Source: Parapedobacter composti (lineage in GTDB: Bacteria; Bacteroidota; Bacteroidia; Sphingobacteriales; Sphingobacteriaceae). Taken from it: DNA of 64,000 bases. Each line of letters opens with the position of its first letter. The stretch's first letter is position 1. The notes below the pieces were generated by a model. That model was not told the DNA's origin. It did not search any database and saw only the letters and a program-made list of their open reading frames with translations. The translations under genes were made by a program, and so were the position numbers. The stretch covers positions 1 through 64,000 of the forward strand of contig NZ_FOLL01000005.1 of assembly GCF_900112315.1 (NCBI RefSeq), in the 5' to 3' direction. Shown in pieces: positions 1 through 64,000 of the stretch.

Positions 1-387
1 GACAACCCTTTTGACAGGGTTGAACTTCGTTTTGACAACACGGTTACGGCGTTGACATCCTTACGCGTTTATGAGGTAAGCCGCTTACCGCGCGTCGCCT
101 TAATCGAAGATTCTGCACTATTAACGGATACGCTAACAGCATGTGGCTCCGTGGATTTGCTGGGCGCCATAGCAAACTACCAACCGGATTATTACGAATA
201 CCGATTTTACACATCGCCGTCAGGTGGCACGGCGCTCGGCACCTCTGTGGTGACAACGGGCGGAACTTATTATATCGAAGCAGTCGATAAGGTTACGGGT
301 TGTATCTCTCCCCGCGTACAGGTGGAAGCTATCGTCACTCCACCTCCCCCAAAACTGAACCTTACGGTTTCCGATATAGCAAATTAA
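1..387 (+). CDS. C-terminal end of an Ig-like-domain surface protein (5' truncated by the window)
   Basis: The frame is open from base 1 and ends at TAA 385-387, so this is the last ~128 residues of a longer protein; the TTG at 52 is not taken as the start. Roughly residues 55-118 resemble the Ig-like repeats common in Bacteroidota secreted and gliding-associated proteins, with alternating beta strands, a YRFYTSPSGG segment, a TYYIEAVDK segment and a TGCISPR turn. A short proline run (TPPPPK) precedes the end. No T9SS sorting tail is visible, but the downstream genes are also secreted and one has such a tail, so the three may form one surface module. Family assignment rests on pattern only. 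Confidence 0.7.
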   Translation, partial: DNPFDRVELRFDNTVTALTSLRVYEVSRLPRVALIEDSALLTDTLTACGSVDLLGAIANYQPDYYEYRFYTSPSGGTALGTSVVTTGGTYYIEAVDKVTGCISPRVQVEAIVTPPPPKLNLTVSDIAN

Positions 388-426
388 ACAAGCATACATA
401 ACTCAACAAGTGAATATCTAAACAAC

Positions 427-1407
427 ATGATTATGAAGGCGACAACGAACATGAAAAAAGCAGCACTGATGATGCTGTTATTGACAACAGGGGCTACGTT
501 TACAGCCCTTGCACAAACATTTACGCCCCCTATAGGCGCGCCGGCGGATTTAGATGTGGGTGCAAAGCCGGCAGCAGGCAACACCGTGCCAGAAGGTGCC
601 ACGGTGTTATTTTACAATCCGGCTACCGGGGGGCCAACCTTTATCATCTCGCCCAGCCTTAAGGACGACAATGACATCGAATTCGAAACATTCCGATGGT
701 CCCGCGTCCGCACGGATGGTTCCACTTACGGTGAAATCGATATTCCTGCTACAACCAATCATGGCAGGTACGTCATCGGTCCCGGCGGCAATGAAGAAGC
801 CTTAGCTCCGGGCTACCATGTATTCCGCCTTTTGGGATTTGTGGGTGAAGGTACCAGCGAATGTTTGTCGGCAGAATGGCAGGATTACGTGGTCTATGTA
901 TTGCCCCCACTATCCGTTTCGGCAGGATTGGCCACTGGCTCAAGCACCATACGGGAATATTGCGAAGCAGAAGTACCACAAGATGCAGATGCCGTCATCC
1001 TGTCAAATGAACTGGCGTTCAAAACCGCGTCTGTTGGCGGCGAGACAGGCACGTACAAACCGGTAAATGATGACTTTCCGTCACCGGAAACGGCCGACTT
1101 TACGTATAACTACCAATGGTATTCCATCTTGCTGAACAGTGATGGAACACCAGGAACCCGCACGGCCATCACCGGTGCTACCAATGCAAACTATCAGGTA
1201 AACCTGGCACCCGGACAGGATGGCTATAATGGACATGGCACCTATATTTTTGAAGTTGAAGTGCAGTACGCCGCCAAGGACGCCGGAACGAGAGATTATG
1301 TAAGGTATGTCGGCCGTGCTCAAGGCACCGCCGGTGAGGATTTGGAAATCACGATAACTCCGCAACCTGGCAGACCGACGATCACCATCGAAAATCATGT
1401 CGACTAA
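427..1407 (+). CDS. Secreted protein of unknown function
   Basis: A 326-residue protein with a clear Sec signal peptide: basic MKK near residue 9, a hydrophobic core (LMMLLLTTGATFTAL) and an AQ cleavage site near residue 30. The signal peptide suggests ATG 451 as an equally good start. The mature part is rich in Gly, Thr and Pro, has few charged clusters and several predicted beta segments, and looks like an extracellular beta-sandwich protein. I recognise no catalytic motif. It lies 39 bases after an Ig-like surface protein and is followed by a strong hairpin, then a T9SS-sorted protein. A role in the same surface structure is inference. Confidence 0.7.
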   Translation: MIMKATTNMKKAALMMLLLTTGATFTALAQTFTPPIGAPADLDVGAKPAAGNTVPEGATVLFYNPATGGPTFIISPSLKDDNDIEFETFRWSRVRTDGSTYGEIDIPATTNHGRYVIGPGGNEEALAPGYHVFRLLGFVGEGTSECLSAEWQDYVVYVLPPLSVSAGLATGSSTIREYCEAEVPQDADAVILSNELAFKTASVGGETGTYKPVNDDFPSPETADFTYNYQWYSILLNSDGTPGTRTAITGATNANYQVNLAPGQDGYNGHGTYIFEVEVQYAAKDAGTRDYVRYVGRAQGTAGEDLEITITPQPGRPTITIENHVD

Positions 1408-1421
1408 CAGCGATAAACGTT

Positions 1422-1467
1422 TAAACAGTTGTCTTGATGCATGCTAAGCATTCAAGACAACTGTTTA
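1422..1467 (+). terminator. Long perfect hairpin, probable terminator
   Basis: A 16-bp perfect inverted repeat (1422-1437 with 1452-1467) extends inward by three more pairs after a one-base bulge. It begins 14 bases after the stop of the upstream secreted-protein gene. No long T-run follows, so it may be a rho-independent-like terminator or an RNA-stabilising hairpin; it ends 20 bases before the next start codon. Confidence 0.55.
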
Positions 1468-1486
1468 TGATAATTCATGCCATTTG

Positions 1487-2431
1487 ATGGTCAGGAAGTA
1501 TATATCGGCTTTGTTGTTGTTGATGTCCGCGGCAACGCTCACGGCACAACAGGGCCAGTCTGTGCACCTGGTGCAGGGCAACTCCGTTATCCTGCGCGCT
1601 GATGCAACGAACGCCCGATCCTACCTGTGGTTCCGCGACGGGGAGCCGATAAACGGCTTTCACGACCAGCGGCTCACAGTCGCTGAAGCTGGCACGTATA
1701 CGGTCATGGCACTGGGCAATGATTGCAACTCAGACATGTCAGATCCAGTAGAAGTGACCATGGATGCTGATGGCGGCGGGCCGGTGACCGTTGACATGCA
1801 TATCCGCAATACCCCTGACCAACCTACGGTACTGGTTGGCAGTACATTCTCTTACCAACTCTTTGTGGTGAACAACGGCGCCCACATAGCTACCGGTGTC
1901 ACGGTGAAGGCTGTGCTTCCGCAGCAGGTATTGTATGAAAGCATTATAGGCAGCTACGCAGGTCAAACCGCCTACAATGCTCCGGCGCGGGAGCTCACAT
2001 GGCTGCCCGGCGACATCGCTCCGGGGCAGTCTCAGACGCTGACCATCGGTGTACGGGCCGAAAGCGAGGGAAATACATCGCAGCTCGCGATAGTAGCGAG
2101 CAGCGAAACGGATACCAATCCGGCCGACAATGAAGCGGTGGCAATGGTGGAAATTATCGCCCTAAGTATACCGAATACGTTTACGCCCAACGGGGATGGC
2201 TTGAATGACCAGTTCCGTATCCGCGGACTGGAACTGTTTCCGGAAAACCGCATCGTTATCTTCAACCGCTGGGGCAACGAGGTGTTTAAAGCCAGTCCGT
2301 ATAAGGGCGACTGGGACGGTGGCGGCTTGGCTGAAGGTACATACTACTACGCTTTTGAGTGCCGCCTTCATACCGGCCGCTGGCAAACATTCAAGGGCTT
2401 TATCACTATCATACGGACGGCAAGCAATTAA
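1487..2431 (+). CDS. T9SS type B sorted protein with Ig-like and DUF11-like domains
   Basis: Start taken at ATG 1487; a TTG lies one codon earlier. The ~314-residue protein has a signal peptide (VRKYISALLLLMSAATLTAQ), an Ig-like region at about 20-95 (YLWFRDGEPI, GTYTVMA), a DUF11-like domain at about 100-225 (VTVDMHIRNTPDQP, YQLFVVNNG, DTNPADNEA), and a C-terminal gliding-motility-associated domain at about 232-315. The last carries the typical IPNTFTPNGDGLND motif, IFNRWGNEVF and W-x-G-x-x-AEGTYYY. That tail is known to direct export by the type IX secretion system in Bacteroidota. It is probably a small surface adhesin or structural protein. Confidence 0.9.
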   Translation: MVRKYISALLLLMSAATLTAQQGQSVHLVQGNSVILRADATNARSYLWFRDGEPINGFHDQRLTVAEAGTYTVMALGNDCNSDMSDPVEVTMDADGGGPVTVDMHIRNTPDQPTVLVGSTFSYQLFVVNNGAHIATGVTVKAVLPQQVLYESIIGSYAGQTAYNAPARELTWLPGDIAPGQSQTLTIGVRAESEGNTSQLAIVASSETDTNPADNEAVAMVEIIALSIPNTFTPNGDGLNDQFRIRGLELFPENRIVIFNRWGNEVFKASPYKGDWDGGGLAEGTYYYAFECRLHTGRWQTFKGFITIIRTASN

Positions 2432-2495
2432 CCGCTTTCAGCAACGCGCATGCCGTAAGCATCCAAACCCTCATTGCCTGCCTGTATCCTTCTGG

Positions 2496-2687
2496 CTACA
2501 AAATCTCAGCTACGCGCCCTACCTGCCCATCTTCCAACCTCACTTTGATACCCCGTGAATGAAAGGGAGCGGAAGTAAGGATGTCTTTCACCACCCCTTC
2601 GGTACGCTTACCAGTACGCTGATCTTTCTTGAGGATGATGGCAACTTCCAAGCCCGGATAAATGTCTTTACGGTATTTTCCGTCCAC
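2496..2687 (-). CDS. YwbE family protein (DUF2196)
   Basis: A 63-residue protein matching the small YwbE family: G-x-x-V-x-I-I-L-K-K-D-Q-R-T-G-x-x-T-x-G at the front, then an SRGIKVRLEDGQVGRV end. Full length for the family, whose function is not established; the sequence looks like a single KOW/SH3-like barrel. It is the last gene of a minus-strand run, 3 bases after the Dabb lipoprotein gene, and is probably co-transcribed with it. Confidence 0.85.
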   Translation of the reverse strand: MDGKYRKDIYPGLEVAIILKKDQRTGKRTEGVVKDILTSAPFHSRGIKVRLEDGQVGRVAEIL

Positions 2688-2690
2688 AGC

Positions 2691-3173
2691 TTAAATAACG
2701 GCTTGTTTCAACCACGAATCATGCACCACAACCTTGGTCCAGAATTTGGAATACTTCTCAATGGCCTCCAAGTGAACGGGATGCGTCTCGTAGGTGTTGA
2801 TATCGTCCATCGTGTCGAAATACACGAGCAGGTTATACGTAAAACTGTTGTCTACCACCTCCCTTGGGTGCGTTTGTGCCGCGCGGCCGTAATGCAGAGA
2901 CTTGATTCCGGGGATGGCTTTCAACTCCTCAAAAAACCCTGCGAAATCAGCAATTTCCTGTTCTGACAATTCTTCCTTTAGCCAAAAAAGCACATAATGT
3001 GCAATCACTTCCTTATTTTCCATGGTTGTTGAAATTCCTTGGTTTTCATTTGTTTCACCGTCTTGCTGTGACTGATTCGATGCTGGTGGGTTACAAGCGG
3101 CAATGACTCCGCCGCCTACGCCGGCAAGGGCTACGGCTGCTCCTGCCTGTTTGATAAAATGACGTCTTTCCAT
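2691..3173 (-). CDS. Dabb-domain lipoprotein (stress-responsive alpha/beta barrel)
   Basis: 160 residues. The N-terminus MERRHFIKQAGAAVALAG is a twin-arginine-type signal, followed by a lipobox-like GVIAACNPP, so export by Tat and lipidation at Cys 27 are likely. After a polar linker, residues ~55-155 form a Dabb (ferredoxin-like) domain: an IAHYVLFWLKEEL strand, IPGIKSLHYGR, FTYNLLVYFDTMDDINTYETHPVH and a C-terminal VVVHDSW. Dabb proteins usually dimerise; some bind small hydrophobic ligands or haem, but no specific activity can be assigned here. It sits between rseP (12 bases upstream) and ywbE. Confidence 0.85.
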   Translation of the reverse strand: MERRHFIKQAGAAVALAGVGGGVIAACNPPASNQSQQDGETNENQGISTTMENKEVIAHYVLFWLKEELSEQEIADFAGFFEELKAIPGIKSLHYGRAAQTHPREVVDNSFTYNLLVYFDTMDDINTYETHPVHLEAIEKYSKFWTKVVVHDSWLKQAVI

Positions 3174-3185
3174 AATGTGAGTGTA

Positions 3186-4514
3186 TTATTTATTCACAAT
3201 TTTCATAATGTCATTGCCAAAAACGAACACCATCAGCGCCAATAGGATAAAGAAACCGGCAATTTGAGCTTTTTCCAGAAACTTATCGCTTAGGGGCTTA
3301 CCTTGGATCATCTCTATCAGCAAAAACAACACATGCCCTCCGTCCAGCGCAGGTATCGGCAACAAATTCATTAGCGCCAACGCCATGGAGAGCAGCCCCA
3401 CCAACGTCCAGAATTTAATCCAGTTAACTTCTGAACCAAACATCGTGGCAATGGCTACGGGGCCGGAAATGGCTTTATCCGCCCGGAGTTCGCCTTTGGC
3501 TATTTTCCCCAGGCCTTTGGCGTTGTCTATCAGTGTGCCCCAGGCCTTGGCCGCGCCAACCGGCAATGACGCAAAAAGACCGTATCGGGCGGTGATATAG
3601 GGCAAATCCGTATCGGGCTTAATCGAAAATCCCAGCGTGCCGTCCTGCGGCACACCGGCCCGGATGGCTGTCGAATCCCCTCCTCGCAGTACCAACAATG
3701 ACACCGTCTTCCCTGCATTTTGGTTAATCGCTTCGCGCACCTGATCCCAGAACGGCGCGGGCTGGCCATTAACGGCGATAATGCTGTCGCCTTTACGGAT
3801 GCCCGCCGTTTCTGCCGCGCTTCCGGCAAGCACCGTGTCTACAGACATCGTGCGGGAACGGACGCCCACGAACTCATTTCTGTCGTAGTCCGCTACATCA
3901 TTTAAGATGTCACCCGGTACGGCTACGTTAATTTCCTTTCCGTCGCGCTCAACCGTAAGGACGGTGTTTCCCATTAAGACTTTTGAACTGATGAGTTCAT
4001 CAAACCGGAGCACCGGCTGTCCGTCGATTTCCGTAATGCGGTCGCCGACCTGTAACCCTATCTTCTTACCGATAATACCGGGGACGATGCCGTTTTCCAA
4101 TTTCGTATTGTCTATATACGTCTCGCCGTATTTGAAGGTAAGCATCCAGAAGATGAACATCCCCAGTATGATGTTGACGATTATACCGCCCAGCATAACG
4201 ATGAGGCGCTGCCATGCCGGTTTAGAGCGGAATTCCCAGGGCTGCGGGTCGGCTTTAAGCTGCTCCGTATCCATGGACTCGTCTATCATGCCGGCTATTT
4301 TCACGTAACCGCCCAAGGGCAGCCATCCGATGCCGTACTCGCATCCTTTATAATTGAATTTAAATAGTTTTACGCCCCAGGCGTCAAAAAACAAGTAAAA
4401 CTTTTCAACCTTAATCCCGAATGCGCGGGCCGCCAGAAAATGGCCCAGCTCATGCAACACTATCAATATCGACAGGCCCAATAGCACCTGCCCAATCATT
4501 ACCAATACACCCAT
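3186..4514 (-). CDS. rseP: RIP metalloprotease RseP (site-2 protease)
   Basis: 442 residues, normal length for the family. The zinc-binding HELGH motif lies at residues 21-25 in the first membrane helix. The central part holds two PDZ-like segments (VGDRITEIDGQPV, IRKGDSIIAVNGQPAPFWDQV). The third ligand lies in NLLPIPALDGGHVLF near residue 387, flanked by membrane helices. The enzyme cuts membrane-embedded substrates such as anti-sigma factors and leftover signal peptides in the inner membrane. It follows dxr by 5 bases, a pairing common in Bacteroidota, so the two are probably one transcript. Confidence 0.95.
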   Translation of the reverse strand: MGVLVMIGQVLLGLSILIVLHELGHFLAARAFGIKVEKFYLFFDAWGVKLFKFNYKGCEYGIGWLPLGGYVKIAGMIDESMDTEQLKADPQPWEFRSKPAWQRLIVMLGGIIVNIILGMFIFWMLTFKYGETYIDNTKLENGIVPGIIGKKIGLQVGDRITEIDGQPVLRFDELISSKVLMGNTVLTVERDGKEINVAVPGDILNDVADYDRNEFVGVRSRTMSVDTVLAGSAAETAGIRKGDSIIAVNGQPAPFWDQVREAINQNAGKTVSLLVLRGGDSTAIRAGVPQDGTLGFSIKPDTDLPYITARYGLFASLPVGAAKAWGTLIDNAKGLGKIAKGELRADKAISGPVAIATMFGSEVNWIKFWTLVGLLSMALALMNLLPIPALDGGHVLFLLIEMIQGKPLSDKFLEKAQIAGFFILLALMVFVFGNDIMKIVNK

Positions 4515-4519
4515 TTAAT

Positions 4520-5707
4520 TTATTTTACGATATGATATAAGTTTTTGCTTTTTGTTACTAATGCCGTTGCTATTTCACGGCTTTTACTGTCCGTTGCCAT
4601 ATAGTCGTCCAATGAAGGCAAGGGCAGATGGTCCACTGCCTGCATGGTTTCCTCGATGATGTCGCTCATTTGCAGAAAACCGACCTTGCCTTTCAGAAAT
4701 TCGGCTACCACCACTTCGTTCGCTGCATTGAGTATGCATGGCACGTTACCTCCCCTTTCCATGGCGTGGTATGCCAATGCCAGATTACGGAAAGTCTGCC
4801 TGTCAGGCTGTTCAAAGGTAAATTCCGGATACGCTATGAAACTGAACCGTTTAAAACTGTTTTTCACCCGTTCCGGATACATCAGCGCATATTGGATGGG
4901 TAACCTCATGTCAGGTAATCCGAGCTGCGCTTTGATGCTGCCATCGGCGAACTGCACCAATGAATGTACAATGGATTGGGGGTGCACCACGACGTCAATC
5001 TGCCGGATATCCAAGCCGAACAACCATTTCGCCTCGATGACCTCCAACCCCTTATTCATTAACGTTGCGGAATCGATCGTGATTTTAGCGCCCATCACCC
5101 AGTTAGGGTGCCGAAGGGCCTGTTCATGGCTTACGGTAGCCAGGTATTCGCGGCTTTTCCCACGGAAAGGCCCGCCAGACGCGGTGAGGTATATTTTCTC
5201 AACGGAGTTGCTGTCTTCGCCCACTAAGCATTGAAAGATAGCTGAATGCTCCGAATCCACAGGCAGCAGGTTGACGCCGTGCTTTTCAACCAGCGCCATC
5301 ACTAACTGGCCGGCCACCACCAAGGTTTCTTTGTTTGCCAATGCAATATCTTTCCCTGCCCGGATCGCCGCAACCGTGGGTCGCAACCCCGCCGACCCGA
5401 CCAGTGCGGTAAGCACCAAGTCTATCCCATCCCCCTGCACCACTTCTTCAAGCGCCGCATTTCCGGCAAGAACTGCTGTCGATGTCCCTGCAAGCGCCTT
5501 CTTAACCTCAGCATACTTCCGTTCATCCGCTATGACAACCGCCCGCGGGCGGAACTCCAACGCCTGTTGAATAAGCAATTCAGCGTTGGCAGCCGCAGTG
5601 AGCACCTGTATAACAAATCTATCGGGGTTGGCCCGCACCACTTCGAGCGCCTGTGTGCCGATGCTGCCCGTGGCACCTAATATGGCCAATTGCTTTTTCT
5701 TCACCAC
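4520..5707 (-). CDS. dxr: 1-deoxy-D-xylulose 5-phosphate reductoisomerase
   Basis: 395 residues, full length. The NADPH-binding ILGATGSIGTQ lies at residues 8-18. ANKETLVVAG, LPVDSEHSAIFQ, TASGGPFRG, KITIDSATLMNKGLE and VHPQSIVHS match the catalytic and metal-binding segments. It converts DXP to MEP, the committed step of the non-mevalonate isoprenoid pathway. The start is GTG at 5707, overlapping the stop of the upstream membrane-protein gene by one base; a second GTG follows immediately. Tight spacing to rseP supports an operon. Confidence 0.97.
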   Translation of the reverse strand: MVKKKQLAILGATGSIGTQALEVVRANPDRFVIQVLTAAANAELLIQQALEFRPRAVVIADERKYAEVKKALAGTSTAVLAGNAALEEVVQGDGIDLVLTALVGSAGLRPTVAAIRAGKDIALANKETLVVAGQLVMALVEKHGVNLLPVDSEHSAIFQCLVGEDSNSVEKIYLTASGGPFRGKSREYLATVSHEQALRHPNWVMGAKITIDSATLMNKGLEVIEAKWLFGLDIRQIDVVVHPQSIVHSLVQFADGSIKAQLGLPDMRLPIQYALMYPERVKNSFKRFSFIAYPEFTFEQPDRQTFRNLALAYHAMERGGNVPCILNAANEVVVAEFLKGKVGFLQMSDIIEETMQAVDHLPLPSLDDYMATDSKSREIATALVTKSKNLYHIVK

Positions 5708-6495
5708 TAAATAATATTCTTCATCACCTCTGGGTCGTCCCCCCCATGATAATCGTCCATCATGTTGCGGTAAGCCACCGCGATGACCACGCTGGAAAGC
5801 GGCGCAACCAAAAATGAATTGAGCAAGCTTAATGCCGTAGACACCATTGGATATCCAGTATAATTGAAATACAAATATAAAAGGTGCAAAATGGCAAAAA
5901 ACGCCAAGATGAGCAACAATTTAGTAACATTTCCCCGCGTAAGCGCAAAACTAAGCCGAAGCGCACGGAATGGTTCGGCCTGCCGTTCGATAATAAAAAA
6001 AGGGTAGAACGCCACACGGAGCAAAAAAAGAAAAATCACAGCGGCAGAGACGAGCCGGGCGATATTAACCATCAGTGACACCTCGATGTTTGCGTACACC
6101 AGCGGAAAAGCAACCACGGAGATCACCAGATAAAACAGTAAAGCCAACAATGCGATACTGACCATTCCAGTGAAAAAATACAGTAATTCCTTCGTGCTGG
6201 GAATGGCGTCCCACAATTTAACGGCTTCCCGTTTGTCAATAAGCGTAAAGATATATTTGAACAGCGTAAGCTGTGCCCCGAAGTACAGGATAACGAAGAG
6301 GAATGCCATGAACACACTCAAGAATGGATTCACCTCGCTGAAATAAAAAGCAAGAATGCCGGACGTATTGGATGTTATGAACAGCAGGAAACATAGACCG
6401 GCGATAGCAAAGTAATGCTTCTTCAGCAAACCCCATGATCGGCCAATCACTTCATTTACGGCAAATGTACTCTCCTTTAAAAATTCTATCATCAA
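5707..6495 (-). CDS. Multi-pass membrane protein of unknown function
   Basis: 262 residues with about six hydrophobic helices (for example AIAGLCFLLFITSNTSGILAF, LSVFMAFLFVILYF, MVSIALLALLFYLVISVVAF, LLLILAFFAILHLLYLYF). The short N-terminal stretch looks amphipathic and the C-terminus is an acidic tail. It resembles the uncharacterised Bacteroidota inner-membrane proteins found beside dxr/rseP; I recognise no active site. The start is one of two adjacent ATGs. Its stop overlaps the dxr start by one base, so it is translationally coupled to dxr and probably opens this transcript. Confidence 0.8.
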   Translation of the reverse strand: MMIEFLKESTFAVNEVIGRSWGLLKKHYFAIAGLCFLLFITSNTSGILAFYFSEVNPFLSVFMAFLFVILYFGAQLTLFKYIFTLIDKREAVKLWDAIPSTKELLYFFTGMVSIALLALLFYLVISVVAFPLVYANIEVSLMVNIARLVSAAVIFLFLLRVAFYPFFIIERQAEPFRALRLSFALTRGNVTKLLLILAFFAILHLLYLYFNYTGYPMVSTALSLLNSFLVAPLSSVVIAVAYRNMMDDYHGGDDPEVMKNII

Positions 6496-6548
6496 ATAGC
6501 AGAAAAACTTAGTGCAAAGGTGGGATAAAGTTTTGCTATTTTAAAACC

Positions 6549-7754
6549 TCAAACCGAATATTCCGATTTCCAGTAGCGGGGTTCGCCGGTATAAAGGCTT
6601 TGGTTGGCCAGCGATGCACAGATCGCACCTTTAGCTCCGGTATGGACGTTGGATAGCGGCAGCTTACCGGTAAGAATAGACTGGTGAAAGTCTTCCAACG
6701 CATATATGGTGCCGTCCTTCGTGCGTTCAGGAAGTATCGGAAATCCATCCGCTTTCTCCCCCGTTACAGCGGTTGCCCCGGTTACGCCATCCACAATCCC
6801 CCGGGAGACGGCTACGCCCGACTCGGGGTAGTACCTTCCCGTATCAAAAAGTAATGAGATGGTGCCCTTGGTACCTTTAATCCGGAAAGAAAACCCATCG
6901 CGCGCATTGCCAAGCGTTGTACCGAAATTACCAATCATACCCTGCTTGTTGTACCGCAGAATCAGTTGCACGTTATCGTAAGTTTCCCGGCCATCGCGGT
7001 AAACGTCCACTCCACCGAATCCCATTATCTCGTCAGGATGGGTGTCAAACACCCAATGGATGAAATCCATTTGATGGGAAAGCAGTTCAGCCACCAATCC
7101 TCCGGAATATTCCTTGTACAAGCGCCAGTTGATGAGCCGTTCCATAGCCGGGTCCGGCACACTGCGGCGCCAGTCATTGTTCCGGTCCCAACGGCAGTCC
7201 ACCTGTGTCACGTCGCCCAAATCTCCCCGTTGGATCAGCTCTTTAACCCGGAGGTAGAGCGGCGAATAACGGTATTGATATCCTACCTGTAATACCTGTG
7301 ATGGACGGCTGCCGACCAGCTTTACAAGTTCAAGCGCTTCCGGTATCGTAAAGGTCATCGTCTTTTCCAGGTATACATGCTTTCCGGCCAACAACGCATC
7401 CCTGGCAATCGCGAAGTGCTGATGGAGCGGCACGGCAATGACCACGGCGTCCACAGCCGGGTTATCCAGCAGATGCCTGTAATCGCGATATACCGTTGCG
7501 GAAGGAGCTATTTTTTTCGCCTCCTCCAAACGGAAGTCCATCATATCGCAGCATGCGACCGTTCTGAGCCGCTGTGAAACATTGTTTTTTATCGTATGCA
7601 TGATTCCTTTTCCCCTGTCGCCGCATCCGATGACACCTATTTTGATGAGTTCATCTGCAACTGCATGAACAGTGGAATTGCTAAATCCGTAACGGCTGGC
7701 CGCTACACCGGCCCCCAAAAGCCCGATATGCTGTAAAAAATGCTTTCTGTTCAT
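6549..7754 (-). CDS. Gfo/Idh/MocA family oxidoreductase, exported type
   Basis: 401 residues. The first ~30 residues form a weak signal-like segment (LLGAGVAASRYG) as in the secreted Bacteroidota members of this family. The Rossmann motif IGVIGCGDRGKG follows at ~37-49. HVYLEKTMTFTIPEA corresponds to the conserved EKP catalytic region. The C-terminal half is the family alpha/beta domain (MDFIHWVFDTHPDEIMGFGG, GTKGTISLLFDTG). These NAD(P)-dependent enzymes act on sugars or cyclitols; the substrate cannot be told. It stands alone, with a good promoter upstream. Confidence 0.9.
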   Translation of the reverse strand: MNRKHFLQHIGLLGAGVAASRYGFSNSTVHAVADELIKIGVIGCGDRGKGIMHTIKNNVSQRLRTVACCDMMDFRLEEAKKIAPSATVYRDYRHLLDNPAVDAVVIAVPLHQHFAIARDALLAGKHVYLEKTMTFTIPEALELVKLVGSRPSQVLQVGYQYRYSPLYLRVKELIQRGDLGDVTQVDCRWDRNNDWRRSVPDPAMERLINWRLYKEYSGGLVAELLSHQMDFIHWVFDTHPDEIMGFGGVDVYRDGRETYDNVQLILRYNKQGMIGNFGTTLGNARDGFSFRIKGTKGTISLLFDTGRYYPESGVAVSRGIVDGVTGATAVTGEKADGFPILPERTKDGTIYALEDFHQSILTGKLPLSNVHTGAKGAICASLANQSLYTGEPRYWKSEYSV

Positions 7755-7776
7755 TGGAAAACGTAAAGGATTGACA

Positions 7777-7807
7777 CAAAGATAACGAAAACATGCATCT
7801 TATGCAA
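7777..7807 (-). promoter_or_regulatory. Bacteroidota-type promoter for the Gfo/Idh gene
   Basis: On the minus strand a perfect -7 element TATCTTTG (7784-7777) lies 20 bases downstream of a TTG -33 element (7807-7805). Transcription would start about 15 bases before the gene start at 7754. The pattern fits the primary sigma factor of this phylum; the spacer is one base longer than usual. Confidence 0.55.
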
Positions 7808-8223
7808 TCTTTCTGGAAAGCCGTCGCCGATACGATGGGTAGATTATACCATTGTTTTATCGGCAGCGACATGATATCTCGGATAGCCATGCAACCCTAA
7901 TCTTATAGCATGCCAACAGCTCCTTAACTACCCCCTTTCTTCTGACCAAATTCCCCCGTCTCCCACGGTCCGCTTTGGGCTGGTCCACGGCGTGTCCACA
8001 AAATTCCAAAGAAAAAGCAAAGCAGGGGCAAAGCAGTCCCAAAGATACGGCGGGAAATAGTGGGGAGAAAGTCAGTAAAAAGTCGGGAGAAAGCTACCAA
8101 GGTTTCAGGTTCCGACGACGTCCCTGCCCAGCCAGCCGCATTCATCGATGCATGTTTACCAAGGTACAAAAAACGTTTTCCTGTACCACTCCGCGATTGT
8201 ACCGGCATTGAACCATATCCCCT
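7808..8223. other. Gene-poor spacer
   Basis: About 420 bases with no reading frame I can support on either strand. The middle (about 7990-8100) is strongly purine-rich on the plus strand, with GGGG, AAAGCAAAG and GGGAGAAAG runs. It has no convincing hairpin, direct repeat or protein similarity. It borders a run of broken genes, so it may be old degraded coding DNA. Confidence 0.5.
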
Positions 8224-8807
8224 TCACCCGACAAGCCAGATCATCAGCTCCAGAAGGCCCCGGTTCTTGTCGTTGATAAGGAAGTCTCTGAACACGATCC
8301 GCCCATCTTTATCAATAAGGTAATTCGTGGGCGCCGCTTCAGCGACCAAATTCCCCCGTTCATCTGGGGAATCTTTCATCGGAATGAAAGAGGTACTCCC
8401 TTTTTTGATGAATGGCATGACATAGTCATCTTGGTCATGTACGATATTCACACCGATATATGCGATTTCATGCTGCCCCTTCATTTTTTGCAAAACAGCT
8501 TCAAAGTGGGGGAACTCGGCATGGCAAGGCCCGCAGGGCTACGATAAAATAAAGCCTTTCCCAGCGTGTATGGAATTGTGGGGGATGCCGGAAATTTCTC
8601 CCGCAGTTTTTCGTACTGCGAAATCAGCGTATCCATGTTGCTTTTAGCCTGTTCGATGAATTCTTGATGTAGCTCCAGGCTATCCGGATATTGCTCAAGT
8701 TTTTTAAGCAATTCGGGGTTCTGGGCAAAAAGAAGTCCGGATTTAAAAATTAGCTGGGCCAACAATGCAAAACCGACCGATAGTTTAATTGTGATACGCA
8801 TTATCAT
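8224..8807 (-). pseudogene. Deleted TlpA-like thioredoxin-domain gene
   Basis: Two pieces of one gene in different frames. The first (8807 to about 8545) has a signal peptide ending LLFAQ and the helical repeat region that precedes the thioredoxin domain in a Bacteroidota TlpA-like family (YPDSLELHQEFIE, KFPASPTIPYTLGKA). The second (about 8540 to 8224) starts inside the redox motif, read as P-CGPCHAEFPHFEAVL, and continues through AAPTNYLIDKDGRIVF to the end. About 200 residues expected between them are missing, and an in-frame TAG precedes the CGPC. An internal deletion joined GKALFYRS to CGPC out of frame, so no functional enzyme is expected. Confidence 0.75.
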
Positions 8808-8851
8808 CTGTTTATGGCAAATTTATTAATAATATTGCCAATCATTGTCGC

Positions 8852-9158
8852 CTACCACTCAATGATATTGTCGTCCGATAAAAGCAAATCCTTTGCCGAG
8901 GTCCGAGCAAGAATTTTCTTGTCGATAGCGGAAGAGCCAAATGAACACGCCTGAAAATGCGGGCGCTACCTCGGGCAAGGTGCCGCCGTTGACATTTACA
9001 TCGGTCATAAGTTCGTTGAGCTCCCTGAAACCGTTGCCGTTCCTGCCTATGCCGATATACAGCAAACGGTCGCCATTCCGGTATTCCATGCCCGGCAGGA
9101 TGTGCAAGATGACATACGGTTCCACCATTCCCGCAGACCCTCCCATTGTATGCGGCAC
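8852..9158 (-). pseudogene. Frameshifted remnant of a small exported protein gene
   Basis: The first part reads well in one frame from ATG 9158 (EPYVILHILPGMEYRNGD, GFRELNELMTDVNVNGG). The last part makes sense only in another frame, ending KDLLLSDDNIIEW at stop 8854-8852, with a stop just upstream in that frame. One or two bases have been lost or gained around 8940-8965. The family is not recognised. It follows another frameshifted gene by about 6 bases, so the two probably formed an operon. Confidence 0.5.
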
Positions 9159-9164
9159 ATTTCG

Positions 9165-9658
9165 TTATTCCTTTCTGTAAAGGGGCACAATTCTTCCATG
9201 CGCTTCCGTTTGGGGCGCTTCGCTATTGAATGTCACCTCAACTAAAAGGGACTGTGGGCACGGTCTGTAAGCGACTTCCCCCGTAAAAGCGATAGTGTCA
9301 AGTGGTTGGTCAGCTATCTGCATGAAAAGGGTGTCGGGGCAGGATAGACGTAGCTGAAAAAATGGATATTCCCCCGGTTTTCCGCTATGCCCTGGTGGGC
9401 TGGTTCAAGTGCGCTGCCCGCCCCTTTCCTGAACAATTTGAGTTCGGTGGTATCATAAACCGGGCTATCGGAGAAAAATAGGTCAGCCCCTGATTCCTTA
9501 CCAAGCACGACAAACCGCAGGGTATCGGGATTGAGATGCGCTAAACAGTCGACATCGACGACATCGGAATCGTTTTTGGAACAGGAAGCCATTAGCATGC
9601 CGATGGCGGCGATTGAGCAAAAAGCCTTGGAGAACGTTTTTGTTTTGAAACTATTCAT
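9165..9658 (-). pseudogene. Frameshifted lipoprotein gene
   Basis: From ATG 9658 there is a lipoprotein signal peptide (AAIGMLMASC, Cys 26) and a mature part (HLNPDTLRFVVLGKESGADLF) that runs into a stop near 9315. Adding one base to the four-G run at 9336-9339 (four Cs in the gene) opens a good C-terminus: PDTLFMQIADQPLDTIAF, then CPQSLLVEVTFNSE and HGRIVPLYRKE, ending at 9165. The full protein would be about 163 residues. The family resembles small Bacteroidota lipoproteins of unknown role. The lesion is in a homopolymer, so a consensus error is possible. Confidence 0.65.
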
Positions 9659-9794
9659 GATGCAAGTAAATTCTTATGAGCGTTTGACCAATCGGTGTGT
9701 ATTGTAAACGTATGAATGACAGAAAACGCTACACCGCTACTCGCTGCATCGGAGCCTGATACCGTGCCAAAAATTACAGGGAGTAATTCGCGTC

Positions 9795-10121
9795 ATGAAA
9801 ACTATATTTCGCCTTTTCTTTTTATCGGTCGTGTTGTACGGTTGTCAGCCAACGGGAAATGCATCGGCACTCCAAAGCCGGGATTCCACCGCTACGAAAA
9901 AACAGCCTATGGATTCCGTTCTGATGGCACTTTCCAGTACGCCGGATAGTTTAAGGACACCCGAACAAAAGGAAACGATAAAGAAGATTCAATTGATGGT
10001 TGCTAAGTACGTGGAACTCAAAGACGGCGTGTTTTCCTTTACTTTACCGAAAGAGGAATTTGTGGAAAAAACCGGCCTTGGTATCGAATATTATGATGTC
10101 ATAACATTGCTGTCCACTTAA
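9795..10121 (+). CDS. Small lipoprotein of unknown function
   Basis: 108 residues. MKTIFRLFFLSVVLYGC is a lipoprotein signal peptide with Cys 17 as the lipidated residue. After a Ser/Thr-rich linker, two short amphipathic helices (TPEQKETIKKIQLMVAKYV) and a C-terminal LPKEEFVEKTGLGIEYYDVITLL segment follow. No family recognised. It is the only intact coding gene between 7755 and 11391 and stands alone on the plus strand. Confidence 0.7.
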   Translation: MKTIFRLFFLSVVLYGCQPTGNASALQSRDSTATKKQPMDSVLMALSSTPDSLRTPEQKETIKKIQLMVAKYVELKDGVFSFTLPKEEFVEKTGLGIEYYDVITLLST

Positions 10122-10205
10122 AAGATATTGAGGGACAGCAATGATTGATTTTAATAGACTTGATCGTTTCACGCAAATATAAGTTGGAAATCTTAAATTT
10201 GTCCT

Positions 10206-11110
10206 ATGACCAATCCACAACAACCGAAAGTGGGCTTGTACATTGACCCTCTTACAGATTTTGGTTTCAAAAAGCTCTTCGGAACCGAACCCAACAAGGA
10301 CTTGCTCATTGCCTTGCTCAATAGTATTTTCCGCGGGCGCAAGAACATCGTTGTTTGACCTACAACAAAAACGAGCATCACGGCGAAACTAAGGACGAGG
10401 GGGCGGCCATCTTCGACCTCACCTGTACCGGGGATGATGGCGAGTGCTTCATTATAGAGGTGCAACGCGGCAAGCAGGGCAATTTCAAGCAGCGCGCCGT
10501 ATTCTACACCAGTCGTCTTATCACCGAACAGGCACCCAAGGGCCGCCGCTCCGAGTGGGCCTATGACGTAAAAGAGGTATACCTCATAGCCTTGTTGGAA
10601 GACTTCACGCTGGATGCTGTGAGTGACGACCGCTATTTGCACGATATTTGTTTGAGCGAGAGGGAGACAGGAAAAGTTTTCTACGATGGATTGGGGTATA
10701 TATCCATCGAATTGGTTAATTTTGTGAAAACGGAGGATGAAGCGGAGACAGACCTCGAAAGGTGGCTCTATGTATTGAAAAACATGAGCAGCATGGATAA
10801 GGTGTCGATCTACACCCGCAAGCCGATTTTCGAGAAACTGTTTAACGTGGCGGAGTACGCCAATTTAACAAGGGAGGAAAAGGCCATGTATGATGCAAGT
10901 CTGAAACGCAAATGGGACAACAAAGCCGTGTTGGATTACGCGGTCAGCGAAGCCGTAAAGGAGGCTACTACTAAAACCCGCGAAGAAGAACGCGCTAAGG
11001 CAGAGGCAGAGAAACTGAAATCAGCCTTAAAGATGAAACAAAGTGGTTTTGATGTCTACATGATTGCAGACATACTTGAGTTGCCCGCGGAGAAAGTGGA
11101 AAAACTTTAG
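10206..11110 (+). pseudogene. Frameshifted Rpn/PD-(D/E)XK nuclease family gene
   Basis: From ATG 10206 the product begins like the Rpn/PDDEXK_2 transposase-nuclease family (LYIDPLTDFGFKKLFGTEPNK, LLNSIFRGRKNIV), then hits TGA at 10356. The rest is intact in the next frame from 10355 (LTYNKNEHHGETKDEGAAIFDL, FIIEVQRGKQGNFKQRAVFY) to 11110. One missing base near 10354 explains the break (IV-D-LTYNKN). Catalytic-type residues are visible in the second piece: D of AAIFDL and the E-x-Q of IIEVQ. Family members are RecA-independent recombination-promoting nucleases or transposase-like proteins. The C-terminus is a charged helix ending in a short ILELPAEKVEKL motif. Confidence 0.8.
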
Positions 11111-11132
11111 CGCCGCTTAATATGCCAGCCTT

Positions 11133-11202
11133 ATGATTGATACCAGTCTAAAACAAAAGTGGGACAAAAAGGCTATCTTGGATTACGCGGTCAGCGAAGC
11201 CC
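11133..11202 (+). pseudogene. Remnant of a second Rpn-family gene
   Basis: This 70-base piece begins at an ATG and encodes SLKQKWDKKAILDYAVSEA. It closely matches bases 10886-10955 of the adjacent Rpn-family gene (SLKRKWDNKAVLDYAVSEA), with substitutions concentrated at third positions. Similarity stops abruptly at about 11202. It is the leftover of a diverged paralogue or of a tandem duplication. Confidence 0.7.
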
Positions 11203-11235
11203 CTAAGCCATATAGTGAATATGGAGGCAACTAAG

Positions 11236-11309
<74 letters not shown>

Positions 11310-11391
11310 ATTTTTCGGACTGCAAACTTAGGCAATGTTACTTTTATATGCAAAAAAAATTGAACTGAATTATAAAAGAATTCGCGCCTCA

Positions 11392-12270
11392 TCAGTCTTT
11401 CGGTGATATCGGGTCAGCACCCTTGGTAACTGCCTGCTTGTAAACGCTGCCCTGCCGCATGGTGGAATCCTGACGTTCGACATCGGGTACTGCTATGGGT
11501 GATAAAATAACAACAGGTGTATCCATGCCGGACGCTCCGGGGGTTATCGGGCGAGCCACTGTGTCTGAGGCAGTGGCCGGTTGCTTGCGTGCGTTGCCGC
11601 CATCGGTCCACCACAGCTTGCCCGCCGCAGCCAAGGCGAGCAACGCCAGAGCGCCGAACACCAGCCACTTGGTGTTGGCAGTTTTGTCTTCGGGCATCTG
11701 CCTTTCTTCCGCCGCGGAATCACCGCTGGCCGCACCTGCCGCCTGCTCTTCTAAAAGCATAAGGGACTGGAACATCTCATTGGCCATGAGATAGTTTACC
11801 GCCACTTGCAGACAACTATCCGCACGGGCAATTTCCTGCCGAAAAGGCTCCCTGGACGCTTCCAACCCCGTGCGCGCGATGGTTTCTTCCAACTCACGCT
11901 TGTATAACGTATACCGTTGTTCCGCCTGCAACGGTGTGTCGTGCGGGTAGAGCGCAAAAAAAGCCAGCGCTTCTTCCGGTGACGGCTGCCCGTCGCCGAG
12001 GGTATCGCCTCCTTCCGCGATATAACCTTTGCTCAGGGACAGCAGTGCTCCCATATCGCTGATGACCGAACTATCCGTGAGCACCTTATAGGCGGTTTCC
12101 AGTTCATACAGATGCTGTTCATGCACCGCTTTCATACCCTCGGCAAGGGAGCGGCCATACGCCTCGTCACTCAATGAATAACGCGCTGCAAAGCGGATGC
12201 GGATGGTTTCCAAATCAGCGCCTTCCGGCAGCGAAAGGTTTTTGTAAGCTTGTTCTTTGGTCATTTCCAT
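11392..12270 (-). CDS. Membrane protein with tandem degenerate J-like domains (short form)
   Basis: 292 residues. Residues 1-67 have the helix pattern of a DnaJ J domain (EQAYKNLSLPEGADLETIRIRFAARY ... LYELETAYKVLTDS), but the HPD tripeptide is absent; YSLSDEA occupies its place. A second region of the same kind spans ~100-170 (EEALAFFALYP ... ARADSCLQVAVNYL). One membrane helix follows at ~198-218 (WLVFGALALLALAAAGKLWW), then a ~70-residue Ser/Thr/Pro-rich tail with no fold I recognise. The two J-like regions should face the cytosol. It is the last gene of the Hsp70 cluster and probably anchors that chaperone to the membrane; this is inference. Confidence 0.8.
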   Translation of the reverse strand: MEMTKEQAYKNLSLPEGADLETIRIRFAARYSLSDEAYGRSLAEGMKAVHEQHLYELETAYKVLTDSSVISDMGALLSLSKGYIAEGGDTLGDGQPSPEEALAFFALYPHDTPLQAEQRYTLYKRELEETIARTGLEASREPFRQEIARADSCLQVAVNYLMANEMFQSLMLLEEQAAGAASGDSAAEERQMPEDKTANTKWLVFGALALLALAAAGKLWWTDGGNARKQPATASDTVARPITPGASGMDTPVVILSPIAVPDVERQDSTMRQGSVYKQAVTKGADPISPKD

Positions 12271-12291
12271 AGCTCTGTTTCATGTAATCAG

Positions 12292-13545
12292 CTACTCGGT
12301 CAGGTTCAGCCGGATGGGAAGCGTATAAGCCACGCGCACGGGGCGGCCGTTCTGTTGCCCCGGAGTCCATTTCGGGGATTTCCGAAGCGTTTCGATAAGT
12401 GCTTCCCCCGTGCCAAATCCGATATGCCTGACAACCTTGAAGTCGGTCAAGCTACCGTCTCTGTCGACGACGAATGACACTTCTACGCGCCCGTTGACCC
12501 CCGCTTCTATTGCGGCGGCCGGATAAGCATAGTTTTCACCTACCCATCTCGTGAAGGCGGCTATCCCGCCCGGCGGTACCGCCTCCACCTCTACGGTTTC
12601 GTATATCTTTTCATCGGTCGCGTTACTTTCCCGCCTCTGAGCGTCGGATGTTCCGGCTTGCGCGGTGGGCGCCGTCTCCCGCTTGCTTTTTGCTGCAATC
12701 GCCCGTTCAGGCGTTTTATCTTCAATTGCTTCGGTGGCAACGCTATCCTTTTGAAGCGTTGCCACAGACCTGCTGTTAGTCGCCGGAGCCCGGGCAGTGG
12801 AGTCCGATGCCGCGCTATCTATCGGCGCTACGGCCAACGTATCGGCATCTACCGGTTTTACGCGTCCGTTACCACTCCACCACCAATAACCACCGCCCAG
12901 TGCGACAACCACCAGCAAGCCGAATAACCATACGGGTACGCCGGTTTTCCGTTGCCGAGACGTTTCCTCCAACATTGCCGGCTGGGTGGTGCCCGGTACT
13001 TCCTGATTTGGTATCCCCTCTGGTTCCGCTTCGGCGTGGCGGGTCGCCAGCCAAGGCCGGATGACCGCTTCAGCCGCTTCGGCTTTGGTAATTTCCTGCT
13101 GATATGCCGCCTTCGCGGCAGGCAGATTCACCGTCATATATTGCTGGTGCAGTTCGGCAAGATGCTGTCTTACCATACGCGCGATGACGGCGGCTGGCTG
13201 GTGAACAGAAAGTCCGAATACGGCCAAAGCGCGATCGATGTTCTGAGGGGCCGTTTCATCGTCGCCGATGAGGTGCTTTTCCCCGGAACCCTCTTCGAAA
13301 GTCCCGCTCTGCGCCGTACGGGGCAGATCCCCCGTGTCGTCCATACGATCGCTCTCATTGAGTAACGCATAAGCTTCCTTTACCGCTTCGAGGTGTTGCT
13401 CATACGTCTGCCGCATGCGCGCCGTGGGCGCATTATCGATACGCATCCGGTAGTCGTTGTATAGCTCTGCAAATTTGCGCCGCACTTCTTGCAGGTCGGC
13501 TCCCTGGGGTAACTCCAGTCGTTCGTATGCTTCTTGTTTTGTCAT
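12292..13545 (-). CDS. J-like membrane protein with C-terminal TonB_C domain
   Basis: 417 residues. The N-terminal J-like domain (1-67: EAYERLELPQGADLQEVRRKFAELYNDYRMRID ... HLEAVKEAYALLNE) lacks HPD. A second J-like region spans ~105-175 (ALAVFGL ... YQQEITKAEAAEAVIRPWL). A membrane helix lies at ~203-222 (PVWLFGLLVVVALGGGYWWW), followed by a periplasmic Ser/Thr/Ala-rich linker. The final ~95 residues form a TonB C-terminal domain (WVGENYAYPAAAIEAGVNGRV, FVVDRDGSLTDFKVVRHIG, SPKWTPGQQNGRPVRV). TonB_C domains usually contact outer membrane receptors, but the usual TonB membrane anchor is replaced here by the J-like part. Its first ~200 bases are nearly identical to the next paralogue. Confidence 0.88.
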   Translation of the reverse strand: MTKQEAYERLELPQGADLQEVRRKFAELYNDYRMRIDNAPTARMRQTYEQHLEAVKEAYALLNESDRMDDTGDLPRTAQSGTFEEGSGEKHLIGDDETAPQNIDRALAVFGLSVHQPAAVIARMVRQHLAELHQQYMTVNLPAAKAAYQQEITKAEAAEAVIRPWLATRHAEAEPEGIPNQEVPGTTQPAMLEETSRQRKTGVPVWLFGLLVVVALGGGYWWWSGNGRVKPVDADTLAVAPIDSAASDSTARAPATNSRSVATLQKDSVATEAIEDKTPERAIAAKSKRETAPTAQAGTSDAQRRESNATDEKIYETVEVEAVPPGGIAAFTRWVGENYAYPAAAIEAGVNGRVEVSFVVDRDGSLTDFKVVRHIGFGTGEALIETLRKSPKWTPGQQNGRPVRVAYTLPIRLNLTE

Positions 13546-13595
13546 TTTTCTTAATTATCAATTGTGATTCATATGCAGCTCCTGCCGACTCGTTT

Positions 13596-13812
13596 CTATG
13601 GCCGGCTATAATTTGAATTTGCGGCGATGACTTCAATTCGGTTGTTCAAGCGGTGGCAATCGGGTTTTTCGACGTCTACATACAACCGCTCACTGCTGCC
13701 TTTTCCTATTACATCAACCGCCGTTGGACTGACCCCCATGTCCACCCAGAACCTGTGAATAGCCTGTGCGCGATCTGCTGAAGCCCGCAAAATGAAGGGC
13801 CAGACAACCCGA
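13596..13812 (-). pseudogene. OmpA-like C-terminal domain remnant
   Basis: A minus-strand frame with no proper start reads RASADRAQAIHRFWVDMGV, then TAVDVIGKGSSERL, and ends CHRLNNRIEVIAANSN. This is the second half of an OmpA-like peptidoglycan-binding domain (S-x-x-RA-x-x-x, G-x-G, N-R-x-E-I pattern). The first half and any membrane anchor are gone; the fragment begins right after the stop of the SUMF1-domain gene. It probably descends from another cluster member with an OmpA-like periplasmic part, replaced when a paralogue inserted or duplicated here. Confidence 0.6.
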
Positions 13813-13816
13813 CTGT

Positions 13817-15634
13817 TTACTGGGAAAGAACGATCCGGAAACCGTTGTGATCACGGCGGACATCCGGGAAGTCGCCGAGGCGATAGGCAACGCGGCAGTC
13901 GGGAGTATCGAAATTCCAGCTGCCACCGCGAAGCACGCGGAGAGAACCGGATGCAGCGCCCCTGGGATTTTCCTTAGGACTGTCGGCATAGTAATCTCCG
14001 CCATACCAGTCATTACACCATTCCCAAACGTTGCCGCTCATGTCATAAATACCCAGCTCGTTGGCCCGTTTACTGCCCACCGGATGCGTTTTACCGCCAC
14101 TGTTCCCACTATACCATCCTACACCATCCATAGAACTTCCGCCGCTGTAGGTATAGCCATTGCTGCGGTTACCACCCCGCGCGGCATACTCCCATTCGGC
14201 CTCCGTGGGCATCCGGTACGGTTGGCCGGTCTGGCCGCTCAGCCACTCGCAGTAAGCTACGGCATCGTGCCAGCTTACGTTTACGGCGGGGTGGTCATCT
14301 ATCCATCCCCAGCTTGGCGTTCTCGGCATACTGCGCCCCGTGGCGTTGCAAAATGCGCGGTATTGCCTCACCGTTACCTCGTGTTTGCCTACTCGATAAC
14401 TGCTCAACGTAACACTGTGCACCGGCTGCTCGTCACTCTCGCCATCATCGCTGCCCATCCGGAACGTACCTCCGGCTACATAAACTGTCTCGGGAATGGG
14501 GATTGCAGGAGCGGCCGGTTCAGGCGCCGGCTTGGGTTTCGGTTCATCCTTTGGGGTCGTCATCGGCGGTGCAGCGGGCCCGGGCTTGGGTTCATCCTTG
14601 GGGGTCTCCGGCTCCCCAAGCTTGATGATCCAGTCACCGGTGCGTGCTTCCCTGGGCAAGTAGTAAAGCCGCTCCTGCCCGTCCTTGGGACGCACCGCAT
14701 AATATCCGTCGGTCTCCGCTATGACGGCTATACTATCCCCGGCGCGCAGCGTTGCCGCGTAGGTTTCCCCGTTCAGCGCCGCGTCGGTGGCTACCTGCTT
14801 CTGTTCGTCGGCTGTCAACGCTCGTTTGCGCAGCACCAGCGTGCCTTTTCCCAATTGGGAGCTAATGTAGTGCGTGGGTTGCCAGGGTTGCCCCGCGGCC
14901 GGGCTGTCCAGCCCTTCCGTACCGCTGTCGCCGGAAAACTTCCAGACGAGCACCCCTGCCAGTAAAATCGCCGCTATACCCAACACGTACCACAGCACAT
15001 TTCGGCGTTTTTGCGGTGGAATGGGCACATGGGCCTTTTCCGGTATCGGGTCTTTCGCATTCACCGGGCCGGGGGGCTGCTCGGCACCACCTCCTTTAGG
15101 CTTAGCGTCAGCGTTTGCTGCAGCGGTTTGTTGAACCAACCAGCCTGCGATGGTTTCCCAGGCGTGTTCCGCTTTAGCCAGTTCCTTTTCGTATGCCGCC
15201 TTGATAGCGGGAAGTGCCGCAGCCGCAAGTTGGGTTTTCAGATCGGTGATGTGCTGTTGGCAAGCGGCCGCAAGCTGCTGCTGTGGAAAATTCTTCCCAA
15301 GCCCAAACACAGCCAAGGCCTGGTCGATATGCTCGCTGTTTTTTCCATCATGGGTATTCCGTTGCTGCTCTTGCGCAGTTTCTTCAAAAGTACCTGTCTG
15401 CCCGGTACGGGGCAGGTCGCCCGTGTCGTCCATGCCACTGCTCTCGTTGAGCAACGCATAAGCTTCCTTTACCGCTTCGAGGTGTTGCTCATACGTCTGC
15501 CGCATGCGCGGCGTGGGCGCGTTGTCTATCCGCATCCGGTAGTCGTTGTATAGCTCAGCAAATCTGCGCCGCACTTCCTGCAGGTCGGCCCCGTCGGGTA
15601 ACTCCAGTCGTTCGTATGCTTCTTTGTTGGTCAT
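13817..15634 (-). CDS. J-like membrane protein with SH3-like and SUMF1/FGE domains
   Basis: 605 residues. Two degenerate J-like regions (1-67, HPD absent; ~108-178, ALAVFGLGKNF ... KAEHAWETIAGWL) precede a membrane helix at ~212-232 (VLWYVLGIAAILLAGVLVW). Then come an SH3-like stretch (~265-340: GDSIAVIAETDGYYAVRPKDG), a Pro/Lys/Glu linker with repeated PKDEPKP, and a full formylglycine-generating-enzyme/sulfatase-modifying domain from ~375 to the end (VYVAGGTFRMGSDDGESDEQP, YRMPTEAEWEYAARGG, MSGNVWEWCNDWYGGDY, LRVLRGGSWN). The cysteine pair of genuine FGE is not evident, so the domain may bind rather than oxidise. The C-terminal part lies in the periplasm if the N-terminus is cytosolic. Confidence 0.9.
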   Translation of the reverse strand: MTNKEAYERLELPDGADLQEVRRRFAELYNDYRMRIDNAPTPRMRQTYEQHLEAVKEAYALLNESSGMDDTGDLPRTGQTGTFEETAQEQQRNTHDGKNSEHIDQALAVFGLGKNFPQQQLAAACQQHITDLKTQLAAAALPAIKAAYEKELAKAEHAWETIAGWLVQQTAAANADAKPKGGGAEQPPGPVNAKDPIPEKAHVPIPPQKRRNVLWYVLGIAAILLAGVLVWKFSGDSGTEGLDSPAAGQPWQPTHYISSQLGKGTLVLRKRALTADEQKQVATDAALNGETYAATLRAGDSIAVIAETDGYYAVRPKDGQERLYYLPREARTGDWIIKLGEPETPKDEPKPGPAAPPMTTPKDEPKPKPAPEPAAPAIPIPETVYVAGGTFRMGSDDGESDEQPVHSVTLSSYRVGKHEVTVRQYRAFCNATGRSMPRTPSWGWIDDHPAVNVSWHDAVAYCEWLSGQTGQPYRMPTEAEWEYAARGGNRSNGYTYSGGSSMDGVGWYSGNSGGKTHPVGSKRANELGIYDMSGNVWEWCNDWYGGDYYADSPKENPRGAASGSLRVLRGGSWNFDTPDCRVAYRLGDFPDVRRDHNGFRIVLSQ

Positions 15635-15683
15635 TTATCTTTAGTTATCAGATTTCGGCCACGGGTAATCGGGCCGTTTTTTT

Positions 15684-17207
15684 TCAAATCACATTATTGA
15701 TAAACGCTTTCTGCACCAGCTTTTTCTGCGCGGCAAGGTAGTTGGCACCCATGCCTTCCTTGCCGAAGGTCTTTTCCAGTTCGCGGCCCGTTTTCGGATC
15801 ATAGGCCTGAAGGATTACCGTGTTATCCTCCGTATATTCGAGGGTGATTTCGATGGGGTAATTTGCTTCATTGCTCGGCAACGGTCCGACGTTGAGCACA
15901 CCCATGGTCTTCACATCGTCTTCTTCGATAAACTGCACCAGCTCGATGCGCATTTTGCCGGCATTGTTGGGCGCGGTATAATAGGTTTTCTTGGCCTTGA
16001 GCGGCAGCGGACGGTTTTTCTTGATGATAATATCAAGAATGGTGCGCCCGCTGTCGGTATCTACGGCGCGTACGGCCAGGTTATAACCGGTGACCCCCTT
16101 AAGCTCAGACGGCATATCGGCAACCATTGCACCATTACCCGCAAGCATACGGGCATAAATGGCGGCACCAAACACCACCGCCTTCATGGGTTCATGGTAC
16201 TGGATTTTGTCTGCCAGTGCGGGCAGCTTCTGTGCCAGGTACTGGCGGATGAAGGGAATCATCGAGGAGCCGCCGACCAGCAGCAGTACGTCGATATCCT
16301 GCTCATGCAGACCGGCCGACGAGATGCAACGCTTCAGGATTTTGATGGTACGCTCTACCTGGCTCGTGATGGCTTTTTCAAACTCCCTACGGGTGATGAA
16401 CACCTCGATGCTCTCGTCGCCGATGAGGCATACCCGCTTGATGTAGTTGACACCGGGCATGGACAGCTCAATCTTCACCTCCTCCGAAAAAGCGCGGAGT
16501 TGCTGCAGCTTTCGGCCATTGAATTTCAGGGGCTTGCCGGTGGCTTGCTCAAACTGCTGGTGAATGATTTCGGCCACGGCTTCGTCAAATTCCTTGCCGC
16601 CAAGGTCGGTAATTCCGTCTTTGCTCACCACATAAAACCCTTTATCGTTCATATTGAGGATGGTGGTATCAAATGTGCCGCCCCCCAGGTCGTAGACAAG
16701 GATATTGCGGTCGGCCGAGCGGTTACTGAGGCCATAATGCATCGCCGCGGCTACGGGTTCTTCCACGAGGCCCATCACGGGCAGGCCAATCATGGCGGCG
16801 GCGTTGATGATGGCCTTGCGCTGCGCATCGGTGAAATGGGCGGGCACGGTGATGACGGCCCCCTCCACCGGATTGGAGGCGTAGATCTCGGCGTCGTACT
16901 TGATTTTTTTCAATACGAGTGCAGCGACGGCTTCGGGATACCAGATTTCGCCCTGCATATCCATGTAGAGCTCCTTATTATCGCCGAGGTACCGCTTGAA
17001 AAAGCGGATCACGTTGAGATCAGGGTTCTGTTCGAGCATATACAGCACCGACTGCCCCACGAAGGCGTTATTGCCGTTGATATGCAGGATGCTGGGCGTA
17101 TACAGCACATTCTTGTCCGAATTGTCCGGCAGCAGCACAGGCTGGTGGTCGATATTGAGCGTGGCGCCCAGTGAATACGTGGTTCCTAAGTCGATTCCGA
17201 TAATCAT
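15684..17207 (-). CDS. Short Hsp70-family chaperone
   Basis: 507 residues against ~635 for DnaK. The nucleotide-binding domain is complete: phosphate-1 GIDLGTTYSLGA (4-15), GAVITVPAHFTDAQR, EEPVAAAMHYGL, phosphate-2 NILVYDLGGGTFDTTIL, and the adenosine motif LLLVGGSSMIPFIRQYL. A beta-type substrate domain follows to ~475 (GYNLAVRAVD, LPLKAKKTYYTA, VLNVGPLPSNEANYPIEITLEY). The alpha-helical lid is almost absent, only ~30 residues. No grpE or canonical dnaJ adjoins it; HPD-less J-like membrane proteins do. Its ATG overlaps the upstream stop as ATGA, so translation is coupled. Probably a specialised, membrane-recruited Hsp70. Confidence 0.92.
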   Translation of the reverse strand: MIIGIDLGTTYSLGATLNIDHQPVLLPDNSDKNVLYTPSILHINGNNAFVGQSVLYMLEQNPDLNVIRFFKRYLGDNKELYMDMQGEIWYPEAVAALVLKKIKYDAEIYASNPVEGAVITVPAHFTDAQRKAIINAAAMIGLPVMGLVEEPVAAAMHYGLSNRSADRNILVYDLGGGTFDTTILNMNDKGFYVVSKDGITDLGGKEFDEAVAEIIHQQFEQATGKPLKFNGRKLQQLRAFSEEVKIELSMPGVNYIKRVCLIGDESIEVFITRREFEKAITSQVERTIKILKRCISSAGLHEQDIDVLLLVGGSSMIPFIRQYLAQKLPALADKIQYHEPMKAVVFGAAIYARMLAGNGAMVADMPSELKGVTGYNLAVRAVDTDSGRTILDIIIKKNRPLPLKAKKTYYTAPNNAGKMRIELVQFIEEDDVKTMGVLNVGPLPSNEANYPIEITLEYTEDNTVILQAYDPKTGRELEKTFGKEGMGANYLAAQKKLVQKAFINNVI

Positions 17208-18979
17208 AACTTAGCTAAGGTTTGATGATATTGCTGATATATCTCGCCCTTGAACTGTGCCAGCGAGCGGTCAAACGCATCTTTGTTTTTTATCGCCGCC
17301 TGGTGGCCGCGCTCCCGCTGCTCCAACCCCTGGATGCGGCGCTGCACCGAACGTTGGCTCTGCTGTATTTTTTCCTTATGTTCCTCTGCGGCCGCGGCGA
17401 AGGCGCTGTCCAGCTGGTTGACCATCCCGTTGAGCTCCTCACGGATAGCCGTGGAAAGCTCACGGCCCCATTCGTCGGTAACTTTGCGGATCATGCTTTT
17501 GGACTCGCCGATAAGACTTTCGCGCATTCGGTTGAGCTCGGCATCGTATTCGTGCAACCGCCTTGCCTTCGTATTTTGTATAAACTTGTAGAGACTGTAA
17601 CCACAGACGGCCACAAGGATAGGGATTGTCAAGTACTTGTTGCCACCACTGATGAGTCGGCGAATATTGAATCCCATCAATGCCGAGAGCATGAACAATG
17701 AGCCCAAGCCCAAAATCGGCCCCATTGCTGCACGGCTATAATCAAAAAACTGTAATTTCTTTTTCTCGGTCTCGTATTTCTGCTGAAACAGGATATACTC
17801 CTGCATGTTGCCCTGTATGCGCGACAGGTTGAGTTGCATGCGGGGCTGATAGGAAAACTCAACCTGATGTCTGGCCAACTGCTGCTGTGTCTCTGTCGAT
17901 TCGTGTTTGAGAAATTCCTTCAGCGAAAAGAGGTCCTGGTCGATTTGGCTGCGAAGGGATTGCGTGATGGTGCGCTGCAGTTGCTCCTTCGTTCCGGCGG
18001 GTAGCCGCATACGGAGGGCGCCGGCGAAGTTTTCTTCTTCCAGTTGTTGCACCTGCATGACCTGGCGCTCCACTGCGGCCATCAGCGACTGGCTGTTGTA
18101 CTTTTGCCCCATGCGCTGCAATTGATCGTTGATGCCGCGTTCGAACTCGTTGAAATCGCGCTGCAAATTACTTTTCAGTTGCTGGAAAAGGTCGCGGAGA
18201 TTGAGCTTTTCATCCTGCTTCACCGCATTGATATCCTGCTGGGCATTGAATTTTTTCGTACGGATGTCCTTTTCCTGCTGGGCGACAAATTGATCGAATG
18301 CTTCACTGATGCGCTCCAGCCCCTGCACCAGCCCCATGCCATATACCAGGGGCATGCATTCCTGGAGCTTCTGCTGCTCAATGAGCATCCCGAGGGTTTC
18401 CGGCAGCTGGTCCAACGGCCGTGCCAGCACACGGAGGTCGTCCATGTGGTGCAACAAGGGGCTACCGGATTCGAAAGCATGTACCAATACGCCGCCCTCT
18501 GCAGCCAGCCGCAGTTGGATGGGTTCGAGCTCATCGGCAGGTGGGTTTTCCCTGCCAAACCAAAGGGCAAGCTTCATCGTAGGCCGGATACTGCCCGTAT
18601 CGCGCACGGGAAAATGTGCGGAGGTATATACACGGTACGCAAAGGCCGTATTGCCATCGGCTACCGGCTGGGCATGAAACGTAAAACGCCGCTCTGCTTG
18701 GCTGACCGCCTCGGTAAGGTCGGCATACTGGGCCTGATCCAGCTGCAGAAAATGCAGCAGCCAGCGCGCCTGTTCTTCCTGTGGGCTGTCCAGCAAGATC
18801 ACTTCTACGGGAAAAGCCACCCGCTCGCGGGCATGTCCGCGCAACGTCGCTAAATGGGAATGGAGATGGTGCCCCATCTCCATCCCCGGATAGCTTTGCA
18901 TCAGCGATAATAGACTATCAGCAGCTTTTTGAAATCTGCCGATAAAAACCTGACTTAAAACGATTTCCATCCAATGCAA
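17204..18979 (-). CDS. Dynamin-like helical membrane protein without visible GTPase
   Basis: 591 residues. The N-terminal ~210 residues are mixed alpha/beta (VAFPVEVILLDSPQEEQARWLL, TMKLALWFGREN, LRVLARPLDQLPETLGML) with no Walker A. Residues ~230-420 are long amphipathic helices (LNLRDLFQQLKSNLQRDF, MAAVERQVMQVQQLEEENF). Two closely spaced membrane helices follow at ~430-450 and ~460-478 (MGPILGLGSLFMLSALMGF; LTIPILVAVCGYSLYKFI), then a C-terminal coiled coil. This topology resembles the stalk and hairpin of bacterial dynamin-like proteins, but the GTPase is not recognisable. ATG codons at 18979 and 18970 are both possible. It overlaps the Hsp70 start by 4 bases. Confidence 0.75.
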   Translation of the reverse strand: MHWMEIVLSQVFIGRFQKAADSLLSLMQSYPGMEMGHHLHSHLATLRGHARERVAFPVEVILLDSPQEEQARWLLHFLQLDQAQYADLTEAVSQAERRFTFHAQPVADGNTAFAYRVYTSAHFPVRDTGSIRPTMKLALWFGRENPPADELEPIQLRLAAEGGVLVHAFESGSPLLHHMDDLRVLARPLDQLPETLGMLIEQQKLQECMPLVYGMGLVQGLERISEAFDQFVAQQEKDIRTKKFNAQQDINAVKQDEKLNLRDLFQQLKSNLQRDFNEFERGINDQLQRMGQKYNSQSLMAAVERQVMQVQQLEEENFAGALRMRLPAGTKEQLQRTITQSLRSQIDQDLFSLKEFLKHESTETQQQLARHQVEFSYQPRMQLNLSRIQGNMQEYILFQQKYETEKKKLQFFDYSRAAMGPILGLGSLFMLSALMGFNIRRLISGGNKYLTIPILVAVCGYSLYKFIQNTKARRLHEYDAELNRMRESLIGESKSMIRKVTDEWGRELSTAIREELNGMVNQLDSAFAAAAEEHKEKIQQSQRSVQRRIQGLEQRERGHQAAIKNKDAFDRSLAQFKGEIYQQYHQTLAKL

Positions 18980-18984
18980 TGCAT

Positions 18985-19923
18985 TTAAAACATAAAGCCA
19001 CCACCAGAGGAGGATGCGGCTTGCGATCGGAGACTTTCGATTTCAGACAGTACGGATTGCGCCTCTGAACGGATGTTTTCAATTTCGGAGCGGATGCTTT
19101 CGGCCTCCTGCCGGTCGTTGCTGATCTGCTCCGTCTGGTTCTTGGCTTCGCTCTGCAGTTGCGTGATTTCTTCTTTTAAGGATTCCGAGTCCTGCTTAAG
19201 CGTTTCGATTTCCTGTTTGAGACCTTCGGCTTCATTGCGCAGTTGCTCGCTTTCTTCACGAAGCCGTTGGTTTTCATCGCGAAGGACGATATTTTCGTCA
19301 CGCAAAGCGGTCGACTCGTCACGGAGTGTTAGCGACTCGTCACGCAACGCCGTGTTCTCATCGCGCAACGCCAATGATTCATCACGGAGTGTGGTGGACT
19401 CATCGCGCAGCACCGTATTCTCATCGCGCAACGCCAACGACTCATCGCGGAGTGTGGTAGATTCGTCGCGCAATGTCGTACTCTCATCGCGCAAAACCAA
19501 TGACTCATCACGGAGCGTGGTAGACTCGTTGCGCAACGTCGTACTCTCATCGCGCAAAGCCAATGATTCATCGCGCAAGACCAACGTCTCGCCATGCAAG
19601 GCAGTGGATTCATCGCGTAACGTAATAGACTCGTCCCGCAGTGCCGTAATTTCTCCTTGCAAAGATTGGCTTTCGTCACGAAGGGTGGTAACTTCTTCGC
19701 GAAGCGCGGTGGATTCATCACGCACGCCTTCTACCTGACCGTAAACGTTACGTGACTGCTCCAGTACATCCGACACCTGATTCGAAACATCCTGCACATG
19801 TTGATGGATTTCATTGATTTCGTCGGTTTTTCCCTGAATCATTGATGACTTGTCAATCAATTCATCGAGGGCAGTGCTTGCATTGGCAAGTATAGCTTCC
19901 AATTGTCCTACTGATTGTTCCAT
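18985..19923 (-). CDS. Heptad-repeat coiled-coil protein
   Basis: Start taken at ATG 19923 (MEQSVGQLEAIL); a longer frame reaches 19980 but overlaps the upstream gene. About 312 residues, nearly all coiled coil. A first helix (ALDELIDKSSMIQGKTDEINEI) leads into some two dozen near-perfect seven-residue units of the form L-R-D-E-S/N-x-x (roughly bases 19190-19720), then ordinary coiled coil, ending SSSGGGFMF. There is no signal peptide or membrane helix, so it is cytosolic. It lies 5 bases before the dynamin-like gene. A scaffold or spacer role within the chaperone cluster is inference. Confidence 0.8.
   Translation of the reverse strand: MEQSVGQLEAILANASTALDELIDKSSMIQGKTDEINEIHQHVQDVSNQVSDVLEQSRNVYGQVEGVRDESTALREEVTTLRDESQSLQGEITALRDESITLRDESTALHGETLVLRDESLALRDESTTLRNESTTLRDESLVLRDESTTLRDESTTLRDESLALRDENTVLRDESTTLRDESLALRDENTALRDESLTLRDESTALRDENIVLRDENQRLREESEQLRNEAEGLKQEIETLKQDSESLKEEITQLQSEAKNQTEQISNDRQEAESIRSEIENIRSEAQSVLSEIESLRSQAASSSGGGFMF
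19190..19720 (-). repeat. Degenerate 21-bp tandem repeat encoding L-R-D-E-S/N heptads
   Basis: Within the coiled-coil gene the plus strand shows repeated TCATCGCG or TCGTCACG blocks every 21 bases, with alternating spacers such as GAGTGTGGTA and CAACGCCAA. Several longer units (42-63 bp) recur almost exactly, which points to recent expansion by slippage or unequal exchange. Copy number may therefore vary between strains. Confidence 0.85.
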
Positions 19924-19954
19924 TTTATTGACATTTATCTGGTTTACGTGAGAA

Positions 19955-20701
19955 TTATACGCTCTTGGCCATGCTAACAAAGACCTCCATCTTACGCTGA
20001 AGCGTGAGACTAATCAATTGATCGGGCGCCATTCCAATCATACTCAGCAGCTCTTGTTCAATGGAGTAATTTTCTTCGATATATTGGTTGAGGCTGTCCG
20101 TTTCAAGCGCATCCGTACCGAGTGTGGGAACTGCGGTTCTGTCAGCGCCTGCCGGATCAGTTACCGCTTCCGGAGAAGCGGTTTCCATGAGCTCAGAAGC
20201 TTCGTCCGCATTCAGCGTGTGGTAAGCGGCCAAGGAGATGCCCGCGGCACCAAGCGCCATTGCTGCGCCAACCCATGTCTTTCCTGTCCTGTTGTCTCTC
20301 ATAAGCAACGGCTTTCTGGCTTCCAGCTGCTGGAAAGCCGACGTGTACGGCTGCTCCTGGCCGTGTTGCCGCAACGTCTCAAACCGGTCGCGCACCACAT
20401 CCCAATCACTGCCTTCGGGCAAATCCAATGCCTTCAACGCTTCGCGCGTTTGATAGAGTTCGGCATTTTTTTCTGAAATACGAGCGGAGAAGGCGCTATA
20501 AGCTTGTTGCAGATTGTCGAGCTCGCGCTTTACAGCTGCCTTATCGCTATCAGGAGCAGGCTTTTCAAGCTGACTTTCTAAATCCTTGATCCGCACTTCG
20601 TATGCTTTCTTTACCTGCGGCCATTTACTTGACAACGGCAGGTTGAGCAACCTGAAGAGGTTGTTCGATGACAGATTCTGGGTTAAAGGCAATGCCTCCA
20701 T
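19955..20701 (-). CDS. J-like membrane protein, first gene of the Hsp70 cluster
   Basis: 248 residues. Residues ~12-78 form a J-like helical domain (NLFRLLNLPLSSKWPQVKKAY ... AAVKRELDNLQQAYSAFSA), and ~90-130 a second (EALKALDLPEGSDWDVVRDRF ... YTSAFQQLEARKPLL); neither has HPD. A membrane helix lies at ~143-160 (TWVGAAMALGAAGISLAAY). The ~85-residue periplasmic tail is acidic, with a conserved-looking IEENYSIEQELLSMIG segment. It starts 117 bases after the response regulator gene, with a terminator between, so the cluster probably has its own promoter here, though none is obvious. Confidence 0.78.
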   Translation of the reverse strand: MEALPLTQNLSSNNLFRLLNLPLSSKWPQVKKAYEVRIKDLESQLEKPAPDSDKAAVKRELDNLQQAYSAFSARISEKNAELYQTREALKALDLPEGSDWDVVRDRFETLRQHGQEQPYTSAFQQLEARKPLLMRDNRTGKTWVGAAMALGAAGISLAAYHTLNADEASELMETASPEAVTDPAGADRTAVPTLGTDALETDSLNQYIEENYSIEQELLSMIGMAPDQLISLTLQRKMEVFVSMAKSV

Positions 20702-20748
20702 GATGATTAGTTGTTTGCAATGCGAACCTAATCATTAGGGTAATGAAT

Positions 20749-20774
20749 AAAAATACCCACTTCTGGGTATTTTT
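20749..20774 (-). terminator. Rho-independent terminator after the response regulator gene
   Basis: An 11-bp perfect stem (20749-20759 with 20764-20774) encloses a GAAG tetraloop on the minus strand, with A and T runs on both sides. It lies between the response regulator stop (20818) and the start of the Hsp70 cluster (20701), and should separate the two transcripts. Confidence 0.75.
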
Positions 20775-20817
20775 TAAATTTCTACGGACATAGTTAACTG
20801 CGTCTATCGCGGTGAAC

Positions 20818-21477
20818 TCAGATATCCAGGTGCTGCTGCGCAAAAAGAAACAATCCGTTATTTCCTTTGATATCCAGTTTGGCACAGATGTTCCTGCGGT
20901 GGGTTTCTATGGTAAACGGGCTGACGAATAGGTGTTCAGCTATCTCCTGTGTTGTCTTATTTTGCCTGACCAGCCGGATGATTTCCACTTCGCGCTTGGT
21001 GAGGTTATATTTTTGCCGTATGCTTTGCTGATCGTTCTCGTCGTCCGCAGCGGAGCCACGGGGCTGTGGAGCAAAGTAACGCCTCCCCTGATAGACTTCT
21101 TCGATAGCGTGTATAAGCACGGTAGCGTCAGAATCTTTCGGTATAAAGCCTCCTACCCCCATGTCTTTCAGCGCGTGCTGCAACGAGGCTGTATAATACA
21201 TGGAGACGATGAGGATTTTCAAGCGAGGATACATTGACAGGGCTTTGGCGGCTGCTTGCTGTCCATCAATCTTCGGCATATTCAGATCCATGACCACCAC
21301 ATCTGGCTGGTTATGCTGGAGCAATTGGAGCGCCTCCCGCCCGTCACGGGCGGTGTGCCACACGGCGAAACGGTCGTGGTTATCCAGAATGGACCGTAAC
21401 CCGTCGATAAAAAGCTGGTGATCATCCACCAGCAGCAGGTTTATCTTTTTTGGATCAATTGGTTTGGTTTCCATCAT
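20818..21477 (-). CDS. LuxR/NarL-type response regulator
   Basis: 219 residues. The receiver domain (~10-130) has the acidic pair DD at LLVDDHQLF, the phosphoacceptor Asp in VVMDLNMPKIDG and the conserved Lys in GFIPKDSD. The LuxR-type helix-turn-helix at ~155-215 reads LTKREVEIIRLVRQNKTTQEIAEHLF and TIETHRRNICAKLDI. It overlaps the histidine kinase gene by 23 bases, so the two form a cognate pair. Lying directly upstream of the Hsp70 cluster in the same direction, it is a reasonable candidate regulator of it, but no binding site can be shown. Confidence 0.95.
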   Translation of the reverse strand: MMETKPIDPKKINLLLVDDHQLFIDGLRSILDNHDRFAVWHTARDGREALQLLQHNQPDVVVMDLNMPKIDGQQAAAKALSMYPRLKILIVSMYYTASLQHALKDMGVGGFIPKDSDATVLIHAIEEVYQGRRYFAPQPRGSAADDENDQQSIRQKYNLTKREVEIIRLVRQNKTTQEIAEHLFVSPFTIETHRRNICAKLDIKGNNGLFLFAQQHLDI

Positions 21478-23371
21478 CCTGTAAAGGTATTTCTATCGTA
21501 ATGGTTGTCCCGTTCTTATTCGTATCGATTACACAGCGGCCGCCAAGGTATTGAGTACGCGAATACACGTTTTTGAGGCCGATGCCGTCCGGCGTCTCCC
21601 TGTCGTCAAAGCCGACACCGTTATCTTCCACGATAATAATTAACATGCCGGCAGTTTCAACCAGTTGCACAGTTGCCTGCGTGGCACACGAATGTTTGGT
21701 GATATTATTGATTAGCTCATTGACAATACGGTAAATAGACAGCTCGGTTTCATGATCCCGGCGCTGCGTATATTGGTAAACAAATTCGAAGTTGACGGCA
21801 CTGGCCCGATTGAGGATGGAAATCCGTTCCCTGATAGTGCCGATAAGCCCGTTCTCCAGAAAGAACTTAGGTTTGAGGCTATGCGATATCTCACGAAGGT
21901 CATCACATGCCCGGGTGATGAGGTTTATGGTTTCATTAAAAGACTCCTGTTCGGCTGGTTGCATGCCGTTCAGTTTCTGCTGGAAGTCGGTCACCTTGAG
22001 CCGGATGACAGACAGGGTTCCACCCAGGTCATCATGGAGATCTTTCGCCAGCCGGTCGCGTTCATCTTCTTGCGCCTGAAACACCTGTTGTACAGCCTGC
22101 TGCCTAATCCGGTCGTTTTCTTTTTTCAATTGTGCCTTTTCGCGCTTCAGAAAGTTATACCGCAACGTAAACGCAAAGGAAAGAATCACCACTTCAGCGG
22201 CAAATCCAACGATAACCCCGTTGGGTTTGAACAATTGCTCTCCCACAATGCCCATCACCTGCAAGACGTAATTGACTCCGCCTATCATCAGCGGTAAAAG
22301 TGCCAGCAAATAATAATAGCCAATGATGAAACCGCTTCTTATCCGATCGATCACGCAAACCATGATCACGAGCATGGAAACGATACCCTGTACAGTGGAC
22401 GAATAGAAAATTGCCTTTTCCACTCGAATATCAATGGGGAAGAGCAGCGCGAAAAAAGGTGCGATGCCCAGCGCCCAAAGCAAATATTTATAGTAATTGG
22501 TAAAATGGTAGAGCCTGCTGTTTGCTGCGGTCTGGTTGGTAAACAGTTGCATCACTTGGATCAGCAGGGCACAGCTCAACGTGCCACTGATAGATTTTAC
22601 GTAATCATGAAGCCGCCCCAGGTCGGTGAACAGCCACTGCTTGGTCAGCCCTACTTCATCCAGTACCAGGGTTACCGAACAGCAGATATAAAGCGCGTAA
22701 TACAAATGTATACGGTCGCCTACCGAAAGGTACATCAGCACATTCAAAAGCAATGCAAATGCGAATATCCCGGCATAAAAGCTAAATGCCGAATATACTG
22801 AAATGTCTTGCTGCAAAATGGCTTCCCTTTTGCCCAATTGGGTCTTAATAATAAAGTTCTGGCCGCGCTTATCGACCTTGAACAACCATGTGGATAGCTC
22901 ATTGCCCTCGAGTCGAATCGGGAAAAGAAACTCCCAGACGGGCCATGGGCGCTCGGCAAACGGCAATCGATCGCCTGTCCGGCTTACAAAAGTGAGCGTA
23001 CTGTCTTTTGCGTTCCATCGGTACAATTCCAGCAGGTTTATGCTCGAGCTCGGGATCGACAGGAATAAATCCACATATTCTGTAAGCGTGTTTTCCAAGT
23101 CGACAACCAGCCAATAATACGAGTCGGTATAGCCCAGGCTGACGTATTCGTCGCCATTGATAGGGACCAGCCGCCCCGCCTGTTTATGCGCCAACACATC
23201 TTCGGGTGCAGCCGTTAAGGTGGTGTCCTCATAATACCCGATATGGCCATTGAGGCGATACGTTGCAGAAGAATCGACCAAAACCGGTCTGATATCATTT
23301 GCATGGGCTGCGGTTATGAAGCCAATGAAAGGAAGTAAACGTAATAGCTGTCTAAACAGGCCGTTGTTCAT
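21455..23371 (-). CDS. 7TMR-DISM sensor histidine kinase, HisKA_3 type
   Basis: 638 residues. A signal peptide is followed by a periplasmic 7TMR-DISM extracellular-type beta domain (~25-180: GYTDSYYWLVVDLEN, WPVWEFLFPIRLEGNE). Seven membrane helices lie at ~190-410 and a coiled coil at ~415-445. The HisKA_3 dimerisation box is ERDRLAKDLHDDLGGTLSVI, with the phosphorylatable His. The HATPase core has N box NELINNITKHS, IIVEDNGVGFD and GIGLKNVYSR. It phosphorylates the adjacent LuxR-type regulator. The DISM sensor class often detects carbohydrates or small ligands, but the signal here is unknown. Confidence 0.95.
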   Translation of the reverse strand: MNNGLFRQLLRLLPFIGFITAAHANDIRPVLVDSSATYRLNGHIGYYEDTTLTAAPEDVLAHKQAGRLVPINGDEYVSLGYTDSYYWLVVDLENTLTEYVDLFLSIPSSSINLLELYRWNAKDSTLTFVSRTGDRLPFAERPWPVWEFLFPIRLEGNELSTWLFKVDKRGQNFIIKTQLGKREAILQQDISVYSAFSFYAGIFAFALLLNVLMYLSVGDRIHLYYALYICCSVTLVLDEVGLTKQWLFTDLGRLHDYVKSISGTLSCALLIQVMQLFTNQTAANSRLYHFTNYYKYLLWALGIAPFFALLFPIDIRVEKAIFYSSTVQGIVSMLVIMVCVIDRIRSGFIIGYYYLLALLPLMIGGVNYVLQVMGIVGEQLFKPNGVIVGFAAEVVILSFAFTLRYNFLKREKAQLKKENDRIRQQAVQQVFQAQEDERDRLAKDLHDDLGGTLSVIRLKVTDFQQKLNGMQPAEQESFNETINLITRACDDLREISHSLKPKFFLENGLIGTIRERISILNRASAVNFEFVYQYTQRRDHETELSIYRIVNELINNITKHSCATQATVQLVETAGMLIIIVEDNGVGFDDRETPDGIGLKNVYSRTQYLGGRCVIDTNKNGTTITIEIPLQDDGNQTN

Positions 23372-23443
23372 TGATGGCTATGATGCGAACAGCACAAAGT
23401 TACGATAGCCAATCATTGCCTGAAATACTCAACTACAGGTATT

Positions 23444-25561
23444 TTACAGCTCTTCCGGCATCGGCTTTTCCAATAGATACTGATAATAAAACCGGTACCG
23501 CTCTTTGCGGTCATATCCCGACTTTTCACGGGCAAACCCGTGCCTGCTACCGGGATAAATCATCAGTTCGAAAGGCTTGTCGCGATCGGTCAATGCATCT
23601 ACCAATTGGATGGTATTCTGCATGTGCACGTTGTCATCCATATCGCCGTGCATAATACGCAACACTCCTTTATAATTATCCACATAAGTCAGCACCGAAC
23701 CTTGCCGGTAGCCATCGGGGTTGTCCTGCGGGGTATCCATAAACCGCTCAGTATAGTGCGTGTCGTAGAGTTCCCAGCTGGTTACGGGCGCTCCGGCAAT
23801 ACCGTAGTCAAAATAGTCGGCCCCTTTGGTCAATGCCAGGCAGGTCATATAACCGCCGTAGCTATGGCCTGTGATGAGCAACTTATCGTTGGCTACCCAC
23901 GGTTTGCTCTTCAGCCATTGGGCAGCGGTGATGTAATCTTCCATTTCCCAATAGCCGAGTTTCCGGTGCATCAACGCCACGCCTTCTTTGCCGAAGTGCC
24001 CCGATGCGCGGTGATCCACGCTGATTTGAATAATGCCCTCGTTGGCCCAATGTTGATTAGCGGTACCCTTCCAGGTATTGCGCACCGTTCCGGCATCCGG
24101 ACCGCCATAGATGCTGAAAATGACGGGATGCGGTTTTGTCTGATCGAAATCGGTAGGCCAGGTGATGGTCGCAGGCAACTGGTACCCGTCGGGTGTGGGG
24201 ATGGTAATCAGTTCTGTCTTGGCGTAAATATAGTCATCGAAATCATCTACCTTGCTGTCTGCCAGCTCGCGGATCAGTTTTCCTTTATTGTCCAGCAGTG
24301 CCACTTTCGGCGGCGTGCTTACATTGGAATAGGTAGTAATAAAGTGCCGGCCATCCGGTGCAACCTTCACTTGATGGGTATAGTCGCCAAACGTGAGCCG
24401 TTTCAGGTTTTTTCCGTTATAGTCCACACGATAGAGATCTACCGTGGCCGAGTGTTCCTTCCGTGCACTGAAATAAATCACTTTGTTTTTTTCGTCCACG
24501 AGTTCCAATGCCGTTACTTGCCACCTTCCGGATGTAATGGGGTTTACTAACGTACCGTCCAGCCTGTATAGGTAATAATGTGCCCAGCCTGTTTTATCGC
24601 TCTTGAGGATGTAATGCTGGTTATCCTTGAGGTAGGTGATGCGTTCGCTGTGGCTCAGGTCTATCCAAGCCTCCTGCTTTTCATCGTAAATTTCTTTCTT
24701 CGCCCCGGTTTTCGGATCAACCGCGTAAAATTTGAGGTTGGTCTGGTCGCGGTTCATCCACTGTACCATCAGATTACTGCTGTCGAAGCTCCAGTAGGGT
24801 TCGCCGAAATACTGATCATCTTTTTCGTTGAACGCTGCCCACACGATGTCTCCTCCTCCCACGGGCACGAAACCTACCTTAACCTCAGGATTTGGGTCGC
24901 CTGCCTTGGGATAACGTGTTTGTTCGAGGTAGCCGTGTTGTCCGGCGGAACCATAGATGGGGAACATAGGTACCTGCGTGTCATCAAACCGCATAAAAGC
25001 CAGCGTTTTACTATCGGGCGACCACCAAAAGGCCTTATAACGGGAAGGACGCCCCAAGATTTCTTCAAAATATACCCACGATGCCCATCCATTGTAAATC
25101 ACATCCGTACCATCATGGGTATAGCGGATTTCGTGACCGTCGGCTATCTTTATGGCATACAAGTCGTTATTTCGCGTAAAAGCTACATATTGGTTGTCCG
25201 GTGAGAGCGTCGGGTTCTTTTCTTCTACATCGGGTGAATGGGTAAGCTGTACCTTATCGTTTTCCCCCCGGCGGATGTAAATATCGCCGTCTTCCATAAA
25301 CGCTTCGATGGCTGCACTGGGTGGCGGTGTATAAGGTCGGCGCGCGCCGGTACGGATATGCACCTCATATTGCTGTCCGGTTTTTACATCGCGCTCGATA
25401 TAGTGCGCTGCATCGGCCCACCCTTCAATCGGGTTGATGGGCTTCGTCAAAGATGGCTTCAGTCCCAGTGACTGTTCTAAATCCAGCCGTTTGGTTTGTG
25501 CGCCGGCAAAGGCAATAAACAACAGGGCCGTGCCTAAAGTGAGGTATAATTTCTTATTCAT
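23444..25561 (-). CDS. DPP-IV-like S9 family peptidase
   Basis: 705 residues with a signal peptide (MNKKLYLTLGTALLFIAFAGAQ). The N-terminal beta-propeller of the DPPIV_N type covers ~80-450 (NPTLSPDNQYVAFTRNNDLYA, WASWVYFEEILGR with the substrate-anchoring E-E). The C-terminal alpha/beta hydrolase has the nucleophile in ITGHSYGGYMT, Asp in GDMDDNVHMQN and His in GSRHGFARE. It removes N-terminal X-Pro/X-Ala dipeptides in the periplasm, helping peptide use. Monocistronic by position; no clear promoter seen. Confidence 0.95.
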   Translation of the reverse strand: MNKKLYLTLGTALLFIAFAGAQTKRLDLEQSLGLKPSLTKPINPIEGWADAAHYIERDVKTGQQYEVHIRTGARRPYTPPPSAAIEAFMEDGDIYIRRGENDKVQLTHSPDVEEKNPTLSPDNQYVAFTRNNDLYAIKIADGHEIRYTHDGTDVIYNGWASWVYFEEILGRPSRYKAFWWSPDSKTLAFMRFDDTQVPMFPIYGSAGQHGYLEQTRYPKAGDPNPEVKVGFVPVGGGDIVWAAFNEKDDQYFGEPYWSFDSSNLMVQWMNRDQTNLKFYAVDPKTGAKKEIYDEKQEAWIDLSHSERITYLKDNQHYILKSDKTGWAHYYLYRLDGTLVNPITSGRWQVTALELVDEKNKVIYFSARKEHSATVDLYRVDYNGKNLKRLTFGDYTHQVKVAPDGRHFITTYSNVSTPPKVALLDNKGKLIRELADSKVDDFDDYIYAKTELITIPTPDGYQLPATITWPTDFDQTKPHPVIFSIYGGPDAGTVRNTWKGTANQHWANEGIIQISVDHRASGHFGKEGVALMHRKLGYWEMEDYITAAQWLKSKPWVANDKLLITGHSYGGYMTCLALTKGADYFDYGIAGAPVTSWELYDTHYTERFMDTPQDNPDGYRQGSVLTYVDNYKGVLRIMHGDMDDNVHMQNTIQLVDALTDRDKPFELMIYPGSRHGFAREKSGYDRKERYRFYYQYLLEKPMPEEL

Positions 25562-25766
25562 TTACGTGTACATTAGGTGCTTGAAAGCGAATTGCAGGGG
25601 CTAAGGTAATAAATTTTACGTTTCTGCATACGGGATGCAAACCATCTTCCTGTCTTACCCGCTCAGCAACCCCCTGCCACGAAATAATAGCTTATCCCAA
25701 CAAAGTCGCATGCAGGGATGTTATAAGATAAGTCGCGAATTAGATAGATAGAAAATAGCATGTAAT

Positions 25767-26612
25767 ATGAGCAAGACAGTTTTGGTTCCCACTGATTTTT
25801 CAGACAATGCAGCAGCAGCCGCGCGTTATGCTGCTCAGATGGCACGGCATTTTGGTTGGTCAATCCACCTACTACACCTATATACACCGTTTTCCACGGC
25901 CTTCGGGGGTGAAGAGCTAAACCGCGAGGCGCAGGAGTTAGCAGCCAATGAAGCTGAAAGCAACATGACCGCTGCAGCTGCCGATTTAGAGGAGGAGTTT
26001 TCCGGGGTAGTGATTACCACGGACTGCAAGCAAGGGGTAATGAGTGATGTGGTTTACCGAACCGCACGTGAAGCCAAGAACAACCTGATTGTGATGGGTA
26101 CCAAGGGCGCATCGGGCCTTAAGCATGCCGTCTTAGGCAGCAACACATTTGAAATCATCAAAAATTCACCCATACCGGTATTGGCGGTACCCGAAACCCC
26201 GCCAACCTTCCAGCAGCGTAATGTTGGGTTGCTGACCAACTTCCAACCCTCGGAGATTGAAGCCCTGGAAGCTTTTATCGCCATAGGAGAAGCCCCACAG
26301 CAGGTGACATTGATCCATTTGTTTGAGAAAGGCGCCAATAAAGACGAAAAAGACCTCGCGGATTGGGCCAAACACATCCAGGACCGGACGGCAATCAGCC
26401 GCGTGCTGGATAAAACAGCCCCGTTCTCTGACCGCATGGACGTCAAGGAAGATTTCCCTGAACACGTGTTCCGCTTAGCGCAGTCCGACGGTATGGACTT
26501 GCTGATAGTATCCCGCGAACGAAAAGGTTTCTTCGATAAGCTGTTTTCCGGCGATAGGGTCAAAGCTATGGCACACCAACTGGAAATACCCGTATTTTTC
26601 CATAATGCCTGA
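25767..26612 (+). CDS. Universal stress protein, tandem UspA domains
   Basis: 281 residues with two UspA folds (~1-140 and ~148-281). The first has the ATP-binding pattern LVPTDFSDNA and MGTKGASGLKHAVLGSNTFEII ... PVLAVPE. The second is degenerate (LLTNFQPSEIEALEAF, LLIVSRERKGFFDKLFSGDRVKAMAHQLEIPVFF). Such proteins are cytosolic and aid survival under starvation or oxygen stress. It converges on leuS with only 3 bases between the stops, so both transcripts must read into each other or end inside the genes. Confidence 0.93.
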   Translation: MSKTVLVPTDFSDNAAAAARYAAQMARHFGWSIHLLHLYTPFSTAFGGEELNREAQELAANEAESNMTAAAADLEEEFSGVVITTDCKQGVMSDVVYRTAREAKNNLIVMGTKGASGLKHAVLGSNTFEIIKNSPIPVLAVPETPPTFQQRNVGLLTNFQPSEIEALEAFIAIGEAPQQVTLIHLFEKGANKDEKDLADWAKHIQDRTAISRVLDKTAPFSDRMDVKEDFPEHVFRLAQSDGMDLLIVSRERKGFFDKLFSGDRVKAMAHQLEIPVFFHNA

Positions 26613-26615
26613 TGG

Positions 26616-29408
26616 CTATCCCGCCACGATATTCACTATCCGGCCTTTCACATAAATCACCTTGCGCACCGCCTTGCCTTCGAGGTAGCGTTGCACATCT
26701 TCATTGGCCAGCACGGCTTTCTCCACATCCGGCTGTTCCATGTCAAGCGGCAACGTAAGGTTCATCCGTGTTTTTCCATTGACAGAAATGGGATATGAAA
26801 ATTCGCTTTCCACCAGGTATTCGGGGTTGAATGCCGGATACGTTGCATACGACAGGGTACCGGGTTCATGCCCCAGCAGCGTCCACAGCTCTTCGGTGAT
26901 GTGTGGAGCGTAAGGATGCAACACCACGCATAGTTCCTGGAGGATGGCCCGTTTGTTGCATTTCAGGTCGGTCAGCTCATTGACGCAAATCATAAAAGAA
27001 GATACCGATGTATTGAACGAAAACCGTTCAATATCCTCTGCTACCTTCTTGATAATCTTGTGCAAAGCCTTCAACTCGGCCCGGGTGGGCGCATCATCGC
27101 TTACGGCAAAGTTGCCCGAAGCGTCGTGAAATAATTTCCAGAATTTACGGAGGAACTTATAAACCCCTTCAATGCCATTGGTATTCCAGGGCTTGCTCTG
27201 CTCCAGCGGACCGAGAAACATCTCGTACATGCGCAGGGTGTCAGCGCCGTACTGTTCGATGATGTCATCGGGATTGACCACGTTGTATTTAGACTTGGAC
27301 ATCTTCTCCACCTCATGGCCACAGATGTATTTGCCGTTTTCGAGGATAAATTCGGCATCGGCAAAATCAGGCCGGAACTGGCGGAATTTATCAAGATTGA
27401 GCACGTCGTTGGTTACGATGTTTACATCAACATGCAGCGCCACCGTGCGATATTGGTCCTTCAATCCGTAGGAAACAAAGGTATTGGTTCCCTTGCCCTC
27501 CCCATCCAGTACGCGATATACAAAATTGCTGCGCCCTTGGATCATGCCCTGGTTGATGAGTTTCTTGAAAGGTTCCTCTTCGGGTACATACCCCATATCT
27601 TTCAGAAACTTGTTCCAAAAGCGGCTGTACAGCAAGTGGCCTGTAGCGTGCTCCGAACCGCCGATATAGAGGTCTACATCGCGCCAGTAGTCGATAGCTT
27701 CTTTAGAAGCAAATACCGCCTCGTTCTGCGCATCCATATACCGGTACCAATACCAGCTTGACCCTGCCCAGCCGGGCATGGTGCTGAGTTCATATTCAAA
27801 CGTGCCGCGATACTTCCAGTCTTTGGCACGGCCCAGCGGGGGTTCTCCCGTTTCCGTGGGCAGGTATTTATCCACGTCCGGCAGCAATAGCGGCAACTCA
27901 CCTTCGTCGATAAGCTGGGGCAGTCCGTCTTTGAAGTATACCGGCACAGGTTCGCCCCAGTAGCGCTGGCGGCCGAAAATGGCATCGCGCATCCGGTAGT
28001 TGATGGTAGCCTTTCCCGCCCCCAGCGATTCCAGCTTTTCAATCAGCGTATCCACGGCTTCTTGGTAGGTCATGCCGTTGATAATATCGGAGTTGATGTA
28101 CCGTCCTTCTTTGGTGGGGTCCGCCTGTCCATCCAATTGCTGGGCGTCCGAAATGGGGATGATGGGCAACCCGAAATGGGTAGCGAACAGGTAGTCGCGC
28201 TGATCACCCGATGGCACAGCCATCACAGCTCCGGTTCCGTAACCGGCTAATACATAATCCGCTATCCATATCGGAACTTCTTTACCCGTCAGCGGATGGA
28301 TGGCATGGCTGCCGGTGAAGGCACCCGATACGGCTTTTACATCCGCCATGCGGTCGAGCTCGGATTTTTTCTTGGTTTGAGCGATGTAGGCTTCCACTTC
28401 TGCCTGCTGCGATCCGGTGGTGAGCGCCTCCACCAATTCGTGCTCAGGAGCGAGCACCAATGCGTTCACCCCATAAATGGTGTCGACTCGCGTGGTAAAC
28501 ACTTCGATATAACGGCCGTCGCCGAGGACAGGCACGCCGAACCGTACGCTTGCACCAACACTTTTACCTATCCAGTTACGCTGCATCTCCACCAAGGGTT
28601 CCGGCCAGTCGATGGTCTCCAACCCCCGAAGTAGACGCTCGGCGTAGGCGGTGATGCGCATGCTCCATTGCATCATTTTCTTCTGCTCTACCGGGTATCC
28701 ACCCCGTTCGGAAACGCCGTTGATTACCTCATCGTTGGCCAGCACCGTACCCAGGGCTGCGCACCAGTTGACGGTACTCTCCCGTAGGTAGGCCAGCCGG
28801 TATTTCAGTAATTCGCGTTGTTGCTCCTCCTCGCTGAACGCGGCCCATTCGGCAGCGGTAAACGACAGGACGTCATCATCCGACGCGGCTTGTATACCTC
28901 GGCTTCCATGCAACTCGAAATGTGCAACAAGCGTTGCAATGGGTTCGGCCTTATCGTTGGCTTTGTTATACCACGCATTAAAAAGCTGCATGAATATCCA
29001 TTGCGTCCATTTATAGAAAGCGGGATCGCTTGTCCGTACCTCCCTGTCCCAATCAAAGGAGAATCCGATATTATCGAGTTGCTCCCGGTAACGTTTGATG
29101 TTAGCCTCAGTGGTGACGGCCGGGTGCTGTCCGGTCTGGATGGCGTATTGCTCCGCCGGCAGGCCGAACGAATCGTACCCCATCGGATGCAACACGTTAA
29201 AACCCTTTAACCGCTTATAACGGGCAAAGATGTCTGAAGCAATGTATCCAAGCGGGTGGCCTACATGCAGGCCGGCGCCGGAAGGATAGGGAAACATATC
29301 CAGCACATAATATTTCGGCTTCCCCGCCGCATTGTCCACGCGGAAAGTTCGGTTTTCCGCCCAAAACTGCTGCCACTTCTTCTCAATGGTTTTATGATGG
29401 TATTCCAT
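26616..29408 (-). CDS. leuS: Leucyl-tRNA synthetase
   Basis: 930 residues from ATG 29408 ([16 protein letters not shown]); upstream in-frame codons to 29525 lack family similarity and run through the divergent promoter. The HIGH motif reads HVGHPLGY and KMSKS reads KMSKSKYN. The CP1 editing domain includes [19 protein letters not shown] and the [15 protein letters not shown] region. It charges tRNA-Leu and edits mischarged species in the cytosol. Full length for a bacterial LeuRS; the Bacteroidota-type insertion at ~170-210 ([17 protein letters not shown]) is present. Confidence 0.97.
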
Positions 29409-29468
29409 GATACGTCCGGATCGAAATAAGAACGGCGAAAATACGTTTTTTTTAGCATTGGCAAAAAC

Positions 29469-29498
29469 TTGAAAGCAAATGATGTTTTCGTATATTTG
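29469..29498 (+). promoter_or_regulatory. Bacteroidota-type promoter for the RND efflux operon
   Basis: A TTG -33 element (29469-29471), a 19-base spacer and a perfect -7 element TATATTTG (29491-29498). This is the best promoter match in the window. The predicted transcription start falls at about 29505, right at the ATG of the following gene (29506), so its mRNA would be leaderless or nearly so. Confidence 0.65.
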
Positions 29499-29505
29499 CG
29501 CCGCT

Positions 29506-29874
29506 ATGTCGGTGAAATTATTCAATTTCCTCGCGTTATTTGCCTACATTAACTGCCTGTGTTACCAAGACGGGCCTTACCACGGCCAGTACGACCGCGG
29601 CCTTCTGGACGGTGATCCGCTGATTGAAATCGTATTGGACGATTTACTGGATTTTCCATTGAACGATGCGGCCAATGAATCCGATTTTCATTATGAAAAA
29701 TACCGGCCCAATTTTGGTGCTTTCTCGTTAGCCCAGCTACTTCCCAAGCAGCTCGTTGCGAGCTTGACCCAACTACCGCTCCTGTTAAGCACTCCCATGA
29801 AGTCGGCATTCGGCTCAAAACTGAAATGCCTTCCGGGATACTATCTTTATCTCTTCCGGCTGAAGCCGTTCTGA
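29506..29874 (+). CDS. Small protein of unknown function leading the efflux operon
   Basis: 122 residues from ATG 29506; longer frames from 29479 start inside the promoter. The N-terminus ([17 protein letters not shown]) is a signal-like hydrophobic stretch. The middle is acidic ([25 protein letters not shown]), followed by a hydrophobic [18 protein letters not shown] segment and a basic-aromatic end ([12 protein letters not shown]). Similar small proteins sit upstream of RND efflux genes in related bacteria, as far as I recall; no function is known. 171 bases separate it from the adaptor gene. Confidence 0.6.
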
Positions 29875-30045
29875 ACCGCCCCTTACGGGTTGGCACATTC
29901 GGGGCCAAACGACCTGTAATTTCCTGTACATATTAATGAGCAACCGTGGTGGAAGTCTGCCTCCCAGGGACAATTCCTGAGCGACAGCGCCATAAACCTT
30001 GGCTGCTATGGATTTGAATTTGAGCAAGTCAAAAAGCAAATAACG

Positions 30046-31188
30046 ATGAATACAAAAACAACTTTCTTACTATTTTTAACGCTCGGTGATTTATGGCTGG
30101 TGTCATGCACGAATCAGGCAACTAACGAGCCGGGCGATAACATTTCAATCCAGCCCGTCCCCGTAACAGCCGTCCGTTCGCTGGACACGGTAATTTACAA
30201 CGACTATATCGCTGACATACACGCTGTCCGAAATATTGAAGTGCGGTCTAAACTTAAGGGTTTCTTAGAGAAGATATATGTAGACGAGGGCAGCGAAGTA
30301 CGGCGGGGGCAACCCTTGTTCAAAATTAGCGACACGGAATATGTTTCCGAAGTTTCACGTGCGGAAGCTACATTGAACAACGCCATTGCCAATGCCAAAA
30401 CCATCGCGCTAGAAGTCGACCGCACCCGACTGCTGGTCGACAAAAAAATCGTGTCGGAAACGGATCTGGAAGTGATAGAAGCCCAGCTAAGCGCCGCTGA
30501 ATCAAGCGTTGACGAAGCCCGATCATTACTCCAACATGCAAAAACACAGCTCTCGTACACCACGATACGTTCGCCTTTTGACGGCAAAATCGGGCGCATC
30601 CCGCTTAAGGAGGGCAGCTTACTGGATGAAGGGGCGTTGCTGACCGTTGTTGCTGACCTCAGTGCGGTGTATGCCTATTTCGAAATTACGGAGCGGGAAT
30701 ATCTCAGCTATATTGATGAAGGCAACCAAAATACCGTGGATTTCGACATGCCGGTAAATCTCGTCCTGGCCAATGGAGCCCCTTATCAGCACGCAGGCAA
30801 AGCGGAGTTTGCTGAAAACCAATTTGAAGAAACCACGGGAACCATTGCCTTACGTGCCCGCTTCCCGAACCCAGAGGGCCTGCTTATGCACGGTGCTACC
30901 GGAAAAATCAGTGTGCCGGTGAGTACTGGCAATACGCTGGTTGTACACCAAAAGGCTGTATTTGAAATTCAAGACCGCACATACGTTTACCGGGTTTCGG
31001 ACGACAATGTTATCTCCATGACGCCGTTCACTGCCGGTCGGCGGATCGGCCATTATTACCTCGTTGAAGATGGATTATCGGCCTCAGATCGGATAGTTTT
31101 TGAGGGGGTACTTAATCTGCGCGACGGCATGGCCATAGAACCCGTAACCGTAGATCCCGATAATCGGATAGCCCAAGCTAATCGATAG
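30046..31188 (+). CDS. RND efflux periplasmic adaptor (MexA/AcrA type)
   Basis: 380 residues. A lipoprotein signal peptide ends LWLVSC, with Cys 22 lipidated. The barrel-sandwich lipoyl halves lie at ~60-90 (VRSKLKGFLEKIYVDEGSEVRRGQPLFKI) and ~165-195 (TTIRSPFDGKIGRIPLKEGSLL). An alpha-hairpin lies between them, then a beta-barrel (VYAYFEITEREYLSY) and a membrane-proximal domain. It bridges the inner-membrane pump and the outer membrane channel encoded together by the next gene. The spacing of 54 bases supports an operon. Confidence 0.94.
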   Translation: MNTKTTFLLFLTLGDLWLVSCTNQATNEPGDNISIQPVPVTAVRSLDTVIYNDYIADIHAVRNIEVRSKLKGFLEKIYVDEGSEVRRGQPLFKISDTEYVSEVSRAEATLNNAIANAKTIALEVDRTRLLVDKKIVSETDLEVIEAQLSAAESSVDEARSLLQHAKTQLSYTTIRSPFDGKIGRIPLKEGSLLDEGALLTVVADLSAVYAYFEITEREYLSYIDEGNQNTVDFDMPVNLVLANGAPYQHAGKAEFAENQFEETTGTIALRARFPNPEGLLMHGATGKISVPVSTGNTLVVHQKAVFEIQDRTYVYRVSDDNVISMTPFTAGRRIGHYYLVEDGLSASDRIVFEGVLNLRDGMAIEPVTVDPDNRIAQANR

Positions 31189-31242
31189 ATTCGGGATACA
31201 TCGTTTTAACGTTCATTTCACACCATATCTCCATATTAACAG

Positions 31243-34200
31243 ATGCTCGAAACATTCATCAGAAGACCCGTATTGTCGTTAGTAATTTCCCTAATGATTA
31301 CCCTTTTGGGGTTACTGTCACTTTTTACATTGCCTGTCACGCAATTTCCTGACATAGTACCGCCGTCGGTGGTGGTCACCGCCAATTACACCGGCGCAAA
31401 TGCCGAAGTGTGTACAGATGCCGTGGCCATTCCGCTGGAGCGTGCCATCAACGGGGTGGCAGGCATGACGTATATGACCTCGGTTTCTACCAATAATGGC
31501 ACCACGCTCATCCAAGTTTTTTTCAAGGTGGGTACCGACCCCGATATTGCGGCCGTAAATGTGCAAAACCGCGTGATGACCGTGCTTGACGAATTGCCCG
31601 AGGAGGTCATCCGGGCAGGCGTAATTACCGAAAAAGAGGTGAACAGCATGTTGATGTACCTGAATATCTTCAGCGATGACCCCACGGCCGATGAGCGGTT
31701 TATTTACAACTTCACGGATATCAACGTCCTAAAAGAACTGAAACGGATTGAAGGAGTGGGCTTCGCTGAGATTATGGGCATGCGGGACTACGCGATGCGC
31801 GTATGGCTAAAGCCGGACAGGCTGGCTGCCTATAACATTTCCAGCGAAGAGGTCATAGCTGCTATACGGGCCCAAAATGTGGAGGCCGCCCCCGGTCAAA
31901 CGGGTATCGGATCGGACCAACGGGTAAACATGCAACAATACGTGTTACGCTATCCGGGTAGGTTCGCCACCCCAGATGAATACGGAAACATCCCCATCCG
32001 AGCCAGTGCCGACGGATCCATCCTCCGCATACGGGATATCGCCGATGTGGAATTCGGGTCGCTTGATTACGAAATGACATCAAAAACAGACGGACGTCCT
32101 TCGGCTTCTATCATGATGAAACAACTGCCGGGATCCAACGCGCAGGAGGTAATTGAACGGGTGAAAGAACGCATGGAGGAACTGAAAGCTACGTCGTTCC
32201 CGCCGGGAATGAAGTATACGGTCAGCTATGACGTATCCCGCTTTCTGGATGCTTCCATCAGCGAAGTAATGCGAACACTTATCGAGGCGTTCATCTTGGT
32301 GTTCCTCGTGGTGTTCATCTTTTTGCAGGATTTCCGATCAACGCTGATACCAGCATTGGCTGTGCCTGTCTGCCTTATCGGCGCACTGTTTTTTATGCAA
32401 CTGATGGGCTTTTCCATCAACCTGCTCACGTTGTTTGCACTGGTATTGGCCATCGGCATCGTTGTTGACAACGCCATTGTTGTGGTGGAAGCGGTACACG
32501 TGAAGATGGAAGAAGATCACCTGCCCCCTTTGGAGGCAACCCTCGCGGCAATGAAAGACATTGGCAGCGCTGTGGTGGCCATCACATTGGTGATGTCTGC
32601 GGTGTTCGTGCCGGTAGCTTTCCTTTCCGGGCCCGTCGGCATCTTCTACCGTCAGTTTTCGCTTACCCTCGCGGCGTCCATCGTCATATCGGGCATCAAC
32701 GCGTTGACACTCACACCGGCATTGTGCGCATTGCTCCTGCGATCGCCCCATGACAGGCCTGAACGCAACGGATGGCTGGCCAGGTTCTTCGGGGCGTTCA
32801 ACCGATGGTACAATAAGGTGGCTGGCCAATACGCCGGACTGGTTGGGCGCATCGCCGGACGGCGAATCATTACCCTGGGATTGCTGGGGGCATTTTTCAT
32901 AGCCACATGGGGAATGAATGCCATATTACCCTCGGGCTTTATCCCCACGGAAGACCAAGGTATGATATACGTAAATGTGACTACGCCACCTGGTGCCACG
33001 GTAGACCGCACGGAGGCTGTGCTCAACCAGATCGATTCCATCAGCCGCAGCCACGAGGCGGTGGAAACCGTATCTACGCTGGCTGGCTACAGCATCGTCA
33101 CCGAAGTGACCGGGGCTTCTTACGGCATGGGCATGATTAACCTGAAGGCTTGGGAAGATCGCCATGTGTCTGTTGATGACATGGTACGCTGGCTCGCGGA
33201 TTCAACAGCCCACCTGCTGGATGCCAAAATTGAATACTTCCCGCCGCCAACGGTTCCGGGTTTCGGTAATTCCAGTGGCTTTGAACTCCGGCTGCTCGAC
33301 CGCACCGGTACGGAAGACCTCGCCGCCATGGCAAAGGCGATGAACACGTTCATTTCAGCCCTGGAAGAAACGCCGGAAGTCGGCAGTGCGTTTTCTACGT
33401 TCGATCCCAATTTCCCCCAATACCTGATCCAGGTGGATTATGACATGGCCGCAAAAAAAGGTATAAGTGTCGAAAACGCCATGGGTACATTGCAAACCCT
33501 CATGGGCAGCCTGTATGCCTCTAACTTCATCCGCTTCGGGCAGCTTTATAAGGTGATGGTGCAGGCCGGCCCCGGATACCGTGAGAAACCGGAGGATGTA
33601 CTGAACCTGTATGTGAAGAATGATGCTGGCGAGATGGTTCCTTTCTCGGCATTCCTCTCGATGGAACGAATCTATGGGCCTGAACAAGTAACGCGGTACA
33701 ATATGTTCAGTTCGGCGCTAATCAGCGGCGATGCTGCACCGGGTTACAGCAGCGGTGATGTGATCTCGGCCGTGGAACGGGTTGCGGCGGAAGTATTACC
33801 CCAAGGCTATGAAATTGAATGGTCGGGCATGACGCGCGAACAAATTCTTTCCGGAAACCAGGCAGTGTACATATTTGCCTTGTGCCTGTTGTTCGTCTAC
33901 CTGATACTGGCGGCGCAGTATGAAAGCTTTTTGCTTCCGCTGCCGGTTATCTTGTCGTTGCCGGCAGGGGTTTTCGGCGCGTTTTTGTTCCTTAAGCTGC
34001 TCGGGTTGGAGAATAATATCTATGCCCAGGTTGCTTTGGTAATGCTCATCGGTCTGCTCGGGAAAAATGCCATTTTAATTGTGGAATATGCGATCCTGAA
34101 ACAGAAAGCCGGAGCCACTTACCTGCAAGCGGCAGTGGATGGTGCGGTGGCCCGCCTCCGTCCTATTCTGATGACCTCCTTTGCTTTTGTGGCGGGGCTC

Positions 34201-35811
34201 ATACCGCTGGCCCTGGCATCGGGTGCTGGCGCCCTGGGCAACCGGTCGATCGGCACCACCGCCGTAGGGGGCATGGTGGTGGGCACTATTATTGGAGTCT
34301 TGGTTATCCCCGGGCTGTATGTGCTCTTCGCTTCATGGAAATCCCGGAGAAACAAGCCGCTCGCCCCGAAAGCTGTCGCCTTGGCTGCTGTAGCGAGTTT
34401 GTTATTCCTTTCTTCGTGTGGCGGTTCGCGGGAATTGCCGGCATACCGGCACCGCGCCTTACCCAGTGTCTTCCATACCGACTCGGCATCCACCGATACG
34501 GCCAACACTGCCGATGTGCCCTGGCGCAGTTTCTTCGATGACAATCACTTGGCCGTATTGATAGACAGTGCGCTATCGGCAAACCCCGATATGGGCGAAG
34601 CCATGCTGCAACTGGAAAAGGCAAAAGCCAACCTCCGCCTCCGGAAATCAGCATTGCTGCCTTCCGTTGATGCGGTGGCACAAGCGGGGCTGCGAAAGTT
34701 CGGACATTACACAATGGATGGCATCGGCAACTATGATACCAATTTTTCGGAAAACCTTTCGGAAGACGAACGGTTGCCCGATCCACTTCCTGACTATTTT
34801 ATCGGCCTGCGCACCGCGTGGGAAATCGATATCTGGGGCAAACTGAAAAACAGGCGACGGGCAGCCTATCACCGTCTCTTGGCGTCGTATGAAGGCCGCA
34901 GGCTGGTGCAAACGGCCCTGGTTGCTGAGGTGGCCACGGCCTACTTTGACCTGCTGGCGCTGGATCAGGAAGCAGCCATCATCCGCAAAAACATTCAGTT
35001 GCAGCGCGAGGCACTGGAAACCGTTACCACACAGAAACTGGCCGGTCGGGCCACCGAACTCGGAGTGCAGCAGTTCAGGGCGATGCTGGCTAATTCGAAA
35101 AGCAGGGAGCAGCATGTCGTCCAACAAATTAAGGCGCTCGAAAACCACCTGAATTTTCTGACCGGCACATTCGCCAAGCCCATCCAGCGCGACTCGGCAG
35201 CTTGGGGCAAGCTGACGGACGGCTCGCCTATGCCGGCCGGGGTTCCGCCGCAGTTGCTCATACACCGCCCAGACATCCGCCAAGCTACCCTGGAGCTACT
35301 CGCTTCCAAGAACGAACTGCAAGCCATACGTGCGGAATTCCTGCCTACCCTCGCGCTGGCCCCGCATGTCGGGTTCCAGGCATTTGACCCCGACAAGCTT
35401 TTCCTCACGCCAGCGTCTGTAACCTACGGACTGCTTGGTGGCATCACAGCGCCCCTCTTTAACCAGCGGGCCATCCGCTCTGCTTACGAAACGCAATCGG
35501 CCGCCTATGGTATTGCGTTCCATAGGTATGAAAAGACGGTGCTTCTGGCATGGAAAGAAGTGCAGGATGCCTTGAATGCGTTGCGCTTTACCAACCGGCG
35601 CCTGGAACACCATAACGAAGAGGTAGAGGCGCTCACCGGAGCGGTGGAGTCTGCCCACCACCTGTTTATGGCTGGCCGCGCCAATTACCTTGATATCATC
35701 ACCGCACAGCGGAGCGTACTGGAAGCCGAATTGAACCGGGTAACAGCGTCCCGAGAAAAATTGCAGGCTCGTATTAACCTGTACAAGGCCTTGGGCGGCG
35801 GCGGACAATAA
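31243..35811 (+). CDS. Fused AcrB-type RND pump and TolC-type outer membrane factor
   Basis: 1522 residues. Residues 1 to ~1036 are a complete HAE1 drug-efflux pump: TM1 RRPVLSLVISLMITLLGL, the proton-relay Asp pair in IGIVVDNAIVVVEAV, the TM10 Lys in LLGKNAILIVEYA, two large periplasmic loops and TM12 near 1015. After KSRRNKPLAPK comes VALAAVASLLFLSSC, a full lipoprotein signal with lipobox Cys 1059. Residues 1060-1522 are a NodT-like outer membrane factor (DVPWRSFFDDNHLAVLIDSALSANPD, RTAWEIDIWGKLKNRRRAA, LLIHRPDIRQATLELLA, LDIITAQRSVLEAELN). No stop or frameshift separates the parts. TM13 would run in-to-out, so signal peptidase II could free the channel. Confidence 0.92.
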   Translation: MLETFIRRPVLSLVISLMITLLGLLSLFTLPVTQFPDIVPPSVVVTANYTGANAEVCTDAVAIPLERAINGVAGMTYMTSVSTNNGTTLIQVFFKVGTDPDIAAVNVQNRVMTVLDELPEEVIRAGVITEKEVNSMLMYLNIFSDDPTADERFIYNFTDINVLKELKRIEGVGFAEIMGMRDYAMRVWLKPDRLAAYNISSEEVIAAIRAQNVEAAPGQTGIGSDQRVNMQQYVLRYPGRFATPDEYGNIPIRASADGSILRIRDIADVEFGSLDYEMTSKTDGRPSASIMMKQLPGSNAQEVIERVKERMEELKATSFPPGMKYTVSYDVSRFLDASISEVMRTLIEAFILVFLVVFIFLQDFRSTLIPALAVPVCLIGALFFMQLMGFSINLLTLFALVLAIGIVVDNAIVVVEAVHVKMEEDHLPPLEATLAAMKDIGSAVVAITLVMSAVFVPVAFLSGPVGIFYRQFSLTLAASIVISGINALTLTPALCALLLRSPHDRPERNGWLARFFGAFNRWYNKVAGQYAGLVGRIAGRRIITLGLLGAFFIATWGMNAILPSGFIPTEDQGMIYVNVTTPPGATVDRTEAVLNQIDSISRSHEAVETVSTLAGYSIVTEVTGASYGMGMINLKAWEDRHVSVDDMVRWLADSTAHLLDAKIEYFPPPTVPGFGNSSGFELRLLDRTGTEDLAAMAKAMNTFISALEETPEVGSAFSTFDPNFPQYLIQVDYDMAAKKGISVENAMGTLQTLMGSLYASNFIRFGQLYKVMVQAGPGYREKPEDVLNLYVKNDAGEMVPFSAFLSMERIYGPEQVTRYNMFSSALISGDAAPGYSSGDVISAVERVAAEVLPQGYEIEWSGMTREQILSGNQAVYIFALCLLFVYLILAAQYESFLLPLPVILSLPAGVFGAFLFLKLLGLENNIYAQVALVMLIGLLGKNAILIVEYAILKQKAGATYLQAAVDGAVARLRPILMTSFAFVAGLIPLALASGAGALGNRSIGTTAVGGMVVGTIIGVLVIPGLYVLFASWKSRRNKPLAPKAVALAAVASLLFLSSCGGSRELPAYRHRALPSVFHTDSASTDTANTADVPWRSFFDDNHLAVLIDSALSANPDMGEAMLQLEKAKANLRLRKSALLPSVDAVAQAGLRKFGHYTMDGIGNYDTNFSENLSEDERLPDPLPDYFIGLRTAWEIDIWGKLKNRRRAAYHRLLASYEGRRLVQTALVAEVATAYFDLLALDQEAAIIRKNIQLQREALETVTTQKLAGRATELGVQQFRAMLANSKSREQHVVQQIKALENHLNFLTGTFAKPIQRDSAAWGKLTDGSPMPAGVPPQLLIHRPDIRQATLELLASKNELQAIRAEFLPTLALAPHVGFQAFDPDKLFLTPASVTYGLLGGITAPLFNQRAIRSAYETQSAAYGIAFHRYEKTVLLAWKEVQDALNALRFTNRRLEHHNEEVEALTGAVESAHHLFMAGRANYLDIITAQRSVLEAELNRVTASREKLQARINLYKALGGGGQ

Positions 35812-35907
35812 CCGCGCCCCAGGCAGCGTTAAAGTTAAAGATTTACAGGACCTGTGCTGCTTATGTCAAAGCAATTCACTACTTTCGCAACGTAAACGAT
35901 TCGGGAT

Positions 35908-36786
35908 ATGGAAGCATATGAAATAAGCACATCCTCCAAAAAGACCAAGTCTGTCTATATTTCCACGGTGATCAGTATTGCTTTGGTATTGTTGATGACG
36001 GGTCTGCTGGGGCTTATCCTGGTGCATGCGAAAAACTTATCGAATTACGTTAAGGAGAACATCGTATTGAACATCATTGTCAACGAAGGTGTCGGTGAGG
36101 GCGATGTATTGGCTTTACAAAAAGATCTCAATGAAGATGAATACGTGTTGCGCACACAATACATCAGCAAAGAGCTCGCCGCCAAAAACCTGTCACAGGA
36201 GCTTGGCGAAGATTTTGTTGAATTTCTCGGGCATAATCCGTTGCTGTCGTCCATTGATGTTTACCTGAAAGCGCAATACGCCAATACCGACAGTATCGAA
36301 ACCTTTATCAAAAAGATTTCGGCTGATAAAATGGTAAAGGAAGTGGTCTACCAGGAATCGTTGATAGACATGGTTAACAAAAATATACGGACCATCGGCA
36401 TTGTCATCCTGGCTTTTACCGCCTTGCTGCTGGTGATTGCCGTGGCGCTCATTAATAACACCATACGGCTGGCCATCTATTCGCAGCGTTTCCTTATCAA
36501 AAGCATGCAGATGGTGGGCGCAACCAAGGGGTTTATCCGGCGGCCGTTCTTAGGCTATGGTATCCTGCACGGTCTGCTTGGGGCGCTGATAGCCATATTG
36601 TTGCTACTACTCACCCTGCACCTGGGCCAACGGGAAATCCCCGAGCTGGTATTCCTGCGCAATTGGTTTGAGTTTATCATCATCTTTGTGGTGGTAGCGG
36701 CCCTGGGCATCCTTATTTCTGGTGTAAGCACCTATTTTGCGGTAAGCAAGTACCTGCGGCTTAAGACAAACGAATTATACAGATAA
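35908..36786 (+). CDS. ftsX: Cell division protein FtsX
   Basis: 292 residues with four membrane helices: TM1 at ~18-42 (ISTVISIALVLLMTGLLGLIL), an extracellular domain ~45-165 (NIVLNIIVNEGVGEGDVLAL), and TM2-4 at ~168-280. The conserved cytosolic motif NNTIRLAIYSQRFLIKSMQMVGATKGFIRRPFL links TM2 and TM3. FtsX pairs with the ATPase FtsE to activate peptidoglycan hydrolases at the septum; ftsE is not in this window. The gene order ftsX-DUF3098-uppP-truB-ribF is typical of Bacteroidota. Confidence 0.95.
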   Translation: MEAYEISTSSKKTKSVYISTVISIALVLLMTGLLGLILVHAKNLSNYVKENIVLNIIVNEGVGEGDVLALQKDLNEDEYVLRTQYISKELAAKNLSQELGEDFVEFLGHNPLLSSIDVYLKAQYANTDSIETFIKKISADKMVKEVVYQESLIDMVNKNIRTIGIVILAFTALLLVIAVALINNTIRLAIYSQRFLIKSMQMVGATKGFIRRPFLGYGILHGLLGALIAILLLLLTLHLGQREIPELVFLRNWFEFIIIFVVVAALGILISGVSTYFAVSKYLRLKTNELYR

Positions 36787-36797
36787 CCGTCACCCTT

Positions 36798-37037
36798 ATG
36801 GCTACATACAAAAAAACACAACACACCCAAAAGGTTTCATTTGTATTCGGAAAACGGAATTACCAGCTGTTTTTGTTGAGCATTGCAGTAGTTGTTCTGG
36901 GATTTGTTCTCATGATGGGTACAGAAGACATCTATAGCTTCACGAAGATTACCCTGGCCCCATTAGTCGTGGTAGTTGGTTTTGCGCTGGGTGTTGTATC
37001 CATTTTGATAAAACCAAAAAAAACCAACAATAATTAA
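36798..37037 (+). CDS. DUF3098 small membrane protein
   Basis: 79 residues with two membrane helices (YQLFLLSIAVVVLGFVLMMG and ITLAPLVVVVGFALGVVSILI) joined by TEDIYSFTK. It has a basic N-terminus and a KPKKTNNN tail. This matches DUF3098, a Bacteroidota family found between ftsX and uppP; its function is unknown. The stop overlaps the uppP start by one base. Confidence 0.9.
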   Translation: MATYKKTQHTQKVSFVFGKRNYQLFLLSIAVVVLGFVLMMGTEDIYSFTKITLAPLVVVVGFALGVVSILIKPKKTNNN

Positions 37038-37831
37038 TGACATTATTTGAAGTGATTGTGCTGGCCATTGTCGAAGGCCTCACAGAGTTTTTGCCGGTAT
37101 CATCTACCGGCCATATGATTATTGCTTCCGCATTGATGGGCATAGCCCCCACCCCATTTGTTAAACTGTTTACCATTGCCGTGCAGCTGGGTACGATTCT
37201 GTCGGTACTGGTACTGTACTACCGCCGCTTCTTCCGGTCGGTAACCTTTTATTACAAACTGGCCGTAGCGGCCATCCCCGCCGTTGTATTTGGCCTTCTC
37301 TTCAGTGACAATATCGATGCGTTGCTTGAGAGCCCGCTGACGGTCGGCATCATGTTGGTCATCGGTGGCGTTATTCTCCTGTTCGTTGATAAATGGTTTA
37401 ATAAACCCGTCATCGACGATTCAGATAACATCAGCTACCTACAGGCGCTGAAAATCGGCTTTTTCCAATGCCTGGCCCTGATACCGGGCACGTCGCGCTC
37501 CGCCAGTACCATCGTGGGGGGCATGACGCAGCAACTCACCCGCAAAGCAGCTGCTGAATTTTCGTTTTTTTTGGCCATTCCTATGATGTTCGGCGCTACG
37601 CTCCTGAAGCTCAAGGATTACTTCGACGAGGGAAACGGCCTGGATAGCACAGAAATCAGTCAGCTGGTTATCGGCAACATTGTCGGCTTCGTGGTGGCTA
37701 TCATCGCCATCAAATCGTTCATCGGCATTGTTTCCAAATATGGGTTCAGGGCGTTCGGCTGGTATCGTATTATCGTTGGAAGCGCCATTATCGCGCTGTT
37801 GCTGAGCGGCCATAGTTTGCAGATCTTATAA
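37037..37831 (+). CDS. uppP: Undecaprenyl-diphosphate phosphatase
   Basis: 264 residues, normal for UppP/BacA. The signature EGLTEFLPVSSTGHMII lies near the start and the second motif LIPGTSRSASTIVGGM in the centre, both with the catalytic Glu, Ser and Arg residues. About eight membrane helices. It recycles the C55-PP lipid carrier for peptidoglycan and polysaccharide synthesis on the periplasmic side. It overlaps the truB start by one base. Confidence 0.96.
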   Translation: MTLFEVIVLAIVEGLTEFLPVSSTGHMIIASALMGIAPTPFVKLFTIAVQLGTILSVLVLYYRRFFRSVTFYYKLAVAAIPAVVFGLLFSDNIDALLESPLTVGIMLVIGGVILLFVDKWFNKPVIDDSDNISYLQALKIGFFQCLALIPGTSRSASTIVGGMTQQLTRKAAAEFSFFLAIPMMFGATLLKLKDYFDEGNGLDSTEISQLVIGNIVGFVVAIIAIKSFIGIVSKYGFRAFGWYRIIVGSAIIALLLSGHSLQIL

Positions 37832-38547
37832 TGAAGAAATTCGATTTTGCGAGCGGAGAAGTGTTCCTGGTTGACAAGCCGTTACGGTGGACGAGCTTCG
37901 ATGTGATCCGGAAAATCCGTAACGCTATCAAACCACAAAAGGTAAAGGTTGGCCACGCGGGGACGCTGGATCCCCTGGCCACTGGCCTGCTTATCGTCTG
38001 CACCGGAAAGTTCACCAAGCGGATTGAAGCATTCCAAGCTCAGGAAAAGGAATACACAGGCACCATTACACTGGGTGCCACGACACCCTCGTACGATCTG
38101 GAGCGCGAAATAGACCAGCGGTTCGATATATCGGGCATTACCGAAGCGCGTATCCTGGAAACCGCCGCCGCTTTCGTCGGCGAGATAGAGCAGGTACCCC
38201 CTGCGCATTCTGCCGTAAAAATGGATGGCGAGAGGGTTTATGAAAAGGCGCGCCGTGGAGAAACCGTAGCGGTAAAACCACGGAAAGTATACATCCGTGA
38301 GTTTGAGATTACCGGTATTGAACTTCCCAATGTCCAGTTCAGGGTGGTGTGCAGCAAAGGAACCTATATCCGTTCGCTTGCCCACGATTTCGGCAAGGCG
38401 TTGGACAACGGTGCGCACCTAAGTAGCCTACGGCGAACGCGCAGTGGTGATTTCCACGTGACCGATGCCTGGCAAATGGCCGATTTGGTGGAGTGTTTAA
38501 AGGAGTTTACCTTTGCAATAACGCATGAACATTTACAAAAATCTTGA
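37831..38547 (+). CDS. truB: tRNA pseudouridine(55) synthase
   Basis: 238 residues. The catalytic Asp is in GHAGTLDPLATGLLIVC, preceded by LVDKPLRWTSFDVIRKIR. VPPAHSAVKMDGERVYEKARRGE and SKGTYIRSLAHDFGKAL complete the family signature. It lacks a PUA domain, as is usual for Bacteroidota TruB. It modifies U55 in the T loop of tRNAs. It overlaps ribF by 23 bases. Confidence 0.96.
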   Translation: MKKFDFASGEVFLVDKPLRWTSFDVIRKIRNAIKPQKVKVGHAGTLDPLATGLLIVCTGKFTKRIEAFQAQEKEYTGTITLGATTPSYDLEREIDQRFDISGITEARILETAAAFVGEIEQVPPAHSAVKMDGERVYEKARRGETVAVKPRKVYIREFEITGIELPNVQFRVVCSKGTYIRSLAHDFGKALDNGAHLSSLRRTRSGDFHVTDAWQMADLVECLKEFTFAITHEHLQKS

Positions 38548-39499
38548 GGATTTCCGCGCCCTGGATAATGCGGTAGTTACTATTGGCACCTTTGACGGGG
38601 TACACGTGGGGCACCAGAAGATCTTAAGTACACTGCGTGACTGCGCACAAGACATAAACGGGGAAACCGTCCTGCTTACGTTCTTCCCCCACCCCCGGCT
38701 CATTCTGCATCCGGAAGACGACAGCCTCAGACTGATAAGCGACATCGATGAAAAGGTGCAACTGCTGGCCAACGCGGGGATCGACCACTTGATTATCACA
38801 CCGTTTACGCGCGACTTCTCGAATCTATCGCCGGAAGAATACATCCGCGATGTACTGGTAGGTAAAATCGGTACCAAAAAAATTGTCATCGGCTACGACC
38901 ACCGCTTCGGCAAAGACCGCGAGGGGTCGCTGCAAGACCTGCTGGACCACGCAGAAATCTATGGCTATACGGTTGAGCAAATTCCCGAGCAAGACATCAA
39001 TGACGTTGCCGTATCGTCTACAAAAATCCGGGAAGCGCTCATCAAAGGCGACATTGATACGGCAAACAGTTACTTAGGCTACCCATTCCAGTTAACGGGT
39101 AAGGTAGTGCGCGGCAACCAACTCGGCCGGAACATCGGCTACCCTACCGCCAACTTACACGTAGAGGAACGCCATAAGCTTATCCCGGCCTATGGCATTT
39201 ACGCAGTCGAAGCTGCCATTGTAGAGCCGACAAGCATCCAAACGGGCCCATACAATCCCCATCCGCCCGAGCGTGTTGTTCAAGGCATGGGATATATCGG
39301 AACCCGGCCAACCGTTGATGGCGTCAGCAGGAGTATCGAGGTCCATTTATTCGATTTTGAAGGCGACATTTATAATAAAACGCTGCGCGTGAAGTTTCTA
39401 CACTTTATCCGGCACGACCAGTGGTTCGAAAATATGCAGGATTTGGTCGACCAGATGGCTATCGATGAGAAGAAAGTACGGGCGTTTTTTACGCACTGA
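38525..39499 (+). CDS. ribF: Bifunctional riboflavin kinase / FAD synthetase
   Basis: 324 residues. The N-terminal FAD synthetase half has the nucleotidyltransferase motif TIGTFDGVHVGHQKIL, a second motif GYDHRFGKDREGSLQDL and VSSTKIREALIKGD. The C-terminal flavokinase half (~185-320) has GKVVRGNQLGRNIGYPTANL and GMGYIGTRPTVDGVSRSIEVHLFDFEGDIY. It makes FMN and then FAD from riboflavin in the cytosol. The flavokinase carries a short extra loop (~240-255, TSIQTGPYNPHPPERV). Its end overlaps the convergent PurF-family gene by 11 bases. Confidence 0.96.
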   Translation: MNIYKNLEDFRALDNAVVTIGTFDGVHVGHQKILSTLRDCAQDINGETVLLTFFPHPRLILHPEDDSLRLISDIDEKVQLLANAGIDHLIITPFTRDFSNLSPEEYIRDVLVGKIGTKKIVIGYDHRFGKDREGSLQDLLDHAEIYGYTVEQIPEQDINDVAVSSTKIREALIKGDIDTANSYLGYPFQLTGKVVRGNQLGRNIGYPTANLHVEERHKLIPAYGIYAVEAAIVEPTSIQTGPYNPHPPERVVQGMGYIGTRPTVDGVSRSIEVHLFDFEGDIYNKTLRVKFLHFIRHDQWFENMQDLVDQMAIDEKKVRAFFTH

Positions 39500-41399
39500 A
39501 ATACGCCCGGACGTTCTTGCCCTCTACCCAGTTCATGTAGGCCCTGTTGACCACCCGGTTGCCTCCGGGGGTGGGATAATCGCCAGAGAAGTACCAATCC
39601 CCGCGGTGGTCAGGGCAGGCAACATGCAGGTTTTCCAACTTTTGGTATATAACGTCCACTTCGGCCTTAATGTGACTTCCCCGGATGATACCCGCTATTT
39701 CCTTAGAAATCTCTTCTTCGGTAAATGGCTCATAAATAGCCTTCACGTAATTATCCACATCTTCCTTGGGTAACCCCAGCGAGGCCACGCATTTCTGATA
39801 CACCTCTTCGATCACATGCCCCATCCCCCGTTTGTACAGCAGGGAAACAGCCGCCTCGAATGCGACAAACTCTCCTAAGCGCGACATGTCTATTCCGTAG
39901 CAATCCGGGTAACGGATTTGAGGCGCGGAAGAAACGATGATGATTTTTTTGGGATTCAGGCGGTCAAGGATGGTCAGGATACTCTGCTTGAGAGTTGTTC
40001 CCCGAACGATGGAATCATCTACTGCGACGATGGTATCCTCATGATCCTGGACGATACCGTAGGTCGTGTCATACACGTGCTGCACCATATCCTGGCGGTC
40101 AGCATCCTGCGTGATGAACGTCCGTAATTTGGCATCCTTGATGTTCAACTTCTCAAACCTCGGCGAAATGCTAAGCATCTCGTTCAGTTCTTCATCCGAT
40201 ATCTTATCGGCCCTGTTAAGCAAAGTATCCTTTTGGAGCTTCCGCACGTATTCATTTATCCCCTCCTCCAGGCCGTAAAATGCTACTTCGGCAGTATTCG
40301 GAATATAAGAGAATACCGTGTTCTTGATATCATAGTTAACCGCTTCCAAAATTTGCGGACACAACAGGCGCCCGAGGTATTTACGTTCGCGGTAAATGGC
40401 TGCGTCGCTGCCCCGCGAAAAGTAAATACGCTCAAACGAGCACGATTTCTTTTCAACCGGATCCCGGAACAACTCTTCTGTGATGGCTCCGTCTTTTTTA
40501 ACGATCAGTGCGTAGCCCGGTTTAACTTCATTGATTTCATCAAATTTCACGTTAAACGCGGTCTGTATGGCCGGACGTTCCGATGCCACCACTACCACTT
40601 CGTCATTTACATAATAATAAGCGGGCCGGATACCCGCGGGGTCGCGCATCACGAATGCGTCTCCATGACCGAAGATACCGCTGATGGTGTAGCCGCCATC
40701 CCAGTTTTTGGCCGACCTGCGCAGGATTTTAGCCACGTCCAGGTGCTCCGCAATCAACGCACTGATTTCTACGTTACTGTGCCCCTGCCTCTTGAACTTA
40801 TCAAACAGCTCCTGGTTTTCCGAATCCAGGAAATGCCCGATTTTTTCCAGCACGGTCACTGTGTCTGCCCGTTCTTTCGGATGCTGCCCCAGTTCATACA
40901 ACTGTTCAAGCAACTCGTCCACATTGGTCATGTTAAAGTTACCGGCAATCACCAAGTTACGGGACATCCAGTTGTTCTGACGAAGAAACGGGTGACAGTT
41001 TTCGATGCTGTTCTTGCCGTGTGTACCGTAACGGAGGTGCCCCAGAAGCACCTCTCCCGTAAAGCTTACATTGTCTTTAAGCCATTGCGCATCAGCAAAC
41101 CGATCAGGGTAAGTCCGTTGCACTGTGGCAAATTTCTTTTGTACATATTCAAAAATATCAGCCACTGCATTGGGTGCCATTGATCGGTACCGGCTGATAT
41201 AGCGGTTGCCGGGTTTAACATCCAGCTTGATGGTAGCAATGCCGGCACCGTCTTGCCCGCGGTTATGCTGCTTTTCCATCAACAGGTACAGTTTGTTGAT
41301 GCCGTACAAGGCTGTACCGTATTTTTCCTGATAATATGAAAGGGGTTTTAACAGGCGAATCAGTGCAATTCCGCACTCGTGTTTGATAGCGTCACTCAT
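39489..41399 (-). CDS. PurF-family amidophosphoribosyltransferase, long form
   Basis: 636 residues, about 130 more than classical PurF. The Ntn-type glutaminase domain reads EKQHNRGQDGAGIAT and LLGHLRYGTHG, with VIAGNFNMTNVDEL; the likely nucleophile is Cys 9 (KHECGIALI), which would need removal of an eight-residue leader. The phosphoribosyltransferase motif is TIVAVDDSIVRGTTLKQ. Insertions lie between the domains (~440-480). This long form is common in Bacteroidota, often besides a classical purF, so it may not be the purine-pathway enzyme. It has a probable promoter just upstream. Confidence 0.88.
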   Translation of the reverse strand: MSDAIKHECGIALIRLLKPLSYYQEKYGTALYGINKLYLLMEKQHNRGQDGAGIATIKLDVKPGNRYISRYRSMAPNAVADIFEYVQKKFATVQRTYPDRFADAQWLKDNVSFTGEVLLGHLRYGTHGKNSIENCHPFLRQNNWMSRNLVIAGNFNMTNVDELLEQLYELGQHPKERADTVTVLEKIGHFLDSENQELFDKFKRQGHSNVEISALIAEHLDVAKILRRSAKNWDGGYTISGIFGHGDAFVMRDPAGIRPAYYYVNDEVVVVASERPAIQTAFNVKFDEINEVKPGYALIVKKDGAITEELFRDPVEKKSCSFERIYFSRGSDAAIYRERKYLGRLLCPQILEAVNYDIKNTVFSYIPNTAEVAFYGLEEGINEYVRKLQKDTLLNRADKISDEELNEMLSISPRFEKLNIKDAKLRTFITQDADRQDMVQHVYDTTYGIVQDHEDTIVAVDDSIVRGTTLKQSILTILDRLNPKKIIIVSSAPQIRYPDCYGIDMSRLGEFVAFEAAVSLLYKRGMGHVIEEVYQKCVASLGLPKEDVDNYVKAIYEPFTEEEISKEIAGIIRGSHIKAEVDVIYQKLENLHVACPDHRGDWYFSGDYPTPGGNRVVNRAYMNWVEGKNVRAYFSA

Positions 41400-41417
41400 G
41401 TTATGCTTCTAAGCATG

Positions 41418-41425
41418 CAAAGATA
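41418..41425 (-). promoter_or_regulatory. -7 promoter element for the PurF-family gene
   Basis: A perfect TATCTTTG on the minus strand, 18 bases upstream of the start codon at 41399. No good TTG -33 element lies at the right distance, so only the -7 box is supported. Transcription would begin about ten bases before the ATG. Confidence 0.4.
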
Positions 41426-41480
41426 CACAATTTTTGAATAACAATCTTGCAACCTATCTTTCTTAACCCAGATTAACACC

Positions 41481-41620
41481 ACCAACCACCAATCACCAAC
41501 CACCAATCACCAACCACCAATCACCAATCACCAATCACCAACCACCAACCACCAATCACCAATCACCAACCACCAATCACCAATCACCAATCACCAACCA
41601 CCAACCACCAATCACCAACC
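41481..41620. repeat. Tandem heptamer repeat, 20 units of ACCAAYC
   Basis: Twenty uninterrupted seven-base units, each ACCAACC or ACCAATC, in an irregular mix of the two types. The array sits between the PurF-family gene and amt, four bases beyond the amt stop codon. One strand has no G at all and the other no C. It is a simple-sequence array likely to vary in copy number; it is not a CRISPR, as there are no spacers. Confidence 0.97.
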
Positions 41621-41624
41621 ACCA

Positions 41625-42935
41625 TCATAACTTCTCACCATGCTGGCTAATATCCAGCCCGATTTCTTCTTCTTCCGGCGAGACGCGCAGCTTACTAATC
41701 AGGTCGGTAACCTTTAATAGCAAAAACGCCATAACGAAGGTGAAAGCTACCGCCCCTACAAGGCCTATAACATGCGCCCAGAACAGTCCGGTTTCCCCGA
41801 AATACAGGCCATCTGTTTCTACCACTTCATTGATGGCCTTGGTCGCGAAAATACCGGTAAAAAGCATGCCCACCATGCCGCCTACGCCGTGGCTCGGAAA
41901 CACATCCAACGTATCGTCTACCCGTGAATGTGTACGCCATTCGACCACCAACCTGCTGATAACGGACGCCACTACACCGATAATCAACGAATGCGGAACC
42001 GTTACAAAACCCGCAGCCGGCGTAATTGCCACCAGTCCGACCACAACGCCGATGCACACCCCCATGGCCGTAGGTTTCTTTCCCCGTGCAGCATCGAAGA
42101 AAATCCAGGCCAGCGCCGCCGCTCCCGATGCCGTACTGGTGGTTGCCAAGGCTGTTGCTGCCAAAGCCCCCGCTCCAAATGCTGATCCCGCATTGAAGCC
42201 GAACCACCCGAACCACAGCAGTCCTGTGCCCAGTATCACATAAGTTATCCGGGCAGGATTATGCCCTTCATTGCCGTTGCCCTGCTTAAGATACAACGCC
42301 GACGCCAGTGCCGTAACGCCGGCAGACATATGCACTACCGTACCTCCGGCAAAATCCAGCACCCCCATACCTGCCAGCAATCCATCGGGATGCCAGGTCG
42401 CGTGGGCTAAGGGCGCGTAGATAAAGACGAAAAAAAGACACAGGAACAAGACATAAGACGTAAACCGTATACGCTCGGCAAAAGCACCCGTAATCAGCGC
42501 CGGTGTTATGATGGCAAACTTCAGTTGATACATTGCAAACAGCGCGAATGGAATGGTGGGCGCCCCGGGCCAATTAGGACCATCGATGACGCCTTCAAAC
42601 ATGAAGTACGTGGCCGGGTTGCCAATAATGCCACCAATGGATTCACCAAATACCAGGCTGAAGCCAAACACCACCCAGATGACGGCCACCACACCCATAC
42701 AGATGAAACTTTGGAGCATGGTAGAAATTACATTTTTCTTTTTAACCATGCCTCCGTAAAAAAAGGCCAGTCCGGGCGTCATGATTAAAACCAATGCCGT
42801 AGAGGTTAGCATCCAAGCTACGTCTGCACCATCGAATTCCTGGGCGCCGCCGCCGGGAATACCGGGATAAAAAAGCGCCAACAACACAACAATAACTAAA
42901 AAAATAAAAGGAATAGCGGATTTTTTTGAGTCCAT
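41625..42935 (-). CDS. amt: Ammonium transporter (Amt family)
   Basis: 436 residues with eleven or so membrane helices. The family signatures ADVAWMLTSTALVLIMTPGLAFFYGGMVKKKNV (~37-70), LAHATWHPDGLLAGMGVLDFAGGTVVHMSAGVTAL (first pore His) and the DTLDVFPSHGVGGMVGMLFTGIFA region (second pore His) are all present. It passes ammonium across the inner membrane. No glnB/glnK regulator is adjacent. The N-terminal helix before the first signature may act as a signal peptide. Confidence 0.96.
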   Translation of the reverse strand: MDSKKSAIPFIFLVIVVLLALFYPGIPGGGAQEFDGADVAWMLTSTALVLIMTPGLAFFYGGMVKKKNVISTMLQSFICMGVVAVIWVVFGFSLVFGESIGGIIGNPATYFMFEGVIDGPNWPGAPTIPFALFAMYQLKFAIITPALITGAFAERIRFTSYVLFLCLFFVFIYAPLAHATWHPDGLLAGMGVLDFAGGTVVHMSAGVTALASALYLKQGNGNEGHNPARITYVILGTGLLWFGWFGFNAGSAFGAGALAATALATTSTASGAAALAWIFFDAARGKKPTAMGVCIGVVVGLVAITPAAGFVTVPHSLIIGVVASVISRLVVEWRTHSRVDDTLDVFPSHGVGGMVGMLFTGIFATKAINEVVETDGLYFGETGLFWAHVIGLVGAVAFTFVMAFLLLKVTDLISKLRVSPEEEEIGLDISQHGEKL

Positions 42936-43300
42936 TTTGATTTTTATGAATAAAATTCACCACAAAAATAGCTATTTTGATAATAAAATTTAAAAATTAA
43001 TCATAAAAATTATATAATATTCAAATTTTTATGAAATAAATTGTAAAAATCAAACTTAACTTACAAAAACCAAAACAAAACTACAGCAACCATAAAGAAA
43101 AACACCGATTTCATCAAACAAACAACAACAAAAACCCCACCCAAAACCAATACCTTACTGTTGAAAACGTAAACAGATTAAACCCAGCGGATTGGTAACC
43201 GCCAATTCCGTAAAGGGGCTTTTCCTTTTCGGTTGCTGTTAAATTTCCGTAAGTTTGTGTTAGGAAATTCATAGCATAATCCCCGACTTTTGAGGCAACG
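42936..43300. other. AT-rich divergent intergenic region between amt and dnaE
   Basis: 365 bases, very AT-rich from 42950 to 43090. No coding frame is supported. A perfect -7 element TAAGTTTG lies on the minus strand at 43058-43051, a possible amt promoter with a ~110-base leader. Another TAAGTTTG lies on the plus strand at about 43243-43250, about 50 bases before dnaE. Both lack a convincing TTG partner. I see no sigma-54 (GG-N10-GC) site, although rpoN is encoded nearby. Confidence 0.45.
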
Positions 43301-46300
43301 ATGTACCTGATATTTGACACTGAAACAACCGGTCTTCCCAAGCGATGGGATGCGCCCATCACCGATACAGACAACTGGCCCCGATGCATTCAGATAGCGT
43401 GGCAATTACACGATGCCATGGGCAACCTCGTAGAGCACCAGGATTATCTGATCAAGCCGGAGGGCTTCAACATCCCTTTTGATGCAGAGCGTGTGCACGG
43501 CATTTCCACGGAGCTGGCCACCGAACAGGGAGTTCCTTTGGCAGGGGTACTCAACCGGTTTAACGAAGCGCTGGCCAAAGCAAAGTTTGTGGTAGGCCAG
43601 AATATTGGCTTCGACATCAACATCATGGGCTGTGAATTTCACCGCCTGGGCATGGAATCGCCGCTGGCACACCTGCCTGTATTGGACACCTGTACGGAGA
43701 TAACGGCCGAATTGCTCAAAATACCGGGTGGACGTGGCGGTAAATATAAATTACCGAACCTGACCGAGCTGCATCAATTTCTCTTTGAAGCGCCTTTTGC
43801 CGAGGCGCACAATGCCACGGCCGACGTGGAAGCGACAGCCCGCTGTTTCCTTGAATTGATCAAACGCGACGTGTTTACCGCCGCGGAACTGCAGGTAGAA
43901 ACGGGATATTTCCTGGAATTCCGCGAAAGGAACCCGCAGCCTATCCAGTCGGCCGGGCTCACACACGTTAATTTGAAAGCCGCTTCTGATGCGATCCGGA
44001 AACGCCTGCAACAGCAACAAACGGAAATCCCTGCACAGGATCTGGAAGCAAACCGGCGCGACATGGCCGAGGTGGATTTTGTACACCTGCATAACCATAC
44101 GCAGTTTTCCGTGCTTCAATCCACTATATCCGTGGGCGACTTAGTCAAAGCCGCCGCCGCGCACAGGATGCCGGCAGTAGCCATTACGGATCATGGCAAC
44201 ATGATGGGGGCCTTTCACTTCGTGAGCCAGGTGCTTAACCACAACAAGGCAGCAGAAGCAAAAAACAAAGCCGCTGCCGAAAACGGCGAAGCCCCCCAGG
44301 AAATCGTCATTAAACCTATCGTAGGCTGTGAATTTTATGTCTGCGATGACCATACCGATAAATCGCGTAAAGACAACGGCTACCAGGTGGTCTTCCTGGC
44401 TAAGAACAAAAGAGGCTATCACAACCTGGCCAAAATGTCGTCCATCGCTTACACCAAAGGCTTCTACTACGTACCCCGCATCGACAGGTCAATCATCGAG
44501 CAATACAAAGACGATGTTATCGTCTTATCCGGCAACCTTTATGGTGAAATACCGAACAAACTCCTGAACATGGGGGAGAACCAGGCGGAAGAGGCATTGC
44601 TGTGGTGGAAACGCACGTTCGGCAGTGACTTCTATATCGAATTGATGCGACATGGGCAGGAAGACGAAGACCGCGTGAATCAAAGCCTGGTTACACTGGC
44701 GAACAAACATGGTGTGAAAACGGTGGCAACTAACAACACCTACTATATTAAAAAAGCCGATGCACACGCACATGACATCCTACTGTGCGTGAAAGATGGC
44801 GAAAAGTTATCTACCCCGAAAGGGCGTGGGCGCGGATTCCGTTTCGGGCTACCCAATGATGAATACTACTTCAAGTCAGGCGACGAAATGAAAAAGCTCT
44901 TTGCCGACCTGCCTGAAGCCATCATCAATATTCAGGAAATCGTCGATAAGATCGAACCTTATTCGCTGTACCGCGACGTACTGCTACCCAAATTCGAAAT
45001 CCCACAGGAATTTCAGGTGGAAGACGACAAGCTGGACGGCGGAAAACGGGGCGAAAACAAATACTTGCGGCACCTTACCTATGAGGGTGCGAAGAAGCGG
45101 TACCCTGAAATTACCGATGCCATTCGGGAGCGGCTGGACTTTGAACTGGCCACCATCGAACGTACCGGATACCCGGGTTACTTCCTGATAGTACAGGACT
45201 TTATCGCGGCGGCTCGGAATATGGGTGTGTCGGTCGGGCCTGGCCGGGGTTCAGCGGCTGGTTCAGCGGTGGCATACTGCCTCGGCATCACCAATATTGA
45301 TCCGATAGCTTACGACCTGCTTTTCGAACGGTTCCTCAACCCCGACCGGATATCCATGCCGGATATTGATATTGACTTCGACGACGAAGGGCGGGGCCGT
45401 GTGATGGAATATGTCATCAAAAAATACGGAGCCAACCAGGTAGCACAGATCATTACCTATGGCACTATGGCAGCCAAGTCGTCCATCCGCGATACCGCGC
45501 GGGTACTGGATCTTCCGCTGTTCGAGGCCGACAAGATCGCTAAGCTCATTCCTAATCTGAAGCTCAACAAAATCTTCAACATGGACGCGCAGGCGCTCAA
45601 AAGCGCTTTGCGCTCAGAAGAGCTGGAAAACGTACAACAACTGATCAATATTGCCAGCGGAACAGGAATCGAAGCCGAAACCATCCGGCAGGCGCAAGTG
45701 CTGGAAGGCTCGCTACGCAATACAGGCATCCATGCCTGTGGGGTGATCATCACCCCAGACGACATCACTAACTTCGTGCCTGTGGCAACCGCCAAAGATT
45801 CAGACCTCTACGTTACCCAATTTGACAACTCGGTAGTGGAAAGCGCGGGGCTCCTTAAGATGGACTTCCTTGGTCTGAAGACATTGACACTTATTAAAGA
45901 CACGGTAAGTATCGTCAAACAGCGACACGGCATCGAGCTGAACCCCGACGAGTTTCCAATTGACGACCAGCTTACCTATGAGCTTTTCCAGCGCGGCGAA
46001 ACCATCGGCATCTTCCAGTACGAGTCGCCCGGCATGCAGAAGTACATGAAGGAACTCAAGCCTACCGTTTTTGGCGACCTCATTGCCATGAATGCGCTGT
46101 ACCGCCCGGGACCCATGGAATATATTCCCAGCTTTATCCGCCGGAAGCATGGCATGGAGCCGATAACGTATGACCTCGAAGCGTGCGAGGAATACCTCAA
46201 GGAAACATATGGCATCACCGTATACCAAGAGCAGGTGATGCTGCTTTCTCAAAAGCTGGCCGGATTTACCAAAGGTGAAGCCGACGTACTGCGCAAGGCC

Positions 46301-47728
46301 ATGGGCAAGAAGCAGCGTGATGTGCTGGACAAGATGAAACCAAAATTCGTTGATCAGGCGGCTGCCAATGGCCATAACCCTAAGGTGCTGGAAAAAATCT
46401 GGAAAGACTGGGAGGCTTTTGCCAGTTATGCTTTCAATAAGTCGCACTCCACCTGTTACGCCTGGGTGGCCTACCAAACAGCCTATTTGAAAGCGCACTA
46501 CCCCGCAGAATACATGGCGGCCGTACTGTCCAACAACATGAATGACATCAAGCAGGTGACGTTCTTCATGGAAGAATGCAAACGTATGGGACTGCAGGTG
46601 CTGGGCCCGGATGTCAATGAATCGTATTACAAATTCACGGTAAACGACAAAGGCGCCATCCGGTTCGGCATGGGGGCCGTCAAAGGTGTGGGGGCCGGAG
46701 CGGTAGATACCATCGTCCAAAGCCGTAAAGATAGCCCCTATACATCCATCTTTGATCTTGCACGCCGCATCGATCTCCGCTCTGCCAATAAAAAAGCGTT
46801 TGAAAGCCTGGCTTATGCCGGCGGCTTCGACTGCTTCGCAGGTAGCCACCGTGCGCAATACTTTCACGCAGACGGCGACGGGGCTTCCACATTGGAAAAA
46901 GCACTGAAATACGGAGCGAAATACAAGGAGAACGAAAACTCCGCACAGGTAAGCTTATTCGGTGCCAGCAGCAATGTCCAGATTCCCGAACCGACATTGC
47001 CTGTTTGTCCTGAATGGGGGCTTATCGAAAAGCTCAAATACGAAAAAGACGTCATCGGCATTTACCTGACCAGCCACCCGCTGGATAATTACCGGTTTGA
47101 AATCAGCCATTTCTGCCAGCACCCTGTACGGCTCCTTACCTTGATTGACAAAATCAAAGGAACGGATGTTGATGATGAAACCCGCTCAGAGTTTAATAAA
47201 ATCAAAAACCGCGAGCTTACTATCGGTGGCATGGTTACCGCGGCAAGTCACCGCATCACAAAAAACGGCAAACCCTTCGGCGTGATGGTTTTCGAAGACT
47301 ATGCGGATTCTTATGAGATCGCCCTCTTCGGCGAAGATTATGTAAAGCTGAAAGGCTATCTTCACGAAGGCTATTTTCTCCAGATCCGCGGCATCATCCA
47401 GGAGCGATTCCGCCAGCCGGGAAACTGGGGCTTTGAAGTAAAAGGCATGCAGCTCCTGTCAGACCTGCGCGATAAATTGGCTAAATCCATTACCATACAG
47501 ATCCCCCTGCACGAACTGAACGACCAGTTCGTAAACCGCATACAGCAACTGGTAAATGCCAATATCGAGCAATATGAAAACACCACGTGCCAACTCCGGT
47601 TCGCCGTGCGCGACTTTGAATCGGAAATCAGCATTGAAATGCCATCAAAAGGCCTGAAAGTAAGCCCCAGCAACGATTTTATTACGGCGCTCACGGAATT
47701 GAACGGTGTCAATTACAAGTTAAATTAA
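43301..47728 (+). CDS. dnaE: DNA polymerase III alpha subunit with N-terminal exonuclease
   Basis: 1475 residues, about 300 more than E. coli DnaE. Residues 1-190 are a DnaQ-type 3'-5' exonuclease with all motifs: FDTETTGL (ExoI), VGQNIGFDINIM (ExoII) and HNATADVEATARC (ExoIII). A linker of ~70 residues leads to the PHP domain (HLHNHTQFSVLQS, AITDHGNMMGAFHF). The polymerase core has GPGRGSAAGSAVAYCLG and the catalytic Asp residues in MPDIDIDFDDEGR. The (HhH)2 region and an OB fold (LTIGGMVTAASHRITKNGKPFGVM) follow. It is the replicative polymerase, with proofreading built in. Confidence 0.96.
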   Translation: MYLIFDTETTGLPKRWDAPITDTDNWPRCIQIAWQLHDAMGNLVEHQDYLIKPEGFNIPFDAERVHGISTELATEQGVPLAGVLNRFNEALAKAKFVVGQNIGFDINIMGCEFHRLGMESPLAHLPVLDTCTEITAELLKIPGGRGGKYKLPNLTELHQFLFEAPFAEAHNATADVEATARCFLELIKRDVFTAAELQVETGYFLEFRERNPQPIQSAGLTHVNLKAASDAIRKRLQQQQTEIPAQDLEANRRDMAEVDFVHLHNHTQFSVLQSTISVGDLVKAAAAHRMPAVAITDHGNMMGAFHFVSQVLNHNKAAEAKNKAAAENGEAPQEIVIKPIVGCEFYVCDDHTDKSRKDNGYQVVFLAKNKRGYHNLAKMSSIAYTKGFYYVPRIDRSIIEQYKDDVIVLSGNLYGEIPNKLLNMGENQAEEALLWWKRTFGSDFYIELMRHGQEDEDRVNQSLVTLANKHGVKTVATNNTYYIKKADAHAHDILLCVKDGEKLSTPKGRGRGFRFGLPNDEYYFKSGDEMKKLFADLPEAIINIQEIVDKIEPYSLYRDVLLPKFEIPQEFQVEDDKLDGGKRGENKYLRHLTYEGAKKRYPEITDAIRERLDFELATIERTGYPGYFLIVQDFIAAARNMGVSVGPGRGSAAGSAVAYCLGITNIDPIAYDLLFERFLNPDRISMPDIDIDFDDEGRGRVMEYVIKKYGANQVAQIITYGTMAAKSSIRDTARVLDLPLFEADKIAKLIPNLKLNKIFNMDAQALKSALRSEELENVQQLINIASGTGIEAETIRQAQVLEGSLRNTGIHACGVIITPDDITNFVPVATAKDSDLYVTQFDNSVVESAGLLKMDFLGLKTLTLIKDTVSIVKQRHGIELNPDEFPIDDQLTYELFQRGETIGIFQYESPGMQKYMKELKPTVFGDLIAMNALYRPGPMEYIPSFIRRKHGMEPITYDLEACEEYLKETYGITVYQEQVMLLSQKLAGFTKGEADVLRKAMGKKQRDVLDKMKPKFVDQAAANGHNPKVLEKIWKDWEAFASYAFNKSHSTCYAWVAYQTAYLKAHYPAEYMAAVLSNNMNDIKQVTFFMEECKRMGLQVLGPDVNESYYKFTVNDKGAIRFGMGAVKGVGAGAVDTIVQSRKDSPYTSIFDLARRIDLRSANKKAFESLAYAGGFDCFAGSHRAQYFHADGDGASTLEKALKYGAKYKENENSAQVSLFGASSNVQIPEPTLPVCPEWGLIEKLKYEKDVIGIYLTSHPLDNYRFEISHFCQHPVRLLTLIDKIKGTDVDDETRSEFNKIKNRELTIGGMVTAASHRITKNGKPFGVMVFEDYADSYEIALFGEDYVKLKGYLHEGYFLQIRGIIQERFRQPGNWGFEVKGMQLLSDLRDKLAKSITIQIPLHELNDQFVNRIQQLVNANIEQYENTTCQLRFAVRDFESEISIEMPSKGLKVSPSNDFITALTELNGVNYKLN

Positions 47729-47752
47729 TGTCAGATTGTCGGTGGTTTTGCC

Positions 47753-47781
47753 TTGGCAATGAATTTGATGGTGTATATTTG
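47753..47781 (+). promoter_or_regulatory. Bacteroidota-type promoter for trxA
   Basis: A TTG (47753-47755), an 18-base spacer and a perfect -7 element TATATTTG (47774-47781). It predicts a start near 47789 and a ~145-base leader before trxA at 47934. I see no riboswitch-like structure in the leader. Confidence 0.55.
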
Positions 47782-47933
47782 CAGAAATGTAAGCTATCGG
47801 CTGTAAACTGCGGGCAACACCGTATGGACATAGCCCTACAGCGGAGCTTACTTAGGCAAAAAAGTAAATAACTATAATAACAACCCGCTGAAGGCATATC
47901 AACGGTATACCGGAAGCATAAGGAAACAACATC

Positions 47934-48251
47934 ATGGCATTAGAAATTACAGACAGCAACTTCGACGAAGTTGTATTGAAATCAGACAAGCCGGTATTGG
48001 TGGATTTTTGGGCAGAGTGGTGCGGCCCCTGCCGCATGGTGGGCCCCATTGTTGAAGAACTGGCAAAAGAATACGATGGCAAAGCGGTTGTGGGCAAGGT
48101 AAACGTAGACTACAATCCTGATATTTCCGTAAAATACGGAATCCGCAATATTCCTGCACTGCTGTTCTTTAAGAATGGACAGATTGTTGATAAACAAATC
48201 GGTGCAGTGCCCAAATCCGTATTGGCCGATAAATTAGCCAAACAATTGTAA
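47934..48251 (+). CDS. trxA: Thioredoxin
   Basis: 105 residues, a single complete thioredoxin fold. The active site is WAEWCGPCRMVGP at ~25-37, with the cis-proline segment IRNIPALLFF and the buried Asp in LVDFWAEW. It is a cytosolic disulfide reductase serving ribonucleotide reductase and other targets. It has its own upstream promoter and is followed at once by a strong terminator, so it is monocistronic. Confidence 0.97.
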   Translation: MALEITDSNFDEVVLKSDKPVLVDFWAEWCGPCRMVGPIVEELAKEYDGKAVVGKVNVDYNPDISVKYGIRNIPALLFFKNGQIVDKQIGAVPKSVLADKLAKQL

Positions 48252-48267
48252 ATTATTGAACAGCAAT

Positions 48268-48300
48268 AGAAAAAGGGCGTCATAACGGCGCCCTTTTTCT
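48268..48300 (+). terminator. Rho-independent terminator after trxA
   Basis: A 12-bp perfect stem (48268-48279 with 48289-48300), GC-rich at the top with a short loop, and a run of five T in the descending arm. It begins 17 bases after the trxA stop. The A-run on the ascending side means it could also work in the other direction, but no minus-strand gene ends here. Confidence 0.85.
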
Positions 48301-48376
48301 ATGTCCGGCCATGCTCCGTTCCTGCCTGTGCTGCCACACAACAAATTTCCTATTTTACTGTTCTTATATAATAGCT

Positions 48377-49497
48377 ATGACACATCATAATCAGGGTGCG
48401 ACAGATTCCGCACAGCTCCCCCTTCAATTGACAAGAAGGGACGGCTTGAAGAACAAATGGCTCTGGCCTCTTAAAAAATGGATGATTAAAACCAGCCACT
48501 GGGAATATTGGCCGGTATCTGCCTTTTATGCTCCCGTCATGCCTTACTGGCTGTGGATCAGCCTTAAGGCACGCACACCGTTTTTCTTTAGCGCCGCAAA
48601 CCCGAGTATCCCCTATGCTGGATTTACCCTCGCACCGAAAAACCAGATTTACGATCTCATCCCTACGCATTGCTATCCCAAAACGCGCCTGGTTCAGGGA
48701 ACAGCCGATATGGAGACCCTGGAACACGCACTGTATGCCGAAGGCTTCCGGTTTCCATTGATGGCCAAGCCGAATATCGGCGACCGCGGCACAGGGGTTA
48801 AATTGCTGCATACACCGGCCGAGCTCAGGCGATATGCCTCCGAGAGCAAGGTTGATTTCCTGAATCAGGAATTCATCGATTATGAGCATGAAGCCGGTAT
48901 CTTTTATTACCGTATTCCGGGCGAATCCCGCGGACATATCTCGGGCATCGTGGCCAAGCTGTATCTGACGGTCACGGGTGACGGTATATCAACCATTGAA
49001 AGTCTGCTGGCCCGGGAAAAACGCTATTTCATTCAATTGCCGCTGCTGAAAGTGTCGTACGGCACTAGGCTGAAAACGGTGCTTCCGGCTGGAGAGCGGT
49101 ATACGCTCCCTTATGGCAGCCATTGCCGGGGTGCCAAGTTCGTCGATATCAGCCATCGGATCAACCCGGCAATAGCACATGTTATCGACAGCACATGCCA
49201 GCGAATACCCGGATTCCATTACGGCCGGCTGGACGTCAAGTTCAAAAGCTGGGAAGATCTGGCTATGGGGAAGCATTTCTCCATCATCGAACTGATGGCG
49301 CAGCCAGTGAACCTGCCCATATCTATGATCCGTCGTATTCGGTCTTCTTCGCATGGAAAGAAGTCTGCAGACATTGGCGGTTGCTATATCGCATCAGTAA
49401 GACCAATGCCGAACGGGAAGGCATTAAGCTGATGAGCCTCACGGACGGCCTGAAAATGCTTAAAGCACATTTCAGCAACTTACGTCTGATGTGCTGA
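48377..49497 (+). pseudogene. Frameshifted ATP-grasp (D-Ala-D-Ala ligase-like) gene
   Basis: The first ~306 codons from ATG 48377 read as a Bacteroidota ATP-grasp-type protein: HWEYWPVSAFYAPVMPYWLW, ATP-grasp segments PLMAKPNIGDRGTGVKLL and DFLNQEFIDYEHEAGIFYY, and FHYGRLDVKFKSWEDL. At about 49295 the frame breaks: ELMAQPVN should read ELNGAASEPAHIYDPS, which is open in the next frame and runs to 49497 (VFFAWKEVCRHWRLLYRIS, LTDGLKMLKAHF). One missing A in CTGA-TGG explains it. In-frame the gene would encode ~373 residues. The rest is well conserved, so the lesion is recent or a consensus error. Confidence 0.8.
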
Positions 49498-49514
49498 TTA
49501 ACTCAAATTTTGCG

Positions 49515-49522
49515 TATGTTTG
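49515..49522 (+). promoter_or_regulatory. -7 promoter element for rpoN
   Basis: A perfect TATGTTTG 15 bases before the rpoN ATG at 49538. The expected TTG is not found 19 bases upstream, so only the -7 box is supported. Confidence 0.4.
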
Positions 49523-49537
49523 TGAAGAGATTTTATT

Positions 49538-51013
49538 ATGCTAAAACAGACCCTACAACAGAAACTCTTACAAAAATTATCGCCCCAGCAAATCCAGTTC
49601 ATCAAATTGCTGCAGGTGCCCACCGTATCGCTGGACGCCCGCATCAAAGAGGAGTTGGAAGAGAATCCTGCGCTGGAAGATATCAGCCTGGCCAACATGA
49701 ACGACCCTGTTGAGGAATACCCAGACAAGGATCCTGACGAGGAAAATTTTAGCAACGAGGATCAGGCTTCCGAAATGGAAGAGTTTAACGTGGATGATTA
49801 CCTGCAGGCCGATGATATCAATGATTATGGCAGCAGTCAGCATAATAACGGGGATGATGAAGATGACCGCAAAGAGATTCCCATCCCGATACAGCAATCG
49901 TTTTTTGAAAACCTGCAGCAACAACTGGATCTGCTGGCTTTGTCTGACAAAGATTTCCTTATCGGACAGCAGATCATCGGCAGCCTTGATGATGACGGTT
50001 ACCTACGACGGCCCGTTTCATCGCTCATTGATGATCTGGCATTTTCCCAAAACGTCATTGCCGAAGAACATGAAGTGGAAGACATGTTGAAGGTGATTCA
50101 GGAATTTGACCCTCCTGGCATCGGTGCGCGGAATCTTCAAGAGTGCCTGCTTATCCAGTTACGCAAAAAAGACCAAGACAACCCGATTATAAAACGGGCT
50201 ATCACCATCGTTGAGGATCACCTCGATGAGTTCACTAAAAAGCACTATGATAAGCTGGAACGGTCGCTTAACATCAGTTCCGAAGAACTGAAAGAAGTGG
50301 TCAATGAAATCCTCAAACTTAACCCCAAGCCGGGCGACTCGGGCGCCGCGGCGGGAAAGCAGTTGCATATCATCCCTGACTTTCACATTACCAACAATGA
50401 CGGAGTGCTCCATCTCACCCTCAATGCGCGCAATGCGCCGGAACTCCGCGTAAGCCGTTCGTATCAGGAGATGCTCGAACACTATGATAAGGCAGCCCAA
50501 AAAGACAAAAAAATGAAAGAGGCTGTACAGTTCGTCAAACAGAAACTGGATTCAGCAAAATGGTTTATCGATGCCATCAAACAACGGCAGCAGACACTCC
50601 TGAAAACCATGAACGCGATCATGAATTACCAATATGAGTATTTCCTTACGGCCGATGAACGCAAGCTGAAACCCATGATCCTGAAAGATATTGCCGACCG
50701 CATCGACATGGACATATCAACCGTGTCGCGGGTTGCCAACTCAAAATATGTGCAGACCGAGTTCGGAACCTTTTTGCTCAAATCGTTTTTTTCGGAGGCC
50801 ATCCAAACAGACAGCGGTGAAGAGGTCTCCAATAAAGAGGTCAAGAAAATATTGGAGGAGTGTATCTCCAACGAAAATAAACGGAAGCCCTTGGCGGATG
50901 AGAAGTTAACGGAAATACTGAAAGAAAAGGGCTATACGATAGCACGCCGTACAGTAGCCAAATACCGTGAAGCCATGGGCATTCCGGTAGCAAGGTTGCG
51001 GAAGCAATTGTAA
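49538..51013 (+). CDS. rpoN: RNA polymerase sigma-54 factor
   Basis: 491 residues. The Gln/Leu-rich activator-interacting region I is LKQTLQQKLLQKLSPQQIQFIKLLQ. An acidic region II follows (~50-125). The core-binding domain reads DPPGIGARNLQECLLIQLRKK. The helix-turn-helix is MILKDIADRIDMDISTVSRVANSKYVQTEFG, and the RpoN box is ARRTVAKYREAMGIP at the C-terminus. It directs RNA polymerase to -24/-12 promoters and needs an enhancer-binding ATPase, none of which lies in this window. Confidence 0.97.
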   Translation: MLKQTLQQKLLQKLSPQQIQFIKLLQVPTVSLDARIKEELEENPALEDISLANMNDPVEEYPDKDPDEENFSNEDQASEMEEFNVDDYLQADDINDYGSSQHNNGDDEDDRKEIPIPIQQSFFENLQQQLDLLALSDKDFLIGQQIIGSLDDDGYLRRPVSSLIDDLAFSQNVIAEEHEVEDMLKVIQEFDPPGIGARNLQECLLIQLRKKDQDNPIIKRAITIVEDHLDEFTKKHYDKLERSLNISSEELKEVVNEILKLNPKPGDSGAAAGKQLHIIPDFHITNNDGVLHLTLNARNAPELRVSRSYQEMLEHYDKAAQKDKKMKEAVQFVKQKLDSAKWFIDAIKQRQQTLLKTMNAIMNYQYEYFLTADERKLKPMILKDIADRIDMDISTVSRVANSKYVQTEFGTFLLKSFFSEAIQTDSGEEVSNKEVKKILEECISNENKRKPLADEKLTEILKEKGYTIARRTVAKYREAMGIPVARLRKQL

Positions 51014-51072
51014 TCGGGGAACGGTGAACGGTGAATTGGGGTAAGTAAATCAGTTTTAAACATAACTTAAAT

Positions 51073-51942
51073 ATGATGATGAAAACAACTATCTCGCTTT
51101 CTACTATGGCTTCGGTTATGTTGCTGGGATGCGGTGGCCAACCGGGCAACGAGTCCAGCGAAACCCCGGCCTCCCCTGCATTAACCCAAGTATGGAAAAC
51201 CGACACGGTGTTCACAGGCTCTGAATCTGCTTTGTATGATGCCGAAGCTGATGTCATTTACGTGTCCAACGGCAATACAAAAGCCGCAGAAAAGGATAAC
51301 GATGGTTTCATTTCGATTATCAATACCGACGGGACAGTACGTGATCAAAAATGGTTGGCCGGCGACCTCCATGCGCCTAAAGGCATGGCGCTACTGAACG
51401 GGAAACTCTTCGTTACAGATATTGATGCCATTAAAATCATTGATGTAGCCAGTGCAGCCATCGAGAAGACGGTGGCGGTAGACAGTGCGGTATTCCTGAA
51501 CGATTTGGCTACCGACGGCGAGCAGCTCTACTTTTCGGATACCCGTGCTGGCAAAATCTACCGGATGACGACCGATGGCGATTATACCGTTATCGCTAAC
51601 AGCCCCAATGTAAACGGGCTTGAATGCCACAAAGGCGTCCTGTATGCACTGGACGGGGAAGGGTTAAAACGCTTCAGCAACGATAGCCAGTACACACCGG
51701 AAATCATCAACAGGGAAGTGACCGGTGGCGACGGATTGATTATTCTTAACGACAGCACTTTCATCACCAGCAGGTGGCATGGTGAAATATTTTTTATTAA
51801 AGGCGATGAAACCACCGTATTACTGGATACCCAGGCAGAAAAATCCAATACGGCAGATATCGGATTCGTGCGGGGAAAAAACCTGGTCATCGTACCTACA
51901 TTTCTCAAAAATGAGGTAGCTGCATATGAATTGACCTATTGA
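51073..51942 (+). CDS. Beta-propeller-like lipoprotein (SMP-30/gluconolactonase-like)
   Basis: 289 residues. A lipoprotein signal ends SVMLLGC with the lipidated Cys near residue 20. The mature part has six or so blade-like repeats (ESALYDAEADVIYVSNG, APKGMALLNGKLFVTDI, LNDLATDGEQLYFSDTRAGKIYRM, VNGLECHKGVLYALDGEGLKRF). This is the pattern of SMP-30/NHL-type propellers, which bind metal or sugar lactones. The substrate is unknown. Periplasmic or outer-membrane bound. It stands 59 bases behind rpoN, with an intergenic short direct repeat (GAACGGTGAACGGTGAA). Confidence 0.82.
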   Translation: MMMKTTISLSTMASVMLLGCGGQPGNESSETPASPALTQVWKTDTVFTGSESALYDAEADVIYVSNGNTKAAEKDNDGFISIINTDGTVRDQKWLAGDLHAPKGMALLNGKLFVTDIDAIKIIDVASAAIEKTVAVDSAVFLNDLATDGEQLYFSDTRAGKIYRMTTDGDYTVIANSPNVNGLECHKGVLYALDGEGLKRFSNDSQYTPEIINREVTGGDGLIILNDSTFITSRWHGEIFFIKGDETTVLLDTQAEKSNTADIGFVRGKNLVIVPTFLKNEVAAYELTY

Positions 51943-51956
51943 GTCTTGATGCTGTC

Positions 51957-52533
51957 AATCGGCTATGTTGTCGCACCACGTCCAGTACCCCCGTGTAAAG
52001 GCTCTGGGGCGGAACATATCCGCCATTGGGTTCAATCCACACATGCGGGGCTGTTATACAGCCACAACAGGGATGTCTGGGGGGCCGGCTTCCGTGCTTC
52101 GTTTATGCGGCGCAGATAGTCGGGCGCTTCCATCAGACGCGTATGCTGAATGTGAAGGTAGTATCCATCCGGCGGCTTCAAACGGCATAATGGTAACTTC
52201 GTCAAGCATCAGGGATCTCGGCTCCAATTTCACCGCGAGGAAAGCAGAGCGGCTTTCAGTGACCCGGATAGGCGAAACAAAGGTGTGATAGCCCACAGAG
52301 GAGACGACTACTTCATAGGTTCCAACTGGTATACCCCTCAATTCAAAATCTCCGCTGTTTGTTGAGCTGGTGCCGTAAGTGGTGTTGTTGACAAACACAC
52401 TCGCGCCGGCAATCGGCTCACCGGTTTCGGCATTCACCACCTTACCGGCAATTCGTTGTTGTGCGATGACCGGAATGCCCCAGCCGGCCAACCCCGCTGC
52501 AAGCAGAACCACGTAGCTTAAGAACCCGTTCAT
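51957..52533 (-). pseudogene. Decayed gene with carboxypeptidase-like regulatory domain
   Basis: From ATG 52533 the product has a signal peptide and a CarboxypepD_reg-like domain (IAGKVVNAETGEPIAGASVFVNN, GTYEVVVSSVGYHTFVSPIRV), ending near LMLDEVTIMPFEA. After that the sense moves to a second frame (KPPDGYYLHIQHTRLMEAPDYL, TSLLWLYNSP) and then a third (VWIEPNGGYVPPQSLYTGVLDVV). At least two frame breaks lie at ~52195 and ~52030. The family is a Bacteroidota surface or TonB-associated protein whose full length would be larger. Not functional as it stands. Confidence 0.6.
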
Positions 52534-52605
52534 CGTGCTAATTTACGAATTTTTCGTAGAAAATGCATATACAAAGGTTTGCCCCGCTTATTGTTATACT
52601 TTTCG

Positions 52606-52613
52606 TATTTTTG
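52606..52613 (+). promoter_or_regulatory. -7 promoter element for aguB
   Basis: TATTTTTG matches the TAnnTTTG box and lies 20 bases before the aguB start at 52633. The upstream TTG is not well placed. Likely promoter for the aguB-aguA pair, and perhaps the porin and lpxB. Confidence 0.4.
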
Positions 52614-52632
52614 CAGTTCCAACTATTAGGAT

Positions 52633-53514
52633 ATGAGCATGACCAACGTTAAAATAGGAACCGTCCAGATGAGCTGCGTAGCTGATAAAGCTGCAAACCT
52701 CTCCAAAGCGGTGGATCAGATACGCGTAGCCGCTGGTAAGGGTGCCCAAATCGTTTGCCTGCAAGAGCTGTTTACGTCGCTGTATTTCTGCGATGTGGAA
52801 GACTATGACAATTTTGCGCTGGCAGAACCCATCCCCGGCCCTTCCACCGAAGCCTTGCAGGCAGTTGCTGCGGAGCTTGGCGTTGTTATCATTGCTTCAT
52901 TGTTCGAGAAACGTACACAAGGCATCTATCATAATACCACTGCGGTCATCGATGCGGATGGTACGTACCTGGGCAAATACCGCAAGATGCACATCCCCGA
53001 TGATCCGGCTTATTATGAAAAATTCTATTTCACGCCGGGAGATTTGGGTTACAAAGTGTTTAAAACCAAATTCGCGACCATCGGCGTGCTGATCTGTTGG
53101 GACCAATGGTACCCGGAGGCAGCGCGGATAACCGCATTAATGGGCGCTGAAATCCTGTTCTACCCTACGGCCATCGGCTGGGCTACGGACCAGGATGAAG
53201 ATACCAACCAGGATCAGTACAATGCTTGGCAGACCATCCAACGGAGCCACGCCGTAGCCAATGGCGTCCCGGTGGTCAGCGTAAACCGCGTAGGCTTCGA
53301 ACAGGACGGCGCCATGAAATTCTGGGGCGGCAGCTTCGTTGCCAATGGCCAGGGGAAATTGCTATACCTTGCTTCCCATGATGCAGAAGAAACCGAAGTA
53401 ACTGAAGTAAACCTGTCCGAAGCCGATTATTTCCGCAAGCACTGGCCGTTTTTCCGCGACAGGCGGATTGACAGCTACTCCCCCATCACAAAGCGTTTTA
53501 TTGATGATGAATAA
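52633..53514 (+). CDS. aguB: N-carbamoylputrescine amidase
   Basis: 293 residues of the nitrilase superfamily. The Glu-Lys-Cys triad is visible: CLQELF, KYRKMHIPDDPAYYEKFYF and VLICWDQWYPEAARI. FTPGDLGYKVF and ATDQDEDTNQDQYNAWQTIQRSHAVANGVPVVSVNRVG are typical of plant-type AguB. It hydrolyses N-carbamoylputrescine to putrescine, CO2 and ammonia. The agmatine deiminase gene follows by 60 bases, completing the agmatine-to-putrescine route. Start at ATG 52633 or 52639. Confidence 0.95.
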   Translation: MSMTNVKIGTVQMSCVADKAANLSKAVDQIRVAAGKGAQIVCLQELFTSLYFCDVEDYDNFALAEPIPGPSTEALQAVAAELGVVIIASLFEKRTQGIYHNTTAVIDADGTYLGKYRKMHIPDDPAYYEKFYFTPGDLGYKVFKTKFATIGVLICWDQWYPEAARITALMGAEILFYPTAIGWATDQDEDTNQDQYNAWQTIQRSHAVANGVPVVSVNRVGFEQDGAMKFWGGSFVANGQGKLLYLASHDAEETEVTEVNLSEADYFRKHWPFFRDRRIDSYSPITKRFIDDE

Positions 53515-53574
53515 TCGAAATACAGCCCGGTTATTCCCATTTTTTTCCAAATATTGCTTGTTCTTTTGCTTTAA

Positions 53575-54624
53575 ATGATGACGCATACCCCAAAATCGTT
53601 AGGCTATTTTTTCCCGGCGGAATGGCATCCGCACCGCGCTACTTGGTTAAGCTGGCCTCATAAAGAAGCCAGTTGGCCGGGCAAGCTGGATACGGTGTAT
53701 GCTCCTTATTGCAGGTTCATCAAGGAAGTGGCCGCGGGCGAACAGGTCTGCATCAACGTAGCTGATGCAGATATGGAAGCCTTTGCCTCCGCACACCTCA
53801 ACGCTGCTGGGGTAGATCCGGCGAACATCGCCTTTTTCCATCATCCCACCAACGATGCGTGGTGCCGCGACCATGGGCCAGCGTTTCTTATCAATCCCCA
53901 TGCGGATATCAAGAAAGTTATCGTAGACTGGGGGTATAACGCCTGGGGTAACAAATACCCTCCCTACGAACAAGACGATATCATTCCTACATTAATAGGC
54001 AACGCACTGGACATACCTGTATATTCCCCGGGTATCGTGATGGAAGGCGGATCGGTTGATTTCAACGGCGAAGGGACCATTCTTACCAGCAAGGCCTGCC
54101 TGCTGAATGAAAACCGCAATCCGCACTTGAACCAACAGCAGATTGAAGAATACCTCTACCAATACTACGGCGCATCGCAAATCCTCTGGGTAGGCGATGG
54201 CATCATCGGGGATGATACGGATGGCCATATCGATGATATCACCCGGTTTGTCAGTTCGGATACCGTGGTAACGGTGGTGGAAGAAAATAAATCGGATGAG
54301 AACTATACCATCCTGCAGGAAAACCTGAAGCTGCTCCAGCAAATGAGATTGGCTGATGGAAAACCACTAAACATTATCGAATTACCCATGCCAGCGCCGG
54401 TGACATACGATGGCCAGCGGCTGCCCGCGTCGTATGCGAACTTCTATATCGCCAACGCAGCGGTGATTGTGCCCACTTATCGCGACGACAAGAACGACCA
54501 AAAAGCGCTGGACATCCTCACGGCTTGCTTTCCCACGCGCAAAGTGGTGGGCATCGACAGTACAGATATTATCTGGGGACTGGGAAGCTGGCATTGCCTG
54601 AGCCAACAGGAACCTGAAGTATAG
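53575..54624 (+). CDS. aguA: Agmatine deiminase
   Basis: 349 residues of the peptidyl-arginine-deiminase-like family. WPHKEASWPGKL and HPTNDAWCRDHGPAFL bind substrate. EGGSVDFNGEGTILTS and DGHIDDITRFV carry the catalytic Glu/Asp and His. The C-terminal GLGSWHCLSQQEP holds the nucleophilic Cys. It converts agmatine to N-carbamoylputrescine. It is co-oriented with aguB and close to it, so the two supply polyamines together. Confidence 0.96.
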   Translation: MMTHTPKSLGYFFPAEWHPHRATWLSWPHKEASWPGKLDTVYAPYCRFIKEVAAGEQVCINVADADMEAFASAHLNAAGVDPANIAFFHHPTNDAWCRDHGPAFLINPHADIKKVIVDWGYNAWGNKYPPYEQDDIIPTLIGNALDIPVYSPGIVMEGGSVDFNGEGTILTSKACLLNENRNPHLNQQQIEEYLYQYYGASQILWVGDGIIGDDTDGHIDDITRFVSSDTVVTVVEENKSDENYTILQENLKLLQQMRLADGKPLNIIELPMPAPVTYDGQRLPASYANFYIANAAVIVPTYRDDKNDQKALDILTACFPTRKVVGIDSTDIIWGLGSWHCLSQQEPEV

Positions 54625-54662
54625 CTTATCAGTAACGCTTATAACCGTTTGAGTATATCACC

Positions 54663-55871
54663 ATGACAATTAAACACCTCCTGCCCTTAATGCTCGTCCT
54701 TTTGTTCGGTATAACGTTTAGTGCCAGGGCACAACGCCAGCATGACGAGCGCCCTACCATTGAAAACTTCAAGGGCATTCAATATACTGGTGATGATTCC
54801 ACCTTTTACATCAATTTCCGGTTCCGTATGCAAAACAGGCTGCGCTATACCACTCCGGCAGGCAACGAACTGGGCGATGGCGACTTCGAGGCCCGTATCC
54901 GGAGACTTCGGCTGCGCATGGACGGCTACATGTACAACCCGAAACTCTCTTATAGCATACAACTCGGATTTACCCGGGGCGACCAGGACTATGACGACAC
55001 GGATGTGCCCAACATCGTCCGCGATGCGGTGGTATTTTACAATTTTACCGACAATTTTTACGTGGCTTTCGGCCAAAATAAGCTTCCCGGCAACCGGCAG
55101 CGCGTGAACTCTTCCGGAGAGCTGCAATTTGCTGAACGTTCATTGGTCAACGCTACCTTCAACATCGACCGCGACTTCGGTATCAAGGCCTACTATTCGC
55201 CGAAAATCGGCTCCGTACCGTTCCATTTCAAAGGTGCCATCAGCACAGGGGAAGGGCGTGTAGCGAACATGACCGACAGCGGGCTGGCCTACACCGGCCG
55301 AGCTGAATTTCTGCCGCTGGGCGAGTTTACCAACGACGGGGATTACTATGAGGGCGACCTCGAATACGAGGAATTGCCCAAACTATCTATTGGCGGTGGA
55401 TACAGCTTTAACAATAACACTACACGGATAAACGGGCAAACCGGAAAGTATATCGTAACGCCGCTGGATTTGAAAACCACATTTTTCGATGCTATCTTTA
55501 AATACCGTGGCTTGGCGTATCAGGTGGAATATATGAAGCGTGATGTCGACAATCCCTTTGCGCTTGATGAAGCAGGAGAAACCGTCCACACTTATAAGGG
55601 CCAGGGGGTAAACCAGCAGCTTTCTTACCTGGTAAACAGAGACCACGGCTATGAACTTGCCGGGCGTTATACCTGGATCCGCCCACATGAAGATATCGCT
55701 GCCTGGGAAGCACAGACCGAGGTAGTCGAACTCGGAGTTACCAAATATTTCCGGGCACACCGCCTGAAACTGCAGCTTAATGCCAATTACCAGGTAACAG
55801 ACGGTATTTACCGGACCAACCACGACGGAAACAACTGGGGCGCAACGTTCCAGATCGAACTGGGGATATGA
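54663..55871 (+). CDS. Outer membrane porin, OprO/OprP type
   Basis: 402 residues with a signal peptide (LMLVLLFGITFSARAQ). The rest is alternating beta strands of a 16-stranded type barrel: FYINFRFRMQNRLRYT, RIRRLRLRMDGYMYNPKLSYSIQLGFTRGD, FYVAFGQNKLPGNRQRVNSSGELQFAERS and a closing FQIELGI ending near-aromatic. This matches phosphate-selective porins O and P, though Bacteroidota members may carry other anions. It lies 38 bases after aguA and overlaps lpxB by 4 bases. Confidence 0.88.
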   Translation: MTIKHLLPLMLVLLFGITFSARAQRQHDERPTIENFKGIQYTGDDSTFYINFRFRMQNRLRYTTPAGNELGDGDFEARIRRLRLRMDGYMYNPKLSYSIQLGFTRGDQDYDDTDVPNIVRDAVVFYNFTDNFYVAFGQNKLPGNRQRVNSSGELQFAERSLVNATFNIDRDFGIKAYYSPKIGSVPFHFKGAISTGEGRVANMTDSGLAYTGRAEFLPLGEFTNDGDYYEGDLEYEELPKLSIGGGYSFNNNTTRINGQTGKYIVTPLDLKTTFFDAIFKYRGLAYQVEYMKRDVDNPFALDEAGETVHTYKGQGVNQQLSYLVNRDHGYELAGRYTWIRPHEDIAAWEAQTEVVELGVTKYFRAHRLKLQLNANYQVTDGIYRTNHDGNNWGATFQIELGI

Positions 55872-56989
55872 AATACTATATCATTGCGGGGGAAGCATCA
55901 GGCGATCTCCATGGTGCCAACCTCATCTATGAGCTGAAAAAATTGGACCATGCTGCGGAGTTCCGGATTGTCGGCGGCGATCGGATGCAGGCGGCCTCCG
56001 GCCAGCAGGCGTTCATCCATACTTCACAGATGGCGTTTATGGGCTTTGTGGAAGTACTTGCCAATATCCGCTCAATAGCCCGTAACCTGAAGGCGGTAAA
56101 AACCGATGTCGCAGCTTACCGGCCCGACACCCTGATATTAATAGATTTCCCGGGTTTTAACCTCAAGATAGCAGCCTTCGCTAAAAAAGCCGGGCTTAAG
56201 GTATGCTATTACATTTCTCCGAAAGTATGGGCATGGAACCAGCGCCGGGTACTGAACATCAAACAAGTGGTGGATAAATTGTTCTGCATACTGCCATTCG
56301 AGGTTGATTTCTACCGGAACTGGGGGATGGAAGTCGACTATGTTGGCAATCCGTTGCTTGACGCCATCGCCGCACACACCTACAACGACCGGTTCCGGGA
56401 AGATAACCGCCTTACAGATAAGCCTATCATCGCACTGCTTCCGGGGAGCCGGAAGATGGAAATCAGTAACTTACTGCCTATCATGGCTCGGCTATCCTTA
56501 CTTTTTCCGGCCCATCAGTGTGTTATCGCCGGGGCACCTGATTTAACTGCGGCTTATTACCGCCAATATATGGACGGTCTCCAGTTGCCCGTTGTGTTCA
56601 ATGCCACGTACGATCTGCTCAAGCATGCGCAGGCTGCTGTGGTGGCCAGCGGAACCGCTACGTTGGAAACCGCCTTGCTGCGGGTGCCGCAGGTAGTGGT
56701 ATACCGTGCCAATCCGCTATCCGTTGCCATAGCGCGACGGGTTATCAAGGTACGTTTCATTTCCCTGGTCAACCTTATCACCGACATGCTGGCCGTACGC
56801 GAGCTTATCCAGCAGGACTGCAACGTGGATAGGATAGCGGATGAACTCGACCTGCTGATCAACGACAGGGCATACCGCGATAATATTCTGGAAAATTATG
56901 ATATCCTGATGGAAAAAATGGGTAAACCCGGCGCATCCAAACGCACGGCGGAGGGAATTATACAATTCCTCGGCTATGAAGGCCGTTAA
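55868..56989 (+). CDS. lpxB: Lipid-A-disaccharide synthase
   Basis: 373 residues, a GT19 family enzyme. The N-terminal IAGEASGDLHGANLIYEL and RIVGGDRMQAASGQ, the central PKVWAWNQRRVLNIKQVVDKLFCILPFE, the GNPLLD loop and the C-terminal ALLPGSRKMEISNLLP and VASGTATLETALL all match LpxB. It joins UDP-diacylglucosamine and lipid X in lipid A synthesis at the inner membrane. Its ATG overlaps the porin stop as ATGA, so translation is coupled. Confidence 0.97.
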   Translation: MKYYIIAGEASGDLHGANLIYELKKLDHAAEFRIVGGDRMQAASGQQAFIHTSQMAFMGFVEVLANIRSIARNLKAVKTDVAAYRPDTLILIDFPGFNLKIAAFAKKAGLKVCYYISPKVWAWNQRRVLNIKQVVDKLFCILPFEVDFYRNWGMEVDYVGNPLLDAIAAHTYNDRFREDNRLTDKPIIALLPGSRKMEISNLLPIMARLSLLFPAHQCVIAGAPDLTAAYYRQYMDGLQLPVVFNATYDLLKHAQAAVVASGTATLETALLRVPQVVVYRANPLSVAIARRVIKVRFISLVNLITDMLAVRELIQQDCNVDRIADELDLLINDRAYRDNILENYDILMEKMGKPGASKRTAEGIIQFLGYEGR

Positions 56990-57013
56990 GCAAGCGCCGT
57001 CGAACCCGCGCAA

Positions 57014-57736
57014 CTACTGCCCCATTGCATATCGGATACCGCCCAGAATATGGCGCAAAAACTGGGGCTCGTCAAACGACTCCTTGGTGTGGCCCAGCCC
57101 TGTATAGAATACCCGGCCGCCATCGTATTCATGATACCAGGATATCGGATGTTCACGTCCCATCTTCCCTCCTTCATAAGACGATTCGTCTAACCGCATC
57201 AACAGCCGGACGTCCGGATTGAATGCTTTGAAATCATACCATTCATCCTTACGTGTCCACACCTCCGGCAGGTGTTCCGTAGCCGGATGCTTGTGGTCCA
57301 CCACATGGATGTCTGCGGGCTGCACCTTGGGATGGCTCATGAAATAAGCCCCCACCATTTTGCCGTACCACGGCCATTCATATTCGGTGTCAGTGGCAGC
57401 ATGGATACCAACAAAGCCGTTACCCGCCTGAATGTACCGCATGAACGCCGCTTGCTGGCTGTCATCAAGGATGTTGCCGGTGGTGCTTAAAAACACCACC
57501 GCCCGATATTGGCGGAGGTGTTCATCCGTGAATACCCCGGAATCTTCCGTATGGTCAACTTCAAAGCCATGCTCGCGGCCCAGCAGCCGGATGGCTTCTG
57601 CCCCTTTTTCGATATTGTCGTGCCGGAAGCCGGCCGTCTTGGAAAACACCAGTATTTTCGGCTGTGCCAACGCTGATGCGGTACTGATAGTGATCAGCAG
57701 CAGTGATACTGCGCATGCGGCAATTGTCTGTCTCAT
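57014..57736 (-). CDS. Secreted ThuA-domain protein
   Basis: 240 residues with a signal peptide (AVSLLLITISTASALAQ). The rest is a ThuA-like glutamine-amidotransferase fold: ILVFSKTAGFRHDNIEKGAEAI, YRAVVFLSTTGNILDDSQQAAFMRYI, GFVGIHAATDTEYEWPWYGKMVGAYF and ISWYHEYDGGRVFYTGLGHT. In Bacteroidota such proteins are linked to periplasmic glycan metabolism, but the activity is not fixed. It is the last gene of the S4-lipoprotein-aroB run, 10 bases after aroB. Confidence 0.92.
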   Translation of the reverse strand: MRQTIAACAVSLLLITISTASALAQPKILVFSKTAGFRHDNIEKGAEAIRLLGREHGFEVDHTEDSGVFTDEHLRQYRAVVFLSTTGNILDDSQQAAFMRYIQAGNGFVGIHAATDTEYEWPWYGKMVGAYFMSHPKVQPADIHVVDHKHPATEHLPEVWTRKDEWYDFKAFNPDVRLLMRLDESSYEGGKMGREHPISWYHEYDGGRVFYTGLGHTKESFDEPQFLRHILGGIRYAMGQ

Positions 57737-57746
57737 GGTAACGTCA

Positions 57747-58826
57747 TTAATTAACTAATGTACGATAAAACTCAAGGCTTTCCAAAATTTCAGCTTTTCC
57801 GGCAAACACATCGTAATCACATGCCCCTATTGCGTTCAGCAGTGCAAAACCGATGCGGTCGCCGTCGTTCTTCTTGTCGTTTTTCATCAAATCCAACAAC
57901 GCATCATAGCAGGTAGCATCATAGCGGTAATCGGGAAAGTGCCTGCGGAAGGTGGCGACCAAATCGTTGAACGATGCCTCTTCCAGCCCGTTCAGCCGAT
58001 ATGACAGGTAGCCTTCGCAAATCATGCCCACGGCGATGGCCTCGCCATGGAGCAACGGCCGGCTATCATTGGCCAGCGAATACCCTTCTATGGCATGCCC
58101 GATGGTATGCCCGAAATTCAGGATTTTCCGAAGTCCTTTCTCTGTCGGATCTTGCGTAACCACGGCGTTTTTGAGTACAACCGAATGCTGGATATGCGTC
58201 GCGGTCAGATCTGACGCATCAAGCCCTTTTACCGATGCATAGAATGCGGCATCCTTGATTAATCCGTGTTTAATAACTTCTGCAAAGCCCGATACCAGCT
58301 GCCGCCGATCAAGTGTCTGCAAAAACCTGGTGGATATGAATACCGCCCGGGGCTGGGCAAAGGTGCCGATAATGTTCTTCACGTTGCCCATATCAATGCC
58401 CGTCTTCCCTCCCACGGACGCGTCCACCTGGGCCAGCAAGGTGGTGGGCACCTGTACAAAGTCTATGCCCCGCTTAAATGTCGACGCCGCAAATCCGCCC
58501 ATGTCGGTCACTACACCGCCGCCCAGGTTAATCAACAAACTCCGGCGGTCGGCACCGAAATCAAGCATCATCCTCCAGATGCCCATGCAAAAATCGATAT
58601 TCTTGTTTTCCTCACCCGGATCCACTTCTATCACGTCGTAGTCGCTGACCGTCGGTATAGCTGCCTGTACCACCGGCAAGCAATGTTCGCTGGTATTCCT
58701 GTCCGTAAGTATCAATATTCTGGAATAATCAGCTGAACGGATAAACGTCTCTAATCCAGCCAGGGTATCGTCAAAAAACACGTTATAACCCGTGCTTGAA
58801 ATATAAGGTTCCATTAATGTAGTCAT
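57747..58826 (-). CDS. aroB: 3-dehydroquinate synthase
   Basis: 359 residues. The NAD-binding LINLGGGVVTDMGGFAASTFKRGIDFVQVPTTLLAQVDASVGGKTGID run is nearly identical to the family signature. The metal ligands include Glu in SGFAEVIKHGLI and His in LNFGHTIGHAIEGY and LHGEAIAVGM. It makes 3-dehydroquinate from DAHP, the second step of the shikimate pathway. It overlaps the upstream lipoprotein gene by 4 bases. Confidence 0.97.
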   Translation of the reverse strand: MTTLMEPYISSTGYNVFFDDTLAGLETFIRSADYSRILILTDRNTSEHCLPVVQAAIPTVSDYDVIEVDPGEENKNIDFCMGIWRMMLDFGADRRSLLINLGGGVVTDMGGFAASTFKRGIDFVQVPTTLLAQVDASVGGKTGIDMGNVKNIIGTFAQPRAVFISTRFLQTLDRRQLVSGFAEVIKHGLIKDAAFYASVKGLDASDLTATHIQHSVVLKNAVVTQDPTEKGLRKILNFGHTIGHAIEGYSLANDSRPLLHGEAIAVGMICEGYLSYRLNGLEEASFNDLVATFRRHFPDYRYDATCYDALLDLMKNDKKNDGDRIGFALLNAIGACDYDVFAGKAEILESLEFYRTLVN

Positions 58827-59248
58827 CTTGCCGTCATTAGCTTCAGCTCAAAGTCCTTCACCCGCTCGTAATAGGGAATGTTAGACCGTCTTGCAAATTG
58901 GATAAAATTCATGATAACACTATCACGCGCTTCCTGTGGGATGGAGGGCGCCACATCCGCGCCGTGTTCATCCAATACCTGTAACCCTTTTGCGCCGCGT
59001 ATGGAATCCGGAAACTGCTGGATGTGCATCAGCACCGCTGCATATTTCTGTATACCTTTTGAATATGCCGCCAGCGGAGACGGCGCCTCTACCGTATCCA
59101 CTTCTACTTTTTCCACTAATGCCCTCCTACCTTTCCCCTCGTAAACATCCAATGCCACAGCCAGCACATAAGGCTTATCGCCGGTCTGTTCCTTGCTTTG
59201 GCAAGCCAGGCATACCACAACTGACAGGAAGATTAACCGAACATTCAT
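58823..59248 (-). CDS. Lipoprotein of unknown function
   Basis: 141 residues. The signal peptide LIFLSVVVCLACQSK ends in a lipobox with Cys 16. The mature part has a short beta segment (YVLAVALDVYEGKG) and amphipathic helices (AYSKGIQKYAAVLMHIQQF, ARDSVIMNFIQFARRSNIPYYERVKDFELKL). No family recognised. It sits between the S4 gene and aroB, coupled to aroB by an ATGA overlap. Confidence 0.75.
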   Translation of the reverse strand: MNVRLIFLSVVVCLACQSKEQTGDKPYVLAVALDVYEGKGRRALVEKVEVDTVEAPSPLAAYSKGIQKYAAVLMHIQQFPDSIRGAKGLQVLDEHGADVAPSIPQEARDSVIMNFIQFARRSNIPYYERVKDFELKLMTAR

Positions 59249-59251
59249 TGC

Positions 59252-59464
59252 CTATTCTGTTAACGTCACGGACTTTCCCTGAAATTCCACTACATCGCCC
59301 GGCCGTACCTTGAGCCGTTTACGGTAATCCACTTGACCGTTATGCTTCACCAGTCCAGCTACAACCACCGCTTGGGCTTCGCCGCCATGTTCTACCCAGT
59401 TGAGCGCTTTCAGCAGCTGAATCAAAGGGATATACCCGCCTGTGATTTTATAGGTTTCCACCAC
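59252..59464 (-). CDS. Small S4-domain RNA-binding protein
   Basis: 70 residues, all one S4 domain: YIPLIQLLKALNWVEHGGEAQAVVVAGLVKHNGQVDYRKRLKVRPGDVVEF. This matches the YaaA/RlbA-like group of short S4 proteins thought to bind rRNA or tRNA. The likely basic contacts are the K/R residues of VDYRKRLKV. First gene of the run leading to aroB; it ends 3 bases before the lipoprotein gene and diverges from the proline dehydrogenase gene. Confidence 0.88.
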   Translation of the reverse strand: MVETYKITGGYIPLIQLLKALNWVEHGGEAQAVVVAGLVKHNGQVDYRKRLKVRPGDVVEFQGKSVTLTE

Positions 59465-59485
59465 GCAAATGTAGCGTTTAATTGC

Positions 59486-59493
59486 TAAATTTG
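59486..59493 (+). promoter_or_regulatory. -7 promoter element for the proline dehydrogenase gene
   Basis: A perfect TAAATTTG 20 bases before the start codon at 59514, which predicts a leader of about a dozen bases. No proper -33 element is seen at 18-20 bases upstream. Confidence 0.4.
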
Positions 59494-59513
59494 CCGCATA
59501 ATTGCACCATAGA

Positions 59514-60710
59514 ATGACTCAAGAAATACGGCCTCAGCATGAGCTTTCATTTGAGGATACCGAAATAGCGTTCCGGAACAAAACGGATGCAGACCTGAAC
59601 CGGGCGTATTGGCTGTTTAAGTTGCTGGCCAGCAATTTCCTCACGCAGATAGGCCCTCCGCTCACCAACGCAGCGCTGCGCGTGGGGCTGCCCATCACGG
59701 GTATTATCCGCAAAACCATTTTCAAGCATTTCTGCGGCGGTGAATCCATCGAAGGATGTGCCGGAACCATCCTTAATCTTGCCGCACAGGGCGTAGGCAC
59801 CATCCTGGATTATTCAGTTGAAGGAGAAAACACCGAACAGGCCTTTGACGAGACGTGCGAAGAAATTCTTCGTACCGTGGCCTACGCGAAGAACAGTGAG
59901 CATATTGCATTTTCCGTATTTAAACCTTCAGGATTAGGCCGCTTCGGCCTATGGGCGAAGGTCAATGCCAAGGAAACGCTTACGGAAGCCGAAGCAGCTG
60001 AATACGAACGGGTGAAACAACGCATTACCCGCATCTGCGAAGCATGTCACAATGCCGAAGTACGTGTACTTATTGACGCCGAGCACTCCTGGATTCAGGA
60101 TGCGATTGATGATATTGCCCGCGAGATGATGCTCACATTTAACCGTTCAGCACCAATCGTGTATAACACCTACCAGCTTTACCGACACGATAAGCTGGCT
60201 TCATTGAAGGCCGATTACTACCTGTGTGAAACGGCTGGATGTTTCCTTGGCGCCAAGCTGGTGCGGGGAGCTTACATGGAGATTGAGCGCGAACGGGCAA
60301 CGGATAAGGGATATCCCTCGCCTATCCAACCCGATAAGGCGGCATCGGATAGCGACTACAACGAAGCCCTCTTATTCAGCCTCGATCACATCAGCCGGAT
60401 AGGGCTCATGGCTGGCACGCATAATGAGGCAAGCTGCCGGTTGCTCGCCGAAGAAATGGACAGGCGGCAATTGCCACACAGCCATCCGCATATCCATTTT
60501 GCCCAATTGCTCGGCATGAGTGACAACCTCAGCTTCAATCTCGCGGAAGCCGGCTTTAACGTTGCGAAATACATGCCGTACGGACCGGTTAAAGCGGTCA
60601 TGCCCTACCTTTTCCGCCGCGCCCGGGAAAATACGTCCGTAGCGGGGCAGACCGGGCGTGAACTTGCACTGCTTATCCGGGAAAAAAAAAGGAGAAAATC
60701 CATCAAATGA
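59514..60710 (+). CDS. Proline dehydrogenase
   Basis: About 398 residues from ATG 59514; a TTG at 59502 lies too close to the predicted transcription start. The FAD-dependent TIM barrel shows VGTILDYSVEGE, HIAFSVFKPSGLGRF, VRVLIDAEHSWIQDAID, the KLVRGAYMEIERERA motif, and YMPYGPVKAVMPYLFRRARENTSV near the end. It oxidises proline to pyrroline-5-carboxylate, with electrons going to the membrane. Stand-alone type, not fused to P5C dehydrogenase. It overlaps the HAD gene by 4 bases. Confidence 0.95.
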   Translation: MTQEIRPQHELSFEDTEIAFRNKTDADLNRAYWLFKLLASNFLTQIGPPLTNAALRVGLPITGIIRKTIFKHFCGGESIEGCAGTILNLAAQGVGTILDYSVEGENTEQAFDETCEEILRTVAYAKNSEHIAFSVFKPSGLGRFGLWAKVNAKETLTEAEAAEYERVKQRITRICEACHNAEVRVLIDAEHSWIQDAIDDIAREMMLTFNRSAPIVYNTYQLYRHDKLASLKADYYLCETAGCFLGAKLVRGAYMEIERERATDKGYPSPIQPDKAASDSDYNEALLFSLDHISRIGLMAGTHNEASCRLLAEEMDRRQLPHSHPHIHFAQLLGMSDNLSFNLAEAGFNVAKYMPYGPVKAVMPYLFRRARENTSVAGQTGRELALLIREKKRRKSIK

Positions 60711-61333
60711 CAACAGATACCTCATTGCAGCACAAACTGAATATACTTACAGAAATAAGCGACAGGAAACCCTATAAAGCCTTCCTTTATGATTGCGATG
60801 GCACGTTGGCTGACAACATGCATGCACATAAGGCGGCATATCGGAAAGCAGCCGAGCAATACGGTGTTGCTCTTGATACGACCATCATTGACGAACTGGC
60901 AGGCTGGCCTACAGTGCTGATTGCGGCAGAAATTAACAAGCGTTACGGCACTGAGTTACCACCCGCTGAATTTGCAAGCCTGAAATCTGCCGTGTTTTTC
61001 AGCGATTACATCAACGATACGCTGCCCGTAGATTTCGTGGTTCAGCACCTGCAGAACCACGTCGGAAAAGTGCGCATCGGTGTAGTGTCTGGAGGTAGCC
61101 GTAAAACGGTTACGCGCACACTTACCGTAATTGGCCTCATTGACCGCATCGAAACACTGGTCTGCGCCGATGACACGGACAGAGGGAAGCCCTATGCTGA
61201 TCCATTCCTGAAAGCAGCCCACCAGTTGGGTGTTCCTCCTCAGGAATGCCTGGTCTTTGAAGACGGCGACCCCGGTGTGCAGGCCGCAACGGCTGCCGGT
61301 ATGGACTGGGTCAGAATCGACCAGATCGGTTAA
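60707..61333 (+). CDS. HAD-family phosphatase (beta-phosphoglucomutase-like)
   Basis: 208 residues. HAD motif I is YDCDGTLADNMHAH, motif II VVSGGSRKTV, motif III the Lys in RGKPYADPFLKAA and motif IV VFEDGDPGVQAA. A helical cap lies between ~30 and ~95. It probably removes phosphate from a small sugar phosphate or similar metabolite; the substrate is open. Coupled to the proline dehydrogenase gene by overlap, and overlapping the convergent alkaline phosphatase gene by 23 bases. Confidence 0.93.
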   Translation: MTTDTSLQHKLNILTEISDRKPYKAFLYDCDGTLADNMHAHKAAYRKAAEQYGVALDTTIIDELAGWPTVLIAAEINKRYGTELPPAEFASLKSAVFFSDYINDTLPVDFVVQHLQNHVGKVRIGVVSGGSRKTVTRTLTVIGLIDRIETLVCADDTDRGKPYADPFLKAAHQLGVPPQECLVFEDGDPGVQAATAAGMDWVRIDQIG

Positions 61334-62744
61334 CATTAGCGGCTACCCCTGCGGCCTCCAGCATCAGGTGGTGCATATCGGTATTCCGTACGAACGGCCT
61401 CAGCAATTGTTGCCCTGGCCCGAATGCTGCCACCTCCACATGGTCACCGGAATGGCCTGTGCTGGCCCAGCCTACCGACGTATATTTGCGTTGTATAGCA
61501 GCCAGATCGGCAAAGGGCAGCTTATACGGATTATACAAACCATCCTCATTCCGGTCGGTCACGTAATGCGCCAGCAATTGAATCGCCTCGTTGGCGCTGA
61601 TGGCGTATCCATGCGCGTGCTCTATGCGCTCCCTTACTTGTGCGGCGGTAAAATCCCGGTCAATACCCTGCAACACCCAATCGTTGGTATGCCTGAACCG
61701 GAAAACCCTTTCAAAATCTTTCGTTCCTCCAAACAGGCCCGGATTGGCGTTGCCATGGTCAGTGGTTACGATAACCAATGTGTCGCCATCCGCCTTTGCA
61801 AAGGCGATAGCTGTTGCCAACGCCTCTTCAAAAGCTAATTGGTCGAACAGCAGGCCACCGATATCATTGGCGTGGGCGGCCCAATCCACTTTTCCTCCCT
61901 CTACCTGTAATACAAACCCGTTACGGTTTTTGCTGAGGCGGCGGATGGCCGACTCCACCATTTCAGCTAGAGAAGGTGTGTTGTTTTTCAGTTGCTCGTC
62001 GTGTTCCCTGTCCAACGCATAAGGCAGTCCATCTGCGTGGAAAACCCCCAGAAGCGGAGCAGCGTCCCCGGCCGCATCAGCAGCCAACAACTCGTCCCTC
62101 GTTTGCACCACCCGGAAGCCGCTTTTCCTGAATTTGCCGAAAACATCTTGTTTGTCTTTACGCCTTTCCGAATCGAAATATTCCGTCCCCCCGCCCATCA
62201 TCACGTCAAAACGGAGGTCATGGTACGCCAGTGCTATCTCGGCCTGTGCCGATCGGCTATCATTGTTCACGCAGAATCCCGCAGGTGTGGCGTGTGTGAT
62301 AGGCACCGTGGTCACGCAGCCAACCGCTTTGCCTGCTGCCTTGAACTTCTGCAAGATGGGGATAGGCCGGCTGCCATCGGGTGCCACGTTCAGGACACCG
62401 TTATTTACCCGCACACCCCCGCCCCAAGCCGAGCTTGCTGCGGATGAATCTGTAACCAAGCTATTGGCCGACGCCGTATCCATAAGGCCCCGGCTAACCG
62501 TTCCGTCATGGTATAACGACATCCAGGTACTGAGCCTGCCGTCTCGGAGCTCACTGAGCATATTGGCCATGGTCAACGTGCCGGCGCTCATTCCATCGCT
62601 GACCATGAAAATAATATTCCTTGCAACCTTCCCCCTGCCCTGAGGCGGGTGATTGCGGGAGTTACCTAAGGAAGAAAAAGGAGATGTTACCGTTGCAGCC
62701 GCAGCTGTGAGGGCGGCATTCCTGAAAAAGTCTCTGCGTTTCAT
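61311..62744 (-). CDS. Alkaline phosphatase
   Basis: 477 residues. MKRRDFFRNAALTAAAATV is a twin-arginine (Tat) signal. The catalytic Ser is in LVTDSSAASSAWGGG. Metal ligands appear in FMVSDGMSAGTL, VEGGKVDWAAHANDIGG, TTDHGNANPG and STGHSGDHVEVAAFGPG. It hydrolyses phosphomonoesters in the periplasm. The OprP-like porin gene at 54663 would suit phosphate scavenging, though no Pho box was identified. Convergent with the HAD gene. Confidence 0.95.
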   Translation of the reverse strand: MKRRDFFRNAALTAAAATVTSPFSSLGNSRNHPPQGRGKVARNIIFMVSDGMSAGTLTMANMLSELRDGRLSTWMSLYHDGTVSRGLMDTASANSLVTDSSAASSAWGGGVRVNNGVLNVAPDGSRPIPILQKFKAAGKAVGCVTTVPITHATPAGFCVNNDSRSAQAEIALAYHDLRFDVMMGGGTEYFDSERRKDKQDVFGKFRKSGFRVVQTRDELLAADAAGDAAPLLGVFHADGLPYALDREHDEQLKNNTPSLAEMVESAIRRLSKNRNGFVLQVEGGKVDWAAHANDIGGLLFDQLAFEEALATAIAFAKADGDTLVIVTTDHGNANPGLFGGTKDFERVFRFRHTNDWVLQGIDRDFTAAQVRERIEHAHGYAISANEAIQLLAHYVTDRNEDGLYNPYKLPFADLAAIQRKYTSVGWASTGHSGDHVEVAAFGPGQQLLRPFVRNTDMHHLMLEAAGVAANVNRSGRF

Positions 62745-62877
62745 TCAAGTATTTGTTTAGCAATCCGTTTTGGCGGCCTTCAGCAAGGCACCGGACAAAA
62801 GTAAGCAACACATGTTAAAATTATGTAAACCGTTGGTGATCTCCCTTCACTGGAGACTCGGGGCATGGCTGGTTAGA

Positions 62878-64000
62878 TTAAAATCCGGTTACGATCCGGA
62901 TTCCGCCATTCGTAAAGTCCATATCTTCACGCGAAAGCCGCCCTACCGGTAGCTTGAAATAAGGTTCTACCGAGAGCGATAGTTTACGGGTCAACGGCAT
63001 AGTACGGCCTATTGAAAAGTTCATGAATCCGGTATATCCTCTACCCTCGAGTGGCCGGCTGGCAGCCCTTTCCGATAGGTAAACCGGTTGCACTTCACCA
63101 ACAAAACCCTGCCGTTCCGAATTTTTTGCGTTACCGAATGTTTCTTCATTTATACGGTTGATAACCAAATGGTTCGTCCGCTGCTCTTCCAATACGGTGA
63201 GGAAAGAAACTCCTACGGAGGCATAGAAACCTCGGGTGACGTGATACCTCACATCCAGTGGTATGTCCAGGGCCAATATATTGCTGGTTACTGACGTTAT
63301 TTCCCCATTCCGCGGAGCATCCTGTACCCATCCCTGAAAGTAATCATTTGGCGGGGAAGGAGTCTGGCTGTCCAGCATCGCACTGAGGTTGCCCCTTCCA
63401 CGGTTATGGCTCTGCCCCACACCCAATTCACCTAACGATACACCGGATCGAAGCGATAACCTATCGGACAATTGATAGGCTACCGCTATTCCTCCACCCA
63501 TATTTACACGCTCCGTGGTAAGCGAAGGGGAAACCACCAAACCCAAATCCCATTTTCCCGCAACATTGCTGTTTTCCTTGGCTATGATGTTTTTCCCGGC
63601 TTCGACCGGAATAGCTTGTTCATGGGGTGTACGTTGTGCCAACAGGCCGGGGCGCTCTTCCCCTGCCGGCGATGCTGCCTGCGGGGCAGGCAGGGTTTCC
63701 CGTTCAGGCTGCCTGCGCGAATCATCTTCATCAGACACCGCGGTGTTCAACATCACCACGGGCCCCGCTGCCGAAGGATCGGATGCAACTTCCTGCTGCT
63801 TATGGACGGATGCGCGTTCCTGTCGCGGAGAGGCTTTCCGTTTCCTGGGCACACTGTGCTGTGCAACCGCCGGTGATTCCTCATCCACAGCCAACGGCTG
63901 CACCTCCGGTTTCCGTTGCGGCTCCTGCACCCGCGCTTCGGGATATACTGTCTCCGTATGCACAAACGCAGGTTCCGCCCGTTCCTGCCGTACACCTAGC
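62878..64000 (-). CDS. Outer membrane beta-barrel protein (5' end outside the window)
   Basis: The frame is open to the window edge, so the N-terminus is missing; GTG 63963 is not taken as the start. The first ~130 visible residues are polar and rich in Pro, Glu, Arg and Ser, a low-complexity linker. From about residue 145 a barrel of 8-10 strands follows (KWDLGLVVSPSLTTERVNMGGGIAVAY, LSLRSGVSLGELGVG, LDIPLDVRYHVTRGFYASVGVSFLTVLEE, YTGFMNFSIGRTMPL), ending GIRIVTGF with the closing aromatic. This resembles the Bacteroidota PorT-like barrels fused to an inner-membrane-type N-terminus. Function unknown. Confidence 0.78.
   Translation of the reverse strand, partial: LGVRQERAEPAFVHTETVYPEARVQEPQRKPEVQPLAVDEESPAVAQHSVPRKRKASPRQERASVHKQQEVASDPSAAGPVVMLNTAVSDEDDSRRQPERETLPAPQAASPAGEERPGLLAQRTPHEQAIPVEAGKNIIAKENSNVAGKWDLGLVVSPSLTTERVNMGGGIAVAYQLSDRLSLRSGVSLGELGVGQSHNRGRGNLSAMLDSQTPSPPNDYFQGWVQDAPRNGEITSVTSNILALDIPLDVRYHVTRGFYASVGVSFLTVLEEQRTNHLVINRINEETFGNAKNSERQGFVGEVQPVYLSERAASRPLEGRGYTGFMNFSIGRTMPLTRKLSLSVEPYFKLPVGRLSREDMDFTNGGIRIVTGF

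Follow-up and report, generated by a model that had tools for sequence, protein, structure and literature searches.

In Escherichia coli, the dedicated and divergent Hsp70 HscC is encoded in one cluster with two membrane-anchored J proteins, DjlB and DjlC, close to the Sel1-repeat genes ybeQ and ybeT. DjlB and DjlC are tail-anchored (PMC8215388) and keep HPE in place of HPD, and DjlC stimulates HscC (PMC8215388, PMC13254874). Type IV J proteins such as Pam16 (Tim16) have the J fold without the HPD motif; Pam16 sits at an Hsp70-containing membrane machine, where it pairs with the HPD-bearing Pam18 and the partner Hsp70 Ssc1 (PMC13254874). Among bacterial dynamin-like proteins (DLPs; CjDLP1/2, BDLP), one study reports a DnaJ-like domain in a DLP adjoining BDLP1 and an HcpA-like protein encoded in the cj-dlp operon (PMC6104087). 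Furthermore, GTPase-centric GAP1-N2 conflict systems, reported mostly from actinobacteria and firmicutes, combine a GTPase-fold protein with Hsp70, J-fused repeat proteins and kinase/PP2C themes (PMC7159879).

Here we describe a gene island of Parapedobacter composti that shares features with each of these systems and whose make-up suggests a chaperone-based envelope machine not previously described. It lies in a stretch of 64,000 nucleotides, the window (contig NZ_FOLL01000005.1, positions 1 to 64,000). What is new is that neither side retains the Hsp70-J trigger: the J-like proteins lack HPD, and the Hsp70s lack R167, Q378 and D393. No such system was found in the available text of the open-licence papers searched.

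Layout and conservation of the locus

An initial annotation had placed seven ORFs and an OmpA-like remnant on the minus strand between 20701 and 11392. The ORF read-out of the window returned all seven at those positions, and bases 13629-13796 indeed align to S. micropteri OmpA proteins (tblastn with the database size set; E 4.7e-8 for OmpA299 and 2.7e-8 for OmpA174). The features are listed below in the order of transcription, between the two flanks that bound the inserted stretch.

20818..21477, minus strand: flank, LuxR-type response regulator
19955..20701, minus strand: J248, opening the conserved core; contains J-like segments and a borderline membrane span
18985..19923, minus strand: coiled coil with LRDEST-type heptads and a conserved C-terminus ending FMF; ORF opens at 19980
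17204..18970, minus strand: pseudo-dynamin with a degenerate G domain and a helical trunk; two candidate membrane spans
15684..17207, minus strand: lid-less Hsp70 of 507 aa (Pfam HSP70, E 1.2e-79)
13817..15634, minus strand: J605; tandem J-like domains, span 213-231, predicted periplasmic FGE/SUMF1-fold domain
13629..13796, minus strand: remnant of an OmpA-like array gene (tblastn)
12292..13545, minus strand: J417; tandem J-like domains, span 201-219, TonB C-terminal domain predicted to be periplasmic
11392..12270, minus strand: J292, last array member; span 203-221, short predicted periplasmic tail
11235..11309, minus strand: flank, tRNA-Ala(GGC)

In 5'->3' order the products measure 248 (J-like), 331 (coiled coil, as ORF), 591, 507 (Hsp70), 605, 417 and 292 aa (J-like). 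Two starts were adjusted by eye: the coiled-coil ORF of 331 aa opens with TTG at 19980, whereas the start used by relatives corresponds to the ATG at 19923; for the 591-aa ORF (18979-17204, TTG at 18979), the ATG at 18970 fits the relatives better. With these starts, the core genes are separated by 31, 14 and -4 bases, and the gaps after the Hsp70 gene are 49, 271 and 21 bases. The 4-base overlap of the Hsp70 start with the pseudo-dynamin stop is found likewise in three relatives (four clusters), whereas a more distant Sphingobacteriaceae version, G119, has a 2-base gap at this junction. Promoter and terminator scans gave scores below the shuffled mean.

Three Sphingobacterium species have the same gene order: J-like protein, coiled coil, dynamin-like protein and Hsp70, followed by an array of J-like membrane proteins. 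Thus, the neighbourhood proved to be conserved in relatives, divergently so in G119, and because the gene order is found again in other species, the cluster is not a chance assembly.

A lid-less Hsp70 lacking R167, Q378 and D393

The window Hsp70 is 33% identical to DnaK and 27% to HscC; HscC is not its closest relative. It covers positions 1-495 of the 599 of Pfam HSP70 and only 27 residues remain after the match; therefore, there is no space for a lid, as had been proposed from the sequence at the outset. The helical lid is absent from all five cluster Hsp70s (507-509 aa), whereas the longer C-terminus of HscC aligns to the DnaK lid.

Mapping against DnaK and HscC showed that the catalytic residues K70, R71, E171, T199 and D201 are retained in 5/5 Hsp70s, and 18 of 23 invariant positions of the nucleotide-binding pocket (on a provisional position list) are retained in all five. 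In contrast, R167, Q378 and D393, which HscC keeps, are lost in 5/5, R167 being replaced by G/A, Q378 by Y and D393 by G. The interdomain linker VLLLD reads SELKG in four of these proteins and IDLRG in G119. Every one of the five Hsp70s has lost the same 7 of the 11 J-contact positions; among the remaining invariant positions, such a loss affects 22 of 105 (Fisher p 0.005, a post hoc test on a partly provisional list of contact residues). The other four (218, 334, 335, 391) are retained in at least four of the five; P419, the contact of the HPD proline, is kept in 5/5 and D481 in 4/5.

J-like proteins without HPD

The first domain of the array proteins matched real J domains by hhalign with E 6.7e-5 and a probability of 64%; the reversed controls gave E 0.27 (12 real-J sequences, all other than DjlB/DjlC, and 15 array modules). 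In the AF2 model of J417 (whole-model pLDDT 55), helices at 3-9, 18-37, 42-62 and 68-73 are followed by a second bundle at 99-173. VIA placed J-domain proteins in 16 of the top 20 rows for this model (Z 6.3-8.4, where Z <8, or <~13 for helical bundles, may reflect mere common arrangement), and the J rows of Foldseek were weak (best E 0.26). The J fold is thus supported by profile and model for the first domain. The second J-like domain is the weaker case: it matched the first domain with E 6e-4 and real J domains with E 0.019 (reversed 0.066), and the structural comparison returned generic helical bundles for it. The Pfam DnaJ model stayed below its cut-off for the 417-aa (E 0.12) and the 605-aa protein (E 0.38).

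Three of the four J-like proteins that had been described as membrane proteins show a clear span by hydropathy. J248 is borderline, as no 19-residue window reaches 1.5 in it or in one of its three orthologues; the other two give 1.55 and 1.64. These orthologues, from the three Sphingobacterium clusters, are 40-45% identical to J248, and one of them, from G321, matched Pfam DnaJ below the cut-off (E 0.17). The first domain of J248 matched real J domains with E 0.002 (reversed 0.29) and array J modules with E 8e-5. In J417 and J605, as in most relatives, basic residues come before the membrane span.

No HP dipeptide, whether of HPD or HPE, occurs in the first 120 residues of 24/24 J-like proteins; these are 24 of the 26 known, the other two (one from S. 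micropteri, one from FBM7-1) being cut by locus ends and excluded. The initial annotation had envisaged an Hsp70 recruited to the inner membrane by J-like adaptors. As ordinary recruitment by J domains this does not hold, given the absence of HPD here and of R167, Q378 and D393 in the Hsp70s, and a canonical J-stimulated chaperone is weakened by the same two-sided loss. Since the HPD/R167 trigger is gone on both sides, docking probably no longer fires textbook ATP hydrolysis.

A dedicated membrane Hsp70/J chaperone like HscC with DjlB/DjlC, in which divergent J domains bind and stimulate through other contacts so that membrane or envelope proteins are folded or guarded, is an unlikely but credible alternative. 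The J fold, the retained P419 and the intact ATPase residues of the cluster all speak for it, besides the E. coli gene grouping and HPE variant mentioned above, and a review cites a designed J analogue without HPD that stimulates Hsc70 (PMC13254874). However, DjlB and DjlC keep HPE, whereas the cluster proteins lack even the HP dipeptide, and HscC has not lost the three residues missing here. Unlike the tail-anchored DjlB and DjlC, the cluster proteins carry the J part at the N-terminus and continue past the span. Furthermore, the annotation of the 9 kb inspected around hscC shows neither a pseudo-dynamin nor a coiled coil nor an array of envelope heads. The comparison with Pam16 differs in another way, as the cluster has no HPD-bearing partner and its Hsp70 lacks the matching residues.

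Pseudo-dynamin and coiled coil

The 591-aa protein had been called a dynamin-like helical membrane protein. Its AF2 model (pLDDT 63, with large rmsd values in structural matches) has bacterial dynamins as the best Foldseek rows, E 3.2e-4 (CjDLP) and 6.8e-4, and VIA placed the dynamin superfamily in 19 of the top 20 rows (Z up to 11.9, to be read with the caution given above). Membrane-span candidates lie at residues 417-435 and 449-467 of the ORF. The GTPase motifs are absent: neither GK[ST] nor [NT]KxD was found in 5/5 homologues, and an unspecific DxxG occurs in three of the five at dissimilar places. We conclude with moderate confidence that the model reflects a dynamin fold (G domain fold plus helical trunk) with the GTPase motifs missing; an active dynamin GTPase is ruled out, as there is no P-loop.

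With bacterial DLPs the protein shares its predicted fold. In contrast to them, the homologues lack the P-loop (5/5), the window cluster has no second DLP gene, and the gene directly precedes that of the Hsp70. Compared with GAP1-N2 systems, the cluster has a pseudo-dynamin instead, and no match to GAP1-N2, tubulin or GrpE, nor to MoxR plus vWA together with an effector, was obtained in the window cluster with profile libraries that may lack a GAP1-N2 model; MoxR/BatA genes adjoin the G119 version. A coiled-coil protein of the same kind stands at the same place in three relatives; the window gene contains a 21/63-base tandem repeat.

Periplasmic heads and sharing of the J module

As had been expected, the J-like proteins have common cytosolic parts and diverse periplasmic ones; across clusters the heads are of TonB_C, FGE, OmpA, Sel1 and WG type. 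HcpA is a Sel1-repeat protein as well. The J417 head matched Pfam TonB_C (E 2.3e-15) and that of J605 Pfam FGE-sulfatase (E 2.6e-59); the S. micropteri cluster encodes a separate FGE protein that is 34% identical to J605 over 214 aa. An active formylglycine-generating enzyme is unsupported, as the stretch following GGSW has one cysteine against the pair in human FGE. The best NCBIfam match of this domain is GldK, far under its cut-off (106 vs 350 bits). The best matches of J292, namely J459 (65% over 166 aa) and J420 (42% over 301 aa), are likewise last J genes, each from a different relative, and the three group in the tree with support 100/100.

OmpA, Sel1, WG and FGE heads occur within clusters both as J-module fusions and as separate genes, so some heads are proteins without a J module. 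S. micropteri J493 resembles a J319-OmpA177 fusion, its OmpA part being 96% identical to OmpA177 over 158 aa. The J module itself is confined to the clusters: at E<=0.01, 24/24 profile matches in five whole genomes fall inside them, and four matches at E 0.065-0.44 fall outside. In the tree and identity comparison (16 of 17 known J modules), the nearest relative of each array J module came from the same genome in 16/16; identity was 84.5% within genomes (31 pairs) vs 64.3% between (89 pairs). J417 and J605 have 261 bases in common at 89%, and the modules of each genome do not form a clade. Recent duplication alone could account for the likeness within genomes.

A proposed envelope machine

On the grounds of gene order, of folds assigned by profile and model, of motif loss, of restriction to the clusters and of module sharing, we tentatively prefer, at close to an even chance, one inner-membrane Hsp70/pseudo-dynamin platform with exchangeable envelope adaptors over a conventional J-stimulated chaperone. 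We infer from these a physical complex, its docking partner, its topology and its role in the envelope. The pseudo-dynamin and the coiled coil would form a scaffold on the cytosolic face, with the lid-less Hsp70 on it as the ATP-driven part. The J-like proteins would be single-pass adaptors whose common cytosolic pseudo-J plug docks on the platform, and the periplasmic heads (TonB_C, FGE fold, OmpA, Sel1, WG) may bind peptidoglycan, outer-membrane and other envelope parts. The Hsp70 would more likely be an ATP-gated assembly switch, linking or stabilizing envelope sites.

It is quite possible, if short of probable, that the Hsp70 and the J proteins jointly gave up the HPD/R167 trigger, that the Hsp70 became an ATP-gated hub with a pseudo-dynamin as its scaffold and that, through pseudo-J plugs, periplasmic heads can be exchanged by gene fusion, which would make this an undescribed class of bacterial envelope machine. 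A 2026 review finds it enigmatic whether J proteins deviate from HPD by accident or through selection, and describes the Hsp70 contact of several such J proteins as unknown (PMC13254874). In the present clusters, an Hsp70 without the HPD-facing residues stands beside a full set of HPD-less J proteins (module only in clusters, five genomes). Therefore, the HPD question becomes directly testable in a small operon. Besides, the platform would bring a dynamin-like protein without GTPase motifs into Hsp70 biology, and it would show how bacteria construct exchangeable adaptors across the inner membrane.

Distribution and remaining alternatives

The cluster is rare and accessory. It was found in 3/93 Sphingobacterium genomes (one weak match dropped) and 1/9 genomes of the window's genus. 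In three same-genus genomes without it, the flanks lie 0.14-0.62 kb apart, the response regulator gene being near the tRNA-Ala gene with no space for the cluster. The phylum searches sampled 345, 148 and 395 genomes, which overlap, with strict limits for the Hsp70 profile; the reach beyond Bacteroidota came from contig scans of genomes, suited to close relatives, and from plasmid searches. Two matches were treated as false positives, G171 (E 3.8e-4, 54 profile positions within a 1347-aa frame) and G486 (E 1.5e-4; no cluster in the region inspected). The first contig scan of genomes with a single query sequence returned zero matches. A plasmid-borne origin was set aside, as 72,556 plasmid records held no match to the window 591-aa protein (E 1e-5), the G119 Hsp70 (1e-75) or the G119 pseudo-dynamin (1e-3).

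The sparse distribution and the insertion next to a tRNA gene would suit an accessory system of conflict or defence, in which a membrane device of modular build has variable heads that sense attack by phage or rivals at the envelope and a dynamin-like protein that triggers a membrane response. The common plug with variable heads also agrees with this, as do the kinase, PP2C, FHA and MoxR/vWA genes at the G119 version, and one account describes predicted conflict systems in which GTPases occur together with kinases, PP2C, Hsp70 and repeat proteins fused to DnaJ (PMC7159879). However, none of the seven proteins matched a family of toxins or nucleases, and the heads are envelope folds present in housekeeping proteins too. 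PADLOC gave no convincing match: the coiled coil matched JetC and other models over the coiled coil (best E 1.7e-7), and the matches of J248 to PDC-S06 (E 0.0037) and of the Hsp70 to PDC-M61B (E 0.018) were weak. A known defence system thus has no convincing PADLOC support, and we consider the defence reading improbable.

A signalling or secretion-assembly complex, in which phosphorylation controls the build-up and breakdown of a platform and FHA- or J-linked heads report the envelope state, is highly improbable: genes for Ser/Thr kinase-MORN, PP2C, J-FHA, TPR and Bat proteins flank the G119 core on one strand and a histidine kinase/response regulator pair adjoins the window cluster, but no kinase, PP2C or FHA was recognized among the scanned proteins (a subset) of the four close clusters, and the pair also occurs in three genus genomes that have no cluster. 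The GC content of the window cluster genes is 50-59%, against 51% for the window, which is not decisive for strong compositional foreignness.

Distribution and gene order

All seven genes and the remnant described in the initial annotation are present in the window, which lies on contig C39 of the 4.6-Mb genome:

20701-11392, minus strand: in 5' to 3' order, J248, a coiled coil, a 591-residue protein, an Hsp70, J605 (FGE), J417 (TonB_C) and J292, with an OmpA-like remnant; the J genes encode J-like proteins.

A full-length DnaK is encoded elsewhere in the genome; therefore, the cluster contributes an additional, divergent Hsp70.

With the 591-residue protein as query, 3 of 201 genomes of the family Sphingobacteriaceae, which also includes Sphingobacterium, match. 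At order level, a three-row profile matches 6 of 350 genomes, and at phylum level 2 of 345, each count including one weak match that was dropped; these three sets take in the window's own genome. In Sphingobacterium, a set without that genome, 4 of 93 match, one of them weakly. A five-row Hsp70 profile found the window's own genome as the sole match among 395 phylum genomes (E 1e-92), and G119, from another genus of the family, as the sole match among 145 genomes of that genus (E 1e-70).

The cluster-bearing Sphingobacterium genomes are sp. FBM7-1, S. micropteri DN00404 and S. pedocola Ka21. The neighbourhood envisaged from the window is conserved in all three, in the order J248-type gene, coiled coil, 591-type gene, Hsp70 and J-like array. 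In these clusters and in the window, the Hsp70 start lies four bases inside the preceding gene's stop. A J292-type gene is the last J gene of the window cluster and of the S. micropteri and S. pedocola clusters, and apparently of the FBM7-1 cluster, where it was read across two separate stretches; additional genes follow it in the relatives. Lipoprotein-like genes lie near the 3' ends of the Sphingobacterium clusters (L048 7387-8415 and 10356-11420; L049 15892-16905; L017 15898-16944), and three that were scanned gave two weak Pfam Serpin matches (E 3e-4, 4e-4), the L017 gene having no Pfam match.

The divergent G119 version has coiled coil, J-FHA, dynamin-like and Hsp70 genes in one direction, accompanied by genes for a kinase-MORN protein, PP2C, TPR and the Bat-type set MoxR/DUF58/BatA. 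The Bat-type operon follows on from the Hsp70 operon in the same orientation, and only short gaps intervene (L008 698-4579, L064 8890-11679); its TPR-like genes were recognised by eye. The final domain of a long G119 coiled-coil protein (L008 13067-15538) is Peptidase_S74 (chaperone of endosialidase; E 8.4e-9), which is associated with phage tail spikes.

J fold and J trigger

The Pfam J match to the J-like proteins stays below cut-off. Profile comparison and a structural model agree on the J fold that had been proposed. Fifteen array modules aligned with 12 real J domains at E 6.7e-5 (probability 64%), against 0.27 for reversed sequences; a smaller comparison had reached 0.0027, with reversed and shuffled columns at 0.50-0.69. 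The first domain of J248 gave E 8e-5 to the array and 0.002 to real J domains, and the G119 J-FHA domain matched the array at 3.7e-4. The second J-like domain matched the array profile at E 6e-4 over 60 residues (reversed, 0.086) and real J domains at only 0.019 (reversed, 0.066).

The J417 model (whole-model pLDDT 55) is good in two helical domains only; the first has helices at 3-9, 18-37, 42-62 and 68-73, with pLDDT about 86 across residues 1-60. Foldseek returned no row at E 0.001 for this model. In a structural comparison (VIA), J-domain proteins made up 16 of the top 20 rows, including a DnaK-bound J domain (Z 8.0), values of this size not being decisive by themselves for helical domains; the other four match the second bundle. 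In the model, helix II runs unbroken across the position where the profile alignment places HPD, and an HP dipeptide is absent from the first 120 residues of all 24 J-like proteins examined.

Two reports describe the HPD aspartate D35 as bonding DnaK R167 and Q378, P34 as touching P419, and R167 as pairing with D393 and D481 (PMC8215388, PMC7289447). In all five cluster Hsp70s, R167 is replaced by G or A, Q378 by Y and D393 by G, with P419, K70, R71, E171, T199 and D201 unchanged; the genome's own DnaK retains R167, Q378 and D393. DnaK, the own DnaK and HscC share 116 invariant positions up to 394; all five cluster proteins have lost 29 of these, including 7 of 11 J-contact positions (p 0.005, post hoc, with a provisional contact list). 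Thus, the trigger is missing on both sides. This fits co-adaptation of the Hsp70 and the J-like proteins, but independent decay might also produce it.

The 591-residue protein and interpretation of the cluster

The model of the 591-residue protein is of moderate confidence (pLDDT 63, pTM 0.43). In Foldseek it ranks closest to two paired Campylobacter dynamins (E 3.2e-4, 6.8e-4), followed by BDLP (1.9e-3); in the structural comparison, all but one of the top 20 rows belong to the dynamin superfamily, albeit at large rmsd, and small GTPases align with residues about 54-215 at Z near 6. GK[ST] and [NT]KxD are absent in all five homologues. The name pseudo-dynamin suits it best.

Each part of the cluster belongs, in divergent form, to a known family. 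The claim that no described system has this make-up stood up against the known systems considered, and none was found in the open-licence papers searched; with moderate confidence, we regard the combination of a pseudo-dynamin and an Hsp70 as core with J adaptors that lack HPD and carry envelope heads (predicted periplasmic domains) as a new system. The nearest known kinds are HscC/Djl and GTPase/Hsp70 conflict systems. Our favoured, still tentative, reading is a membrane platform with exchangeable adaptors.

An HscC-like chaperone with a non-canonical J contact is a less probable alternative. In E. coli K-12 (L054, 676500-685500), djlB, djlC and hscC are interspersed with two Sel1-repeat genes (ybeQ, ybeT) and two DUF1266 genes, paralleling the Sel1 genes of the Sphingobacterium clusters; unlike the cluster Hsp70s, HscC has R167, Q378 and D393. 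A conflict system, the other nearest kind, seems somewhat more doubtful again. A signalling or secretion assembly, with the kinase-MORN and PP2C genes found beside the G119 version, is improbable.

Modularity of the array

As for the exchangeable adaptors of the favoured platform, all 24 J-module matches at E<=0.01 in the five genomes searched lie inside clusters; four more (E 0.065-0.44) lie outside. Array modules are 84.5% identical within genomes versus 64.3% between genomes, and for all 16 tested the closest module comes from the same genome. In the tree, the last-J genes make up a group of their own that spans genomes (support 100/100), and the FBM7-1 and S. micropteri modules are not separated. 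The predicted periplasmic parts vary, as first described; across the clusters, the heads are Sel1, WG, OmpA, FGE and TonB_C, and several head types are also encoded as separate genes within the same clusters. In S. micropteri, one gene is probably a recent J-OmpA fusion. The remnant in the window cluster shows that decay of array genes also occurs.

A direct repeat of 261 bases, 89% identical (window 13292-13552 and 15381-15641), covers the J417 and J605 starts and a few upstream bases; thus, the J module was copied recently. Large exported-looking proteins (919 and 934 residues) are encoded inside arrays (L018 5711-8470, L016 6322-9126), the L018 protein with a VWA_2 score of 27.4, barely over the cut-off of 27.

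Insertion site

The flanking histidine kinase (E 1e-100) is present in three other genomes of the window's genus, nine having been examined. In those three, the response regulator lies about 0.14, 0.47 and 0.62 kb from tRNA-Ala(GGC), versus 9.5 kb in the window, and a search with the window's 591-residue protein found it absent from the eight other genus genomes. Since the flanks adjoin without the cluster and the protein is absent, the cluster is either an insertion in the window genome or was lost from all three flank-bearing genomes. None of the seven cluster proteins matches an integrase family, and the cluster lies upstream of the tRNA-Ala gene, not within the tRNA 3' end. Just past tRNA-Ala, at the cluster 3' end, a PD-(D/E)XK nuclease family transposase is encoded (window 10355-11107, plus strand; Pfam E 1e-56), which could have contributed to the insertion.
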